Below are positions 1 through 64,000 of a stretch of 64,000 nucleotides of DNA, piece after piece. The stretch comes from Rhodospirillaceae bacterium (GTDB lineage: Bacteria; Pseudomonadota; Alphaproteobacteria; Rhodospirillales; Rhodospirillaceae): contig CANJSF010000002.1 in the NCBI GenBank assembly GCA_947476925.1, positions 186,001 to 250,000 of the forward strand. The letters run 5' to 3'. Positions within the stretch are counted from its first letter, which is position 1; the number at the start of each line of letters is the position of its first letter. The notes below the pieces were generated by a model, which made no database searches, was not told the origin of the DNA, and saw only the letters and a list, made by a program, of their open reading frames with translations. The position numbers and the translations under genes were made by a program.

Positions 1-722
1 TCTAACGATGGCCACTCGTACTTCACGAGAACGCGATCAGGACCCGTGACCCAAACATCAAATTCATTGACCCGATAGTGCTCGGACTTAAACGTACCGG
101 CGGGTACAACCACACTTTCAATGCCCTTCAACTCCCAGGATTGATCCATCGGCGTGGCCAGGATCGGGTTCTGAGGTCTCGAAATGGCATCGATGTTTAG
201 CATCGCGATGCGCTGAACGCCGCCGCGCTTTTTATCATAGGTGCCGCCGTGCCAGCCATCAAATGCCAGCGGGTGAGAGAGCAGCGAAAAGCGGTCAGGC
301 GCATAAGTACTTTGGGTAAAATGACCAGAAGGCCCATTGATCTCGGCCGTCATTTGATTTCCCAGCACGCGAAAAACACCCGAGCCTTTAAACCCTCCGT
401 CGTTCCAATAAGCCGTAAAAGCTTCGATGGGGCGAAAGGTGTCGCTCACGCGCATGACGACGTTCATAATGACATTGCGGGCGAAGATATCGTTGTGCGT
501 GATCAATGTGCGTGTCTGGTCGGGGTGAACCAGGATTGTGAACCGCTCGTTGCCCCGCCACTGTTTGTCTTTCATCGTCTGGTACAGAATTTCGCCCTCA
601 TGCCACCTTGTGATGTTGGCGTTCGCACCAACATTCTCTTTTGGTGCGGCTGATTGGTCTTGTGCTGTTGCGCTTACGGCAAAAAACAAACCGACCAGGG
701 CGCAAGATATGGCTGCTCTCAT
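1..722 (-). CDS. Exported protein of unknown function, 3' end outside the window
   Basis: Reading the minus strand from an ATG at 722 gives an open frame of 240 codons that runs off the left edge without a stop. The N-terminus (MRAAISCALVGLFFAVSATA, then QDQ) looks like a cleavable Sec signal peptide, so the product is probably periplasmic. The mature part is clearly related to the product of 719-1483: both have an N-N-I-x-R-W start, a FKGS segment, a S-x-H-P-L-A segment and a VPAGTFK motif near the C-terminus. The start overlaps the upstream gene's stop as ATGA, so the two are probably co-translated. I do not recognise a function; the VPAGTF motif recalls DUF3108-like exported proteins, but this is only a resemblance. 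Confidence 0.75.
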   Translation of the reverse strand, partial: MRAAISCALVGLFFAVSATAQDQSAAPKENVGANANITRWHEGEILYQTMKDKQWRGNERFTILVHPDQTRTLITHNDIFARNVIMNVVMRVSDTFRPIEAFTAYWNDGGFKGSGVFRVLGNQMTAEINGPSGHFTQSTYAPDRFSLLSHPLAFDGWHGGTYDKKRGGVQRIAMLNIDAISRPQNPILATPMDQSWELKGIESVVVPAGTFKSEHYRVNEFDVWVTGPDRVLVKYEWPSL

Positions 723-1483
723 TGTCCCGCCTCGTACTTGATCAAAAGGTATTCGCGATCAGATTTCGGGTTCAACGACTTCACCAACATGGAATCAGGC
801 CCGCTGACCCAAGCTGCGGAACTCCCACTCGTGAATTTGATGGCTTTGAAGGTGCCGGCGGGCACGTTCACATCCTCTTCGCCCGCCTCGGCTTGTTCTG
901 TTTCAATCAGTCGTGCAGTGACAGGCAATCCTAAATCGCGGCCTGCTTCCAGCGAGTAATAGCGGCTGATTTGCGAACCTTTGGCTTTGCGGTCGTAATA
1001 CCAATAGTGCCACCAGTCGCTGGCCAGTGGATGCAAGCTGATGGAAAATTCTTTGGGCGTCGACCGCAGTTGATGCACTTGGCCCTCCGGCCCTGTCGAT
1101 GTGAGGTCCATGGTGTCGTTATTGAAAACAATCTGTGCGGACCCTTTAAACTTTCCTTGGGTGAAAAACTGCGCAAAGGCGTCGAGCGGGCGCAAGTCTC
1201 GATCGACGCGGGCAACCCCGGTGAACTGTGTGTTTGTGGCAAATAAATCGTGCCACATGATCATGGTGCGCGAGCCATCGCCATAGGCGAACAGTTGCCA
1301 ATTTTCAACGCCGCGGACGCGCCTATCAGAAATGGTGCGGTACTCGTATGTCCCGCGCGCCCAGCGCACGATGTTGCTGTTGGGCCCGGTGTTTTCGGGC
1401 GCGACCGCCGGCGGTGCCTGCGCCAAGGTGGGCATAGCCCCGGCGGCCATGGCGAGCAAAACAGCAAGCAGTCGGCTCAGCAT
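719..1483 (-). CDS. Exported protein of unknown function, paralogue of the next gene downstream
   Basis: A 254-residue protein beginning with a typical signal peptide (MLSRLLAVLLAMAAGAMPTLA, cleavage near AQA), so it is probably periplasmic. The rest is rich in beta-type, aromatic sequence (for example HPLASDWWHYWYYD) and carries VPAGTFKAIKF near residue 210. It is a paralogue of the truncated product of 1-722, with a 4-bp ATGA overlap between them. No catalytic motif is evident. It is transcribed divergently from sdhC across about 200 bp. Function is unknown. Confidence 0.8.
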   Translation of the reverse strand: MLSRLLAVLLAMAAGAMPTLAQAPPAVAPENTGPNSNIVRWARGTYEYRTISDRRVRGVENWQLFAYGDGSRTMIMWHDLFATNTQFTGVARVDRDLRPLDAFAQFFTQGKFKGSAQIVFNNDTMDLTSTGPEGQVHQLRSTPKEFSISLHPLASDWWHYWYYDRKAKGSQISRYYSLEAGRDLGLPVTARLIETEQAEAGEEDVNVPAGTFKAIKFTSGSSAAWVSGPDSMLVKSLNPKSDREYLLIKYEAGQ

Positions 1484-1594
1484 CGGTTCGCTTCCCCATT
1501 TTCCCTAGGGTGATCGTGGCCCAAACTGACGGGGTCAAGCAATGGACACATTCGGACATTCCCGTTTTTATCGCGGTGTGGGGCCCGCGGGTGT

Positions 1595-1623
1595 TTGACT
1601 TCGCGCGTCGGGGGGAGTTACAT
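1595..1623 (+). promoter_or_regulatory. Candidate sigma70-type promoter for sdhCDAB
   Basis: A TTGACT hexamer at 1595-1600 is followed after 17 bp by TTACAT at 1618-1623. It lies 68 bp ahead of the preferred sdhC start. The -35 is good and the -10 is weak (3 of 6). A short hairpin (TCGGCC at 1634-1639, GGCCGA at 1645-1650) would lie in the leader. Confidence 0.35.
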
Positions 1624-1690
1624 CTAACCCCTCTCGGCCGGGGTGGCCGAAGACCTTGGAATTCCTCGCAAAGATCGGGATTTGGCTGCC

Positions 1691-2110
1691 ATGTCAACCG
1701 CTGCAAAACCCACCACAACACGAACAATGGGAACGCGCGAAATCGCCCGTCCGTTGTCCCCGCACCTGCAGGTCTACCGCATGCCTTTGGCGGCAATGCT
1801 GTCGATCGCCGGTCATCGCGCGACGGGCATCGGATTAGTGCTGGGTCTGTTGTTGTTAACGTGGTGGCTGGCTGCGGCTGCTTTTGGCGATACTGCGTAT
1901 GCCACTGTCATGGCATTCATTGGGTCCTGGCTCGGACAGCTCGTTCTGTTTGGCTTTTCGGTCGCGTTTTATTTCCATGTCTGCACCGGGGTCCGCCATT
2001 TATTTTGGGACGCGGGCAAAGGTTTTGAAATTCCCGCAACTCAGCGCACCAATCAAATCGTGATCGCGGCGGCCGTGGCCCTGACGATTCTCACTTGGCT
2101 CATCGTTTAA
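1691..2110 (+). CDS. sdhC: Succinate dehydrogenase cytochrome b556 subunit
   Basis: SdhC anchors the succinate dehydrogenase catalytic dimer in the inner membrane and helps bind haem b and ubiquinone. The N-terminal RPLSPHLQVYR motif is the family signature. Three hydrophobic segments follow, and FHVCTGVRHLFWD in the second carries the haem-ligand histidine region. I chose the ATG at 1691 (139 residues). A GTG at 1643 is in frame but sits inside a leader hairpin and would add an atypical N-terminus, and an ATG at 1727 would leave only a few residues ahead of the signature. First gene of sdhCDAB. Confidence 0.93.
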   Translation: MSTAAKPTTTRTMGTREIARPLSPHLQVYRMPLAAMLSIAGHRATGIGLVLGLLLLTWWLAAAAFGDTAYATVMAFIGSWLGQLVLFGFSVAFYFHVCTGVRHLFWDAGKGFEIPATQRTNQIVIAAAVALTILTWLIV

Positions 2111-2120
2111 GGAGCACCCC

Positions 2121-2516
2121 ATGACATCTAAACCTGGCGTGCTTCGTTCTGCTCTGGGCCATGTCCGTGGCTTGGGATCTGCCAAAGAAGGCACGCATCA
2201 CTGGTGGCAGCAACGTCTGACGGCTGTCGCCCTTGTGCCGCTCTCAATTTGGCTGATTGCCAGCATCGTGCGTTTGTCGGGCGCGGGCTATGCCGGCTTC
2301 GTGGATTGGTTTCACAATCCGATCCATGCATCAGTGATGATCTTGTTCCTGGTCGCGAGCTTCCATCACGCGCAATTGGGTATGCAAGTCGTGATCGAGG
2401 ACTATGTCCCCGGCCATGCCGCGCGAATTGTCTGCGTCACGGCTGTTAAATTTGGCTGCTTTGCGCTGGCGGTGCTGTGCACGGTTTCCATTCTTGTTGT
2501 TGCGTTTAAAGGTTGA
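2121..2516 (+). CDS. sdhD: Succinate dehydrogenase membrane anchor subunit
   Basis: A 131-residue SdhD with three membrane segments. FHHAQLGMQVVIEDYV around residues 77-92 is the conserved haem b and quinone region of the family. Together with SdhC it forms the membrane domain of complex II. An AAGGAG ribosome binding site lies just before the ATG, 10 bp after sdhC. The following sdhA starts 6 bp after the stop, so the genes form one operon. Confidence 0.93.
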   Translation: MTSKPGVLRSALGHVRGLGSAKEGTHHWWQQRLTAVALVPLSIWLIASIVRLSGAGYAGFVDWFHNPIHASVMILFLVASFHHAQLGMQVVIEDYVPGHAARIVCVTAVKFGCFALAVLCTVSILVVAFKG

Positions 2517-2522
2517 TCGGTC

Positions 2523-4319
2523 ATGGCGTTTAATACAGCGGGCTATAACATCGTCGATCACGACTACGATGTCGTGGTTGTGGGCGCGGGCGGTGCAGGT
2601 TTGCGCGCCACCTTTGGCATGGTTCAAAACGGCTTGAAAACCGCCTGCATCACCAAAGTGTTTCCCACGCGCAGTCACACCGTTGCCGCTCAGGGCGGCG
2701 TCGGTGCCGCACTTGGCAACATGGCCGAGGACAACTGGGTTTGGCATATGTACGACACCGTCAAGGGGTCGGACTGGTTGGGCGATCAAGACGCCATTGA
2801 ATACATGTGTCGCGAGGCTATTCCGGCGGTTTACGAGCTTGAAAACTATGGCGTGCCCTTTTCACGCACACCCGATGGCAAAATTTATCAGCGCCCATTC
2901 GGCGGCCACATGCGCAACTTCGGCGAAGCGCCGGTCCAGCGCGCCTGTGCTGCGGCTGACCGCACCGGCCACGCGATTTTGCACACGCTCTATCAGCAAA
3001 GTCTGAAATATCAGGCCGAGTTTTTTGTCGAATACTTTGCCATCGATTTGATGATGGATGCGGAAGGCTGTCGCGGCGTTGTCGCGCTCGATATGGCCAC
3101 GGGCACTATTCATCGGTTCCGCGCGCACACCACCGTAATTGCCACGGGCGGATATGGCCGCGCCTATTTCTCGTGCACCTCGGCGCACACCTGCACCGGT
3201 GACGGCAACGGCATGGTGGCCCGCGCAGGCCTGCCGCTGCAAGATATGGAATTCGTGCAATTCCATCCCACCGGTGTGTATGGCGCCGGTGTGCTGATCA
3301 CCGAAGGTGCGCGCGGCGAGGGTGGCTATCTCACAAACTCCGCAGGCGATCGCTTTATGGAACGCTATGCGCCCACGGCCAAGGACTTGGCCTCGCGCGA
3401 TGTTGTCTCGCGCTCGATGACCATGGAAATTCGCGAAGGCCGCGGCGTTGGGCCCGAGAAAGATCACATTCTGCTGCATCTGGAGCACTTAGGCGCTGAC
3501 GTGCTGTATCAACGTCTGCCCGGCATTACTGAAACAGCGAAAATTTTTGCCGGCATCGACGCCACCAAGAACGCCATCCCCGTGCTGCCGACCGTGCACT
3601 ACAACATGGGCGGCATTCCCACCAACTACATGGCCGAGGTGATTAAGCCGCTGCCGGGCAAACCCGACAACGTGCTGCCGGGCCTGATGGCAGTGGGCGA
3701 AGCGGCCTGCGTGTCGGTGCACGGCGCCAACCGTTTGGGCACAAACTCACTGCTTGATCTGGTGGTGTTTGGTCGTGCGGCCAGTTTACGCGCCAAAGAC
3801 ATCGTCAAAGCCGGTGCCACACATCGGCCGCTGCCCAAAGACGCGTCAGACTTGGCGCTGAGCCGCTTAGATCGCATCCGCAATGCCAATGGTTCGCTGA
3901 CCACCGCCGCTATTCGCAAGTCAATGCAGCGCACCATGCAAAACGATGCGGCCGTGTTCCGCACCGCCAAAACCCTCAAAGAGGGCTTGGACAAAATGGG
4001 CCAAATTGCCGGTACCATGAAAGACCTGAAGGTGTCGGATCGTAGCCTGATCTTTAATACCGATCTCATTGAAGCGCTGGAGTTAGACAACCTTATTCCG
4101 TGCGCGCTGGCCACTATTGCCGGTGCTGAAGCCCGCCATGAAAGCCGCGGCGCACATGCGCATGAAGATTATCCCAATCGTGATGATGCGAACTGGATGA
4201 AGCACACGCTGGCCTCGATCGACGAGGCTTACAAGGTGAAGCTCGATTATCGCCCGGTGCACACCTATACGCTGACCAACGAAGTTCAGTACATCCCGCC
4301 CAAAGCGCGCGTGTACTAA
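2523..4319 (+). CDS. sdhA: Succinate dehydrogenase flavoprotein subunit
   Basis: A 598-residue SdhA, the usual length. It oxidises succinate to fumarate with covalently bound FAD. The dinucleotide-binding GAGGAGLRA lies at residues 21-29. The SHTVAAQGG motif at about 51-59 carries the histidine (H52) that binds FAD covalently. QFHPTG and the REGRG region belong to the dicarboxylate site. The C-terminal [12 protein letters not shown]-like stretch is typical of the family. Third gene of sdhCDAB. Confidence 0.98.
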
Positions 4320-4340
4320 GAAAATTTGTTCGAGGGTTCC

Positions 4341-5123
4341 ATGGCCGAATTTACGCTTCCCAAAAATTCTCAAGTCAAAGCGGGCAAAAAGCACGCCGCC
4401 CCGGCGGGTGCCAAAAATCTGCGCACGTTCCAGATTTATCGCTACGACCCCGATAAAGACGAGAACCCGCGGCTCGACAGCTACGATGTCGACATGGATA
4501 CCTGCGGGCCCATGGTGCTGGACGCGCTGCTGAAAATTAAAGACGAAACCGATCAAACACTCACGCTTCGCCGCTCGTGCCGCGAAGGCATTTGCGGCTC
4601 GTGCTCGATGAATATCGACGGTCGCAACACGCTGGCCTGCTTAAAGCCCATCGAGGAATGCAAAGGCGACGTGAAGGTTTATCCGTTGCCGCACATGCCC
4701 GTCATCAAAGACCTCGTGCCCGATCTCACGCACGTGTACGCGCAATACGCCTCTATCGAGCCGTGGCTCAAGTCCGACACGCCGGCACCACCCAATGCCG
4801 AACGCAAACAATCACCCGAAGAGCGCGCCAAACTCGATGGATTGTGGGAATGCATTTTGTGCTTCTGCTGCACCACGTCATGCCCCAGCTATTGGTGGAA
4901 CGGCGACCGCTATTTGGGCCCAGCGATTTTGCTGCAAGCCGCACGCTGGATTAATGACTCGCGCGACGAGGCCACCGGCGAGCGTTTGGACAACCTGGAA
5001 GATCCCTTCCGGCTGTATCGCTGCCACACAATTATGAACTGCACCCAGACCTGCCCGAAGGGCCTCAACCCCGCCAAAGCCATCGGCGATATCAAAATGA
5101 AGATGGTCGAACGCCAGGGGTAA
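4341..5123 (+). CDS. sdhB: Succinate dehydrogenase iron-sulfur subunit
   Basis: A 260-residue SdhB carrying three Fe-S clusters between FAD and quinone. The [2Fe-2S] ligands are in [10 protein letters not shown] and the later cysteine in TLACLKP. The [4Fe-4S] and [3Fe-4S] ligands are in [12 protein letters not shown] and [12 protein letters not shown]. The ATG at 4341 has a GAGGG ribosome binding site 6 bp upstream, so I prefer it to an in-frame TTG at 4326. The N-terminus has a Lys/Ala-rich extension of about 30 residues. Last gene of the operon; it converges with a lipoprotein gene 10 bp away. Confidence 0.97.
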
Positions 5124-5133
5124 TTATTTCTGG

Positions 5134-5499
5134 TCAACCCCCAACGCATTTAAAAAACGCGCGCGTCGGGGCTAGCAGCACGCAGCGGAATTCGTCCTGG
5201 CCGTCAAACACCGCCGTCCGGTTGGTTTTGGCGCACTCGGCTTTGGCCAACGCCAGCACGTCGCGCGGTGCGGCCCCCCGACTCGAGTAGCAAATAGCCA
5301 CCCGGTCGGGCGTCGAGACCCCCACCTCGGTTTTCTGACCAGCCTCGCGCCGGGCATCCACAAACGGCGCGCTGCCGCAACTGCATAAGCCAAAGGCCAT
5401 CACAACGAGGGCGGCGGCCTGCCGCCAACCGCGCCCTGAGACTCGAGGGGGGGTGTCGCCCGCCGCAGGAAGGGTCGCCCTAGAATGTTCCAAATCCAT
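5134..5499 (-). CDS. Small putative lipoprotein
   Basis: A 121-residue protein. A hydrophobic stretch near residues 27-40 ends in GLCSCGS, a plausible lipobox, which suggests an outer-membrane or periplasmic lipoprotein. The rest has a conserved-looking cysteine pattern (VAICYS, AKAECAK, FRCVLL, FFKCV). The ATG at 5499 leaves an unusually long polar stretch before the hydrophobic core, but no better in-frame start exists, so the N-terminus is uncertain. The gene is divergent from the DHH phosphoesterase and convergent with sdhB. Function unknown. Confidence 0.65.
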   Translation of the reverse strand: MDLEHSRATLPAAGDTPPRVSGRGWRQAAALVVMAFGLCSCGSAPFVDARREAGQKTEVGVSTPDRVAICYSSRGAAPRDVLALAKAECAKTNRTAVFDGQDEFRCVLLAPTRAFFKCVGG

Positions 5500-5596
5500 G
5501 AAATTCCTTGCAAATCTGCCGCGTTTGAGGCGTTGTCAGCCTCATCGCACCTGTTTATCTTTCAGGCCGAACGCACTGTTGTCGAGGGGATATCTG

Positions 5597-6553
5597 ATGC
5601 CTGTTACCGCCGAAGACCTTCTCAAAGAAGGCAAAAAATTCCGTCTGGTTACCCGTAGCGATTTCGACGGGCTGGTTTGCGCCGCCGTCTTGAAAGAGCT
5701 GAAGCTGATCGACGAAATCAAGTTCGTCCACCCCAAAGATATGCAAGACGGGGTGATCGAAATTTCCAGCCGCGATATCACGACCAACCTGCCCTATGTC
5801 GAGGGCGTCCGCGCGGCATTCGACCACCACCTGTCTGAAACCGTGCGCGTCGGCGCCAAAGACAACCATATTATTGATCCGGAAGCGCCATCGGCCGCCC
5901 GCGTGGTGTACGATTTCTTTGGCGGCAAGAAAAAGCTGCCGCGCATTGGCGATGATTTGATGATCGCGGTCGATAAGGGCGATGCCGCCCAGTTCAACAA
6001 AAACGAAGTCCTCAACCCCCAGGGCTGGGACTTGATGAACTTTCTGATGGATGCCCGCACTGGTTTGGGCCGCTTCCGCGAGTTCACCATTTCGAACTAT
6101 CAGTTGATGATGGAACTCATCGACAAGTGCGTTGAAATTCCCATCGACGAAATTCTCATGCTGCCCGATGTGGTCGAGCGTGTGGACCTGTATGTCGAGC
6201 ACGAAGCCAAAGCCAAAGAGCAAATCAAGCGTTGCTCGAAGGTTTACAAAAATTTGGTCATTCTCGACCTGCGCGATGAAGACACCATTTGGGCAGCCAA
6301 TCGCTTTTTGATTTACGCGCTGTACCCGGAAACCAACATTTCCATCCACGTCATGTGGGGCTTGAAGAAGCAGAACACCGTGTTCGCGATTGGGAAGTCG
6401 ATCTTTGATCGTGGATCAAAAACCAACGTTGGTGATTTGTGCCTCAAGTACGGCGGCGGCGGTCATATGGCAGCCGGTACCTGCCAAGTGCCCAACGACC
6501 AGTCGGAAAAAACGCTGGGCGACTTGATCGCAAAAATCAACGCCGCCGGCTGA
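5597..6553 (+). CDS. DHH-family phosphoesterase (exopolyphosphatase-like)
   Basis: A 318-residue protein with the DHH/DHHA1 arrangement. RSDFDGL (residues 20-26) supplies the first metal-binding aspartates. FDHHLSE (75-81) is the DHH motif. GGGGHMAAGT near the C-terminus is the DHHA1 substrate-binding loop. The family hydrolyses phosphodiester or polyphosphate bonds with Mn ions. Alphaproteobacterial members are often labelled exopolyphosphatase, but the substrate cannot be read from sequence. The ATG at 5597 follows a GAGGGG ribosome binding site; upstream in-frame starts overlap the divergent lipoprotein gene and add no conserved sequence. Confidence 0.85.
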   Translation: MPVTAEDLLKEGKKFRLVTRSDFDGLVCAAVLKELKLIDEIKFVHPKDMQDGVIEISSRDITTNLPYVEGVRAAFDHHLSETVRVGAKDNHIIDPEAPSAARVVYDFFGGKKKLPRIGDDLMIAVDKGDAAQFNKNEVLNPQGWDLMNFLMDARTGLGRFREFTISNYQLMMELIDKCVEIPIDEILMLPDVVERVDLYVEHEAKAKEQIKRCSKVYKNLVILDLRDEDTIWAANRFLIYALYPETNISIHVMWGLKKQNTVFAIGKSIFDRGSKTNVGDLCLKYGGGGHMAAGTCQVPNDQSEKTLGDLIAKINAAG

Positions 6554-6575
6554 TCTTTCTTTTTTCGCTTTCGCT

Positions 6576-6608
6576 GTATCGCCCGGCAGGTTTCTGTTCG
6601 GGCGATAC
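6576..6608 (+). terminator. Hairpin terminator after the DHH phosphoesterase gene
   Basis: A perfect 10-bp stem (GTATCGCCCG at 6576-6585, CGGGCGATAC at 6599-6608) with a 13-nt loop lies 23 bp after the stop codon. It is followed by GCATTTTAG, a short T run, so it is a reasonable but not ideal intrinsic terminator. Confidence 0.55.
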
Positions 6609-6632
6609 GCATTTTAGCCTGTTGCATTTGAA

Positions 6633-7757
6633 GTGACCGAAGGCCCCATTTTCCGTTATCGCGAACTCATGACGCGGGGCGAGCTCAAGCCCGACCCAGC
6701 GCAAGAGCTCGCGGCTGAACGGCTGCAAAGCCTGCACCACGCTCTGCTGCACTACACACCCAAAAGCGGCAAAAAAGGCTGGATGCAGCGCTTCGGCCTC
6801 ATGCCCGACATCGACCGCGCACCACCGCAGGGCATTTATTTGTATGGCGGTGTCGGGCGCGGCAAATCGATGCTGATGGATTTGCTGTTCCAAAGCGTGC
6901 CGATCAAAACCAAAGACCGCGTGCATTTCCAAGCCTTTATGCGCGACATCCACGCCGAGATTCATCAACTGCGCCAAATGCCTGTGCCTTTCGAAGGCGA
7001 TCCGATTCCCGGCATGGCAGATGGGATCGCAGACAACACGACACTGCTGTGTTTGGACGAGCTTGAAGTCCGCGATATCGCCGATGCGATGATCGTCAGC
7101 CGATTGTTTCAGCGCCTGTTTGAGCGCGGTGTGGTGGTTGTGGCGACGTCGAACCGCCATCCCGACGATCTTTATAAAGACGGCCTGCAACGCGAAAAAT
7201 TTTTGCCATTCATTGGTCTTCTCAAAACCAAACTTGACGTCTTGGCGCTGGAGTCACAGCAAGATTACCGCCTTGGCCGATTGATGGGCCAGTCGGTGTA
7301 TTACACACCCTTAGGCCCCACGGCCGACGCCGCTCTGAATCAAGCCTGGGCGCGCATGACCGATGATGCTCCTGCGAAGGCTGACTTTATTTCGGTACAG
7401 GGCCGTCGCGTGACCATTCCCGCCAGTGCGCACCAAGTGGCAAGGTTTGCGTTTTCAGATCTGTGCCAACAAGCGTTGGGCCCCGCCGACTACATGGCGA
7501 TTGCCGCGCAGTACTCAACAGTGATCATGAGCGACATTCCGCAAATGAGCGAAGAGACCAAAGACGCCGCCCGGCGTTTTGTCACGCTTGTCGATGCCCT
7601 GTACGAACATCGCACGGTCTTAATTTGCTCGGCCGCCGTCGCGCCCATAGAACTCTACAAAGGTCGCGAAGGCGGATTTGAGTTTCAGCGCACCGCCTCC
7701 CGCCTCATCGAAATGCAAGCCGTCGACTACATTAAGCAACGACATGTTGAGGATTAG
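6633..7757 (+). CDS. zapE: AFG1/ZapE-family cell division ATPase
   Basis: A 374-residue P-loop ATPase of the AFG1/ZapE family. Walker A is GGVGRGKS (residues 72-79) and Walker B is LLCLDELEVRD; TSNRHPDDLY is a family signature, as is the RFVTLVDALYE segment near the C-terminus. ZapE associates with the Z ring in E. coli, and the mitochondrial homologue acts in protein quality control. The start is a GTG at 6633, 25 bp after the terminator stem. A zapE-mdh neighbourhood is common in alphaproteobacteria, though here a ChaN-like gene on the other strand lies between them. Confidence 0.9.
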   Translation: MTEGPIFRYRELMTRGELKPDPAQELAAERLQSLHHALLHYTPKSGKKGWMQRFGLMPDIDRAPPQGIYLYGGVGRGKSMLMDLLFQSVPIKTKDRVHFQAFMRDIHAEIHQLRQMPVPFEGDPIPGMADGIADNTTLLCLDELEVRDIADAMIVSRLFQRLFERGVVVVATSNRHPDDLYKDGLQREKFLPFIGLLKTKLDVLALESQQDYRLGRLMGQSVYYTPLGPTADAALNQAWARMTDDAPAKADFISVQGRRVTIPASAHQVARFAFSDLCQQALGPADYMAIAAQYSTVIMSDIPQMSEETKDAARRFVTLVDALYEHRTVLICSAAVAPIELYKGREGGFEFQRTASRLIEMQAVDYIKQRHVED

Positions 7758-7829
7758 CAGTGTTTTGGGCGGCGTGGCTTTCCATTCCGCCCCAGACAAA
7801 GTCGATGAAGTGACGACCGCCAAAAAAGA

Positions 7830-8867
7830 CTACAACTCACACTTATTGGCACCCCGGAACTTCATCTGCTCGGAAATAGCTGCTTTCATTTCGTCCATGC
7901 TGGCGTAGCTTTTGGGCGTTTCACCAATCAGCAACACAAAGGTCCCCGTTTTGGCGTCGCTGGTCGATGCTTCCACTTTGGCTCCGGCCTTGATCTGAAC
8001 CGGGTTCACCACGGCGATTCTTAATTTTGCATCGCGCATTTGTAAGCGCTCGGCCGTGCCCAAAAATGACTCGCTATGAAACGCACCGTTCAAATGCACC
8101 ACCTTGCGCCCCGGATTTTTTTGCAGGTGCAAGTAAATTGACTCGGCCATCGTATCGTCGCGAGTCACTTGGGCTTCGAAGCTACGCAACGCGGCAGCAC
8201 TTGGCCCCTTGGGCTTATCTTTATCCGTATCTTCGCCGTGCGATCCATCGCCTGCTGCAAAGCGCATATACTTATCTTTGTAGGCGCCTTCATTCAGGTG
8301 CAGTTGTGCCGCAGCCCAGCCCCGCTGTTCGGGTTTCATAGTCGCCAAAAAGTCAGCGCCCCTTTCGCCCACACAGCGAATGACCGATCCGGGGGCTTCG
8401 GCGGCAATCACCGGCAACCCTCGGGCCTTTGCATATTCCACCAGGGGTCGGTAACTGACCGGGTAGTTGTCCCAGGCCCGCGCTTTGGTGCGCATGGGCT
8501 GCTCGCCGATTTTGCCCGCCATAAAGTCGTCAAGCGTGCCCTGGACATCGCGTTCAAACTGTTCCAGCGATAAGCTCACATTTGGCGCGCGTTCCTGGAT
8601 CGCGCGAAACAGCGCCATTTGTGCGATGTGGTTGCCCGGGTGGCGATGTTCCTCGCCCAAAAAGACGACATCGAAATTTTTCAGTACGTCAGCGGCCTGG
8701 GCCACAGTCATAGACTTGGGCGCGGCTTTGCCGCCATCGGTGTAAATCAGCGTAAAGTCCGTCAGGTCCTTTAAGGCAACCTTGGTCGCCGGGGGCTGGG
8801 ACGCGCAGGCACTTAGGACGGCCACCACCAGACTCGCGGACCATAGCTTTAACCATTGCGGATTCAT
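7830..8867 (-). CDS. ChaN-like (haem-binding uptake, Tiki superfamily) lipoprotein
   Basis: A 345-residue lipoprotein. The signal ends in the lipobox VLSAC with the acylated cysteine at C21. The body matches the ChaN fold: VVFLGEEHRHPGNH early, LSLEQFERDVQ, and HLNGAFHSE late, with the conserved acidic and histidine residues. ChaN of Campylobacter binds haem, and relatives in the Tiki/TraB/EreA superfamily are often metal-dependent hydrolases, so haem handling is an inference. The ATG at 8867 is preceded by AAGGGAG; an in-frame upstream start at 8945 lacks this and would bury the signal peptide. Divergent from mdh. Confidence 0.85.
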   Translation of the reverse strand: MNPQWLKLWSASLVVAVLSACASQPPATKVALKDLTDFTLIYTDGGKAAPKSMTVAQAADVLKNFDVVFLGEEHRHPGNHIAQMALFRAIQERAPNVSLSLEQFERDVQGTLDDFMAGKIGEQPMRTKARAWDNYPVSYRPLVEYAKARGLPVIAAEAPGSVIRCVGERGADFLATMKPEQRGWAAAQLHLNEGAYKDKYMRFAAGDGSHGEDTDKDKPKGPSAAALRSFEAQVTRDDTMAESIYLHLQKNPGRKVVHLNGAFHSESFLGTAERLQMRDAKLRIAVVNPVQIKAGAKVEASTSDAKTGTFVLLIGETPKSYASMDEMKAAISEQMKFRGANKCEL

Positions 8868-8887
8868 CACGCGCTCCCTTGCCCTAA

Positions 8888-9913
<1,026 letters not shown>

Positions 9914-9933
9914 TCGCGCCCTTTCGCAGTTTG

Positions 9934-9980
9934 AATCGTAGGGCCGGAGGGGCTTTAAGTCCTTCCGGCCCTTCGATTTT
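9934..9980 (+). terminator. Strong intrinsic terminator after mdh
   Basis: AATCGTAGGGCCGGA (9934-9948) pairs with TCCGGCCCTTCGATT (9964-9978) with one T-T mismatch. The stem is 15 positions with a 15-nt loop and is followed by further T residues. It lies 21 bp after the mdh stop and separates mdh from the sucCD promoter region. Confidence 0.8.
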
Positions 9981-10006
9981 CCGGCCCGCACCCCGAGTCG
10001 CTGCGG

Positions 10007-10034
10007 TTGCGCCCCGGGGTTGGGGTGCTATAAA
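10007..10034 (+). promoter_or_regulatory. Candidate promoter for sucCD
   Basis: TTGCGC (10007-10012), a 16-bp spacer and TATAAA (10029-10034) lie between the mdh terminator and sucC. A transcript would start near 10041. Its leader could form a short hairpin (CGGCC and GGCCG around 10072-10090) just before the AGGGGAG ribosome binding site. Confidence 0.5.
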
Positions 10035-10111
10035 TGGAATAACACCAAGCGATCATCAACATCGCATCGCTGCGGCCATTCATTCGGCCGTGTTCAGGGG
10101 AGCCGTGCCGC

Positions 10112-11311
10112 ATGAATATCCATGAGTATCAAGCTAAGCAGATTTTGAAGAAATTCGGCGTGCCCGTGCTCGATGGCGGCGTCGCCTATACCGCAGCCGA
10201 GGCCGAAAAGGTCGCCGAGCGCTTGGGCAAGCCGCCGTTTATCGTTAAATCGCAAATTCATGCGGGCGGGCGTGGCAAGGGCAAGTTCAAAGAGAAAGAA
10301 GCCGGCGACAAAGGCGGCGTGCGCCTGTCAAAGTCGATTGCGGAAGTGAAAGAGAACGCCAGCCAGATGATCGGCAAAACGCTGGTCACAATTCAGTCTG
10401 GTGCTGCCGGCAAAGTGGTCAAGCGCGTTTACATTGAAGCGGGCTGCAACATTGCGCGCGAACTTTATTTGTCGATGCTGGTCGACCGCGCTTCAAGCCG
10501 CGTCACCATTATGGCGTCGACCGAAGGCGGCGTGAACATCGAAGACGTGGCGCATAACACGCCCGAAAAAATCATCCTGCAAACCATCGACCCCGTGACC
10601 GGCATTCAAGGGTTCCACTGCCGCAAGATTGCGTTTGGCTTGGGGCTCACGGGCAATCAAATCAAATCGTGCGCGAAATTGCTGCCGACCTTGTATGAGG
10701 CATTTCTGAAAACCGATGCGTCGATGCTGGAAATCAATCCGCTGGTCGTCACAGCCGAAGGCGAAGTGCTGCCGCTTGATGCCAAAATGAACTTCGATTC
10801 CAACGCGCTCTACCGCCACCCCGATATTATGGAACTGCGCGATGTGGATGAAGAAGACCCCACTGAACTTGAAGCCTCTAAGGCTGACCTGAACTACGTG
10901 AAGCTCGACGGCAATATCGGCTGCATGGTCAATGGTGCCGGTTTGGCCATGGCAACCATGGACATCATCAAGCTGTACGGCGGTGAGCCCGCCAACTTTT
11001 TAGATGTCGGCGGCGGCGCCACCAAAGAGCGGGTGACGACGGCGTTCAAAATTATTTTGTCGGACGTGAATGTCGAAGGCATTCTGGTCAATATCTTCGG
11101 GGGCATTATGCGCTGCGATGTCATCGCCGAAGGTGTGGTGGCCGCCGCCCGCGAGATCAGCCTGAATGTGCCTTTGGTTGTGCGCCTGGAAGGCACCAAC
11201 GTCGATCTCGGCAAAAAGATCATGAAAGATTCTGGGCTTCCCATCATTACTGCCGATAATCTCGCCGACGCGGCGCAGAAGGTGGTCAAAGCCGTGAAGG
11301 AGGCCGCGTAA
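10112..11311 (+). CDS. sucC: Succinyl-CoA synthetase beta subunit
   Basis: A 399-residue ADP-forming succinyl-CoA ligase beta subunit. It starts with the family signature [17 protein letters not shown]. The ATP-grasp region contains [14 protein letters not shown], and [11 protein letters not shown] holds nucleotide and Mg-binding residues. GGGATKERV and [10 protein letters not shown] form the phosphate and CoA-ligase part shared with SucD. It couples succinyl-CoA cleavage to nucleotide phosphorylation. The stop overlaps the sucD start as TAATG. Confidence 0.98.
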
Positions 11312-12186
11312 TGTCTGTTCTCGTTGGTAAAAATACCAAAGTCATCTGCCAAGGCTTCACCGGCAGCCAAGGCACGTTCCATTCCGAGCAAGCCATTGCG
11401 TATGGAACAAAAATGGTTGGCGGCGTAACGCCCGGTAAGGGCGGCACGAAGCATTTAGATCTGCCTGTGTTCGATACCGTCGCGGATGCCAAAAAAGCCA
11501 CAGGTTGCGATGCTTCGGCGATCTATGTGCCGCCGCCGTTTGCGGCTGATGCGATTTTAGAAGCCATCGACGCTGAGATTCCGCTGGTGGTTTGCATCAC
11601 TGAAGGCATTCCGGTCCTCGACATGGTGCGCGTCAAACGCGTGCTTTCCGGTTCTAAAACCCGTTTGATTGGACCCAACTGCCCCGGCATTATCACGCCG
11701 GGCGAATGCAAAATCGGCATCATGCCCGGTCACATTCACCAAAAAGGTAAAATCGGCATTGTCTCGCGCTCGGGCACGCTGACGTACGAAGCCGTGGCTC
11801 AAACCACAGCGGCAGGCTTGGGCCAAACCACCTGTATTGGTATTGGCGGCGATCCGGTCAATGGCACGAACTTCATCGATTGCCTCGAACTGTTTCTGGG
11901 TGATGATGCGACCGAAGGCATTATCATGATCGGCGAAATTGGCGGCACGGCCGAAGAAGACGCGGCTGAATTTTACATGCGCGCCAAAAAGAAAAAGCCC
12001 ATCGTCGGATTTGTCGCGGGTGTCACCGCGCCTCCGGGCCGTCGCATGGGTCATGCTGGAGCCATCATTTCGGGCGGCAAAGGCACAGCCACGGCAAAGT
12101 TCGACGCCATGCGCGCCGCCGGCTTCCATATTGCCGACAGCCCCGCTTCATTGGGTCAAACAATGCTCAAGGCCATGAAGGGCTAA
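11311..12186 (+). CDS. sucD: Succinyl-CoA synthetase alpha subunit
   Basis: A 291-residue alpha subunit. The N-terminal CoA-binding Rossmann region contains [35 protein letters not shown] is conserved. The phosphorylated histidine is H248 in [11 protein letters not shown]. It forms the active heterodimer or tetramer with SucC, with which it is translationally coupled. The next gene starts only 4 bp after the stop, so transcription probably continues into the accessory genes. Confidence 0.98.
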
Positions 12187-12190
12187 GCAC

Positions 12191-12712
12191 TTGCGCGTTG
12201 TCATTGGTCTGTTGGCCTGTACGATTTTTTGTTTTGGTGTCGCATCGGCCCAGGCTGCAGAGAAAGCGCAGTTGCTGTTTGGCGTCGGCCAGTACGACAT
12301 TATTCCTAACGACAACAAATCCGTCGCGGCACACGTTCAGTATCGTTTCGCTGATGGATTTGGCGGGGGTCGCGCGCTGGGCGGCAACTTTCTCGGCGTC
12401 AAGCCGCTGATCGGCGCATTCATCAACACCGACAAAGGTGGCCTGATGTTTGCTGGCTTTGCCTTACCCATGCAATGGAACAATGGCCTTTTTGAGTTCG
12501 AGCCCTCGGCTGGAATCGCCGCCTATCACCAAGGCGACAGCACATTTTTGGGCGGCACTGCACAGTTTCATTTAGGCTTCCAAGCTTCGGTCCGGGTCGT
12601 CAGGGGCGTGCGAGCCGGCATCGGCCTCACCCATGTGTCGAACGCCCAAGTGCTGCACAAGAAAAATCGCGGCACAAATATTTTGATGGCTACGACCGGC
12701 CTAGAATTCTAG
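12191..12712 (+). CDS. PagL-like lipid A deacylase (acyloxyacyl hydrolase family)
   Basis: A 173-residue protein with a signal peptide (MRVVIGLLACTIFCFGVASA) and beta-rich sequence ending in a hydrophobic LEF, typical of a small outer-membrane barrel. LTHVSNAQVLHKKNRGTN near residue 147 matches the PagL active-site region: H148, S150 and N151 correspond to the HxSN motif. PagL removes the 3-O acyl chain from lipid A in the outer membrane. The catalytic acid may be E172 or lie elsewhere, and I could not settle it. The start is a TTG at 12191, 4 bp after sucD. The position next to sucCD is unusual and may simply reflect read-through. Confidence 0.75.
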   Translation: MRVVIGLLACTIFCFGVASAQAAEKAQLLFGVGQYDIIPNDNKSVAAHVQYRFADGFGGGRALGGNFLGVKPLIGAFINTDKGGLMFAGFALPMQWNNGLFEFEPSAGIAAYHQGDSTFLGGTAQFHLGFQASVRVVRGVRAGIGLTHVSNAQVLHKKNRGTNILMATTGLEF

Positions 12713-12722
12713 GAGACTTCAC

Positions 12723-13211
12723 ATGTTCCGATTTTATCTTGCGATTCTTCTTGCCGGGCTGTCTTTGCCAGCCGTGGCTGAAACTCAAGTCGAGCGCGGC
12801 AAGTACTTGGCCGAGATTATGACCTGCAACGAGTGCCACACGCCTGGCGCGCTGCTGGGCAAGCCCGATAAAAATAATCCGCTGGCGGGCAGCGAGGTGG
12901 GCTACGAAATTCCCATGTTGGGAATTTTCTATGGCGCCAATCTTACACCCGACACCGAGACGGGGATTGGCTCCTGGACGGCCGATCAAATTGTGACCGC
13001 CATCAGAACAGGCGTGCGCCCTGATGGCCGCGTTCTGTCAGCTGCGATGCCGTGGCGTTCATTTGCGGCGTTGACCGACAAAGATGCCAAGGCCATTGCC
13101 GCCTATTTGAAAAGCCTCAAACCGATGTCGCGCAAAGTTCCCGGCCCCTTCGGCCCCAGCGAAAAAGCCACGTCGTTTTACTATGGCTTTGTCATGCCAC
13201 CCAAAAAGTAA
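12723..13211 (+). CDS. Periplasmic c-type cytochrome
   Basis: A 162-residue monohaem cytochrome c. After a signal peptide (to about A19) the haem motif CNECH is at residues 35-39. VLSAAMPWRSFAALTD supplies the likely distal methionine, and the last helix follows (AIAAYLKSLKP). This layout resembles the cytochrome domains of multihaem dehydrogenase subunits. The partner redox enzyme is not in the window. A strong AGGAG ribosome binding site precedes the ATG. It lies between the PagL-like gene and an MBL-fold gene. Confidence 0.9.
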   Translation: MFRFYLAILLAGLSLPAVAETQVERGKYLAEIMTCNECHTPGALLGKPDKNNPLAGSEVGYEIPMLGIFYGANLTPDTETGIGSWTADQIVTAIRTGVRPDGRVLSAAMPWRSFAALTDKDAKAIAAYLKSLKPMSRKVPGPFGPSEKATSFYYGFVMPPKK

Positions 13212-13224
13212 CGGTGCGACCCAC

Positions 13225-14103
13225 ATGAAATTGCCCGGCCCTTTTGAGATCACGCGCGTCGTAGATCTTTTCCATCCGTTCCGCGAGCCGGGTTTTTTGT
13301 TCCCCGATGCAACCCCCGAGGCATTTGCCGCCACGCGCATTTCAAAAGATGCGCGCTTCGTGAACATCGCGGATTGCAAATTGATTATGTCCTTCCACAG
13401 TTTGATTGTGCGCACACCGCGCAACATCATTCTGGTCGATACCTGTGTCGGCAATCATAAGGATCGCCCGGCGTTGCCCGAATGGCATCAACGCACTGAT
13501 GGCGACTATCTCAGGAATTTGGCTGCCGTCGGCCTGACACCGGAGGACATCACCCACGTTCTGTGTACTCACCTGCATGCCGATCACGTGGGTTGGAATA
13601 CCAAGCTGCTCAATGGTCGTTGGGTCCCCACATTTCCTAAGGCCAAGTACGTGATGCATAGCGTTGAATTGGAGCATGCCGACCATGCCCAGCGCACCGC
13701 CGATGTCAAAGCCCGCCACAGGTTTTGGGACGACTCGGTGCAACCAATTCTCGACGCCAAGCAGGCATTGGTTGTCGCAGGCGACTATGAAATCGAGCCG
13801 GGCGTTCGTCTGATGTCCGCTCCGGGACATACACCGGGAAATATCGTGCTGGTGCTGGATGATGGCAAACAACGTGCTTATTTAGTCGGCGACACCATTC
13901 ACCATCCCGTACAAATCGAGCGGCCCCAGTGGTCTAGCCGGTTTTGCTTTGACGCTGCGCAATCGGCGCAGACCCGTACCAAGTTTATTGAAGACGTGTC
14001 GGATACAGGTGCGTGGGTGATTCCGGCGCATTTTGCGCCGCCGTGCGCGGTGCAGGTGGTTGCCGAGGCATCTGGTTTCTGGTTTAAGACCGCCACGTCG
14101 TAA
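13225..14103 (+). CDS. MBL-fold metallo-hydrolase
   Basis: A 292-residue metallo-beta-lactamase-fold protein. The binuclear metal site is visible as THLHADHVGW (H116, H118, D120, H121), APGHTPGN and YLVGDTIHHP, with a late histidine in IPAHFAPP. Relatives include lactonases and other hydrolases; the substrate is not evident. There is no signal peptide, so it is probably cytoplasmic. The ATG at 13225 is 13 bp after the cytochrome stop; an upstream in-frame start would overlap that gene and adds no family sequence. Confidence 0.88.
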   Translation: MKLPGPFEITRVVDLFHPFREPGFLFPDATPEAFAATRISKDARFVNIADCKLIMSFHSLIVRTPRNIILVDTCVGNHKDRPALPEWHQRTDGDYLRNLAAVGLTPEDITHVLCTHLHADHVGWNTKLLNGRWVPTFPKAKYVMHSVELEHADHAQRTADVKARHRFWDDSVQPILDAKQALVVAGDYEIEPGVRLMSAPGHTPGNIVLVLDDGKQRAYLVGDTIHHPVQIERPQWSSRFCFDAAQSAQTRTKFIEDVSDTGAWVIPAHFAPPCAVQVVAEASGFWFKTATS

Positions 14104-14128
14104 GCCCCCCAAGGCAACCAGGACTGCA

Positions 14129-15685
14129 ATGAAAATCGCCGACTTCAACCCTGCTGGCCGCCTCGAAGAAGGCCTCGCACATCACCAACAGGGACGCTTG
14201 GACGAAGCGGAAGCTTGCTATCTCGATGTCGTTGACGACGACCCCAAAAATACCGAAGCGCTGAAGCTGCTGGCCCTCCTGACGATGGGCCGCGGCGAGT
14301 TTGAAGATGCGCTGCAATATGCGCAGGCTGCCGCGAACTTGGCTCCCGATAATGGCGACTATTTGCATCTTTTGGGTCGCATTCTGATCGATTTAGGCGA
14401 CCTCGATGGCGCGATTGAAAAGTTACAGCGCGCGGCGACAATGGCGCCTTCCGATCCGCTCGATCTCAATCTTGATTTGGCGGAATGCTATGCCATGCAA
14501 GATCGCTGGGACGATTCATTAAGTATCTCACAAGCGCAGTTGCAGGCCTATCCGACAGATCTCCGTGCGCTGAGCGCGGCCGCTACAGCCGCAGCGAGCC
14601 TCGAGAAAAATGCAGAGGCGCTCGATTTTTTCGAACGCGCTATTGCGGTCGACAACACGGCCTCACATCTCTGGTCGGGTGCGGCCAAGCTGCATCGTAG
14701 TGCCGGTGATATCGCGCGCGCGTGGTTTTGTGTCGAGCGCGCGTTGTCCCTCTCGCCTGACGATGCCGACCTTCACTATATGGCGCGCATTATTCGCGGC
14801 GAGGCCGTGCCGGCGTGGCACTTCAATATGATGAACGATACCACGCGCAATGCTGCTTTCAAAAAAGCCATCGAGCGTCAAATTAAGCCGCATCATGTTG
14901 TGCTTGAAATCGGCACGGGGGCAGGCTTGTTGGCAATGATGGCCGCGCGCACTGGCGCGCGCATTTATACCTGCGAATCCAACCCCGTGCTCGCGCTCGC
15001 GGCGCGGGGAATCATCGAAGCGAATGGCTTGGCCGACCGAATCACGGTTATTGATAAACCGTCATGGAGCATCGAAGTGGGCACGGATGTGCCGCAGCAA
15101 GCCGATGTGCTGATTTCTGAAATTTTCTCAGCCCAGTTGTTGTCGGAAGAAGTTATCCCGACCATCGAAGACGCCAAGCGCCGATTGCTCAAGCCCGGCG
15201 GTATCGTGATTCCGGCGATGGCCGCCATGATGGGCGCGCTGGTTCGCAACGATGACCTGGCGCAGCTCACGCGCGTGTCGACGGTTGAAGGGTTTGATTT
15301 TACACCGTTCAATGCCTTCACGCCGGTCTTGATGAGTTTGGACACACCGAACCACGCGTTCGAATGGATGTCTGAGCCGTTATCGCTGTTTGAGTTCGAC
15401 TTTAAAAATCGCGATATGTTTTTAGCCGAGTCTGGGCTGGTGGCCGTCGACGTGACCGCAGACGGTCTGTGTCAAGGTGTCGTGCAGTGGATGCACGTTC
15501 TGCTCGACGACGAAACGGCCTACGAGAATGCGCCCGCAGGCGCCAACGCCACACGCACAAAGCACTGGACGCCGTTGTTTTATCCCTTTGCCATTCCGCG
15601 TGAACTTAAAAAGGGTCAAACCGTCATGTTGCGCATTGGCCATGACCGCAAGGGCGTTCGCGTCGAATTGTCCGAGGTGTTGTAA
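14129..15685 (+). CDS. TPR-domain protein arginine methyltransferase, PRMT7/9-like
   Basis: A 518-residue protein with TPR repeats over about residues 10-220, then a class I SAM methyltransferase with PRMT features. Motif I is VLEIGTGAGLLAMMAARTGA (about 258-277). The double-E loop is SEIFSAQLLSEE (first glutamate E331). KHWTPLFYP (H479) in the C-terminal barrel resembles the THW loop. The order and wording of these motifs are closest to eukaryotic PRMT7, and the N-terminal TPRs recall PRMT9. A protein-arginine methyltransferase role is inferred; substrates are unknown. The ATG at 14129 is preferred because earlier in-frame starts lie inside the MBL gene. It overlaps the following gene as TAATG. 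Confidence 0.85.
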   Translation: MKIADFNPAGRLEEGLAHHQQGRLDEAEACYLDVVDDDPKNTEALKLLALLTMGRGEFEDALQYAQAAANLAPDNGDYLHLLGRILIDLGDLDGAIEKLQRAATMAPSDPLDLNLDLAECYAMQDRWDDSLSISQAQLQAYPTDLRALSAAATAAASLEKNAEALDFFERAIAVDNTASHLWSGAAKLHRSAGDIARAWFCVERALSLSPDDADLHYMARIIRGEAVPAWHFNMMNDTTRNAAFKKAIERQIKPHHVVLEIGTGAGLLAMMAARTGARIYTCESNPVLALAARGIIEANGLADRITVIDKPSWSIEVGTDVPQQADVLISEIFSAQLLSEEVIPTIEDAKRRLLKPGGIVIPAMAAMMGALVRNDDLAQLTRVSTVEGFDFTPFNAFTPVLMSLDTPNHAFEWMSEPLSLFEFDFKNRDMFLAESGLVAVDVTADGLCQGVVQWMHVLLDDETAYENAPAGANATRTKHWTPLFYPFAIPRELKKGQTVMLRIGHDRKGVRVELSEVL

Positions 15686-16101
15686 TGGCCAATGCCCCCA
15701 TTACCGGGCATGGCTTTTTATGGCGGTGGATTTTGGCGTTGGTCGTAGTGCTGGGGACATTCAATCCCACCGACTACTCTTATTTTAATTGGGTCATGCA
15801 GGTTGAAGGCCAACTGCCGCTCAAGGCCCTGGTGGGCATTGTGCTGCTGATTGTCATTGTCATTTATCTGCGCGCCACGTGGTTTTCGATTGGTCCCTTG
15901 GGGCTCATTTTGGCGGGCGCATTTTTTTCCGCTTTGATTTGGGTGCTGGTCGACTTTGGTGTGCTGGCTTTGGGGCAGGGCAGCATTCTCACCTGGATCG
16001 TTTTGGTTATCCTATCGTTGATTCTCGCAATTGGGATGTCGTTCTCGCTTTTCCGCCGCCGTATCTCGGGCCAAGTGGATGTCGACGACGTGGAAAATTA
16101 A
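15685..16101 (+). CDS. DUF6524-type integral membrane protein
   Basis: A 138-residue protein with four predicted membrane helices and a short acidic C-terminal tail (QVDVDDVEN). GTFNPTDYSYFNW between helices 1 and 2 is typical of the DUF6524 family, which has no known function. Its start overlaps the stop of the TPR-methyltransferase gene (TAATG), so the two are probably co-translated. No catalytic motif is seen. Confidence 0.82.
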   Translation: MANAPITGHGFLWRWILALVVVLGTFNPTDYSYFNWVMQVEGQLPLKALVGIVLLIVIVIYLRATWFSIGPLGLILAGAFFSALIWVLVDFGVLALGQGSILTWIVLVILSLILAIGMSFSLFRRRISGQVDVDDVEN

Positions 16102-16112
16102 TTGGGTGAGTC

Positions 16113-16757
16113 ATGATCGACTGGGCCGTTAACCCTAAAACGACAGCGCTGATCAATGTCGATCTGCAGAATGTCTTCGTCGAGGGCTACTCGATCTCTT
16201 CACCCAATGGCCCCGAGGTGGTTGCGCAACTCAATCGACTTTCGGCGCAGGCGCGCAAAGCCGGCATGTTGGTGATTCATACAGCGCAAGAAACCCGCGC
16301 TGACCAATCTAATCGTGGCATCGCTTCGGATATCGTCCAGAGTTATTTGAAAAGCCACAACATGGAGCGCGGCGGCATTGGTGCCGGCTCGGACGCCGTG
16401 AAACTTTCGCCACGCCTTGATGTTCAACCCTCCGACATTGTGCTTATCAAGCCGCGCTATGGCGCCTTTACCGGCACTGATCTGGATTTGATTTTGCGGT
16501 CCAAAGGGATCGACACCGTGATCATTGGCGGTATCGCTACGAATGTGTGCTGCGATACCACCGCCCGAGAAGCCAACATGCGCGATTACAAAGTCTTCTT
16601 TCTGAGTGACGGGACCGGAAACCGCGGACTTGCCAATTTGACGGCCGATCAGGTCAAGGCCGCTGTCTTGGCGACCCTTGAATTTGCCTTTGCCCAAGTG
16701 ATTACCGTGGACGGCATGATTGCCAAAATCCAGGCTGGGACAAAACCAGCCGGCTAA
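16113..16757 (+). CDS. Isochorismatase-family cysteine hydrolase
   Basis: A 214-residue cysteine hydrolase of the isochorismatase-like superfamily. The catalytic triad is visible: D17 in INVDLQNVF, K113 in LIKPRYGAFTGTDL, and C146 in GGIATNVCCDTTAREA. Members hydrolyse amides such as nicotinamide, N-carbamoylsarcosine or ureidoacrylate, or isochorismate; the substrate is not clear here. It starts 11 bp after the DUF6524 gene and is the last of the accessory genes before sucA. Confidence 0.9.
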   Translation: MIDWAVNPKTTALINVDLQNVFVEGYSISSPNGPEVVAQLNRLSAQARKAGMLVIHTAQETRADQSNRGIASDIVQSYLKSHNMERGGIGAGSDAVKLSPRLDVQPSDIVLIKPRYGAFTGTDLDLILRSKGIDTVIIGGIATNVCCDTTAREANMRDYKVFFLSDGTGNRGLANLTADQVKAAVLATLEFAFAQVITVDGMIAKIQAGTKPAG

Positions 16758-16796
16758 ATGGTTAACCCCTCCCTAGACCTCTGAAATCACACGGAT

Positions 16797-16818
16797 TTAG
16801 CCTCTTTTTCGAGGCTAA
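16797..16818 (+). terminator. Hairpin between the cysteine hydrolase gene and sucA
   Basis: TTAGCCTC (16797-16804) and GAGGCTAA (16811-16818) form a perfect 8-bp stem with a 6-nt loop, about 40 bp after the stop of the hydrolase gene. No T run follows on either strand, so it may be a weak terminator, an RNA end or a leader structure rather than a strong intrinsic terminator. Confidence 0.35.
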
Positions 16819-16920
16819 GCGCGTTGTCGGCGGGCCTCAATTGGGCTATGACTAGCCTATGCGCGTCCGCCCCGTCGGTGGGGATGGTTGGCGGGACCGC
16901 AGGGACCAAGGAATCCAACC

Positions 16921-19860
16921 GTGGATACAACGTTTCTTTCAGGCGCAAACGCCGTTTTTCTTGCCGAACTTTATGACCAGTATTTGAAGAATCCGGGCTC
17001 GGTCGATCCGAGTTGGGCCGCCTTCTTCCGCGATCTTGGCGATGATCGTGCCGAACTGATCGCTGAATTGCATGGTGCCAGTTGGGGCACCAGTCCATCG
17101 GCGATTATTGGCGTGGCCGATCCCGATGCAACACCCGCCAAAGGCAAAGATAAAGGGTCTAAGCCCGTCGCCGCTCCGGCCGGCGCGGTCGATCAAGCCG
17201 CCGTGATGAAGCAAGCCGAGGATTCGATCAAAGCCTTGGCGTTGGTGCGTGCGTACCGCACGCGTGGCCATCAATTGGCCAATCTCGACCCGCTCAAACT
17301 TTACAAAACGACATCAAACCCGGAATTGGAAATCAGCTACCACGGCTTCACCGAGGCCGATCTGGATCGCCAGATTGTGCTGGGCGGCATCATGGGTTTT
17401 GACAAAGCCACGCTGCGCCAGCTGCTGGATGCATTGAAGCAGACCTACTGCGGCACAATCGGTGTCGAGTATATGCACGTGCAAGACATCAAGCAGCGCG
17501 AATGGTTGCAAAAGCGTATTGAGCCTAATCGCAACCAACCGGCCTTTTCGCCCGAAGGCAAAAAAGCAATTTTGGAACGCTTGGTCGATGCCGAAGGCTT
17601 TGAGAAATTCCTGGGCATCAAGTACACCGGCACGAAGCGCTTCGGGCTTGATGGCGGCGAATCGACCATTCCGGCGTTGGAACAAATTCTCAAACGCGGT
17701 GGCGCATTGGGTGTGAAGCAGGTTGTGTTGGGCATGGCCCACCGCGGCCGGTTAAACATCCTTGTCAACGTGATGCACAAACCCTTCAGTGCCTTGTTCT
17801 CGGAATTCCAAGGCAACTCGCCCAACCCCGACAGCGTCGAAGGTTCGGGCGATGTGAAGTATCACTTGGGCACGTCAGCCGACCGCGAGTTCGACGGCAA
17901 CATCGTCCACTTGTCGCTCACGGCCAATCCGTCGCATTTGGAAGTTGTAAACCCCGTCGTGCTGGGCAAAGTGCGCGCCAAGCAAGATCAGGGCGGCGAC
18001 AAAACCCGCAAACAGAATCTCGCGCTGCTCATTCACGGTGACGCGGCGTTCGCAGGCCAAGGCATCATCGCGGAGTGCTTCGGGTTTTCGCAAATCGACG
18101 GCTACACGACGGGCGGCACCATCCACGTCGTTATCAATAATCAAATCGGCTTTACAACAACGCCGCGCTACTCGCGCTCGGGTTTGTACTGCACCGACAT
18201 CGCCAAAATGGTCGAAGCGCCCATCTTCCACGTCAATGCCGACGACCCCGAAGCGGTGGTCCATTGCGCGCGCATGGTCACGGAGTTCCGCCAGGAATTT
18301 GGCATCGATGTGGTGCTTGATATCGTCTGCTACCGTCGCTTTGGCCACAACGAAGGCGACGAGCCAAAGTTCACGCAACCCTTGATGTATAAGGCGATCG
18401 AGGCTCATCCCACGGCGCGCACGCTCTATGCGCAACGCCTGGTGGACGAGGGTTTGTTCACGCAAGCCGAAGCCGACGGCATGATGGCCAAGTTCATGCA
18501 CATGATGGAAGCCGACTTCGAAGCCTCTGCCAGCTTCAAGCCCAACAAAGCCGATTGGCTCGAGGGGTCGTGGAAAGGCTTGGCCTCTATGGGCGAAGAA
18601 GAAGAGTTCCGCGAGGACGCCACAGGCGTTGCCCCCGATATTCTGAAAGAAGTGGGTTATGCCATCTCGGCCAGCCCAGCAGGCGTGGCGGTGAACGGCA
18701 AAATTGCTCGCCAGCTCAAAGCCAAGCGCGAAGCTATCGATACCGGCAACGATATTGATTGGGCCACTGCCGAGGCTTTGGCATTCGGCACATTGCTCGT
18801 CGAGGGCAGCGCGGTGCGCCTATCGGGCCAAGATTGCGGTCGAGGAACGTTCTCGCAACGTCACTCCGTGCTGGTCGATCAAGAAACCGAAGCGCGTTAC
18901 GTGCCGCTCAATAATATTCGCCCCGGCAAGCAGGCGCGCTTTGAAGTTCTCGATAGCCCGTTGTCGGAACTCTCGCTGCTTGGCTTTGAGTATGGCTACA
19001 GCTTGGCAGAACCCAATACGCTGACGTTATGGGAAGCGCAGTTTGGCGATTTCTCCAATGGCGCGCAGATGATCATCGATCAGTTCATTTCCTCGGCCGA
19101 AAGCAAATGGCTGCGCTTGTCGGGTTTGGTGATGTTGCTGCCGCACGGTTACGAAGGCCAGGGACCAGAACACTCATCGGCGCGGTTCGAACGTTATTTG
19201 CAAATGTCCGGCCAAGACAATTGGCAGATTTGCAATTTCACCACGCCCGCTAATTTGTTCCATGCCTTGCGTCGTCAAATTCGCCGCAACTTCCGCAAGC
19301 CGCTCATTGTGTTCGAACCGAAGTCGCTCCTGCGTCACAAGCGTTGCGTCTCGACGCTTGAAGAGCTCAGCACCAAAGGCAAGTTCCAGCGCGTCCTGGG
19401 CGAACACGGCAAGTTGGTGGCGGACGCGAAAATCCGCCGCGTCGTTCTGTGTACGGGCAAAGTTTATTACGACTTGCTGCAAACGCGCGAAGACAAAGGC
19501 ATCGATGACGTGGCCATTGTTCGCGTCGAACAGCTTTATCCATGGCCCAAAGAAACGCTGGGCAAAGAGTTGGCCAAATATAAAAACGCCGAAGTCGTGT
19601 GGTGCCAAGAAGAGCCCGCAAATATGGGCGCGTGGACGTTTGTCGACCGGCGTATCGAATACGCGCTGGAAAACATCGACGTCAAAGCCAAGCGACCTGT
19701 CTATGCGGGCCGCTTACCTGCCGCTTCGCCCGCTACGGGCCTGATGAAAACCCACGTGAAGGAACAAAATCAATTGGTGGAATGGGCGTTAACAACGCCG
19801 GTTGCGCAGATTCCCCAACCGTTCCGGCGCGTCACTAAAATTAAAATGGCGGCGGAATAA
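16921..19860 (+). CDS. sucA: 2-oxoglutarate dehydrogenase E1 component
   Basis: A 979-residue thiamine-diphosphate E1 enzyme that decarboxylates 2-oxoglutarate and loads succinyl groups onto the SucB lipoyl arm. The N-terminus FLSGANAVFLAELYDQYL is the SucB-binding segment of the family. MAHRGRLNILVNVM and LIHGDAAFAGQG are in the ThDP site, and EFRQEFGIDVVLDIVCYRR is conserved. I chose the GTG at 16921, which has an AAGGA ribosome binding site 8 bp upstream and gives the usual short N-terminus. A TTG at 16888 is also in frame but lies within a GC-rich leader hairpin. Confidence 0.96.
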   Translation: MDTTFLSGANAVFLAELYDQYLKNPGSVDPSWAAFFRDLGDDRAELIAELHGASWGTSPSAIIGVADPDATPAKGKDKGSKPVAAPAGAVDQAAVMKQAEDSIKALALVRAYRTRGHQLANLDPLKLYKTTSNPELEISYHGFTEADLDRQIVLGGIMGFDKATLRQLLDALKQTYCGTIGVEYMHVQDIKQREWLQKRIEPNRNQPAFSPEGKKAILERLVDAEGFEKFLGIKYTGTKRFGLDGGESTIPALEQILKRGGALGVKQVVLGMAHRGRLNILVNVMHKPFSALFSEFQGNSPNPDSVEGSGDVKYHLGTSADREFDGNIVHLSLTANPSHLEVVNPVVLGKVRAKQDQGGDKTRKQNLALLIHGDAAFAGQGIIAECFGFSQIDGYTTGGTIHVVINNQIGFTTTPRYSRSGLYCTDIAKMVEAPIFHVNADDPEAVVHCARMVTEFRQEFGIDVVLDIVCYRRFGHNEGDEPKFTQPLMYKAIEAHPTARTLYAQRLVDEGLFTQAEADGMMAKFMHMMEADFEASASFKPNKADWLEGSWKGLASMGEEEEFREDATGVAPDILKEVGYAISASPAGVAVNGKIARQLKAKREAIDTGNDIDWATAEALAFGTLLVEGSAVRLSGQDCGRGTFSQRHSVLVDQETEARYVPLNNIRPGKQARFEVLDSPLSELSLLGFEYGYSLAEPNTLTLWEAQFGDFSNGAQMIIDQFISSAESKWLRLSGLVMLLPHGYEGQGPEHSSARFERYLQMSGQDNWQICNFTTPANLFHALRRQIRRNFRKPLIVFEPKSLLRHKRCVSTLEELSTKGKFQRVLGEHGKLVADAKIRRVVLCTGKVYYDLLQTREDKGIDDVAIVRVEQLYPWPKETLGKELAKYKNAEVVWCQEEPANMGAWTFVDRRIEYALENIDVKAKRPVYAGRLPAASPATGLMKTHVKEQNQLVEWALTTPVAQIPQPFRRVTKIKMAAE

Positions 19861-19914
19861 TTTTTCCACCGCACATACGACACAACACAAGTTCGGCTCT
19901 GTAAGGGTTCGCAA

Positions 19915-21186
19915 ATGACCATTGAAATTAAAGTTCCGACGCTCGGGGAATCGGTAACCGAAGCCACGGTAGCCAAGTGGCTGAAAAAAGTGGGTGATAG
20001 CGTTGCAGCCGACGAACCCATTCTCGAGCTCGAAACCGACAAGGTGACGCTGGAAGTCAATTCGCCAGGCGCCGGCACCTTAAGCGAAATCCTTGCAGCT
20101 GAAGGTGCCGAAGTTGGCGTCGGAGCTGTCCTGGGCATGATCGGGGCCGCTGGGGCCGGTGCGGCCAAAGCAGCACCCGCTGCTGCCAAACCCGCCGCTG
20201 CACCTGCTCCCGCTGCTGCGCCCAAGGCGGCGGCGGTTCCACCGCCAGCTCCTGCGCCAAAACCTGCTGCGCCTGCGCCTGTGGTCGCTGCCGCCCCCAA
20301 AGTCTCCATGGCGGGCGACTTTCCGCTCGCTCCGTCGGTGCGCCATTTGGTCGACGAGCATGGGCTTGACCCACGCAAAATCTCGGCCACCGGTAAGGAT
20401 GGCCGCCTGACCAAGGCCGATGTCATTGGCTATATCGCAGCCGGCGGCGACAAGGCCGTGAAGCCCTCGGTTCCCAATAACGTTGCTCGTGAAGAGCGCG
20501 TGAAGATGACGCGGTTGAGAAAGCGCATCGCCGAGCGTTTGAAAGAAGCGCAAAACACGGCGGCCATGCTGACCACGTTCAACGAAGTGGACATGTCGGC
20601 GGTGATGTCCATGCGCAACAAATACAAAGACGGCTTCGAGAAAAAGCACGGCGTGAAAATGGGTTTCATGTCGTTCTTCGTCAAAGCCTGCGTTGCGGCG
20701 CTAAAGGAGCTTCCCGCCGTCAATGGCGAGATCCGCGGTGATGAGTTGGTCTATAAGAACTTCTACGATATTGGCGTGGCCGTCGGTACGCCGCAGGGCT
20801 TGGTTGTGCCCGTGGTGCGCGATTGCGACACAAAATCGTTCGCCGAGATCGAAGCCGAAATTTCTGGATTCGGGCGCAAGGCGCGCGACGGTAAGTTGAC
20901 GATTGAAGAAATGACGGGCGGCAGCTTCACCATTTCGAACGGCGGCATCTACGGCTCAATGCTATCCACGCCGATTCTTAACACGCCGCAGTCGGCCATT
21001 TTGGGCATGCACAACATCAAGCAACGCGCTGTCGTGCTGGATGACGGTTCTATCGTTGCCCGACCCATGATGTACCTGGCCTTAAGTTACGATCACCGCA
21101 TCATCGACGGCCGCGAAGCCGTCACATTCCTGGTGCGGGTGAAAGAAGGCTTAGAAGATCCGGGTCGCCTCGTGTTGGATATGTGA
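19915..21186 (+). CDS. sucB: Dihydrolipoamide succinyltransferase (E2 component)
   Basis: A 423-residue E2 core of the 2-oxoglutarate dehydrogenase complex. One N-terminal lipoyl domain carries the modified lysine in ETDKV (K43). A long Ala/Pro linker spans about 77-130. The peripheral subunit-binding domain follows ([19 protein letters not shown], then [11 protein letters not shown]). The catalytic domain ends with the active-site [14 protein letters not shown]. It passes succinyl groups to CoA and then reduced lipoate to Lpd. An AAGGG ribosome binding site precedes the ATG. Confidence 0.97.
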
Positions 21187-21191
21187 TTGTG

Positions 21192-22610
21192 ATGTCCGAT
21201 ACGTTCGACGTCATTGTCATCGGCGGTGGTCCCGGCGGGTACGTGTGCGCCATTCGTGCCGCACAGCTGGGTCTTAAAACCGCATGTGTCGAAAATCGCG
21301 GCACACTCGGCGGCACATGCTTGAACGTCGGCTGCATTCCATCCAAGGCCATGCTGCAATCCTCGCACCTGTTCGAGGAAGCCAATCATTCGTTTGCCAC
21401 GCATGGTATTAAGGTATCGAAGGTCGAGCTTGATCTCGCAACGATGCTGGCCCGCAAAGACGATGTGGTGAAGCAAAACACCACGGGCATCGAATTTCTG
21501 TTCAAGAAAAACAAAGTTACTTACATCAAAGGCACGGGCAAAATTGCCAAAGCTGTCACGGGCGCGCATCAAGTCGCCGTGAAAGGCCTCGATGGCACGG
21601 ATTCCACTTACACGGCGAAGTACGTTGTTATCGCGACGGGCTCAGAAGTCACGCCGCTGCCCGGCATTACCATCGACGAAAAACAAATTGTGTCGTCCAC
21701 CGGCGCGCTGACGTTGGCCAAGGTGCCAAAATCCATGGTCGTCATCGGCGGTGGTGTGATTGGTCTGGAAATGGGCTCGGTCTGGCGGCGCTTGGGCGCC
21801 ATAGTCACGGTCGTTGAATTCCTCGACTTTATTATGCCGCCCATGGACGGCGAAGTGCGCAAGCAAATGCAGCGCATTCTGGAAAAGCAGGGCATGAAAT
21901 TTATGCTGGGGCAGAAGGTCACGAAGGCCGTGCCCGGCAAAGACGGCGTGACGTTAACGGTCGAGCCCGCCAAAGGTGGTGCCGCAACCGAGATGAAAGC
22001 CGATGTGGTGCTGGTGGCCGTGGGCCGTCGCCCCTTTACAAACGGTCTGGGTTTGGTCGAGGCGGGCGTGAAAATGACCAACCGCGGCTTTGTCGAAGCT
22101 GACACCCATTACCAAACAAACATCGAAGGCATTTTTGCCATTGGCGATGTCATCGGCGGTATGATGTTGGCGCACAAAGCCGAAGACGAAGGCGTTGCCG
22201 TAGCCGAACTGTGCGCCGGCCAGACCGCGCACATCAATTACGACGCCATTGCCTCGGTGGTTTACACTTGGCCCGAAGTCGCCGGCGTGGGCAAAACTGA
22301 AGAGCAACTGAAAGAAGCGGGTGTGGCGTACAAGGTGGGCAAATTCCCGTTCACCGCCAACAGCCGTGCGCGTAGCAACGGCGATATGGACGGGTTTGTC
22401 AAAATTCTCGCCGACGCCACGACAGATCGCGTTCTCGGCTGCCACATCATCGGGCCATCAGGTGGCGACCTGATTATGGAAGTGGCATTGGGCATGGAAT
22501 TTGGGGCATCGGCCGAAGACATTGCCCGCACCTGCCATGCGCATCCGCAATTGGGCGAAGCGGTGAAAGAAGCCGCGCTGAACGTCGATAAGCGCGCGAT
22601 CCACATTTGA
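21192..22610 (+). CDS. lpd: Dihydrolipoyl dehydrogenase (E3 component)
   Basis: A 472-residue flavoprotein that reoxidises dihydrolipoamide with NAD. GGGPGG (residues 11-16) binds FAD. The redox-active disulfide is C43/C48 in [28 protein letters not shown] binds NAD, and [13 protein letters not shown] contains the catalytic histidine. The ATG at 21192 is preferred; an in-frame GTG at 21183 overlaps the sucB stop and would add three residues. It completes sucAB-lpd. Confidence 0.97.
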
Positions 22611-22620
22611 TATCCCGCTG

Positions 22621-22678
22621 CGGTATATACCGACCACCCAGTGGCCGGAATCACCTGCAGATTTTGTTTTAGCAGGTG
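22621..22678 (+). promoter_or_regulatory. Perfect 12-bp palindrome and hairpin between lpd and the next gene
   Basis: CGGTATATACCG at 22621-22632 is a perfect palindrome. It is followed by a stem of CACCTGC (22652-22658) and GCAGGTG (22672-22678) around a T-rich loop. Together they lie 11-68 bp after the lpd stop. The palindrome could be an operator and the hairpin a weak terminator; both roles are guesses. Confidence 0.3.
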
Positions 22679-22690
22679 GCGCGCTGACTC

Positions 22691-23458
22691 ATGAATCGTT
22701 CGACGCCCACCATCGCCGTCGTCATTCCGGCCTATAACGCGGCAGCCACCCTCGCGCGTACGCTGGCCAGCGCACTGGAATCGGTCAGCCATTGCCGCAG
22801 CCAGGGGCTTGAAATCGAAGCCGAGATCATTGTGGTTGATGACCGCTCTACCGATGCCACGCCGACGATTGCCCAAAACACGCCGGGTGTGCGGCTGATC
22901 ACCAATGCTGTGAATCGCGGCCCCGGCTTTGCCCGCAACGAAGGGGTGCGCCAAAGCGCTGCGCAGTTTCTATTCTTTCTCGACGCCGATGACGTGTTTT
23001 ACGCCACCCATATTCACTCGTGCCTTTCTGCGTTGTTGGCAGATGACGCACTGGGCTATGTGTTCACACGCATGCGCATCGATATGCCCATGCATCCCGA
23101 CTGGCCGCCCTCGCTTGATGAAAGCAGCCCCATCAACTTTTGTGTGCGCCGCATTTGGCACGAGTGGGTCAAGGGTTTTGCCGAAGAGGATGACTTCCGC
23201 ACCTACCGAACCGAAGATACGCTTTATCGCATGTGCCTTCGAAAGTTGGTCAAGCACGCTAAAATAGTTGAGCAAACTTGCGAGCAGTTTGTCTCGCCCG
23301 GCAATGCACTCGATCGTCAGCGCGATAAATTTAAGCTGTCAAAAAAAGACTGGATGGCCAGCGGCATCGACGATGGCTTTGTCATGACCGAACAGATGAA
23401 AGCTGTCAGCATGGAGCGACTTCTGCACGTCGAGCGCTTGCTCGGAAATACGCGGTAA
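22691..23458 (+). CDS. Family 2 glycosyltransferase
   Basis: A 255-residue GT-A fold glycosyltransferase. VVIPAYNAAATL at the N-terminus and IIVVDDRSTDAT form the nucleotide-sugar pocket. NRGPGFARNEGV is a GT2 signature, and FFLDADDVF carries the metal-binding DxD-like motif. There are no membrane segments. Donor and acceptor are unknown; the flanking genes (lpd, rhomboid) give no pathway clue. The ATG at 22691 is 80 bp after lpd. Confidence 0.88.
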   Translation: MNRSTPTIAVVIPAYNAAATLARTLASALESVSHCRSQGLEIEAEIIVVDDRSTDATPTIAQNTPGVRLITNAVNRGPGFARNEGVRQSAAQFLFFLDADDVFYATHIHSCLSALLADDALGYVFTRMRIDMPMHPDWPPSLDESSPINFCVRRIWHEWVKGFAEEDDFRTYRTEDTLYRMCLRKLVKHAKIVEQTCEQFVSPGNALDRQRDKFKLSKKDWMASGIDDGFVMTEQMKAVSMERLLHVERLLGNTR

Positions 23459-23464
23459 TCCACC

Positions 23465-24244
23465 ATGTTTCTGCCCATTGGCGACGATAACTCTCACAGC
23501 ACATTTCCTGTCGTCAATTACACGCTGATCGGAGCATGCATCGCCGTGTTCCTGTGGCAATTCTCGCTCTCTGACCAAGCGGGCGAAGCTGCGGTTCTTA
23601 TGTTCGGGCTCATTCCCGGTGATCTTCTCGGCAATGTGCGCACGCAATTTCAGCGCCCGCCAGCCGTGCTCACCATCTTCACCTCCATGTTCCTTCACGG
23701 CGGTTGGATGCATCTGCTGGGCAACATGGGTTATCTCTGGATCTTTGGCGACAACATCGAAGCGTCACTGGGTCATTTCCGCTATTTCATGTTCTACCTG
23801 CTCTGCGGTGTGGCGGCTGCATTGGCGCAAGTCATCGCTGCGCCCGGTTCAGATGTGCCCATGATCGGTGCTTCGGGTGCCATCTCAGGCGTGCTGGGTG
23901 CATACTTGGTGCTGCATCCGCGAGCCAACATCCGCGTGTTCGTGTGGTTCATCATCTATTTCTCGGTGTGGAACTTGCCCGCATTTTTGGTGCTGGGCGG
24001 GTGGTTTGGCATGCAACTTCTGAGTTCCATGAGCGTCGACGCCAGCGAACCAGGCGTGGCGTTCATGGCGCATATCGGTGGTTTTGTGGCGGGTGCTGTG
24101 CTGGTGTTCTTCTTCAAAAAGCCCGATGTGAGCATTTTCGAGCCTGCCCAAAGCCGCGCATTTGCGCTAGAGAAGCGCCCGATCAGAATCAGGCGCGGCG
24201 GTTCGGTTCCGCGATCAGGCGGGCCCAAAGGGCCCTGGGACTAA
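23465..24244 (+). CDS. Rhomboid-family intramembrane serine protease
   Basis: A 259-residue polytopic membrane protein. The rhomboid catalytic dyad is visible: S137 in GASGAISG and H203 in [24 protein letters not shown] (N87) provides the oxyanion-site asparagine. Rhomboids cut transmembrane substrates within the bilayer. The C-terminal tail of about 40 residues is basic and Gly/Pro-rich and probably cytoplasmic. It begins 6 bp after the glycosyltransferase gene and is followed 5 bp later by an ABC ATPase gene, suggesting one transcript. Confidence 0.92.
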
Positions 24245-24249
24245 AAAAG

Positions 24250-25188
24250 ATGTCGCCGATTATCGCCATCACCAACCTCACCAAAACGTATGCCTCGGGC
24301 TTGGCAGCGCTCAAGAACGTGAGCCTGAGTATCAACCGTGGCGAGATCTTCGCTCTGTTGGGTCCGAACGGCGCGGGCAAGACCACGCTGATCGGCATCG
24401 TCTGCGGCATCGTCAATCCCTCGAGCGGAACGGTTTTGGCCGACGGCCACGATGTTGTGCGCGACTATCGCAATGCGCGTTACAAAATTGGTTTGGTGCC
24501 GCAAGAACTTACGACTGATGCATTCGAAACCGTGTGGGCCACAGTCAAACTTAGCCGGGGCCTGTTCGGCCGCGCGCCGGACGAGGCCTATCTGGAACAG
24601 GTATTGCGGGATCTCTCACTGTGGGACAAGCGCCACGACAAAATCATGACGCTGTCGGGCGGCATGAAGCGCCGCGTCATGATTGCTAAGGCCTTGTCTC
24701 ACGCGCCCGATATTCTGTTTCTGGACGAGCCCACCGCAGGCGTTGATGTTGAATTGCGCCGCGATATGTGGGCCATGGTGCGTGCGTTACGCGACAAAGG
24801 CGTAACGATCATCCTCACCACGCACTACATCGAAGAGGCCGAAGACATGGCTGATCGCGTGGGCGTTATCAACAAAGGCGAGTTGATATTGGTCGAAGAT
24901 AAAGCCGTGCTCATGGCCAAGCTTGGTCAAAAGCAACTGACATTACAGCTAGCGCAACCGTTGTCAGTAGTTCCATCCGAGCTGGCCGAGTGGAAGCTGG
25001 CCCTCAAACCTGGTGGTCACGAGCTAGAGTATTCTTTTGATGCAAAAGCCGAGCACGGCGGCGTTGCCGCCTTACTGAAACGCATGACCGAAATTGGACT
25101 CGTCTTTACCGATCTGCGAACGCAGCAAAGTTCGCTCGAGGATATTTTCGTCAGCCTGGTCAGCGCAAAAGGACAAGGCCAATCATGA
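24250..25188 (+). CDS. ABC-2 type exporter ATP-binding protein
   Basis: A 312-residue ABC ATPase. Walker A is GPNGAGKTT (38-46), the signature is LSGGMKRR (135-142), Walker B with the catalytic glutamate is ILFLDEP (E160), and the H-loop is [10 protein letters not shown]. The domain after residue 230 resembles that of ABC-2 exporters such as the YadG and DrrA types. The cargo is unknown. The ATG at 24250 follows the rhomboid stop by 5 bp; a much longer upstream frame only overlaps the rhomboid gene. It overlaps the permease gene by ATGA. Confidence 0.93.
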
Positions 25189-25961
25189 GTGCCCCGATTT
25201 TTAACAGCCACGCCGTATGGGCGATTTACCGGTTTGAAATGGCGCGCTTTATGCGTACGGCCGTGCAAAGCGTACTCACGCCGGTCCTCACGACCTCGCT
25301 GTATTTCGTCGTGTTTGGCTCGGCCATCGGCTCGCGCATGACCACAATTGACGGCGTGGCCTACGGTGCGTTCATCGTGCCGGGGCTGATTATGCTGTCG
25401 TTGTTCACCGAGGGGCTGTCGAATGCGTCTTTTGGCATCTATGTCCAAAAGTTCACCGGCACGATTTACGAACTGCTCTCGGCTCCCATCTCAGCATGGG
25501 AAATGGTGCTGGCGTTTGTCGGCGCGGCCGTCACCAAATCCATCATTCTCGGTGTTTTGATTTTGGCCACCGCGTCACTGTTTGTGCCCCTGCAAATTCT
25601 TCACCCGCTGTGGATGGCCGCCTTCCTGGGGCTCACGGCCATCACGTTCTGCCTGTTTGGTTTCATATTGGGCGTGTGGGCCAAGGGGTGGGAGCAGTTA
25701 TCGCTGATCCCCTTTCTTATCGTCACACCGCTCACATTTTTGGGCGGGGCGTTTTATTCCATCGATATGCTGCCGCCGTTCTGGCGCACGGTCACACTCT
25801 TTAACCCCATCGTTTACCTCATCAGTGGCTTTCGCTGGAGTTTCTACGGCACGGCGGATGTGGCCGTGGGCAACAGCCTGGCCATGATTTTTGTGTTTCT
25901 TTGTGTGTGCTTAGCCGGCGTGGGCTGGATTTTCAAAACCGGTTACCGGTTGAAGAACTAA
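25185..25961 (+). CDS. ABC-2 type exporter permease
   Basis: A 258-residue membrane protein with six predicted helices, an ABC-2 permease of the YadH/NodJ type. The conserved C-terminal part [20 protein letters not shown] precedes [16 protein letters not shown]. It overlaps the ATPase gene by ATGA, so the two proteins are made together and would form a 2+2 exporter. Its stop is one base from the convergent xerC stop. Confidence 0.92.
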
Positions 25962-25962
25962 A

Positions 25963-26934
25963 TCAAGCCGCTTTCATCTTCGCGCGCGGGTGTGACTGCC
26001 GATAGACTTTCGTCAGGTGCGCGGCATCCACCGCCGTGTAGCGTTGCGTGGTTGAGAGCGAAGCGTGGCCCAACAATTCTTGGATGGTTCGCAGATCGCC
26101 ACCCTTGGCTAGCAAATGAGTAGCAAAACTATGTCGTAACGCGTGCGGCGTTGCTGTTTCTTCCAAGCCCATCAGGGCGCGCACGTGGCGCAATTGGCGT
26201 TGCACCACGCCGGGGTTCAGTGCCTTGCCGCGCGCGCCGACAAACAGTGGTGCGTCGTCATCAGGCGCAAAGGGGCAAATTTTGCGATACGCCGCAATGG
26301 CGTCTTTGACGACCGGCAGCACCGGCACAATGCGCTCTTTGCGTCCTTTGCCGATCACCCGCAGTGTCTCGCCCTTCGGCGTGTCGGCGCATGTCAGGCC
26401 AAGGGCCTCACCGATACGCAAGCCACAGCCATACAACAGCACCATCAAGGCCGTGTCGCGGGCCGCCAACCAGGGCTCATCGTGGATGTCGCCAATCGTT
26501 CGAATCGCTTCCAGAGCATCGTCTTCCCGCAATGCCTTGGGCACGCTTTTAGGCAGGCGCGGTGTTTTGATCGCCGTGACGGCAGGGTTATGTAAAATTT
26601 CCTGGCGCTCGAGAAACTTAAAGAAGTTGCGCAACGTCGACATGCCGCGCGCCACAGAACTGCGGGCAATCCCTAAGCCGTTACGATAAGCCAAATAGGC
26701 GCGAAAGTCGGCGGGCTTGAGCGCCGCCAACGCCGCGACGTTCGGCTCGTCACCGATGTGTTGACCAATGAAGGCTAAAAACGCTGCTAAGTCGCGCGCG
26801 TAAGCGTCGATGGTGTGATCAGAGGCGCGTCGTTCCGACGACAACCATTCGCGCCACGACGAAATGGCGGCGATCAGATCATTGCGCGCCGCGAAATGGA
26901 TCAGGCGATCTTTTAAAGTTCCAGTGTCCACCAA
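25963..26934 (-). CDS. xerC: Tyrosine recombinase XerC
   Basis: A 323-residue tyrosine recombinase that resolves chromosome dimers at dif with XerD. An N-terminal SAM-like DNA-binding domain (residues 20-110) precedes the catalytic domain. Catalytic residues are R173 (GLRIGEAL), the lysine in GKGRKERIVPV, H264 and R267 (HALRHSFATHLL), H290 (GHASLSTTQRYT) and the nucleophile Y299. The start is TTG 26934 or GTG 26931, both within the end of the upstream DUF484 gene, which fits translational coupling. Nothing suggests an integrated element nearby, so a housekeeping role is most likely. Confidence 0.93.
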   Translation of the reverse strand: MVDTGTLKDRLIHFAARNDLIAAISSWREWLSSERRASDHTIDAYARDLAAFLAFIGQHIGDEPNVAALAALKPADFRAYLAYRNGLGIARSSVARGMSTLRNFFKFLERQEILHNPAVTAIKTPRLPKSVPKALREDDALEAIRTIGDIHDEPWLAARDTALMVLLYGCGLRIGEALGLTCADTPKGETLRVIGKGRKERIVPVLPVVKDAIAAYRKICPFAPDDDAPLFVGARGKALNPGVVQRQLRHVRALMGLEETATPHALRHSFATHLLAKGGDLRTIQELLGHASLSTTQRYTAVDAAHLTKVYRQSHPRAKMKAA

Positions 26935-27635
26935 CGGCCCACAGCGTAGCGGGTGACGTGACCGAGGAAGGCAATCAACTCGGTGCCTTGATCGGCGTCG
27001 AAGTAGCCGGGCACACGGCAGCCAACCGCGAATACGCCCGCCGGCAAGCCTTCGCCGGCATCGAGGTGAATGAGCGCGTCCGATCGCACTAAGCCGGCGC
27101 TGGCGCCATAAAGCGCGGCTTCGCCTTCAACATCGGGGCGGATGCGGCTGGGTTTGCCACCCAACAGTGTTTCAATCGCGCCTTGTGGCAGCCCGCGAAC
27201 CGCGCCGCCCGAATCACCGGGCAAACTTTCAGTCTCGAAGGCAATTGAGACGGCATCAACGCCCAGGTGCAGCGGCAACTCATCGTGCAGAATTTGCGAC
27301 AACTCGGCGTAATCACGCGCATACAACAAGCCCAAGGTGCACTCCATCGAGCGCTCGACCAGTGACATGTTCGCGCGTGTGTTGCTCACCAGGCTGTCGC
27401 TGGAATTTTTCAATTCATCGACTTGGCGGCGCAAGCGGTCCACCACAAAGCGCTGCATATCAACAACCACAGATTCAGTCTCGAACGTGCGGTCGGGGGA
27501 AATGGCGGCCAGCAAATCTGAATTGTTCAACAGCACGCGCGGATTGCGGCGCAAGTAAGCAATCACATCCTGCTCGCGCAGTTCGACTCGCGGCTCGGTG
27601 TTGGTTTTTGCGCCCAGCTTGAATTGGTCGGCCAT
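26913..27635 (-). CDS. DUF484 family protein
   Basis: A 240-residue protein of the DUF484 family, whose genes often lie just upstream of xerC. The N-terminus VIAYLRRNPRVLLNNSDLLA is a family hallmark. A short coiled coil (FVVDRLRRQVDELKNSSDSL) leads into a GAF-like domain ending in YFDADQGTELIAFLGHVTRY. The function is unknown. It overlaps xerC by 22 bp. Confidence 0.88.
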   Translation of the reverse strand: MADQFKLGAKTNTEPRVELREQDVIAYLRRNPRVLLNNSDLLAAISPDRTFETESVVVDMQRFVVDRLRRQVDELKNSSDSLVSNTRANMSLVERSMECTLGLLYARDYAELSQILHDELPLHLGVDAVSIAFETESLPGDSGGAVRGLPQGAIETLLGGKPSRIRPDVEGEAALYGASAGLVRSDALIHLDAGEGLPAGVFAVGCRVPGYFDADQGTELIAFLGHVTRYAVGRWWTLEL

Positions 27636-27680
27636 GGATCGTCGTCCCCCACTCAGTCCCTTGCCGCTTATAGCGTCGGC

Positions 27681-28334
27681 TTACAGGATCGATTGGCCCG
27701 TCTTGGCCCAATCGTCCAGGAACGCTTTTAACCCCTTGTCGGTTAACGGATGGTTGAACAATTGCCGTAAGGTGGCAGGGGGCATCGTGCTGACGTGGGC
27801 CCCCATTTTGGCTGCAGCTACTATATGCATGGGGTGGCGAATCGAGGCCACCAATACCTCGGTTTTGAAGCTGTAGTTCTTATATATAGTGCAAATATCT
27901 TGGATCAGCGCCATGCCGTCGCTGCCGATATCATCCAGCCGGCCCACGAAGGGCGAAATGAAGCTGGCCCCTGCCTTAGCCGCTAACAGGGCCTGGGCAG
28001 GCGAAAAGCACAGGGTGACGTTGACCATCACGCCGTCGCTCGACAGCGATTTGCAGGTTTTCAGGCCATCGGGCGTCAGCGGCACTTTGATGGTGACGTT
28101 TTTGGCGATTTTGCGCAAAACCGCCGCCTCTTTCATCATCGTGTCGTAGTCAAGCGCGGTGACTTCGGCACTCACAGGGCCCGGCACCACAGCGCAAATC
28201 TCGCGCACAAGGTCTAAAAACTTCTTGCCCGACTTTGCAGCCAGCGACGGATTCGTTGTTACGCCATCGACCATGCCGGTGGCGGCCAGGTCTTTGATCT
28301 CGTTCAAGTCAGCGGTGTCGATGAAAAACTTCAT
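27681..28334 (-). CDS. fsa: Fructose-6-phosphate aldolase / short transaldolase
   Basis: A 217-residue class I aldolase of the short transaldolase group. The Schiff-base lysine is K83 in [13 protein letters not shown]6 (FFIDTADL) and N28 (VTTNPSLA) complete the site, and [11 protein letters not shown] is a signature. Short members act as transaldolases in the pentose phosphate pathway or as fructose-6-phosphate aldolases, and sequence alone does not settle which. It is divergent from priA. Confidence 0.9.
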
Positions 28335-28429
28335 GGGGTCTTGTCTGTTCCTGGTGGTTGCGCCTCAGGCGCGGTCAGGGCAACAGTGTAGTCGAAGCTT
28401 CATTGTATCGCCACACGGTCCCACAGCCT

Positions 28430-30637
28430 GTGAATAACTCTGCCGACAAAACCTCGTTCGAACCCGGTGAGATTGTGACGGTGCTTTTGCCGTTGCCCAT
28501 CGAGGCGGCCTATGACTACCGCGTGCCAGAGCACGAGACGTTGGTTCTGGGCGACGTCGTCGAGGTGCCGCTGGGTCGTCGGTTCGAGGTCGGGGTGGTG
28601 TGGGGTCCCGGCAAAGGCGATGTGGCGGCCCACAAAATTAAGCCGGTGGTGCAACGTGTGGGCGTGCCGCCGCTGCCTGATGTCTCGCGAAAGTTCATCG
28701 ACTGGGTTGCTGCGTACACCCTTCAAGTGACCGGTGCGGTGCTGCGCATGACCTTAAACCCGGCGCGCCGCTGGCAACCGCCGACGGCGCCCACGGTCAT
28801 TGCGGCGGCTGGTCCCAGCCTCGAAACGGCAGGCATCAAGCCCACGCCGTCGCGGCAAAAAATTATGTTGGCGGTCGAGCGCGGCCGCACCTACGACACG
28901 ATGTCGGCTTTGGCCAAGGCCGCAGGCGTGAGTGCCGGTACGATTCGCGACCTGATTGACGCCGGTGTGTTGACGTTGCTGGCGCTGAAGGACGGGCCCC
29001 AAACTTTTACCAACTCACCACCAAAGCTCGAGCCCGCACAACATGCCGCTGCCGCCGAGATTGGTGCCAAGTTAGGTCAGGGGTTTTCGGTCACGGTGCT
29101 CGATGGCGTGACGGGCTCGGGCAAGACCGAAGTTTACTTTGAATCCATCGCTGACGTGATGACCAAAGGCGGGCAGGCGCTGGTGTTGTTGCCTGAAATT
29201 GCGCTGACATCGCAGTGGATCTCACGCTTTCAGGCACGCTTTGGGTTTGCGCCAACCGAATGGCACTCTGATCTTAAGGGCAAGCAGCGTCGTGAAAATT
29301 GGCTAAATGTCGCAACGGCCGAGGCCAAGGTGATTGTCGGCGCGCGCTCGTCGTTGTTCCTGCCGTTCAAAAACTTATCCCTGATCATCGTTGATGAAGA
29401 ACACGACAGTGCCTTCAAACAGGAAGAAGGCGTGATTTACCATGCGCGCGATATGGCTGTGGTCCGTGCACGCGAAGGGGCCATACCCATCGTGCTCTCG
29501 AGTGCCACACCTGCGCTGGAAACGATGATCAATGTGCAAGCCGGTCGCTATGCTGAGGTGCGCTTGCCCAGCCGGTTCGGCGTAGCTGTATTGCCGCAAA
29601 TTGATGTCGTCGATCTGCGCAAACACAAACCTGAAAAAGGCCTCTGGGGCCGCGCGTGGTTAGCCCCGCCGCTTGTCGCTGCCGTCGATGAAACGCTGCG
29701 CCAAGGTGAGCAGGGCTTGCTGTTCTTGAATCGGCGCGGCTATGCGCCCCTGACGCTTTGCAACACCTGCGGTCATCGGCTGCACTGCCCGCAGTGCACG
29801 GCGTGGCTGGTGGAACACCGCCTGACCAAGCGGCTTCAATGCCATCACTGCGGTTACAACGCCGCCCGCCCCAAAACGTGTGTCAGCTGCGGCGCGACCG
29901 ATTCGTTTGTCGCGTGTGGACCGGGCATTGAACGCGTAGCCGAAGAAGCCCAAGCCCGCTGGCCCGATGCCGTGGTGAAAATGGTCGCGAGTGATACGCT
30001 CGATCGCCCCTCAGCCGTGGCAGAGCTGATCAACGATATATTGGAGCGTCGCATTGATATTCTGGTGGGCACGCAAGTGCTCGCCAAGGGGCATCACTTT
30101 CCAAATCTCACGCTCGTCGGCGTGGTCGACGCAGACTTGGGCCTATCAAGCTGGGATTTGCGCGCCGCCGAGCGCACCTATCAACTCCTGCATCAAGTCT
30201 CGGGTCGAGCGGGCCGTGCGGAACGTCGGGGCCGCGTGTTGTTGCAAACCCACGATCCTGCTCATCCAGTGATGAACGCGCTGGTGTCGGGTAACGATGA
30301 TGATTTTTATTCTCAAGAGTCCGACGCACGGCGCATGTTAGCCATGCCGCCGTTCGGCCGGCTGACTGCGCTCATCCTCTCAGGGCCGGACGAGATCCAA
30401 GTTAAAGCGGTTGGCGAGCAACTTGCCAACGTCGCGCCGCGTGGCGAAGGCATCGAGGTGTTGGGCCCGGCCCCCGCGTTCATGGCGTTGCTGCGCGGTC
30501 GCCACCGGCATAGGTTGTTGCTGAAAACGCGCCGCGACATCAAACCGCAGCCGCTTGTCAAAGACTGGCTGGCTCGTCTGCGCATTCCCTCGGCCGTGCG
30601 CGTGCAGATTGACGTAGATCCGTATAGTTTTTTCTAA
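28430..30637 (+). CDS. priA: Primosomal protein N' (replication restart helicase)
   Basis: A 735-residue PriA, nearly the same length as the E. coli protein. The N-terminal DNA-binding domain (LPLPIEAAYDYRVPE) is followed by helicase motifs GVTGSGKTEVYF (Walker A), IIVDEEHD (DEEH) and SATPALET. The zinc-binding insert has eight cysteines (CNTCGHRLHCPQC then CHHCGYNA, CVSCGA). Motif VI is QVSGRAGRAERRG. PriA reloads the replisome at stalled forks. The GTG at 28430 is preferred for length; a TTG at 28358 would add 24 residues without family sequence. Confidence 0.95.
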   Translation: MNNSADKTSFEPGEIVTVLLPLPIEAAYDYRVPEHETLVLGDVVEVPLGRRFEVGVVWGPGKGDVAAHKIKPVVQRVGVPPLPDVSRKFIDWVAAYTLQVTGAVLRMTLNPARRWQPPTAPTVIAAAGPSLETAGIKPTPSRQKIMLAVERGRTYDTMSALAKAAGVSAGTIRDLIDAGVLTLLALKDGPQTFTNSPPKLEPAQHAAAAEIGAKLGQGFSVTVLDGVTGSGKTEVYFESIADVMTKGGQALVLLPEIALTSQWISRFQARFGFAPTEWHSDLKGKQRRENWLNVATAEAKVIVGARSSLFLPFKNLSLIIVDEEHDSAFKQEEGVIYHARDMAVVRAREGAIPIVLSSATPALETMINVQAGRYAEVRLPSRFGVAVLPQIDVVDLRKHKPEKGLWGRAWLAPPLVAAVDETLRQGEQGLLFLNRRGYAPLTLCNTCGHRLHCPQCTAWLVEHRLTKRLQCHHCGYNAARPKTCVSCGATDSFVACGPGIERVAEEAQARWPDAVVKMVASDTLDRPSAVAELINDILERRIDILVGTQVLAKGHHFPNLTLVGVVDADLGLSSWDLRAAERTYQLLHQVSGRAGRAERRGRVLLQTHDPAHPVMNALVSGNDDDFYSQESDARRMLAMPPFGRLTALILSGPDEIQVKAVGEQLANVAPRGEGIEVLGPAPAFMALLRGRHRHRLLLKTRRDIKPQPLVKDWLARLRIPSAVRVQIDVDPYSFF

Positions 30638-30729
30638 AGTTATGCTCAACGCAAGGCGCCAACAATTTCATACTTTGAGCAGAGATCTCGAAATTTAATT
30701 TGATCGCGCACAATAGGGAGATTGAGTTG

Positions 30730-31842
30730 ATGGAACCCGACGCTTGGCATGATCTAGGCGAACTTGAATTGCTCCGCCAAAAGCCTCTTCAAGAAATAGT
30801 GATCGGCAAAACGCGCCTGGCCGTCTCGTGGCGCGATGGCGAGATCGCAGTCATCTCGGGGGCCTGCAATCACGTCGGCGGCCCGCTGGGTCAAGGCACG
30901 CTCGAGGGAGACTATGTTGTCTGTCCTTGGCACCAGTGGCGATTTCATCGATCGACCGGCAAGGGCGAGCCAGGGTCCGAGGAAGACGCCGTGCCCGCGT
31001 TCAAAACGAAAATCGAAAATGGCCGGGTGTTTGTTGATCTCAATTCGGGCAGTGCGAGAACCCGCAAAAAGCACACACCTCATCGGCTGGCGCGACCCAT
31101 CGAACGCGCACCGGGGCCTGTGCGTGTGGTTGGTGTTTCGACGACTGTCATGGATCGCGCATATCCGCGACGCAGCACGTCAGAACGGCTTTTAGAAATC
31201 TCGCTGCAAGAGGCGCGCGAGACATTGTCCTGCGAGACAAAATTAATCCGCCTCGATGAACTCAAGTTCCGCCACTGCGAGGGGTTCTATTCGAAAAGCG
31301 CGCGCGCTTGCACTTGGCCCTGCTCAATCACGCAAATGGACCCGACCGACCAAATGGATCAAGTTTACGAGGCGTTTGTGCACTGGGCCGATCTCATCTT
31401 GGTGGCCACACCCATCCGGTGGGGAGGCGCAAGTTCGCTGTATTACAAAATGGTCGAGCGCTGTAACAGCATCCAAAATCAAGAAACCATTGCCTCGCGG
31501 GTGTTGCTCAAAAATAAGGTCGCGGCTTTCATCATTACCGGCGGCCAAGACAATGTTCAGGCCGTGGCCGGGCAAATGCTGACATTTTTTGCGGAAATTG
31601 GCTGTCAGTTTCCGTGGCATCCCTTCATCGCCCATTCGCGGGGGTGGTCGGCTGAAGATATGGAAAACAACATCCGGTATGTCGAAGAAAGCACCGAGCT
31701 TCGGGATGGGGCGCGGGGACTGGCCCGCCGCTCTGTCGAAATGGCCAAACTTGTCTTATCAGGCCAATATCCGGACCTCGAATTGGTCCCTGGCGGCCGT
31801 AAGGCCCACAGGCTTAGCCTAACCGATCAGCCCCCGCAGTGA
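30730..31842 (+). CDS. Rieske [2Fe-2S] domain fused to NAD(P)H-dependent flavodoxin-like reductase
   Basis: A 370-residue two-domain protein. Residues about 5-105 are a Rieske ferredoxin with ligands C46 and H48 (CNHVGGPLGQG) and C65 and H68 (CPWHQWRFH). After a basic linker, residues about 130-345 resemble the FMN_red/flavodoxin-like fold: VRVVGVSTTVMDRAYPRRST near the flavin phosphate site and ATPIRWGGASSLYYKMVERC later. Cysteines C183, C194 and C198 cluster as in iron-sulfur flavoproteins. The fusion suggests an electron-transfer path between flavin and Rieske cluster. The ATG at 30730 follows AGGGAG. The gene stands alone between priA and the atp operon. Confidence 0.85.
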   Translation: MEPDAWHDLGELELLRQKPLQEIVIGKTRLAVSWRDGEIAVISGACNHVGGPLGQGTLEGDYVVCPWHQWRFHRSTGKGEPGSEEDAVPAFKTKIENGRVFVDLNSGSARTRKKHTPHRLARPIERAPGPVRVVGVSTTVMDRAYPRRSTSERLLEISLQEARETLSCETKLIRLDELKFRHCEGFYSKSARACTWPCSITQMDPTDQMDQVYEAFVHWADLILVATPIRWGGASSLYYKMVERCNSIQNQETIASRVLLKNKVAAFIITGGQDNVQAVAGQMLTFFAEIGCQFPWHPFIAHSRGWSAEDMENNIRYVEESTELRDGARGLARRSVEMAKLVLSGQYPDLELVPGGRKAHRLSLTDQPPQ

Positions 31843-31963
31843 GATTGGAGCAGCGCCATCTGTTGCAACGCGATAGGGGGTATGCTACCAACCGCGCCGC
31901 GAGGATCTGGCGGCTCTTCTGGCCATGAAAATCGCTAAAAGAATCAACAAGTTAGCTGCTTCT

Positions 31964-31993
31964 GGGACCCCGCAAAAGGGTCCGCCGGACCCC
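31964..31993 (+). promoter_or_regulatory. Overlapping alternative hairpins in the atp operon leader
   Basis: Three short arms lie in a row: GGGACCC (31964-31970), GGGTCC (31978-31983) and GGACCCC (31987-31993). The central arm can pair with either neighbour but not both. The element ends 44 bp before the atpH start. The upstream pairing has a loop of 7-8 nt; the downstream one has only 3 nt. A regulatory switch is possible but unproven. Confidence 0.35.
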
Positions 31994-32037
31994 GGAACGA
32001 GGCAGATCGACCAGATGGACTAAAGGACGCGGTTTCA

Positions 32038-32598
32038 GTGGCGGGGCAAGCGGACAGAACAGGCGGTTTGGCGGTGCGTTATGCAACCGCCCTCTATGGC
32101 CTAGCCGATGAGCAAAAGGCGCTCGACGTTGTCGCGGCAGACCTGAAATCACTTCAAGCCATGATCAACGACAGCGATGACTTCCGCCGGTTTATTAAAA
32201 GCCCGGTTCTTTCGCGTGCTGATCAGTCCAAGGCCATCAAGGCGTTGGGTGAGAAGGCCGCACTCTCGGCTTTGACCCAGAAATTTTTGGGGCTGGCTGC
32301 GGCCAACCGCCGGCTATTCGCCCTGCCCAGCATTATTGCAGCTTATTTGGACATCCTTGCCACACGTCGTGGCGAGGTCACAGCCGAAGTGACCTCAGCT
32401 GTGACACTCAGTGACTCTCAGATGTCGGCGATTACCGCCGCTCTGAAGCAAACCGTCGGTCGCACTGTTGCGCTGACGTCTAAAATCGATGCGTCTATTC
32501 TCGGCGGCCTGATTGTTCGGGTTGGTTCGCGGATGGTCGATAGTTCAATCAAATCCAAACTTCAGCGTCTGAAGCTTGCCATGAAAGGGGTCGGATAA
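32038..32598 (+). CDS. atpH: ATP synthase F1 delta subunit
   Basis: A 186-residue delta (OSCP-like) subunit that forms part of the stator between F1 and F0. The N-terminal helical bundle starts [17 protein letters not shown], and the C-terminal signature is [20 protein letters not shown]. The start is a GTG at 32038. It is first in the order atpH-A-G-D-C, the F1 operon normal in alphaproteobacteria, where F0 genes lie elsewhere. Its stop overlaps atpA as TAATG. Confidence 0.95.
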
Positions 32599-34127
32599 TG
32601 GATATCCGTGCCGCGGAAATTTCCGCAATTCTCAAGCAGCAAATCGCCAACTTCGGCACCGAAGCCGAATCAGCCGAGGTGGGCCAAGTGCTCTCCGTCG
32701 GTGACGGTATCGCCCGTATTCACGGGCTTGATAACGTTCAGGCCGGCGAGATGATCGAGTTCCCCGGCGGCCTTAAGGGCATGGCACTCAACCTCGAATC
32801 CGACAACGTCGGCGCGGTGATCTTCGGAGATGACAGTGGCATCAAAGAAGGTGACACGGTTAAGCGCACCGGAACCATCGTCGACGTGCCAGTGGGCAAA
32901 GAGTTGTTGGGCCGCGTTGTTGACGGCTTGGGCAACCCCATCGACGGCAAGGGCGCGATCAATTCTAAAGAGCGCCGTTTGGCTGAAACCAAAGCGCCAG
33001 GCATCATTCCGCGCCGATCGGTCCATGAGCCCGTGCAAACCGGCATTAAGGCCATCGACGCGCTCATTCCCGTTGGCCGCGGCCAGCGCGAACTGATTAT
33101 TGGTGACCGTCAAACCGGCAAAACCGCAGTCATTATCGACACCATTATCAACCAGAAAAAAATCAACGCCTCGGGCAGTGAAAAAGAAAAGCTGTACTGC
33201 ATCTATGTAGCCGTTGGTCAAAAGCGCTCGACCGTTGCCCAGGTGATGAAGACCTTGGCCGACCAAGGCGCGCTGGAATACACCATCATTATTGCTGCCA
33301 CCGCCTCTGACCCGGCGCCCATGCAGTTCTTGGCTCCCTACACCGGTGCGGCCATGGGCGAATGGTTCCGCGACAACGGCATGCACGCCGTCATTTTCTA
33401 TGACGATTTGTCAAAGCAAGCCGTCGCCTACCGCCAAATGTCATTGTTGCTGCGCCGCCCACCAGGCCGCGAAGCGTATCCTGGCGACGTGTTCTATTTG
33501 CACTCACGTCTGTTGGAACGCGCCGCCAAAATGAGCGAAGCAAATGGCTCGGGGTCATTGACCGCCTTGCCCGTCATTGAAACGCAAGCCGGTGACGTCT
33601 CGGCCTACATTCCTACCAACGTGATCTCCATCACCGATGGTCAGATCTTCCTGGAAACCTCACTGTTCTATCAGGGTATCCGCCCGGCGTTGAACGTCGG
33701 TATCTCGGTCTCGCGCGTCGGCTCGTCGGCTCAGATCAAAGCCATGAAGCAAGTCGCTGGTTCGATTAAACTTGAGCTGGCCCAATACCGCGAAATGAAG
33801 GCCTTTGCGCAGTTCGCGTCCGACCTCGATGCTTCGACGCAGAAGTTGCTTGCCCGCGGCGAGCGCTTGACGGAACTGCTGAAGCAACCGCAATACCAAC
33901 CCGTGCCCGTTGAAGAGCAAGTGGTGTCTATTTTTGCTGGCACCAATGGCTACTTAGACAAAGTTGGCGTGCGTGATGTGGGCCGGTTTGAAAAAATGAT
34001 GTTGGCCGCCATGCGCGACAAGGGCGCCGACATTTTGCAGGCGATCCGCACCGAGAAACAAATCACCGACGCTCTGAAGACGCGCTTGAAAGCGTTCTTG
34101 GACGATTTCGCCAAGTCGTTCGCCTAA
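32598..34127 (+). CDS. atpA: ATP synthase F1 alpha subunit
   Basis: A 509-residue alpha subunit. The non-catalytic P-loop is GDRQTGKTA, and the arginine finger region is [15 protein letters not shown]. The N-terminal [15 protein letters not shown] helix binds delta. It is translationally coupled to atpH. Length and motif order match the family without gaps. Confidence 0.98.
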
Positions 34128-34165
34128 AGGATCGGTCCGGATACACAGGCATTTTGTAGCAGCCC

Positions 34166-35035
34166 ATGCCCAGTCTTAAAGACTTCCGCGTTCGCATCGC
34201 CTCGGTGCAATCGACGAAAAAAATCACCTCCGCCATGAAGATGGTGGCGGCGTCGAAGCTGCGCCGTGCGCAAGAGGCCGCAGAAGCCGCACGCCCCTAT
34301 GCGGAGCGTATGGAAAAGATGTTGGGCAATCTCGCTGGAAGTTTTAAAGGCCAAGCGGGCGGCCCCAAGATGATGTCGGGCACCGGCAAAGACGATGTGC
34401 ATTTGGTGCTTGTGATGACAGCCAATCGCGGCCTGTGCGGTGGGTTTAACTCAAACATCATTCGCAATGCCCGCCTGCTGATCCGCGACCTCAAAGACAA
34501 AGGCAAGCAGGTGAAGGTGCTGTGCGTGGGTCGCAAGGGCCGCGATAGCTTGCGCCGCGATTACCGCGACTTGATTGTCGATAGCTTTACCGAGTTTGCC
34601 CGCAAACGTGTTGCGTTTGTCGAAGCCGCCGAAGTGGCCACGCGCGTGACCGAGATGTTTAACGCCGGCCAGTTTGACGTTTGCACAATGGTGTACGCGC
34701 GCTTTAAGTCCGCGCTCACGCAAGTTGTCAGCCGCCAGCAGATCGTGCCGTTCCCATTGCCGGAAACGTCTGCGGCTGCTGTGCCCTACGACTACGAGCC
34801 GTCGGACCAAGAAATTTTGGAAGATCTGTTGCCGCGCAACTTAGCGATTCAAATTTTCCGCTCCATGCTGGAAAACGCAGCCTCGGAGCAAGGCGCGCGC
34901 ATGACGGCGATGGATAACGCGACACGAAACGCTGGCGAAATGATCAGCGGGCTGACGTTGAAGTATAACCGCACTCGTCAGGCCATGATCACCAAAGAAC
35001 TGATTGAAATTATCTCTGGGGCTGAGGCCGTTTAA
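34166..35035 (+). CDS. atpG: ATP synthase F1 gamma subunit
   Basis: A 289-residue gamma subunit, the central rotor stalk of F1. The N-terminal helix ([20 protein letters not shown]) and the C-terminal helix ending in [20 protein letters not shown] are the conserved coiled-coil halves. [11 protein letters not shown] is also conserved. A 38-bp gap separates it from atpA and a 40-bp gap from atpD. Confidence 0.97.
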
Positions 35036-35066
35036 GCCTGCCCACACACGAATGCGAGCACGATAG

Positions 35067-36500
<1,434 letters not shown>

Positions 36501-36526
36501 TATCGTTCACGTAAGGCACGACACCA

Positions 36527-36937
36527 ATGGCCGATACCCTGCAATTTGAGCTGGTCTCGCCGGAACGTTTGCTCCTGTCCGAGCAAGTGGAAATGGTTGT
36601 TGTGCCCGGTACCGATGGTTATTTCGGTGTGCTGCCCAAGCATGCTCCGGTGATGTCGACGTTGCGCCCCGGCGTGATCGACGTCTATCGCGGTGGCACC
36701 ATATCTCAGCAGTATTTTGTCGCCGCCGGTTTTGCCGAGGTGAATGCTTCAGGTATTACGGTATTGGTCGATGAAGCTGTGCCGGTGGCCGAGATCACCC
36801 GCGCGAAGGCCGATGAGCGCCGTGCGTTAGCCCAAGGCATGATCGACAAGGCCGGTTCTGAAGGTGATAAACGCAAGGCTGCCGATGCCATGCGCGTCGC
36901 CGAGGAAATGGCTGCCGTTGCAGGCCGCGCCAACTAA
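36527..36937 (+). CDS. atpC: ATP synthase F1 epsilon subunit
   Basis: A 136-residue epsilon subunit. The N-terminal beta sandwich has the motif GTDGYFGVLPKHAPVMSTLRPG. The C-terminal helical part (ITRAKADERRALAQ and onwards), which can act as a brake on rotation, is present. It is the last ATP synthase gene of the operon, 26 bp after atpD. Confidence 0.95.
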   Translation: MADTLQFELVSPERLLLSEQVEMVVVPGTDGYFGVLPKHAPVMSTLRPGVIDVYRGGTISQQYFVAAGFAEVNASGITVLVDEAVPVAEITRAKADERRALAQGMIDKAGSEGDKRKAADAMRVAEEMAAVAGRAN

Positions 36938-36989
36938 GACAATCGTTGCCATTGCGGCAGCCTGGCTTCGGTCTGTACTCTTGAGCGTC

Positions 36990-37811
36990 ATGCCGCATTC
37001 TCGCAATTGGACATTGAGCGATATTCCGTGGGGCCATTTTCAGGCCGCGCGTGTCGATCCGGACGTGCTGAAGGTTGTGAAGGCTGCCGCCATGGTCGAA
37101 CGCAATGGGGCGGATTATGGCCGTTATCTCTGCAACGTTTTTGCCGATGACCCCACATTTTGCGACTTAGCGCGCACCTGGGCGACGGAGGAAGAACAGC
37201 ACGGCATCGCGCTGGGCCGCTGGGCTGAACTGGCCGACCCAAACTATAAATTCGATAGCGCATTTCAACAATTCCGGGATCTCTACCAAATTCCTGTTGA
37301 TGCGACGGCTTCGGTGCGCGGCTCGCGCACGGGCGAGCTGTGCGCGCGATGTGTGGTGGAAACGGGGACCAGTTCCTTTTACTCGGCGTTGCGCGATGGC
37401 GTTGACGAGCCTGTGCTGAAAGCCATCTGCGCCAAGATCGCCGCCGATGAATTCAGGCACTACAAACTGTTTCTGAACGCCATGCAGCGCTACTCAACAC
37501 ACGAGCCTCTCAGCGTCGCAGCCCGACTTCGCATCGCTTTGGGTCGCATGAATGAGGCCGACGACGATGAACTCGCCTCAGCCTATTTTGCCGGCAATGC
37601 TTTGCCCGGCCCGTATGACCGCAACGCCAGCGCAGCTGCTTACAGCGCCCGCGCATTTGGTTTTTATCGTCAACGACACACGAAACGGGCAGGGCACATG
37701 ATTGCTCAGGCCGTCGGACTGTCGCCCGATGGGGTGTTCGGGCAATTGATGCAAAAAGTCATGTGGCTCGTGATCGGATTTATGGGCCGCAGATTTCGAA
37801 CAGCGGCCTAG
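36990..37811 (+). CDS. Ferritin-like diiron-type protein of unknown function
   Basis: A 273-residue, largely helical protein. A full set of diiron ligands can be read in order: E37 (MVERNG), E68 and H71 (EEEQHG), E124 (VVETGT), and E154 and H157 (ADEFRHY). This pattern of two ExxH motifs and two single glutamates is that of ferritin-like oxidases, desaturases and rubrerythrin-like proteins. A hydrophobic stretch near the C-terminus (MQKVMWLVIGFMGRRF) might be membrane-associated. The ATG at 36990 is 52 bp after atpC; in-frame upstream starts overlap atpC. The reaction is unknown. It overlaps the convergent rppH by 4 bp. Confidence 0.82.
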   Translation: MPHSRNWTLSDIPWGHFQAARVDPDVLKVVKAAAMVERNGADYGRYLCNVFADDPTFCDLARTWATEEEQHGIALGRWAELADPNYKFDSAFQQFRDLYQIPVDATASVRGSRTGELCARCVVETGTSSFYSALRDGVDEPVLKAICAKIAADEFRHYKLFLNAMQRYSTHEPLSVAARLRIALGRMNEADDDELASAYFAGNALPGPYDRNASAAAYSARAFGFYRQRHTKRAGHMIAQAVGLSPDGVFGQLMQKVMWLVIGFMGRRFRTAA

Positions 37812-38302
37812 GCTTTTCTGATTTTATCCACGATGCTTCCAAACGCCTCAACCACCTGAACATAAATATCGCGTTTGAAGCCAACAATCACGTTGGGCAG
37901 TTCACGAAAAGGCAACCATTTCCAGGCCGAGAATTCTGGATGTGCAGTGGCGATATCGATGTCGGCATCGGTTGCTAAAAACCGCATCAAAAACCACTTC
38001 TGCTCTTGACCCCGATATTTGCCCTTCCACATGGTTGCCGCCAAATCAGGCGGCAAGTCGTATCGCAGCCAGTCGGGGGTTTCTGCGATGATCTTGGCTT
38101 TATCTGTGCCGATCTCTTCGCCCATCTCGCGCATCGCTGCAACTCGCGGCTCCTCGCCCTTATCAATACCCCCTTGGGGCATTTGCCAGGCGGGCTCGGT
38201 GCTGTCACAGCGCTGACCCACAAACACCATGCCTCGCGCATTGAGGAGTGCAATGCCAACGCCGCGCCGGTAGGGGCGGGTGGGTTCGGGCACGAGCGGC
38301 AT
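37808..38302 (-). CDS. rppH: RNA 5'-pyrophosphohydrolase (Nudix)
   Basis: A 164-residue Nudix hydrolase of the RppH/IalA type. It removes pyrophosphate from mRNA 5' ends and so starts mRNA decay. The N-terminal YRRGVGIALLNARGMVFVGQR and the Nudix box (GGIDKGEEP, then REMGEEIG) are typical, as is WYRYDLP-like WLRYDLPPDL. The ATG at 38302 gives the normal length; an upstream start would run into the next gene. Confidence 0.93.
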   Translation of the reverse strand: MPLVPEPTRPYRRGVGIALLNARGMVFVGQRCDSTEPAWQMPQGGIDKGEEPRVAAMREMGEEIGTDKAKIIAETPDWLRYDLPPDLAATMWKGKYRGQEQKWFLMRFLATDADIDIATAHPEFSAWKWLPFRELPNVIVGFKRDIYVQVVEAFGSIVDKIRKA

Positions 38303-38307
38303 CGAGT

Positions 38308-39912
38308 TTATTGAGTGAGGACTTGAGACACGGGGGCCAACGTCACGCCTTTTTTGGGCAGTTGGTCGATCCACAGCGCTAAGCGCTCGAAGCTGATCGG
38401 CAGGGCATCCATCACGGCAACACTACTTCCTTGATACTTGGCTAAGCGCTCTGCGTAATCAAACCTTGCATCGACCGAAGCCCGAAAGGGGCGTTCGTCC
38501 AGAACAATATCGGTCGTCGCGCTAGGAACAACGGTATCGCCGACGCGGACACCAGGGCGACCCTGCACATAGAACAGGTTCTGCTGCTTCAATTTTCCCA
38601 GTACATCGCCGATGTGGCTTTGCGATTCGCGGAACTTGCTGCCCGTGCTGTCGAACACGCCCACAGCACCCGTTGCTTCTTTCAATATTGTTTCAAGTCG
38701 ATCTTGGTTATCCTTGGGCTCCAGGGATGTCAGCAACCCGAGCGGGCCAGGGTCATCGGCCGGAAAGCCTTTGCCCTCCATCGGAACTTCAATCAACACT
38801 TCGTGGCCGCGTTGTTTGGCGCGGTCCATGAGCTTCTTCAAATCGCGCGCATAGGGGCTGAACGCCAAGGTGACGCTCGGCGGCAGTTTGGTCAGTGCGG
38901 CTTCAGTCGCTGCTTTGTTCAGGCCTAGTCCCTCAACGACGATCGCTACTTTGGCCGAGGTTGCAGCAGTTGGCGGATCAACCTTGATCGTCGCAATGGC
39001 AGCAAAGCGTGGCGGCGGTGCGCCGATGCTCGTGCGGTCCACGGGCGGCAAATTGGGGTCGTTCAAACGTGGCTTACCACCTGCTGTGGCGGCAACATTG
39101 TTCTCGGTTTCAAAACGACGCGGGGCCCCTGGTGCGGTCTGGGCCGGTGACATCAACGAAGGCAATGCCGCGGTTTGTTGTTTGGCGTCAGCAGGTTCGT
39201 CGTCAGCGTCGGCCGCCATCTCAGGTTTAGCATCCTGCGGCTTCTGGGCCGGGGGCGCTTCCTTTGCGGGAGCAGACTTATTTTTGTCAGCCGTAGCAGG
39301 TGTGTCAGCTTTGGGTTCAGGCGCGGCCTCGGCGACCTTGGTTGGCTCTAATTTAGCATCAGCCGCAGGCTTTTTTTCCGGTTCTGCGCCCTTCGCAGGC
39401 TCGGGTTTCTTTGCAGCTTGCGTATCCTGCCCGGCAGGCGGCGGCTTCATGGGTTCAACCTTGGCGACCTCGCGTGTTGCCATAGGCGGGCTTTTAACGG
39501 CACTGCCGTCAGCACTCGGCTTTGACTCCGGGGCGCTTGCGTCTTCGCTCATGCCCAAGCGACGCGACCCACCTTGAGTTGGCGTCAGCCACGGACGACG
39601 TTCTGCCCCGCCTTCGACAGTGGCGGGCTCCTCTTCGACTTCTATTCCTGCAAGCGAACCGCCCGTCTTCGAGGCGCTGTCATCGCCCATCATGAAGATC
39701 GCACCGATCGTGCCGATCAGGCCCAAGAGCATCAAACCACTAACGCCGAATGCAATCTTGGTGCCGAGATTGGACGAGCCTTCGGACCCGACGCCATCAT
39801 CCTCGGCTTCGTACAAGTCATCGCCGCCAAATGCGTCCATGGCTTTGGGCTTGCGCTTGACCAGGCCGCGAACTTTGTCGACTACGCCATAGATGGTATC
39901 ACGCAACGCCAT
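38308..39912 (-). CDS. Divergent polysaccharide deacetylase family protein (YibQ-like)
   Basis: A 534-residue protein. A short cytoplasmic N-terminus is followed by a membrane helix at about residues 50-72. A long Ala/Pro/Lys/Glu-rich linker covers about 95-280. The C-terminal domain is of the divergent polysaccharide deacetylase family (KVAIVVEGLGLN, LPPSVTLAFSPYARDL, EVPMEGKGFPADDPGPLGLL, SQSHIGDVL). The linker would span the periplasm. Genes of this family commonly follow envC and ctpA, as here, which suggests a role in the cell wall or in division; the activity is uncertain. The ATG at 39912 is preferred to GTG 39927. Confidence 0.85.
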   Translation of the reverse strand: MALRDTIYGVVDKVRGLVKRKPKAMDAFGGDDLYEAEDDGVGSEGSSNLGTKIAFGVSGLMLLGLIGTIGAIFMMGDDSASKTGGSLAGIEVEEEPATVEGGAERRPWLTPTQGGSRRLGMSEDASAPESKPSADGSAVKSPPMATREVAKVEPMKPPPAGQDTQAAKKPEPAKGAEPEKKPAADAKLEPTKVAEAAPEPKADTPATADKNKSAPAKEAPPAQKPQDAKPEMAADADDEPADAKQQTAALPSLMSPAQTAPGAPRRFETENNVAATAGGKPRLNDPNLPPVDRTSIGAPPPRFAAIATIKVDPPTAATSAKVAIVVEGLGLNKAATEAALTKLPPSVTLAFSPYARDLKKLMDRAKQRGHEVLIEVPMEGKGFPADDPGPLGLLTSLEPKDNQDRLETILKEATGAVGVFDSTGSKFRESQSHIGDVLGKLKQQNLFYVQGRPGVRVGDTVVPSATTDIVLDERPFRASVDARFDYAERLAKYQGSSVAVMDALPISFERLALWIDQLPKKGVTLAPVSQVLTQ

Positions 39913-40012
39913 GGCCGATTTACCCACCGTTTATTGTGGTTAGTTTACGCCGTGTGTCTTTTAACGGAGTAGACCTTAACAGCCCCCTAAGAATGGCCCT
40001 TTGTCGCCGGTC

Positions 40013-41401
40013 CTAGTTTGTACTCGCGCGTTGATAAATCGAGATTCCACGCAGCAAATCAAGCGCCCGGGCCAGTTGGTAGTCATCGGTATCCTGGGTG
40101 GTGCGCGCATCACCCGCAGGGGCTGTCTTTGCCCCCTCGGCTGGCGCGGCTGGCGATTTGGCCGGGGTCGCTGGTTTGGCACTTGGTGCTGCCGGCGCTG
40201 CCGGTGTTGTGGCTCCAGCGGGCGGGAGGGTGTCATTTTTTAAGGCACCCGGCAGGTCGGCTTCCGCGCGGCGAAATCCTGCAGCATTGGGTCGCTGAAC
40301 CGTGGCTTGCTTCACTTCGATATCTGGCTCGATCCCCGTCAGCTGAATCGAACGACCGCTCGGCGTGTAGTAACGCGCCGTGGTCAGGCGCATGGCGCTT
40401 TCGTTCCGGTTCAGCGGAATAATTGTTTGGACCGAGCCCTTACCGAACGACTTCGTGCCCAGCAGAACGGCACGGCCGTGATCTTGCAATGCTCCGGCAA
40501 CAATTTCAGACGCGGAGGCCGATCCGTCGTTGATCAAAACGACAATGGGTTTGCCACCCGCTAAATCGCCAGGCTTGGCGTTATAGCGTTGCGTGTCTTC
40601 CAAGCGGCGCGTGCGGGTCGAGACCACCTCACCACGCTCTAGGAAAGTGTCAGAGACCGAAATGGCTTGGTCAAGCAGGCCGCCCGGATTGTTGCGCAGA
40701 TCGAGAATGAACCCGCGCAGCTTATTGCCAAGCTTCGCATTGATGTCTTTGATCGCCTTCTCAAGGCCGACTTGCGTTTGTTCATTAAACGAGGTGATGC
40801 GCAAGTATCCAATGTCGCCTTCAACACGCGAGCGGACCGATTGTACTCTCACGACCGCGCGTTTCATCTTGAGGTCGAAGGGGTCTAGGCCCTGACGACG
40901 AATTGTAATGGTGATCTCGGTGTCGGGCGCACCGCGCATTTTGTCGACCGCTTCATTCAGCGTCAGGCCAATGGCCGGCTTGCCATCGATGCCGATGATG
41001 TAGTCGCCCGGTTGCACGCCGGCTTTGGCGGCGGGTGTTTCGTCAATGGGCGAGACGACCTTCACGAGGCCGTTTTCCATATTCACTTCAATGCCAAGGC
41101 CGCCGAATTCGCCCTTGGTTTGCTCTTGCATGTCTTGGAAGCTTTTGGCGGGCATATAGCCCGAGTGAGGATCAAGCGCGGTCAACATGCCGTTGATGGC
41201 ATTCTCCAACAGATCTTGGTCCGAAACTTCTTCGACATAGTCGCGGCGCACGCGCTCGAAAACATCGCCAAACAATTCAAGATACTTGTAAGTATCGTTC
41301 GAGAATTTTGTCTCGGCGGCGTGTGTGGGGGCAGCAAGTGCGAGGGCTGCGGTTGAAACGAGGAGTGCGGTCGAAAAAGTTTTTTTAAAGGTCAATGTCA
41401 T
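40013..41401 (-). CDS. ctpA: C-terminal processing peptidase, S41 family
   Basis: A 462-residue periplasmic serine protease with a signal peptide (to about A28). A PDZ domain lies around residues 95-165 and holds GFEGG-like GEFGGLGIEV and VQPGDYIIGIDG. The catalytic serine-lysine pair is S296 (DGSASASEIV) and K321 (FGKGSVQ), 25 residues apart as in Prc. The last 70 residues are Ala/Pro-rich, and the end contains AQALDLLRG-like RALDLLRGI. CtpA proteases trim envelope proteins and peptidoglycan hydrolases, which fits the overlap with envC. Confidence 0.95.
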   Translation of the reverse strand: MTLTFKKTFSTALLVSTAALALAAPTHAAETKFSNDTYKYLELFGDVFERVRRDYVEEVSDQDLLENAINGMLTALDPHSGYMPAKSFQDMQEQTKGEFGGLGIEVNMENGLVKVVSPIDETPAAKAGVQPGDYIIGIDGKPAIGLTLNEAVDKMRGAPDTEITITIRRQGLDPFDLKMKRAVVRVQSVRSRVEGDIGYLRITSFNEQTQVGLEKAIKDINAKLGNKLRGFILDLRNNPGGLLDQAISVSDTFLERGEVVSTRTRRLEDTQRYNAKPGDLAGGKPIVVLINDGSASASEIVAGALQDHGRAVLLGTKSFGKGSVQTIIPLNRNESAMRLTTARYYTPSGRSIQLTGIEPDIEVKQATVQRPNAAGFRRAEADLPGALKNDTLPPAGATTPAAPAAPSAKPATPAKSPAAPAEGAKTAPAGDARTTQDTDDYQLARALDLLRGISIYQRASTN

Positions 41402-42777
41402 CCGTTGCTCTTGCCGACTGTGCGGCTTGCTAACCAGGGAAGGGGATTTATCGGTTGTCCGTTTTGGCGTAGTTCGACGTAAAGATCGGTCGTGCTGTCA
41501 TTTGTCATAACACCGATCGGTTCGCCCGCAAAAATGCGTTGTTCCATAACGCAGTCAATACGGCCTAAACCTGCAAGAAGCGTATGATATCCCTCGCTAT
41601 GTTCGATGATCAAGAGAAGGCCGTAGCCGCGAAACGGTCCGGCAAATGCGACCACACCATCGAACGGCGCGACGACTTGGCCGCCCGCTCGTGCAGCAAT
41701 CACAATACCCTTGTTCAGGGCGTTGGGGTCATCGCTACCCTCCCCATAACGTCTTTTTAATGTTCCCACGGCCGGGAAGGGCATGGTGCCGCGTGCGTCA
41801 CTAAAGGGTCGCAAATCAGGAGGCTTGGGCGGAGTCCGCGCGGGCTGTGAGGGCAGGGCGGCGACCTTGGTTTCACCACCTTTGGTCTCACCGATTGGTG
41901 CTTTAGGCTGGGCGGTTTCTGTCCCCGGCGGCGCCTTCAACACAATGCGGGGGGCCTTTGCTGCTTCGGCTTGGCGGGCGGCTTCGAGTCGTTTGGCCTC
42001 GGCGGCTCGTCCGGCGATCACTTTGGCGACGAGGTCTTTCATGTCGCTGGCTTCAGCGGCCAGGCGCTGCAGCTTTGCGCTGGCTTCGCTCGTCGCAGCC
42101 GTCAATTCAAGGTGCAGCTTGGCCTTCTCTTGTTCTTGGCCTTCCAGTGTGCGCCGTCGATCGATCAACCCTGCGGTCGCAAGGGCAATCTTTTGCTGCT
42201 GGCCTTCCATCTCGGCGCGCACGCCATAAAGCTTGCCAAGCTCACCTTCTAAGTTTTTGGCCGAGGCCCGCACTTCCGGGACAGCTGCGCGCAGCAGAAT
42301 TGCCGTGCGTACGGCGTCGTCGGGTTTAAGGGGCGACAAGCTCATCGCATCGCTTGGGCGCAATGCCAGCCGTTGAATGGCCATCGCAACACGTTGCATC
42401 TGCTCGTCGCGCAACCCCAAAGTTGATTTCAATTTTGCTTCTTCTTTCTCCAAATCGGCAAGGCGACTTTCGAGAATGTTGAGCGAATACTCTTGGTCTT
42501 GAATATCCTTGGCAAGAGCCACCATCGAAGTCCGCAAAGCGGCGGCCTCGCGTTGCGCTGCATCTTGGCGTTGTTGCAGCCGCGCTTTCTCCGCCTCGCT
42601 TGATTTCAGTTCTTGCTCAATTGTGCGCAAACGCTGTTCTTCGGGCGACAACTCTTGCGCGGTGACATTCAAACATGTCGTTCCTGCGCTGGTCAGCAGC
42701 ACCAAAAACAGAAAAGTCGAGCTCAGGGGCCGATTAAACTGCAGCACGATGTTGATTTTGCGATTGAACAGCGCCAC
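41398..42777 (-). CDS. envC: EnvC-like murein hydrolase activator
   Basis: A 459-residue protein with an N-terminal export signal (ending near NVTA), a long coiled coil over about residues 45-265, a Pro-rich linker and a C-terminal LytM (M23) domain. The LytM metal site is degenerate: NKGIVIAA stands where the first histidine is expected and LYVELRQNGQPINP where HxH would be. EnvC proteins with such domains activate amidases instead of cutting peptidoglycan themselves. It overlaps gpmI by 44 bp and ctpA by 4 bp. A GTG at 42747 is an alternative start. Confidence 0.9.
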   Translation of the reverse strand: MALFNRKINIVLQFNRPLSSTFLFLVLLTSAGTTCLNVTAQELSPEEQRLRTIEQELKSSEAEKARLQQRQDAAQREAAALRTSMVALAKDIQDQEYSLNILESRLADLEKEEAKLKSTLGLRDEQMQRVAMAIQRLALRPSDAMSLSPLKPDDAVRTAILLRAAVPEVRASAKNLEGELGKLYGVRAEMEGQQQKIALATAGLIDRRRTLEGQEQEKAKLHLELTAATSEASAKLQRLAAEASDMKDLVAKVIAGRAAEAKRLEAARQAEAAKAPRIVLKAPPGTETAQPKAPIGETKGGETKVAALPSQPARTPPKPPDLRPFSDARGTMPFPAVGTLKRRYGEGSDDPNALNKGIVIAARAGGQVVAPFDGVVAFAGPFRGYGLLLIIEHSEGYHTLLAGLGRIDCVMEQRIFAGEPIGVMTNDSTTDLYVELRQNGQPINPLPWLASRTVGKSNG

Positions 42778-44308
42778 CTAGCAATGATCGCCCCGTCATC
42801 TCGGTGGGCTGCGGCAGGTTTAGCAGCTGTAAAACGGTCGGCGCGATATCGGCCAGCCGACCATCATGCAGCGATGCGAATTTGCCTGGCGCATTGACCA
42901 GCACGACCGGAACTTTGCCAACAGTATGCTGAGTATGCGGTTCGCCCGTGAGGCTATCGCGCATCTGCTCTAAGTTACCGTGGTCGGCTGTGATCAACAA
43001 CGCGCCGCCTGATTTTTTTACAGCAACCTCTAAATCATTCAGGCAAACATCGATGGTTTCAGCCGCCTTGATGGCCGCCGGTAAAATGCCCGTGTGCCCC
43101 ACCATATCGCCGTTGGCGTAGTTGACGATGATGATATCAAATTTATTTCTCTCGATGCTCTCGACAATGTGTGCCGTGACTTCGCGCGCGGACATCTCAG
43201 GCTGAAGGTCGTAGGTGGCGACTTTGGGGCTGGGCACCAGAATGCGTGTTTCGCCGTCAAACTCTGCCTCGGCGCCGCCATTCAGGAAAAATGTCACGTG
43301 TGCATATTTTTCAGTTTCAGCAATGTGCAGCTGCTTTAAGCCGGCCCTGCTGATGACCTCACCCAGGACATGGCGGGGGCGGCCTGATGAATAGAGTGCG
43401 GTCATAAATTGGTTCAGCGCACTGGAGTATTCTGTCAGGCCCGTTGCTGCGGCAAATGCAATGGTGCGCGGCCGCACCAAGCCATCGAATGCTGGATCCA
43501 AAAGAGCGGTTAAAATTTGGCGCACGCGATCGGCGCGGAAGTTGCCGACGAGCACGCCATCGCCGTTTTGCATGCCTGCGTAGCCGGGCATTACAACCGG
43601 GATCATAAATTCGTCGGTGACTTTGTTGTCGTACGACGCGCGAATGGCACTAAGGGGGTCTTTTGCCGGCGGCGCTTTGGCTTCGGCAATAGCAAGGTAG
43701 CCTTTCTCAATGCGATCCCAGCGCTTGTCGCGGTCCATGCCGAAATACCGCCCGCCCACAGTCGAAATTTGCGTCAGCTTTTGTGGCGTCAGGTCGGCGA
43801 CAAATTTCTCCATAAATCCAAAAGCCGATTGCGGCGGGCAGTCGCGACCATCCAGAAAAGCATGAATGTGAACGCGCACTCCTGCGTCGCTGACAATTTT
43901 TGCCAAGGCCACAATATGATCTTGATGCGAGTGGACGCCGCCGTTGGAAATCAACCCCAGAAGATGACACGCCCCGCCGCTTTTTTTCAGGGCGGCGATA
44001 AAGTTTGTCAGCGCCGGGTTCTGGGCCAGGCTGCCATCGGCCACGGCGGCATCAATGCGCGGTAGTTCCTGCATCATCACTCGGCCTGCGCCGATATTCA
44101 TATGCCCCACTTCCGAGTTGCCCATCTGGCCCGCAGGTAAGCCCACATCTAGGCCGCTGGTTTCCACCAGGGCATGAGGATAGTTGGCTAAAAAGCGGTC
44201 CCATGTTGGCGTATTGGCTAAGGCAATGGCGTTGTCCGTGCGCTCAACGCGATGGCCCCATCCATCCAGAATGCACAAAATCACGGGTGTCGGGCGGGTC
44301 GCGGTCAT
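42734..44308 (-). CDS. gpmI: 2,3-bisphosphoglycerate-independent phosphoglycerate mutase
   Basis: A 524-residue Mn-dependent phosphoglycerate mutase that interconverts 3- and 2-phosphoglycerate. Metal ligands begin with LDGWGHR (D15). The phosphoserine nucleophile is S65 in QMGNSEVGHMNIGAGR. HSHQDHI, FLDGRDCPP and ITADHGNLEQM complete the conserved set. It heads the minus-strand cluster gpmI-envC-ctpA-yibQ-like-rppH, an order seen in other proteobacteria. Confidence 0.96.
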   Translation of the reverse strand: MTATRPTPVILCILDGWGHRVERTDNAIALANTPTWDRFLANYPHALVETSGLDVGLPAGQMGNSEVGHMNIGAGRVMMQELPRIDAAVADGSLAQNPALTNFIAALKKSGGACHLLGLISNGGVHSHQDHIVALAKIVSDAGVRVHIHAFLDGRDCPPQSAFGFMEKFVADLTPQKLTQISTVGGRYFGMDRDKRWDRIEKGYLAIAEAKAPPAKDPLSAIRASYDNKVTDEFMIPVVMPGYAGMQNGDGVLVGNFRADRVRQILTALLDPAFDGLVRPRTIAFAAATGLTEYSSALNQFMTALYSSGRPRHVLGEVISRAGLKQLHIAETEKYAHVTFFLNGGAEAEFDGETRILVPSPKVATYDLQPEMSAREVTAHIVESIERNKFDIIIVNYANGDMVGHTGILPAAIKAAETIDVCLNDLEVAVKKSGGALLITADHGNLEQMRDSLTGEPHTQHTVGKVPVVLVNAPGKFASLHDGRLADIAPTVLQLLNLPQPTEMTGRSLLGGAVQSQNQHRAAV

Positions 44309-44458
44309 GATCGATAAATATAAGTATGGTCGAGTCGCTGAAGTTTGATGGCGCGTGAGTTCTTGTGATCTTAACTCGCGGCCAAAGCAATATCAAAAAA
44401 GCCTTATATATCAATTTGTTGTGAGATGTTTCGGGGGCCCCAGAACCCGCCATCGGTC

Positions 44459-44487
44459 TTGCGCTGAGAGGAACGATAGTCGATATA
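44459..44487 (+). promoter_or_regulatory. Candidate promoter for ffs
   Basis: TTGCGC (44459-44464), a 17-bp spacer and GATATA (44482-44487) place a transcript start near 44494, which matches the 5' end of the SRP RNA stem. The remainder of the 44309-44458 gap shows AT-rich stretches (around 44400-44420) but no further recognised element. Confidence 0.45.
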
Positions 44488-44494
44488 TGGCCCT

Positions 44495-44589
44495 GAGAGG
44501 CTGGCGGTGGACAGATGTCTCGCCAACCCGGTCAGGTCCGGAAGGAAGCAGCCGTAACGAATCACGTCTGGGTCGCTGTCCAGTCTCTC
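44495..44589 (+). ncRNA. ffs: Signal recognition particle RNA (4.5S, small bacterial type)
   Basis: The apical SRP core GTCAGGTCCGGAAGGAAGCA is at 44531-44550, with the GGAA tetraloop and the asymmetric loop that bind Ffh. The ends pair as GAGAG-G-CTGG (44495-44504) with CCAG-T-CTCTC (44580-44589), giving an RNA of about 95 nt. With Ffh it targets nascent membrane proteins to the translocon. The position just upstream of dnaX is conserved in proteobacteria. The ends are set by base pairing and may be off by a few bases. Confidence 0.95.
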
Positions 44590-44629
44590 GCCTTTATGTT
44601 CTCCCCACCGTCAGGCCGCACCTCGCCCC

Positions 44630-46330
44630 ATGACCGATAGCGCAACTGATCCGGCGGCCGCGACCGGCAAGAGTGCCGCTGAGTATCGGGTGCTGGCCCG
44701 CAAATACCGGCCCGCGCGATTTACAGATCTCATCGGCCAAGAAGCCGTGGTGCGTACACTCACGAATGCGATCACGTCTGGGCGCATTGCGCAGGGTTAT
44801 ATGCTGACCGGTGTACGCGGCGTGGGCAAAACCACGACGGCGCGCCTGATTGCTCGTGCCCTGAATTGCATTGGCGCTGATGGCAAAGGTGGCCCAACGC
44901 CCGACCCATGTGGCGTTTGCGTGCACTGTGTCGGCATTGCCGAAGATCGCCATGTCGATGTGCTGGAAATGGATGCGGCCAGCCGCACGGGCATCGACGA
45001 TATCCGCGAATTATTAGACGGTGTGCGCTATCGGCCCACTTCGGCACGATACAAAGTTTATATCGTCGACGAAGTGCATATGTTGTCCGAGAAGGCATTC
45101 AATGCCTTGCTCAAAACGCTGGAAGAGCCGCCAGCCCATGTGAAATTCATTTTCGCCACCACGGAAATTCGTAAAGTCCCTGTTACTGTCCTTTCGCGCT
45201 GTCAGCGGTTTGATCTGCGGCGAATTGAGTCGGAAGATCTCATAAGACTTTTTTCTGGCGTGGCGGAACACGAAGCGGCCAAAGTTGAACCGTCAGCAAT
45301 GGCTTTGATTGCCCGCGCGGCCGATGGTTCGGCGCGTGATGGACTATCAATTCTGGACCAGGCGATTTCCCAAGCAGCCGGTGGCGGAGATCAAACCGTC
45401 ACCGAGCAAGCGGTGCGCGATATGTTGGGTTTGGCCGACCGCGCCAAAGTATTTGACCTGTTTGATGCTGTCATGAGGGGCGATGTCAAAGCCGCCCTGG
45501 ACATGCTCCAAGACCAATACGCCTCGGGTGCCAATCCGGTTGTTGTGGTGCAAGATTTACTCGAGCTTGTGCACTGGCTGACGCGCGTAAAAATTTCCAC
45601 TGAAACAGCGCGCGACCCTGGCCTTGCTGAGACCGAGCGTACGCGAGGGCTCGACATGGCCAAGGGGCTGTCGGTGCCGGTGTTGTCGCGCGCGTGGCAA
45701 ATGTTGCTAAAGGGCCTGAGTGAGGCGCGCTCGGCGCCATTGCCATTACAAGCTGTCGAGATGGTTCTGATTCGACTGGCCTATGCGTCAGACCTGCCGA
45801 CGCCCGGCGACGCACTGAAGACATTGCAAGGCGGAAGCGCTGTCCCAGTGCCCCCCCGACCTTCCGCCCCGTCACCGCCGCCATCTGCGCCGCGTGCGGC
45901 TGTTGGCATGAGCAGCGTGGTCACAAACGCCATCCTTCAACCCAAAGCCATGCCCGAGATCGTGGCTGCGCAGCCCATTGAGGTGGTGGCGCTGAAGTCG
46001 TTCGCCGACGTCGTCGCGTTGTTCGAATCAAAACGGGAAATTTTGTTGGCAGCGCAGTTAACGCGCGGCGTGCGTCTCGTCCGATTTGAAGAAGGACGCA
46101 TCGAGTTTAACCCAGAAAAGGGCGCACCCAATGATCTCGCGGGCCAGGTTGGCAAAAATTTGACGAAGTGGACCGGTCAGCGCTGGATCGTCAGTGTTGT
46201 TAATGCTGCGGGCGATAAAACGCTCTACGAACAGGCCGAAGACAAAGCCAAAGCTGAGCCCCTGGTGAAAGCGTTACTAGACGCTTTTCCCGGAGCCAAG
46301 ATTGACCGCATTGTCAAAGCAGAGACTTAA
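44630..46330 (+). CDS. dnaX: DNA polymerase III subunit tau (and gamma)
   Basis: A 566-residue clamp-loader ATPase. RKYRPARFTDLIGQEAVVRTL is the N-terminal signature, Walker A is GVRGVGKTTT (K67), a four-cysteine zinc module lies around NCIGADGKGG and PCGVCVHC, and YIVDEVHMLS is Walker B. The C-terminal domain binds the polymerase alpha subunit. I saw no clear A-rich slippery heptamer, so a separate gamma form is not predicted. The ATG is 40 nt after the SRP RNA. Confidence 0.95.
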   Translation: MTDSATDPAAATGKSAAEYRVLARKYRPARFTDLIGQEAVVRTLTNAITSGRIAQGYMLTGVRGVGKTTTARLIARALNCIGADGKGGPTPDPCGVCVHCVGIAEDRHVDVLEMDAASRTGIDDIRELLDGVRYRPTSARYKVYIVDEVHMLSEKAFNALLKTLEEPPAHVKFIFATTEIRKVPVTVLSRCQRFDLRRIESEDLIRLFSGVAEHEAAKVEPSAMALIARAADGSARDGLSILDQAISQAAGGGDQTVTEQAVRDMLGLADRAKVFDLFDAVMRGDVKAALDMLQDQYASGANPVVVVQDLLELVHWLTRVKISTETARDPGLAETERTRGLDMAKGLSVPVLSRAWQMLLKGLSEARSAPLPLQAVEMVLIRLAYASDLPTPGDALKTLQGGSAVPVPPRPSAPSPPPSAPRAAVGMSSVVTNAILQPKAMPEIVAAQPIEVVALKSFADVVALFESKREILLAAQLTRGVRLVRFEEGRIEFNPEKGAPNDLAGQVGKNLTKWTGQRWIVSVVNAAGDKTLYEQAEDKAKAEPLVKALLDAFPGAKIDRIVKAET

Positions 46331-46354
46331 ACGGCGTAAGTTGGAGACCGATTG

Positions 46355-46678
46355 ATGAAGAACCTTGGCCAAATGATGCAAAAAGTGCAGGAAATGCAAT
46401 CGCGCATGGGCGAGATGCAACAGCGCCTCGCCGACATGGAAGTGACCGGTCAGGCCGGTGGCGGCATGATCACAGCGACGTTGAACGGCAAGGGCGAATT
46501 GCGTGGTATGAAAATTGATCCGTCGTTGATCAATCCAACCGAAAAAGAAATGCTGGAAGATCTCATTGTTGCGGCCGTCAACGATGCCAAAAACAAAGTC
46601 GATACCGCAGCGCAAGCCGAGATGGGCAAAATAACCGGCGGGCTGCCTTTGCCGCCTGGCTTCAAACTGCCGTTTTAG
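46355..46678 (+). CDS. ybaB: YbaB/EbfC family nucleoid-associated protein
   Basis: A 107-residue YbaB/EbfC protein, a small dimeric DNA-binding protein. The N-terminus MKNLGQMMQKVQEMQSRMGE is a helix rich in Met and Gln, and GGMITATLNGKGEL forms the beta part. It starts at ATG 46355 after a GGAGA ribosome binding site. It lies between dnaX and recR, the conserved order. Confidence 0.94.
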   Translation: MKNLGQMMQKVQEMQSRMGEMQQRLADMEVTGQAGGGMITATLNGKGELRGMKIDPSLINPTEKEMLEDLIVAAVNDAKNKVDTAAQAEMGKITGGLPLPPGFKLPF

Positions 46679-46696
46679 CCCGGTCGTGACGGCGTC

Positions 46697-47290
46697 ATGG
46701 CCGGTGCAGAAATTGAAGCTCTCATTCGCCATTTAGCAAAGCTGCCGGGCTTAGGCCCCCGCTCGGCCCGGCGCATTGCGTTGGCGCTGCTAAAAAAACG
46801 CGAAACGATGCTCGACCCCTTGGTGCGCACCATGATGGCGGCCGCCGAGACAGTGAAAATCTGCTCAAGCTGCGGTAACTTCGACAGCCAAAATCCGTGT
46901 GCAATTTGCGAAGATAACCGGCGGGACGCATCGATCGTCTGTGTGGTCGAGGGCGTGTCGGACCTGTGGGCGATGGAGCGCACAACGGCGTTCAAGGGCC
47001 GTTACCATGTGACAGGCGGATTGCTCTCGCCGATCGATGGAATTGGTCCTGATGATTTGAAGATTGATTTGCTTCTGGCTCGCGTACGACGCGGCGAGGT
47101 GAAGGAAGTTGTTTTGGCCCTCAGCGCAACCGTCGATGGCCAAACCACGGCGCACTATATTACTGACCGCCTTAAAGATGCAGGCGTGGTTATTTCCGGT
47201 TTGGCGCATGGCGTGCCCGTGGGCGGCGAGCTCGATTACCTTGATGACGGAACGATTTCTGCGGCACTTAAAGCTCGCAGGCCCATGTAA
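46697..47290 (+). CDS. recR: Recombination mediator RecR
   Basis: A 197-residue RecR. The N-terminal helix-hairpin-helix is [17 protein letters not shown]. The zinc finger is [16 protein letters not shown]. The Toprim domain has [14 protein letters not shown] and [15 protein letters not shown], and the C-terminal [15 protein letters not shown] is conserved. RecR works with RecO and RecF to load RecA on gapped DNA. Confidence 0.96.
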
Positions 47291-47425
47291 TATATGGTCA
47301 GCGCCACAGCCTAGCCACAATGTTAGCCAATGATATGGCTTGATTGAGGCGTTGTTGGTACATATGTGACCCGCAACAACCTAGCGATGCCATGCGTTGT
47401 TGTTCTTTGGCGTGAGGAGAGTGTC

Positions 47426-48097
47426 ATGATTCGTTCCATTCTTGTGGCGGCCTGTGCAGCCTTAGCTTTGTCGGCCTGTGTCAGTCCCCGTTATGTCAGC
47501 TCTGATGTCACGCGTTTTCACACGCTGCCCGCCATGCCTTCGGGCCAGACCTTTGCCATTACGGCGCTCGATAAAGAGCAAGAGCAAAGCCTCGAGTACA
47601 AACAGTACGCAGATATGATCAACACCAAGCTCTCTGCGATGGGCCTCAAGCAATCGACCGGCGGGCCTAGCAAGGCTGATTTTGCCATTACCCTCAAATA
47701 CAGCGTCGATGGCCCCAGCCCCGATGTGCGCTCGCGCACCTCAAGTGTGTCGATTGGCTATGGCTTTGGTGGCCCACGGTGGGGCTGGGCGGGTACCTAC
47801 GATCCCATGTACGACAGCTATGCCAATACCCAGCAGGTCTATGTGCGCCGCGTGGAATTGAATATGTACAAGGGCTCCACTTACGGCACGGCGAGCCCTG
47901 AGCGTGTGTTCGAAGGCCGCGCGCTCAGCGAAGGCCTGAACGGGCAAATCGTGCCGGTGATGCCCTATATTCTTGATGCGCTGTTTACAGACTTTCCGGG
48001 TGCCTCGGGCTCAACGAAAACTGTGCGCGTTCAGGTTCCGCCAGGAGTTGATGCCGCAGCCACCGCTTCCTCGCCCAGTTCGCGATCAAGCTACTAA
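47426..48097 (+). CDS. DUF4136 family lipoprotein
   Basis: A 223-residue protein with a lipoprotein signal; the lipobox LSAC puts the acylated cysteine at C18. The body fits the DUF4136 layout, including ADFAITLKYSVDGP and a Gly/Tyr/Trp-rich middle (YGFGGPRWGWAGTYDPMYDS). The function is unknown. The ATG at 47426 has GAGGAG a few bases upstream. The stop is 3 bp from the convergent nfeD gene. The 135-bp gap after recR contains an imperfect GTTGTTG/CAACAAC hairpin but nothing clear. Confidence 0.85.
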   Translation: MIRSILVAACAALALSACVSPRYVSSDVTRFHTLPAMPSGQTFAITALDKEQEQSLEYKQYADMINTKLSAMGLKQSTGGPSKADFAITLKYSVDGPSPDVRSRTSSVSIGYGFGGPRWGWAGTYDPMYDSYANTQQVYVRRVELNMYKGSTYGTASPERVFEGRALSEGLNGQIVPVMPYILDALFTDFPGASGSTKTVRVQVPPGVDAAATASSPSSRSSY

Positions 48098-48100
48098 ATA

Positions 48101-48546
48101 TTAGGCACTTTCGACTTTCAGTCGTGCGCCTTCGGCACCCGTGACACGCACGCGTGCGCCACTCGGCATGTCTGGCCCACTGACGAGCCACGAACCATCG
48201 CCGACCATCAAACGGCCGTGTCCGTTCTCGATGGCGGTTTGAAGCGTATAGACTTGGCCAATGTACTGCGCGCCGCGTTGGTTCAGCGTGGGGTCAGGGC
48301 TATCGCCTGCCTTGGGTTTCCAAAAGCGCCGTCCAAGAACGGCCGAGATCACGCTCAACACCGCAAAATCGCAAAATCGATTTGCCAGGCAATATCGGGC
48401 AATAGCAGCACAATAAACCCGACCGCCAAGGCGGCTAGGCCAATCCATAAAAAGAAAACGCCCGGTGCCAACAGTTCGATCACAAACAAAACCAGGGCAA
48501 TGGTCCACCAACTCCAGTAATTAAAATGCTCAATAAAGTCGGTCAT
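48101..48546 (-). pseudogene. NfeD family membrane protein, frameshifted by an 8-bp tandem duplication
   Basis: The first half, from ATG 48546, reads as the NfeD membrane part (MTDFIEHFNYWSWWTIALVL, then helices) up to QIDFA. It then runs out of frame and stops at 48355. The second half continues in another frame (VLSVISAVLGRRFW) with the NfeD OB-fold domain (GQVYTLQTAIENGHGRLMVG) to the stop at 48101. The junction contains a tandem octamer, GCAAAATC twice, at 48363-48378. Removing one copy restores a continuous 145-residue protein. NfeD proteins partner SPFH proteins in membrane quality control, and the SPFH gene next door is intact. Confidence 0.85.
48363..48378. repeat. Tandem 8-bp duplication inside nfeD
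   Basis: Two exact adjacent copies of GCAAAATC at 48363-48370 and 48371-48378. The second copy shifts the nfeD frame; it may be a replication-slippage mutation or a sequencing or assembly error. Confidence 0.9.
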
Positions 48547-48560
48547 CGCTGCCGCCCCAC

Positions 48561-49520
48561 TTAACCGGCGTCGGGAATGCGCGCAGCTTTCGGCGGCGCA
48601 GCTTGACCCGCCTTACCAAACGCCTCGCGCGCCAACTCAGCGATGCCGCCAATGGCGCCAATCACACCACTCGCTTCAAGCGGCATCAGCACTAACTTTG
48701 CATTCGGCGCTGCCGCCACGTCTCGCAAAGCCTCCACATATTTCTGGGCGACGAAATAATTGATGGCTTGCACGTCGCCTTTGGCGATCGCTTCCGAAAC
48801 CATTGTCGTGGCCTTGGCCTCAGCTTCGGCCAGGCGTTCACGCGCCTCAGCTTGGCGGAACGCCGCCTCCCGCTCGCCTTCTGCCTCCAAAATTTGGCCT
48901 TGCTTTTGGCCCTCGGCACGCAAAATGGCGGCTTGCTTGGCGCCCTCTGCCTCCAAAATCTGTGCGCGTTTTTCGCGCTCGGCTTTCATTTGGCGGCCCA
49001 TGGCTTCCACCAAGTCCTTCGGCGGCGAGATGTCTTTGATCTCGATGCGCGTGATCTTAATGCCCCAGGGCGATGTCGCTTCATCGACGACCCGTAACAA
49101 GCGCGCATTGATGGAATCGCGCTGCGCCAACAACTCGTCCAAATCCATGCTGCCCATGACGGTGCGAATGTTGGTCATGGTCAGGTTCAAAATGGCGATG
49201 TTGATGTTACTGACTTCGTACGCGGCCTTCGCGGCATCAAGCACCTGAAAGAACAGCACGCCGTCGGCCGTGACGACCGCATTATCCTTGGTGATGGCCT
49301 GCTGCGAAGGGACGTCCAGCACCACTTCCATCATGTTCATTTTCCGCCCGACGGAATCGATGAACGGCGTGATGATGTGAAGCCCCGGCGGCAACGTCCC
49401 GATGTACTTGCCGAAGCGCTCGATCGTGTAATTCCAGCCCTGAGAGACAACAACAACGGCGCGGAAAACGACGATGACGCCAAGGACTGCAAGAACAAGT
49501 GCGAATATAGACCCAGTCAC
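48561..49520 (-). CDS. SPFH/band 7 family protein (stomatin- or QmcA-like)
   Basis: A 319-residue membrane-anchored SPFH protein. One N-terminal helix (residues 4-24) is followed by the SPFH domain (YTIERFGKYIGTLPPGLHII, then VPSQQAITKDN). A long Ala/Glu-rich coiled coil carries the repeated motif ILEAEGxKQ. The GTG at 49520 has AGGAG 7 bp upstream and gives the usual N-terminus; the ATG at 49565 would add 15 residues. Such proteins form membrane microdomains with NfeD partners; here the nfeD gene lies 14 bp downstream. Confidence 0.93.
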   Translation of the reverse strand: MTGSIFALVLAVLGVIVVFRAVVVVSQGWNYTIERFGKYIGTLPPGLHIITPFIDSVGRKMNMMEVVLDVPSQQAITKDNAVVTADGVLFFQVLDAAKAAYEVSNINIAILNLTMTNIRTVMGSMDLDELLAQRDSINARLLRVVDEATSPWGIKITRIEIKDISPPKDLVEAMGRQMKAEREKRAQILEAEGAKQAAILRAEGQKQGQILEAEGEREAAFRQAEARERLAEAEAKATTMVSEAIAKGDVQAINYFVAQKYVEALRDVAAAPNAKLVLMPLEASGVIGAIGGIAELAREAFGKAGQAAPPKAARIPDAG

Positions 49521-49605
49521 AGGTTTTCTCCTGACGGCGCGAACCGAGTTTGCGGGAGGGACCATTTAAAATGGAAAGTGTGGCGTAATCAAGATCGACG
49601 AGTTG

Positions 49606-50781
49606 TTACTGCAATAAATCGCGCCGAGGTTGTGGCGGCTCGGGCGTTAACAGGTCGGGAGGCTCGACGGCCTCGCCAGTCGCATCGAGCGGAATGTTTT
49701 CAATCCGTGTGCCGCGTTTCACAATTTTCTCTGTAGAGGTTTGAATATCTTTCACGTCGGACTGAGCTTGGCCGAAGTGGCGCGCCAACTCACCCACGCG
49801 CTTGTCCAACCGAACGACATCTTTGGTCAGCTCGCCGATCTCGCGCTGAATCAGGTGGGCCTGTTCGCGCATGCGGGCATCTTTCAAAATCGCACGCACC
49901 GTGTTCAACGTGGCCATCAACGTCGTAGGCGACACCACATACACGCGCCTTGCAAACCCCGCCTCGACCACGTCGGTGAAATTTTCATGCAGCTCGGCAA
50001 AGATGGACTCTGCCGGCACGAACATAATGGCCGAGTCTGACGTCTCGCCGGGAATGATGTATTTGTCGGCAATGTCTTTGATATGCTTCAAAACGTCCGA
50101 GCGGAACGAGGCCTGAGCTAAAACAAGCTCGCGCTCATCTTTAGCGCCGATCATGCGAACAAAAGCCTCGTGCGGATATTTTGAATCCACCGCAATCAAC
50201 CCCGGTGGGTTAGGTAGCTTGATCACGCAGTCGGCCCGTTTGCCGTTTGTCAGCGTGAATTGAAACTCATAGGCCCCCGGCGGCAGCATGTTGCGCACAA
50301 GATCTTCCATTTGGACCTGGCCAATGGCGCCGCGCGCTTGTTTGTTTGATAGCAAGTCTTGCAGGCTGACAACATCTTGTGAAAGCTCGGCGATATTTTT
50401 TTGTGCCGAATCAATCACCGCTAATCGTTCCTGCAGTTGACCCAGCGTCTCGGTGGTTTTCTCGCCCGCTTTTTGCAAATTCTCGCCGACGCGGCGTGTG
50501 ACGTCGGTAAGACGTTCATCGAGCATCTTGGTCACACTACGTTCTTGCGCTTGCAGGCGTTCGGCCATGCTGGCTTGGGCAGCCACTTGGCCCTCGGCCA
50601 TTTGTGCCAGCCTGCCCGTAATTGCAGACTGCGTTTCCGATAGCCGGTTCATGGCCTCCGACAGGATCCCTAGCCGGTCGTTATCTTGGCGCGAGGCGCT
50701 AAAGGCGCGATAAGCCGCCAGAAACGCTACCACAGCTAGCGCTATCGCCACCGCCGTCAGGGCCATGGTTGTTGTTAACAC
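49606..50781 (-). CDS. rmuC: DNA recombination protein RmuC
   Basis: A 391-residue RmuC. One N-terminal membrane helix (about residues 4-22) is followed by a coiled coil (about 30-150). The nuclease-like RmuC domain contains LPPGAYEFQFTL, the signature VDSKYPHEAF, and VPAESIFAELHENF. RmuC limits inversions at short inverted repeats, and its exact activity is not established. The start is GTG 50781 (GGAG upstream) or ATG 50766. Divergent from the DUF4139 gene. Confidence 0.93.
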   Translation of the reverse strand: MLTTTMALTAVAIALAVVAFLAAYRAFSASRQDNDRLGILSEAMNRLSETQSAITGRLAQMAEGQVAAQASMAERLQAQERSVTKMLDERLTDVTRRVGENLQKAGEKTTETLGQLQERLAVIDSAQKNIAELSQDVVSLQDLLSNKQARGAIGQVQMEDLVRNMLPPGAYEFQFTLTNGKRADCVIKLPNPPGLIAVDSKYPHEAFVRMIGAKDERELVLAQASFRSDVLKHIKDIADKYIIPGETSDSAIMFVPAESIFAELHENFTDVVEAGFARRVYVVSPTTLMATLNTVRAILKDARMREQAHLIQREIGELTKDVVRLDKRVGELARHFGQAQSDVKDIQTSTEKIVKRGTRIENIPLDATGEAVEPPDLLTPEPPQPRRDLLQ

Positions 50782-50878
50782 TGCTTTGCGCTCCGCTTGC
50801 TGGCTGCCATGATCGGGACAATATTCTAAACGAGTCTGCGGTTAAACCCGTTTCAACCACCAATCTAGAGAAGTACCC

Positions 50879-52294
50879 ATGCGTCTGATCGCTCTTGCTG
50901 TTGTGTTCCTGCCGCTCACAATTCAGGCGCAAGAGGTGCCGGTTAGCTCGGCGGCACGCAAGGCGCTGGAATTGACTATCTACGAAAATGATCTCGCTTT
51001 GGTGAAGGACCAGCGGGACCTAAAACTTCCCAGCGGTCAAAGTACCCTGGCGTTCTCGGGCGTCAGTGCACAAATGCAGCCCGAAACCGTGCTGTTTCGC
51101 TTGCTCGGCCCCGAGCCATTCCAAATTATCGAACAGTCATTTGATTTTAATGTCCTTAGCCCGCAAGCTTTATTGCAGCGTTCGGTCGGTAGCGAAGTGA
51201 CCGTGCTTACGCCCAACGCCGCGACCGGCAAGGAAACAGTCGAACGCGCCAAGGTGCTCTCGGTCGATCAGGGTCTGGTTCTCGATATCGGCGGAAAAAT
51301 TCATACCCAAGTTCCAGGGCGCATTGTGTTTGATCGTCTGCCCGAAGGCCTGCGGACTACGCCAACATTGCTGATGACGGTGAAGGGCGTGGCCAGCAAA
51401 GATCTGCGCGGCGAGTTGAGCTACCTCACTACCGGCCTCTCTTGGCGCACTAATTATGTTGTGGACTTCGATGCCGATGCCAAACGGTTGGATCTGACCG
51501 CCTGGGCCACCATCACGAATGCAACCGGAGTTGATTTCAAAGACACGAAAGTGAAGTTGATCTCAGGTGACGTGAACCGCAGCGCTCTGCCACCGCCGCC
51601 GTCGCCGATGGTGCGCCGTGGCGGGCCCGAAGTTGCCATGGCCATGGCCGCGCCGGCCGATGGCATCGCTCAGCAAAGTGTCGGGGGCTATCACCTCTAC
51701 AACATTGAAAAACCCTTGAGCATTGAGAACAACCGCACCAAGCAAATCTCGTTGCTGGGCGGCAAGGGCATCGTCGCCAAGCAAGAGCATATTGTGCGGG
51801 GTGAGGCGTATTATTATCAGCAACAAATGTCCGAACGCCCGCCGGTGACCCAAGCCGAAACGGTCATCACGCTGAAAAACGCCAAAACCTCAGGCCTGGG
51901 CCTGCCGCTGCCGGCGGGCACGGTACGCGTTTATGGGCAAGACGAGACAGGTGCGCCGCAGTTTATGGGTGAATCGGCGCTGAATCATACGGCCGAGGGC
52001 GGTGATATCCGAATCGTTGTGGAGCGTGACTTTGACGTCACGTCGGAGCGCGAGCAGAAAAACTTCGTGCGAGGCGGCGAGCGCATTGTCCTCACGACGT
52101 GGCGGGTCACACTCAAAAACGCCAAATCTAAACCCGTTTCGGTGCGTGTGATCGAGCCACTTTACGGCGCATGGGAGATCACGCGCGAAACCCAGCCCCA
52201 CGACAAGGCTAATGCGCAAATGGCCGAATGGACGTTGAACGTGCCGGCGAAGGGCCAAACAACCCTGGAATACACCGCCAAAATCCAAAATTAG
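50879..52294 (+). CDS. DUF4139 domain-containing exported protein
   Basis: A 471-residue protein with a signal peptide (MRLIALAVVFLPLTIQAQ). The sequence is beta-rich and ends in a DUF4139 domain (YLTTGLSWRTNYVVDF, WATITNATGVDFKDTKVKL, WTLNVPAKGQTTLEYT). A low-complexity Pro/Met segment (PPPPSPMVRRGG) and a Tyr/Gln stretch lie near residues 240-325. Function is not known. It stands alone, about 100 bp from divergent rmuC and 64 bp before def. Confidence 0.88.
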   Translation: MRLIALAVVFLPLTIQAQEVPVSSAARKALELTIYENDLALVKDQRDLKLPSGQSTLAFSGVSAQMQPETVLFRLLGPEPFQIIEQSFDFNVLSPQALLQRSVGSEVTVLTPNAATGKETVERAKVLSVDQGLVLDIGGKIHTQVPGRIVFDRLPEGLRTTPTLLMTVKGVASKDLRGELSYLTTGLSWRTNYVVDFDADAKRLDLTAWATITNATGVDFKDTKVKLISGDVNRSALPPPPSPMVRRGGPEVAMAMAAPADGIAQQSVGGYHLYNIEKPLSIENNRTKQISLLGGKGIVAKQEHIVRGEAYYYQQQMSERPPVTQAETVITLKNAKTSGLGLPLPAGTVRVYGQDETGAPQFMGESALNHTAEGGDIRIVVERDFDVTSEREQKNFVRGGERIVLTTWRVTLKNAKSKPVSVRVIEPLYGAWEITRETQPHDKANAQMAEWTLNVPAKGQTTLEYTAKIQN

Positions 52295-52358
52295 GCCCGG
52301 TTGACCAGGCGGCAGAAGCGCCTTATCTCACGGCTCTGCATTGAGAGACTGCAAAGCC

Positions 52359-52895
52359 ATGGCCAAACTCAACATTATCATCGCCCCCGATATGCGCCTG
52401 AAGCGCAAGTGCTTGCCCGTGGACACGGTTGATGCAGCGACGGCAAAGCTGATGAGCGACATGCTCGAAACCATGTACGACGCGCCGGGCATAGGCCTGG
52501 CTGCCCCGCAGGTGGGCGTCGCAAAGCGGATCATTGTCGTCGACCCAGCGATGGAAAAAGCGCCGCTCGCGCCGATTAAAATGGCAAATCCGGAGATTAT
52601 CTGGACGTCGGACGAGAAAAAAACCCACGAAGAGGGTTGCCTCTCGCTGCCGCAAGAATATGACATCGTCGAACGCCCCGATAAAATTCGCGTGCGCTAC
52701 GTTGACGAGAAGAACAAAACACAAGAAATCGAAGCCGATGGGTTGTTGTCCGTCGTTATTCAGCACGAGATCGATCACCTCGAAGGCACGCTGTTTGTTG
52801 ATCACATCTCAAGCCTTAAGCGCGGCATGATTTTGCGGCGCCTCACAAAGCAAAAGAAGCAAGGCCGCACCTACTACGACACCGAGCCGGCTTAG
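52359..52895 (+). CDS. def: Peptide deformylase
   Basis: A 178-residue peptide deformylase that removes the formyl group from nascent proteins. Motif 1 is GIGLAAPQVG (44-53), motif 2 is EGCLSLP with metal ligand C94, and motif 3 is QHEIDHLEG with H136, E137 and H140. The ATG at 52359 is preferred to a TTG at 52341. It is followed 4 bp later by fmt, the usual pair. Confidence 0.96.
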   Translation: MAKLNIIIAPDMRLKRKCLPVDTVDAATAKLMSDMLETMYDAPGIGLAAPQVGVAKRIIVVDPAMEKAPLAPIKMANPEIIWTSDEKKTHEEGCLSLPQEYDIVERPDKIRVRYVDEKNKTQEIEADGLLSVVIQHEIDHLEGTLFVDHISSLKRGMILRRLTKQKKQGRTYYDTEPA

Positions 52896-52899
52896 CGCC

Positions 52900-53814
52900 A
52901 TGTCGCCCCCCATGCGTATGATCTTCATGGGCACGCCCGATTTTGCCGCAGCCGCATTGGCGCGCCTAGCCGATGTCCACAATGTCATCTGCGTTTACAC
53001 TCAGCCGCCGCGTCCAGCCGGGCGCGGCCAAGCCAACCGCCCAAGCGCCGTACAGCAATGGGCCGAAAAACGCGGGATTCTCGTTCGCTCGCCGAAGTCA
53101 TTGAAGGCCCCCGACGCGCAAAAAGAATTCGCTGATCTGAAGGCCGACGTGGCGGTTGTGGCCGCCTATGGATTGATTCTCCCCCAAGCTATTTTGGACG
53201 CGCCGAAACTAGGCTGCATCAATATCCACGCCTCATTATTGCCGCGTTGGCGCGGTGCCGCCCCCATTCAACGCGCAATCATGGCCGGCGACGCCACGAC
53301 CGGCGTGACCATCATGCAAATGGATGCCGGACTCGATACCGGTGCAATGTTGGCCTCCCGTGCCGTGCCTATCACAGATCACACAACGGCAGGCGAGTTG
53401 CACGATACGCTTGCTGCGCTCGGTGGCGAGTTGATCCTGGACGTCTTGGCCAGCGGCACTCTCAAGCCCACGGCTCAACCTTCTGATGACGTCACTTACG
53501 CCGCTAAAATCGACAAGGCCGAAGCCAAGGTCAATTTTTCATGCGACGCAAAGACCGTTGTTCGCCAAATTCATGGGCTATCGCCATTCCCCGGCGCTTG
53601 GATCGAACTTGCGGGCGAACGCATCAAACTGCTTCGGGCCGAGGTTGCTAGCGGGCGGGGACAGCCTGGTGAAATTATAACGCCCGATTTTGTGATCGCG
53701 TGTGCCGAGGGGGCCATTCAGCCCTCGTTGGTGCAGCGTGCCGGGCGTTCAGCCATGTCGGTCGGCGACTTCTTGCGCGGCTTCACGTTGCCACAACACA
53801 CCCGCCTCGCGTAG
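52900..53814 (+). CDS. fmt: Methionyl-tRNA formyltransferase
   Basis: A 304-residue formyltransferase. The N-terminus MRMIFMGTPDFAAAALARL is typical. The formyl-transfer site is INIHASLLPRWRGAAPIQRA, with D in MQMDAGLDTGAML. The C-terminal domain (KIDKAEAKVNF) follows. It formylates initiator tRNA and so acts with def. The start is ATG 52900; ATG 52912 is an alternative. Confidence 0.96.
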   Translation: MSPPMRMIFMGTPDFAAAALARLADVHNVICVYTQPPRPAGRGQANRPSAVQQWAEKRGILVRSPKSLKAPDAQKEFADLKADVAVVAAYGLILPQAILDAPKLGCINIHASLLPRWRGAAPIQRAIMAGDATTGVTIMQMDAGLDTGAMLASRAVPITDHTTAGELHDTLAALGGELILDVLASGTLKPTAQPSDDVTYAAKIDKAEAKVNFSCDAKTVVRQIHGLSPFPGAWIELAGERIKLLRAEVASGRGQPGEIITPDFVIACAEGAIQPSLVQRAGRSAMSVGDFLRGFTLPQHTRLA

Positions 53815-53854
53815 ATTTCAGGTTCGTTTATTCAACGTCAATTTGGCTTATCTT

Positions 53855-54448
53855 ATGTTCGGCCGCCGCAAGATCATCACAAAAGGCGACAGAGTCTATC
53901 TGTTCGAGCCTGCGCGCGACTGCGCCGATGATTTTTTGGCCATGACAACAGCCAGTGAAAAATTTCACCGGCCTTGGGTCTTTCCGGCGCTCGATCAGCG
54001 CCGCTATCGTGCCTATCTCGACCGATTGGCTGAGGGTCGAACGTACGGATTCTTTATTGGCCGGCTGGAAGATGATGCATTTTTAGGTGTGATTAATATC
54101 AATGACCTCATCTTTGGCGGCATGAGGTCAGGCACACTTGGCTATTACATCGGCAACAATTTCTCACGCTCAGGCTACATGAGCGAAGCATTATCCATGG
54201 TGCTCGACCGCGCATTTACCGAGCTGAAACTCCATCGTATCGAGGCCAATGTGCAGCCGGGCAACGAAGCGTCATTGGCACTGATTCAGCGCCTGGGCTT
54301 TCGCAAAGAAGGCTTTTCGCCGGCATTCCTTCAAATCGACGGTGTCTGGCGCGACCACGAACGCTGGGCGATTTTGGATCAGGAGTGGCTGGGAGCAAAT
54401 GGCTTGTCGTCACGTCAGATGCGACAAAAGTACGGCGTTGTTGCCTAA
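53855..54448 (+). CDS. GNAT N-acetyltransferase, RimJ/RimL type
   Basis: A 197-residue acetyltransferase. The fold is that of RimJ: GVININDLIFGGMRSGTLGYY, the acetyl-CoA region around NNFSRSGYMSEAL, and LHRIEANVQPGNEASLALIQ with RLGFRKEG. RimJ acetylates ribosomal protein S5, and homologues have various substrates. The ATG at 53855 is 40 bp after fmt; earlier in-frame starts lie within fmt. The stop overlaps truA as TAATG. Confidence 0.9.
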   Translation: MFGRRKIITKGDRVYLFEPARDCADDFLAMTTASEKFHRPWVFPALDQRRYRAYLDRLAEGRTYGFFIGRLEDDAFLGVININDLIFGGMRSGTLGYYIGNNFSRSGYMSEALSMVLDRAFTELKLHRIEANVQPGNEASLALIQRLGFRKEGFSPAFLQIDGVWRDHERWAILDQEWLGANGLSSRQMRQKYGVVA

Positions 54449-55200
54449 TGCCGCGGTTCAAGCTGACCATCGAATACGACGGCACCGGTTATGCGGGCTG
54501 GCAACGCCAAGATAACGGCCCCTCGATTCAAGCTGCTGTCGAAGCTGCTCTGAAGGCGTACTGCCAAACCGATATCATTGTGTATGTGGCGGGCCGCACC
54601 GATGCGGGCGTGCATGCCTTAGGACAGGTTGCTCACGCCGATATTCCGCGCAACGATCCACCCGAAGTGGTGGCCAATGCGCTGAATGCCTTACTGAGGC
54701 CACACCCTATTGCCGTCATTTCTGCCGCACGCGCCCCAGATGATTTTCATGCACGTTTCTCGGCCATAGAGCGCGCTTACGAATACCGAATTGCCAATCG
54801 CCGCGCGCCACTCGCTCTCGAGCTTGATCGCGCCTGGTGGATCTCCCATGAACTTGACGCAGACGCGATGCACGACGCAGCACAAGTTCTGGTGGGCCGT
54901 CACGATTTTACCAGCTTTCGCGCGGTTGCCTGTCAGGCTGACTCGCCCGTGCGCTCAATCGATGAGCTGACCGTCACCCGCCAAGGTCAGGATATTGTCA
55001 TTCGCACCCGTGCGCGGTCTTTCTTGCACCATCAGGTGCGCAATATTGTCGGCACTTTGAAGGCGGTCGGAGATGGCAAGTGGACCCGCGCCGATGTCGC
55101 CGCGGCGCTTGCAGCGCGCGACCGATCTAAGGCGGGCCAAACGGCACCGGCCTGCGGTTTGTACTTGATTTCAGTGAAATACCCGAGCGCCCAAATTTAG
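54448..55200 (+). CDS. truA: tRNA pseudouridine(38-40) synthase
   Basis: A 250-residue TruA. It makes pseudouridine at positions 38-40 of the tRNA anticodon arm. The N-terminus is FKLTIEYDGTGYAGWQRQ. The catalytic aspartate is D52 in AGRTDAGVHALGQV. FLHHQVRNIVGTL is conserved near the C-terminus. It is translationally coupled to the acetyltransferase gene and converges with a membrane protein gene with a 4-bp overlap. Confidence 0.96.
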   Translation: MPRFKLTIEYDGTGYAGWQRQDNGPSIQAAVEAALKAYCQTDIIVYVAGRTDAGVHALGQVAHADIPRNDPPEVVANALNALLRPHPIAVISAARAPDDFHARFSAIERAYEYRIANRRAPLALELDRAWWISHELDADAMHDAAQVLVGRHDFTSFRAVACQADSPVRSIDELTVTRQGQDIVIRTRARSFLHHQVRNIVGTLKAVGDGKWTRADVAAALAARDRSKAGQTAPACGLYLISVKYPSAQI

Positions 55201-55766
55201 CGCGGGATTTTGTCGATCAAATCATTGCTGATCAGACTAAGGACGATATCCATCGCGACAATGCCAAAGGCGAGCGAGGTCGCGATCTCAAGCGCCGTGC
55301 GGGCTAAGTACGTTCCATAAAACAAAAGCATACCCAGAAGCACAAAGTTAAAAAACTCTGCACCTTCGCTGCCGAGAATTCGCGCATCAACGAGTAGTGT
55401 GAGGGGCCAAATAATCAGGCCCATCATTAACTGCAGCCAATTATAAGGCACCATATAAGTAAAATAGGCTCGGTCCTTGCCCAAGGCGCGCGCGACATAC
55501 AGCATGACAAACGGAAACAGAGTCCACGATACAATATACGCCAGCACCTCGACGATAATGGTAACGGTCAAGTCGGGCGTAGGCGTTGCTGCGCGGTACA
55601 ATGCTGCCACGTGAATGGCTTGAAAGGGGGCGAGAACCAACGCTGGGAAAAACGAGCGGACGAAGCCGCTGTATGTTTTTTCAAAATACGAAAGCCCGCC
55701 AGGTTCAAGCGTGAGCAACAGGCGCAAACCCTGTAGAACTTGGGCAAATCGCGTGGCGTCAATCAT
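55197..55766 (-). CDS. Integral membrane protein of unknown function (Yip1-like layout)
   Basis: A 189-residue protein with about five hydrophobic segments. Its layout ([20 protein letters not shown] and the C-terminal helices) resembles small Yip1-type membrane proteins, but no family motif is certain. Its ATG at 55766 overlaps the dapE stop by 4 bp, so it is probably co-transcribed with dapD-dapE. Confidence 0.75.
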
Positions 55767-56935
55767 GAGGTTGCAAAATAACGTTCAAGCATACGGCGAT
55801 AAATTGCCGCCAAGGAATCGATGTCGGCAATGGCGCAGCGCTCGTCCGCCTTGTGCATCGTTAAGCCCACCATGCCGATCTCAACGACCGGGCACATGTT
55901 TTTGATGAACCGCGCGTCTGACGTGCCGCCGGTGGTTGATAGTTCGGGGGTGCGGCCTGTCACATCTTTGACGGCGTTTGAGACCAACTCACTCAACGCG
56001 CCCGGTGGCGTCAAAAATGATTCGCCCGAGATGCGCACGTCCAGGTCGTAGTGCCCGCCATCGGCGGCGGCATCGAGAGTCTCTTTCAGCCACGTCTTCA
56101 GCTTTGCGCCGGTGTGGTGATCGTTGAAGCGGATGTTGAACGCCGCGCGCGCCGCACCTGGAATGACGTTGGAAGCTGCATTGCCCACGTCAATGGTCGT
56201 GATCGCCAAGGTTGAGGCCTGAAAATGTGCCGATCCATTGTCCAACGGCTTGGCGATCAGCGCCCCCAGCATTGTCATCAATCGCGGAATGGGGTTGTCG
56301 GCTAAATGCGGATAAGCCGAGTGCCCTTGCGTGCCATAGACCACAAGCTTGGCCGTCAAGCTGCCGCGACGGCCGATCTTGGCCATGTCGCCCAACTTCG
56401 TTTGGCTGGTGGGCTCGCCCACCACACACACATCGATTTTCTCGCCGCGCGCTTTCAGCCAATTCAGCACTTTGGTTGTGCCGTTAATGGCATCGCCTTC
56501 CTCATCGCCGGTGATGAGAAAACTAATCGAGCCCTTGAACGCCGGTACATCTGTTGTGAACCGCGCAGCGGCGGCAACGAATGCTGCAATGGCGCTTTTC
56601 ATGTCAGATGCGCCGCGCCCGTAGATGTAGCCATCAATGACATCGGCGTTGAAGGGTTCGGTTGTCCAGCCCGATCCAACAGGCACGACATCGGTATGCC
56701 CGGCAAAACAAAAATGCGGTGCAGCTTTGCCTAAGCGAGCATAGAGGTTATCAATGGCTGGCGCGCCGTCATCGTTGAACACGAGGCGATGACATTCAAA
56801 TCCCAGCGTCGTTAAGGCGGCTTGCAGCACATCCAGCGCACCTTCGTCGCGCGGCGTGATGCTGGGCTTGCGAATCAGCGCCCGTGCCAGCTCCAGCGGT
56901 TGGCTTAAGCTCGATGGGCTGGGGGAGATGTTCAA
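55763..56935 (-). CDS. dapE: Succinyl-diaminopimelate desuccinylase
   Basis: A 390-residue zinc amidohydrolase of the lysine/diaminopimelate pathway; it converts N-succinyl-LL-diaminopimelate to LL-diaminopimelate. Metal ligands and catalytic residues lie in [22 protein letters not shown] and [12 protein letters not shown]. The dimer domain begins [21 protein letters not shown] is a DapE signature. It overlaps dapD by 4 bp. Confidence 0.96.
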
Positions 56936-57774
56936 TCGCGCAACAGTTCGTTGATCGAGACTTTAGAGCGCGTTTTGGCGTCGACGCGCTTCACGATTAC
57001 AGCGCATGCTAAGCCCGGCCCCGGTGTGCCATCGGGTAGCGGCTTGCCCGGCAACGTGCCTGGCACCACAACGCTATGCGACGGCACCCGGCCCATGAAA
57101 ATTTCGCCGGTAGCGCGGTCGATAATTTTGGTCGACGCGCCGATGAATACGCCCATCGACAACACAGCGCCTTCTTCAATGATCACGCCTTCGGCGACTT
57201 CCGAACGCGCGCCAACGAAGCAATTATCTTCGATAATCACCGGCCCTGCTTGAAGTGGTTCAAGCACGCCACCGATTCCAGCTCCGCCCGATATGTGCAC
57301 ATTTTTCCCAATCTGGGCGCAGCTCCCGACAGTGGCCCAGGTGTCAATCATGGTCCCCGTGTCAACGTACGCGCCAAGATTGACGAAGCTGGGCAGCAGC
57401 ACGACGCCAGGCGCGATAAAGGCCGAGCGCCGCACAATGCTGCCGGGGATGGCGCGAAAACCGGCTTTCTTAAACTGCTCGGCCGACCAGCCGTCGAACT
57501 TCGATGGAACTTTGTCCCACCACGAGCCGCCGCCGGGACCACCCGAAATGGTGCCCATATCGTTCAGGCGGAACGACAACAACACGGCTTTCTTGAGCCA
57601 CTGGTTAACCACCCAGCCGCCATTACGTTTTTCTGCGACTCGGAGCGTTCCACTATCGAGCATGTCGAGGGCCGTCGATACCGCGTTGCGATGCTCGCCC
57701 TGCGTGTTGGCGCCCAAACTTTCCCGGGCATCCCATGCCGACTCAACGGACTTTTCTAAGCTATTGATATCCAT
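56932..57774 (-). CDS. dapD: Tetrahydrodipicolinate N-succinyltransferase
   Basis: A 280-residue left-handed beta-helix acyltransferase that succinylates tetrahydrodipicolinate, the step before the DapC aminotransferase and Dap[21 protein letters not shown] and the [20 protein letters not shown] segment are diagnostic. It supplies the lysine and peptidoglycan pathway. It is divergent from the diguanylate cyclase locus across 170 bp. Confidence 0.97.
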
Positions 57775-57886
57775 GATAATTTATCGATTTCTCAGGTTTT
57801 GCATGAAGCTCCGCGCAAGATAGCGGTCGGGGCAGGGGTGTCAACGCCACTCATTGGGCATTTCTGACGCCATATTTGTGCCCCTT

Positions 57887-57915
57887 TTGACTCAAAACTA
57901 ATCTCAAGGCATATC
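57887..57915 (+). promoter_or_regulatory. Candidate promoter for the diguanylate cyclase locus
   Basis: TTGACT (57887-57892), a 17-bp spacer and CATATC (57910-57915) lie about 30 bp ahead of the ATG at 57945. The -35 is good and the -10 is weak. Confidence 0.35.
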
Positions 57916-57944
57916 TAAGCACTTGGAACATATGAGAAATCACC

Positions 57945-59641
57945 ATGGTCCAGGCCGTAGGCCCGGTTGATTCATCCCCTTCTCAGAGCTCTGCCGAGCT
58001 CTCGCACCCGATTTCCAGGGCGGCTTTGCAGCGCCACGAAGAAGCGGTCTTCGAAATTGACCGCAACGGCAACCTCGGTGCCCTCAATCCACTGGCCGAT
58101 GGGCTTTTAGCCAAGCTTGGAATTCATGATTGCGAAAAGCTCTCGCAACTGGCTCTGCGTGCCATGCGGGAAGAGCGAGCGATTGTCGATCTCATTGACG
58201 TCGGTGAAGGCGAGGGTGTTCAGCATCTGCAAGCGACCTGCATTCTAGTCGATGGGCGTGCATCGGCATTTTGTTTTATGCGCGATCTCACGCTCGACTA
58301 CAGTTTGCGCCGCGCACTGGTCGATAGCCGCCGTCGCTATCGCGACTTCGTTGAAATCTCCAACGACTTTACGTGGGAAACAAGTGCCGATCGTCGCTTT
58401 GCCTATGTGACGCCCCACGGGGCGTTGGGTTTTAGCGCCGACGATTTGCTGACGATTGAACCTAGTCGTTTAGTCGCTCCGGAGTCGGCAGCGAGCAATC
58501 CGTTCTTAACCCACGAGCGCCTTGAGCATCATGAAGTTTGGCTGCGTCGAAGTGACGGCCAAACGGCCTGCCGCTGATCGATGTTGAAGGTGTGTGGCGC
58601 GGGGCGCGCGGTGTTTGCCGCGATGTCTCGGAATTGCGCGAACGCGAAGCAGCGCTGGTACGCGTGAATAATCGCGAGCGCGTCTTGACGCGCATTGTTC
58701 GCACGTTTCGAGATGAAGTGAACCCCGAGGCGATGCTGGTGGTGGCCGCAGAGGTGCTGGCCAAAGGCTTAGGGGCCGATCATAGTCAAATTTTCCGTGC
58801 ATCCCAAACACCATCAGTCAACCTCATCGAAGGCCAGACCGATTTTCAATTGGCCGCACGCTTTGGTGACGGCGCTGCGCCAGCTTCCGCCGATATTTTA
58901 GCGCTGTTTGCCGGGGGCACCGGGGCGGCAGAAATTTTGCGCGACCCATGGCAGGTGCTGGCGGCCCCTGCACGGTTCCAAGGTGCCAACAACGGCGTGG
59001 TGGTGCTGTGGCGCGATATTGGTCGTGGCCCATGGTCCGACGATGACCGACTGCTGATCGCCGATATCGCCAACCAAATTGGCGTGACCATCGAGCAACT
59101 CTCCCATCACGAACACATTCTTAAAATTTCGCGCACCGATGCGTTGACCGGATTGCTCAACCGTGGCGCATTTCTTGATGCCCTGACGCGGCACCTGAGA
59201 CGCCTGCGCCCCGATACCGGTCCCTCAACGCTGATGTATGTCGACCTCGATAACTTCAAAGCCGTGAATGATATTCGCGGGCACCAAGCTGGTGATGAGC
59301 TGTTGGTAAAAGTGCGTGATATTTTGCTGGAAAGTACTCGGCCAACCGACGTCGTCGCGCGTCTTGGTGGAGATGAATTTGCGATTTGGCTGGTGGGTGC
59401 GGATCAAGCGGCCGGTGAAATGCGTGGCCGACAAATTCTTCAGCGCAGTCAGTCATTGATCCCCTATTCTGGCTCCGCGTCACGGCCGGTTGGAATGTCG
59501 ATTGGTCTGGCGGTGTGGCAACCCGCGCCCGGTGAAGATGTCGATCATCTGATGGCGCGCGCCGATACGGCCATGTACGAGGCCAAGCGTGGCGGCAAGG
59601 GGACGTTCTATCTAGCCCCGGCGGCAGGGGCCTCACCATGA
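57945..59641 (+). pseudogene. PAS-GAF-GGDEF diguanylate cyclase split by a frameshift
   Basis: From ATG 57945 a frame of 210 codons encodes one or two PAS-like segments and stops at 58577 after RRSDGQTACR. The next frame continues at once from 58574 (LIDVEGVW, then RGVCRDVSELREREAAL, a normal PAS end), through a GAF-like region, to a GGDEF domain ending at 59641. The GGDEF motif RLGGDEF is intact. An RxxD (RPTD) lies five residues ahead of it, so the inhibitory I-site is present. A one-base loss near 58570-58574 explains the break. The GGDEF half alone has an in-frame ATG at 58592. The end overlaps the DUF2336 gene by ATGA. Confidence 0.85.
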
Positions 59642-60963
59642 GCCCAGCCAAAAATCGCTTAGTTCATTTGCTGGGTTTGCCGGGCCATAAGGTGACCTAC
59701 GAACAGGCGCGCGATTTATTGGACCACCCGGACGTCGAGGTGCGCACCGCATTGGCGGGTCGCGCCGACCTTGAGCCCGAGATACTCTTCTTTCTTGCGC
59801 GCGATTCCGATGCCGCAGTGCGTCGTTTGACGGCAGCAAATGCGGCAACGCCGGATAAGGCATCCTTAATGCTGGCGGCCGACGACGATGCTGATGTGCG
59901 TGCCGACCTCGCGCAACGGATCAGCCGGGTTGTGCCCGGATTTGACAAGAACGACACCGATAAAACTTGGCGCACTGTGCACCAAGTGTTGATGCTTTTG
60001 GTGCGTGACCAATTGCCACGCGTGCGCCGCGTGCTCTCGGAAGCATTGAAGTGCGTTCCCGATGCACCGCACGACATTATTGCTCACCTCGCGCGTGATC
60101 CTGAAACTGCGGTGGCCGCGCCAATACTAGAATTCTCGCCGGTGCTCACCGACGAAGACCTCATCGACATTATTCAAAGCAGTCCCCTTACGGCGTCATT
60201 GATCGCAATTTCCAAGCGCGTCAACGTTGGCGAAGAAGTGTCAAATGCCATCGTCGGAACGGCGGACGTCGATGCGATCACGGCCTTATTGAATAATCAA
60301 AGTGCTCAGATTCGCGAGGCAACTCTCGACGCGATTATTGATGCAGCGCCGGTCTTTCCATCGTGGCATGAACCCCTTGTTCAGCGGCGGCAATTGCCCG
60401 GGCGCGCCGCACTGCGCATTGCCAATTTTGTCGCCGATTCGCTGCTGAAGAAGCTTGCGGCGCGCACGGACTTCGATCAATCCACCACCGCGGCATTGAG
60501 CTTAATTGTTCGTCAGAAACTCAAACGAGAGGAAAACGGCCCCACTTTAACGCCCGACGCACTCTCAGCCGCCCTTGAGCCCAGCGCATTGAATGCTGCG
60601 GTCACGCGTGCGGCCAACATGGCCAAATCTGGCAAGCTGACTTCGGCGGCAGTGATGGCGTTGGCCCAAGATGGTTTGTCTCCCATGATTGTTGCAGCAC
60701 TTGCAGTGAAGGCCAATCTTCCAGTAGAGGCGGTGGCCGAAGTTGTACGTTCAGCTAGCGCCAAGGGCATGCTGGCCGTTGCCTGGAGTGCAGATTTCAC
60801 GGCCGACCAAGCCGAAACGCTTCAGCTGAAAGTAGCGCGCGTGATGCCCGATCAGGTCATTAAGCCAAGACGCGACGGGTGGTTTGACGCCTCCGAAGCC
60901 GAGATGACATGGCAATTGGGCATGTTCAAAGATGCGGCGCAGCCTGCGCGCGCCTCGGCTTAA
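59638..60963 (+). CDS. DUF2336 family HEAT-like repeat protein
   Basis: A 441-residue all-helical protein of the DUF2336 family, known mainly from alphaproteobacteria. Leucine/alanine-rich repeats with DxDAxVR-type turns (PDVEVRTALAGR, DSDAAVRRLTAAN, DDDADVRADLAQR) at the N-terminus recall HEAT or leucine-rich-variant repeats. The C-terminal part has RDGWFDASEAEMTWQL. Function is unknown; repeats of this kind usually bind proteins. It starts within the stop of the diguanylate cyclase (ATGA), which suggests a link to c-di-GMP signalling. Confidence 0.87.
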   Translation: MSPAKNRLVHLLGLPGHKVTYEQARDLLDHPDVEVRTALAGRADLEPEILFFLARDSDAAVRRLTAANAATPDKASLMLAADDDADVRADLAQRISRVVPGFDKNDTDKTWRTVHQVLMLLVRDQLPRVRRVLSEALKCVPDAPHDIIAHLARDPETAVAAPILEFSPVLTDEDLIDIIQSSPLTASLIAISKRVNVGEEVSNAIVGTADVDAITALLNNQSAQIREATLDAIIDAAPVFPSWHEPLVQRRQLPGRAALRIANFVADSLLKKLAARTDFDQSTTAALSLIVRQKLKREENGPTLTPDALSAALEPSALNAAVTRAANMAKSGKLTSAAVMALAQDGLSPMIVAALAVKANLPVEAVAEVVRSASAKGMLAVAWSADFTADQAETLQLKVARVMPDQVIKPRRDGWFDASEAEMTWQLGMFKDAAQPARASA

Positions 60964-61619
60964 AGTGATCGCGCCGTCGTTTCTAACCAAGCAGTGATAT
61001 CAGTGGTGACATGATGGCAATGATCATGGCTGCCCAGATCGAGATGCGCCGGAGTCGGGTGCTGCACCCAAATGGTTGTCATTCCTAACGCAGCCGCTGG
61101 CCTGAGATTGGCGCTCGAGTCTTCAAACATCGCGGCAGTGTTGGGCGTGATCACGTGGTCATTGATCATTTTGCGGTAGGGTGTGGGATCGGGCTTGGGT
61201 AAAAACTCTGCTGCACGAATATCAAAAATGTCGTCGAACAGATGGCCGATCTTCAAGCGATCCACAACGCGTTCGGCGTGATAGGTCGTAGCGTTGGTGT
61301 AAATCAGTTTGCGCCCGGGCAAAGCGTCGATGGCGGCGGCAAGGCGTTGGTCAGGCCCCAGATAGCTGTGATCAATATCGTGAACAAAATCCAAAAAAGC
61401 ATCAGGATTCGTGTTGTGGTTGAGCATCAGCCCGCGCAGAGTCGTTCCGTGGGCATGAAAATATTTTTTTTGAAGGGCATAGGCGTCGTCAAGAGAGAGG
61501 CCGATTTCATGCGAAATAAAGGCCTTCATCCGCGCATCAATTTGCGCAAAAACGCCGCTGCTGGCGGAGTAGAGCGTGTTATCGAGATCGAAGATCCACG
61601 TATCGACCTTGTCGCTCAT
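60960..61619 (-). CDS. HAD-family pyrimidine 5'-nucleotidase-like phosphatase
   Basis: A 219-residue HAD hydrolase. Motif I is [10 protein letters not shown] with D11 and D13, motif II is [14 protein letters not shown], motif III is [11 protein letters not shown] and motif IV is MFEDSSANL. The helical cap ([21 protein letters not shown]) is typical of the SDT1/pyrimidine 5'-nucleotidase group. Its start overlaps the argB stop by 4 bp. Confidence 0.9.
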
Positions 61620-62524
61620 TTCGATTTGATCAATGTTCCTGCGCCGCCGGGCGTGAACAATTCAAGCAGCACCGCATGAGCCACACGACCATCCATGATC
61701 ACGGCTGCCTCAACACCTTGCGCAACAGCATCGAGGCAAGTTTCCACTTTAGGGATCATACCGCCCGAGATGGTGCCGGTTTGCATCAAGGTTTTGGCAC
61801 GCTCGACCGTCATTTCCTTGATCAAACGCCCCGTGTCATCTAGGACGCCGGCCACATCGGTCAGCATCAGCAGCCGCGCAGCGCCCACCGCGCCTGCCAC
61901 GGCACCGGCTGCGGTGTCAGCGTTAATATTGTACGTCTCGCCAGCCGGTCCCACGCCGATGGGCGCAATCACCGGAATAATGTCGGACTTCTCGAAGGTA
62001 TCGAGAATATGCGGGTTAATTTCGGTGGGCTCGCCGACATAGCCAAGGTCGAGAATCTTCTCGATGTTTGAGCCGGGGTCGCGTTTGGTGCGGCGCAGCT
62101 TTTGCGCCCTGATCAAATTTCCGTCTTTGCCGGACATGCCCACGGCAAAGCCGCCCGCACGGTTAATAGCCGAGACGATTTGCTTGTTGATCGAGCCGCA
62201 CAGGACCATTTCGACAATGTCGACGGTGTCGGCGTCGGTGACGCGCAGGCCATCGATAAATGAGCTTTTGATTTTCAGGCGTTCCAGCATGGCGCCAATT
62301 TGTGGCCCGCCGCCGTGCACCACGATTGGATTAATGCCAACCTGTTTCAGCAGCACGATGTCGCGGGCAAAATTTTCGGCAACCGCATCATCGCCCATGG
62401 CGTGCCCGCCGTACTTGACCACGACGGTTTCGCCGGCGTGCTCGCGCATGAAGGGCAGGGCATCGGCCAGTACGCCGGCTTTGGCCAGCCAATCATCGGT
62501 CGGGGTTACGCGCTCGCCGTTCAT
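61616..62524 (-). CDS. argB: Acetylglutamate kinase
   Basis: A 302-residue ArgB that phosphorylates N-acetylglutamate in arginine synthesis. [12 protein letters not shown] is the N-terminal phosphate-binding motif. [16 protein letters not shown] and the [18 protein letters not shown] segment are characteristic. The N-terminal extension of about 30 residues ([20 protein letters not shown]) is of the kind found in arginine-inhibited, hexameric enzymes. Confidence 0.96.
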
Positions 62525-62574
62525 CGTGGTTCCTTGTTCTCAAACGAACTTCGTCATTGCCAAGCTTCTTACAC

Positions 62575-63216
62575 CTACTCTGGCAAAGCCAACTCTGACA
62601 AGGCGGCTCGTAGCTCAGGCATGCCTGCGCCGTCAACAGAGCTGGTGGCCAGAACCACGGGGTGCGCGGCAACGTGCTTGGCGGCGGCCTCGGTCACGGC
62701 GGCCTGGCACCGGACGAGTTCGTCTGGTTTGATTTTATCTGTTTTGGTCAGAATGATTTGGTAGTTCACCGCCGATTCGTCCATCAACGTCATAATGTCT
62801 TCGTCTTGCGGCTTGATTCCATGACGGCTGTCGATCAGCACGTATGCCCGGCGCAATTGGGTGCGGCCTTTGAGGAAGCGTTTGATGAACACTGCCCAAA
62901 TTGCCGCTTTGTCTTTGGGCGCTTGGGCGTAGCCATAGCCCGGCAGGTCGACAATCATCAATCGCCCGCCCAAGTCGAAGAAATTGATCTCTTGCGTGCG
63001 ACCGGGTGTATTTGAGACGCGCGCCAGCTGGCGTTGTCCCACCAGGGTGTTGATCAAGCTCGATTTGCCGACGTTCGAGCGCCCGGCAAAAGCAATCTCG
63101 GGCAAGCTGGTAATCGGCAAAGCATCTTCCGACAAGGCGCCTGTAACAAAAGCGACCGGCCTGATAAACAACCGGTGGCCGTAGTCCAACGCCGCTTTAT
63201 CGAATGCTTCGGTCAC
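62575..63216 (-). CDS. engB: Ribosome biogenesis GTP-binding protein EngB/YsxC
   Basis: A 213-residue TRAFAC GTPase involved in large ribosomal subunit assembly and often essential. G1 is GRSNVGKSSLIN, G3 is DLPGYGYAQ and G4 is TKTDK. The start is a GTG at 63216, directly after the yidC stop. It is followed 50 bp later by argB. The order yidC-engB-argB is common in alphaproteobacteria. Confidence 0.95.
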   Translation of the reverse strand: MTEAFDKAALDYGHRLFIRPVAFVTGALSEDALPITSLPEIAFAGRSNVGKSSLINTLVGQRQLARVSNTPGRTQEINFFDLGGRLMIVDLPGYGYAQAPKDKAAIWAVFIKRFLKGRTQLRRAYVLIDSRHGIKPQDEDIMTLMDESAVNYQIILTKTDKIKPDELVRCQAAVTEAAAKHVAAHPVVLATSSVDGAGMPELRAALSELALPE

Positions 63217-64000
63217 CTAAGCCTTAACGCCCATGCGGCGCATGATGACCCATTGCTGCGCGATACCCAGGACATTGCTCCACGCCCAGTAAATCACCAA
63301 GCCGGCCGGGAAGCTGGCCAGCATATAGGTGAATACAAACGGGAAGATCATGAACACTTTGGCCTGGATCGGATCGGCCGGTTGCGGGTTGAGCTTTTGT
63401 TGCAACCACATCGTCACGCCCATAATCAGGGGCCACACGCCGATGTGCAGGAACGACGGCATGGTGAACGGGATCAGGCCAAACAGGGTGAACACATTTG
63501 TCGGGTCCATAGCTGAAAGATCGTGAATCCAGCCATAGAAGGGCGCGTGGCGCATTTCGATGCTGACATACAGCACCTTATAGAGTGCAAAAAAGACGGG
63601 GATCTGAATGACGATCGGCAGACATCCAGACAGCGGATTGGCCTTCTCGCGCTTATACAGTTCCATCATTTCTTGGTTCAGCTTGGTGCGGTCGTTGGCA
63701 TAGCGCTCTTGCAGCTTTTGCATTTCCGGCTGAAGCTTTTTCAGTTTGCTCATGGCCGCGAACTGCTTATTGGCCAGCGGGAACATTAAACCGCGCAAGA
63801 TGATCGTGAAGCCCAAGATCGCTAGGCCAAAGTTCCCCAAAACGTCCTTCATCCAGTTCAAAATGTAAAAGAACGGGTAGGTGAGGAAATAGAACCAGCC
63901 AAAATCGATGGCCAAGTCCATGCGCGTAATGCCAAGACTTTCAGTATATCCATCCAGCAGCTTCACTTCTTTGGCGCCGGCAAAAACATACGACTTGATG
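63217..64000 (-). CDS. yidC: Membrane protein insertase YidC, N-terminal part outside the window
   Basis: The C-terminal 260 residues of YidC, running in from the right edge. The conserved insertase domain starts [17 protein letters not shown]. It has [18 protein letters not shown], containing the positively charged groove arginine, and [20 protein letters not shown]. It ends in [15 protein letters not shown]. YidC inserts and folds inner-membrane proteins, including F0 subunits of ATP synthase. The true start lies beyond position 64000. Confidence 0.96.

Follow-up and report, generated by a model that had tools for sequence, protein, structure and literature searches.

A predicted PRMT7/9-clade arginine methyltransferase bearing an N-terminal TPR array in a Rhodospirillaceae bacterium

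To our knowledge, protein arginine methyltransferases (PRMTs) have been described mostly as eukaryotic enzymes. Among them, PRMT9 has an N-terminal part that we take to be a TPR array. The residue at the THW position of these enzymes is linked to the type of methylarginine produced. In a review, predicted PRMTs are mentioned for Legionella pneumophila, with their function listed as unknown, together with an arginine methyltransferase of M. tuberculosis, Rv1988 (PMC10117894); bacterial PRMT-like proteins are therefore not new as such. Another review describes SznE/StzE, of streptozotocin biosynthesis, as an arginine-guanidino methyltransferase working alongside SznF (PMC11705231). None of the matches listed in a search of titles and abstracts had a bacterial TPR-PRMT as its subject, a weak negative, the subscription literature lying mostly outside the search.

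The gene described here lies in a window of 64,000 nucleotides, the whole stretch of DNA that was analysed. It is an intact open reading frame for 518 aa on the + strand at 14129-15685 (ATG at 14129, TAA at 15683-15685), and AGGA is found at 14120-14123, upstream of the ATG. All features of the protein given below are encoded on the same strand. Residues from about 8 to 226 (14150-14806) form a TPR helical array, which is matched by Pfam models (TPR_2, 6e-20; TPR_14, 4e-18) and appears as regular helices in the predicted structure. Residues 227-518 (14807-15682) form a single PRMT module with a SAM-binding part and a C-terminal beta-rich part, as delimited by phmmer, profile and fold matches. 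The fusion of an N-terminal TPR array to a methyltransferase, claimed in the original prediction, is thus present. The product is predicted, with a probability of roughly 0.68, to be a PRMT7/9-clade enzyme that uses SAM to methylate arginine, its one catalytic module being preceded by an N-terminal TPR superhelix. The claim of a PRMT7/9-like module joined to TPR in a bacterium is borne out by profile, fold, residue and tree comparisons, as follows.

The comparison with PRMT7 and PRMT9 that had been proposed was made with a profile (A1) of 12 bacterial sequences, the window protein included, searched against the PDB. The best matches are PRMT7 (1.4e-82) and PRMT9 (2.2e-80), followed by PRMT3 and PRMT1, and all of the best 60 of 93 matches are arginine methyltransferases. 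The single-domain scores are 190.9 bits for bovine PRMT9, 188.9 for T. brucei PRMT7 and 179.3 for mouse PRMT7; the whole-sequence scores of PRMT3 and PRMT1 are 140.9 and 124.8. The window protein as a single phmmer query against solved structures gives 3.1e-30 for PRMT7, 1.1e-28 for bovine PRMT9 and 7e-28 for human PRMT9. The Pfam model PRMT_C (PF22528) scores 18.6 bits on the window protein, below its gathering score of 27, and is over the cut-off in six of the nine TPR-type relatives scanned.

Structure prediction, likewise proposed, gave an AlphaFold2 model (12 sequences) with a mean pLDDT of 90.9 and a pTM of 0.75. Over residues 227-518 of the predicted model, fold matches identify a Rossmann SAM fold and a C-terminal beta-barrel. 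Foldseek ranks bovine PRMT9 (8rbk) first, at 1.1e-23, and T. brucei PRMT7 next. With VIA-align 2, the Z values are 31.3 for T. brucei PRMT7 (307 residues, 3.8 A), 29.9 for human PRMT9 (286 residues, 2.9 A), 29.4 for mouse PRMT7 (296 residues, 2.6 A) and 28.9 for bovine PRMT9, in which model residues 109-518 are aligned with chain residues 25-472 (395 residues, rmsd 4.6 A). The last alignment starts at model residue 109 and therefore reaches into the TPR part. PRMT3 (28.9) and PRMT1 (28.6) are close to these values, so the fold alone cannot separate PRMT7/9; it is the sequence and the tree that do so. Two narrower assignments were rejected. A PRMT9 orthologue fits the N-terminal TPR but not the absence of a tandem second PRMT module (one module, 518 aa), and in a comparison with mouse-type PRMT7 proper the mouse chain gives two module matches and the window protein one.

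Another identity is suggested by database labels, according to which the protein would be an L11 methyltransferase (PrmA). PF06325 (PrmA) is indeed over its cut-off (33.9 bits) and is the best Pfam match of the catalytic part, and four of ten related plasmid genes (H1, H2, H6, H8) are labelled '50S ribosomal protein L11 methyltransferase'. The labels differ because Pfam's best catalytic match is PrmA. That match, however, spans only profile positions 153-257 of 296, which is the SAM-binding core; the PrmA equivalog model TIGR00406 gives 23.9 against a cut-off of 183.15; a fuller PrmA match (165.3 bits, profile 46-294) is found elsewhere in the genome; and the PRMT matches are far stronger. PrmA identity was therefore rejected, and we regard it as extremely improbable. 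Judging from these matches, the L11 label on the four plasmid genes is apparently an annotation error that stems from the match to the PrmA core. A best match to an ordinary small-molecule methyltransferase family had been named as evidence against the original prediction; by Pfam the best match of the catalytic part is PrmA, but it is confined to the SAM core.

The residues of the module agree with the preferred reading of a PRMT7/9-type enzyme. The three hallmarks that had been named can all be located. Motif I, of the form D/E-I-G-T-G-x-G-L-L and a SAM-binding element, is present in the sequence as LEIGTGAGLL at residues 259-268 (14903-14932). The double-E loop SEIFSAQLLSEE, placed by alignment at residues 330-341 (15116-15151), contains E331 and, nine residues on, E340, which align with E144 and E153 of mouse PRMT7 (chain numbering of the alignment); neither glutamate varies among the 12 rows of A1 or among the 12 of a further alignment, A2. 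Whether both glutamates face the SAM pocket, the second condition set in the original prediction, was examined by alignment and overall fold match, from which E331 and E340 are predicted to occupy the PRMT double-E site. The THW-like loop is KHW at residues 478-480 (15560-15568; H479), aligned with DHW of mouse PRMT7 and TCW of PRMT9 module 1; the THW position has His in the window protein, mouse PRMT7 and human PRMT6, and Cys in PRMT9. A fourth element, which was not among the hallmarks first named, is the N-terminal PRMT motif WHFNMMNDTTRN at residues 230-241 (14816-14851), which is close to PRMT9 and aligns with its segment WHFIMLNDTKRN. The W, H, M, R and N of this motif are invariant in the 12 bacterial rows of A1.

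With these parts a reaction path may be proposed. The TPR groove would recruit a partner or substrate protein, and the Rossmann part would bind SAM through LEIGTGAGLL. E331 and E340 would hold the guanidinium of the substrate arginine in a pocket closed by H479 and the N-terminal motif, and the methyl group would pass to a terminal guanidino nitrogen. The position of the TPR superhelix before the PRMT module suggests that the substrate is a protein. The predicted product is suggested by the His at the THW position, which would favour mono- or asymmetric dimethylarginine over symmetric dimethylarginine.

Both double-E glutamates are retained in 44 of the 51 bacterial rows of the clade described below, and the THW His in 41. 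The second glutamate is missing in seven rows (six Pro, one Gln) and the THW His in ten, where changes to Cys or Gly occur. The loss of the second glutamate in some members would be expected if the protein were a catalytically dead PRMT serving as a TPR scaffold. Such a role is very unlikely for the window protein, because its motifs are intact, as are those of L010-L013, and because selection is tighter on the catalytic half than on the TPR half in each of the three pairs compared. In comparisons with L025, L026 and L027, dN/dS is 0.095, 0.214 and 0.145 for the module and 0.217, 0.268 and 0.212 for the TPR part (dS 1.2-2.0, near saturation). The gene is under purifying selection, and the module is more constrained than the TPR part in all three pairs.

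Two sets of natural variants were noted. In a TPR-PRMT subclade (L038, L041, L044, L045, L046, L048 and L052) proline takes the place of the second double-E glutamate, and a second match of some kind is found in four of the seven genomes (G095, G110, G234, G330). L056, L072 and L095 are TPR-less alphaproteobacterial members with CW at the THW position, like PRMT9.

A tree with eukaryotic and bacterial sequences, as had been suggested, was built from 72 rows and 295 columns under LG+C20 and rooted by choice on the type I PRMTs. Its eukaryotic sampling is thin (eight rows, partial), does not include PRMT5, and has mouse PRMT7 on a long branch. Left out of the counts and trees are copies of the window itself and loci with TPR only (L001-L009, L033), near copies and fragments (L014, L020, L023, L025-L029, L031, L034, L048, L056-L058, L064-L066, L075), degenerate or odd loci (L086, L088, L089, L101), the PrmA locus L022, and loci without a match. 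The window protein groups with PRMT7/9 in a clade of 55 rows (support 96/94), of which 51 are bacterial and four are PRMT7/9, T. brucei PRMT7 included. Neither the type I PRMTs nor the remaining bacterial PRMT-like proteins fall within this clade. Its bacterial members are of TPR type, taken in the tree to mean a long N-terminal part, in 38 of the 51 rows, and the sets around the window protein are TPR-bearing. The closest rows are from its own genus, with 77% identity at best. L030, from a member of the Polyangiaceae (Myxococcota), falls within the window's small group, an indication of horizontal transfer.

The tree also bears on the relation between the eukaryotic and bacterial rows. A topology that keeps all eight eukaryotic rows together is rejected (p-AU 0.014) by a test picked with the tree already in view. 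The four eukaryotic PRMT7/9 rows as one clade (p 0.613) and the 51 bacterial rows as one clade (p 0.413) are not rejected. Therefore, PRMT7/9 may be nested either inside or beside the bacterial rows, both being compatible with this sequence-based tree.

The clade also includes a branch without TPR (L098, L079, L102 and L087; support 99/97), and three of its four loci have an HDO or HDO-cupin neighbour like SznF together with a common ATP-grasp gene. The SznF-like layout is assigned by Pfam at two of the three loci (with one cupin over no cut-off) and by similarity at the third; at the fourth TPR-less locus (L124, the region of L079) no HDO match was found. Since these three TPR-less members adjoin SznF-like genes, they are probably free-arginine methyltransferases, by analogy with SznE/StzE. 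The window protein may then be asked to be the same, that is, a free-arginine or small-molecule guanidino methyltransferase like SznE in which the TPR would serve localisation or oligomerisation only. We consider this unlikely: by tblastn an HDO neighbour occurs in only three of 46 regions (L098, L102 and L125) and not near the window, the window gene stands among TCA-cycle genes, and Pfam TPR models match nine of nine TPR-type relatives scanned (with no match in the tenth protein, which is short and TPR-less).

Some of these loci are of interest in their own right. At L098:4265-6915, L102:5917-8274 and L125:5344-7629, HDO-type (SznF-like) and ATP-grasp genes lie beside TPR-less genes of the PRMT7/9 clade; two of the three are on plasmids (Pantoea, Methylobacterium), and they are candidate clusters for arginine-derived natural products. 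On the Streptomyces plasmid pFRL4 (L100:3796-7753), a PRMT-like gene outside the PRMT7/9 clade is near an arginine deiminase/DDAH-like gene, an arrangement that suggests free methylarginine chemistry. L126:2410-8898 encodes an NRPS of 2163 aa (condensation, AMP-binding, thioesterase) with an embedded methyltransferase domain, which is a generic methyltransferase by Pfam and weakly matches the PRMT profile (84 bits).

Strong relatives of the predicted PRMT7/9-clade enzyme (E < 1e-69) are found in 31 of 289 alphaproteobacterial genomes, and matches at 1e-10 in 39 of 289. The phylum sample has matches at 1e-10 in 33 of 398 genomes, a figure that takes in weaker relatives without TPR as well as some genomes that belong to the class sample. 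Among 72,556 plasmid records, ten contain a match. In the set of relatives, 14 of 61 genomes have a match at 1e-5; in one of these, G046, the matching gene (L022) is classed by Pfam as a full PrmA (182.2 bits), which leaves 13 with a PRMT-like gene, and in another, G021, it (L021) is outside the PRMT7/9 clade. The named loci closest to the window are from Rhodospirillaceae-like MAGs, two of them Baikal isolates. As the gene is patchy among the relatives, it is not essential in the group. An 883-aa protein encoded on an Eleftheria terrae plasmid (L101:5435-8086) combines TPR with what look like two PRMT-like modules, of which the first is degenerate; genes for acyltransferase and phosphopantetheinyl transferase lie nearby. 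This domain order may be a bacterial counterpart to that of PRMT9.

Upstream of the gene are those for an MBL-fold protein, a cytochrome-c-like protein, a PagL-like protein and two succinyl-CoA ligase subunits. Downstream are DUF6524 and, past it, an isochorismatase-domain protein and the E1 and E2 subunits of 2-oxoglutarate dehydrogenase. The cytochrome-c-like frame (12723-13211) overlaps the start of the MBL gene, and no match to it is listed in eight related loci.

The gene was originally described as translationally coupled to DUF6524, a possible partner. In the window the two do overlap by one base (TAATG, 15683-15687), but DUF6524 is rejected as a conserved partner, because the overlap is not kept and the genes occur apart. 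In L025, L027 and L028 the PRMT gene is at the equivalent place, and DUF6524 starts about 35-90 bp downstream; DUF6524 was not found at the L026 site, nor in the genome concerned (G001, an 88% complete MAG). The proposed survey of co-occurrence among the 61 genomes finds a PRMT-like gene in 13, DUF6524 in 12 (one below cut-off) and both in only six; DUF6524 is without PRMT in six (one a weak match), and a PRMT-like gene is without DUF6524 in seven. G005, a related family member without a PRMT match, has MBL, 130 bp, DUF6524 and then sucA (L092), so the PRMT gene has been gained or lost there as a unit. In an all-against-all comparison of ORFs from 46 regions (40 from the window, related loci and further genomes, and six from plasmids, TPR-bearing and TPR-less mixed), the PRMT frame is found in 46 of 46 and no convincing partner gene emerges. 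The largest neighbour clusters are SDR (six regions), isochorismatase (four, two of them of the window lineage) and a third without a named family (four).

A coherent bacterial clade of PRMT7/9 type makes two questions testable, namely whether bacteria carry out dedicated protein-arginine methylation and what the source of PRMT7 and PRMT9 is. On a wider and more tentative reading, to which we give well below even odds, this widespread and mobile bacterial TPR-PRMT clade does perform dedicated protein-arginine methylation and shares descent with PRMT7/9 apart from type I, so that the TPR-PRMT design may be bacterial in origin. The single-module TPR forms are small and tractable models for PRMT9, and the natural changes within the clade (Pro in place of the second Glu; Cys or Gly in place of the THW His) form a ready panel for the study of product specificity.

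Compared with known systems, the window protein has in common with PrmA the SAM-binding core and the label on some relatives, while the N-terminal half of the PrmA model is unmatched. The Legionella pneumophila PRMTs are likewise predicted bacterial PRMTs, the likeness being drawn from the review's description (PMC10117894). SznE/StzE, as described in the other review (PMC11705231), has similar guanidino-group chemistry, and three candidates for such a role, recognised by an SznF-like neighbour, are in the window's clade; these candidates are without TPR, have cluster-like surroundings, and are likened to SznE through their neighbour genes, not its sequence. PRMT7 is the best profile match. 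The double-E loop of mouse PRMT7 (ITELFDTELIGEG) is similar, with DHW in place of KHW, and the T. brucei PRMT7 chain 4m36 (343 aa) has a single module, as in the window protein. Unlike PRMT7, the window protein has TPR before its module, and mouse PRMT7 has two module matches. With human and bovine PRMT9 the window protein shares a PRMT module behind N-terminal helices, the WHFxMLNDTKRN motif and the double-E, whereas PRMT9 has a second module match and Cys at the THW position, and the window protein one module and His.
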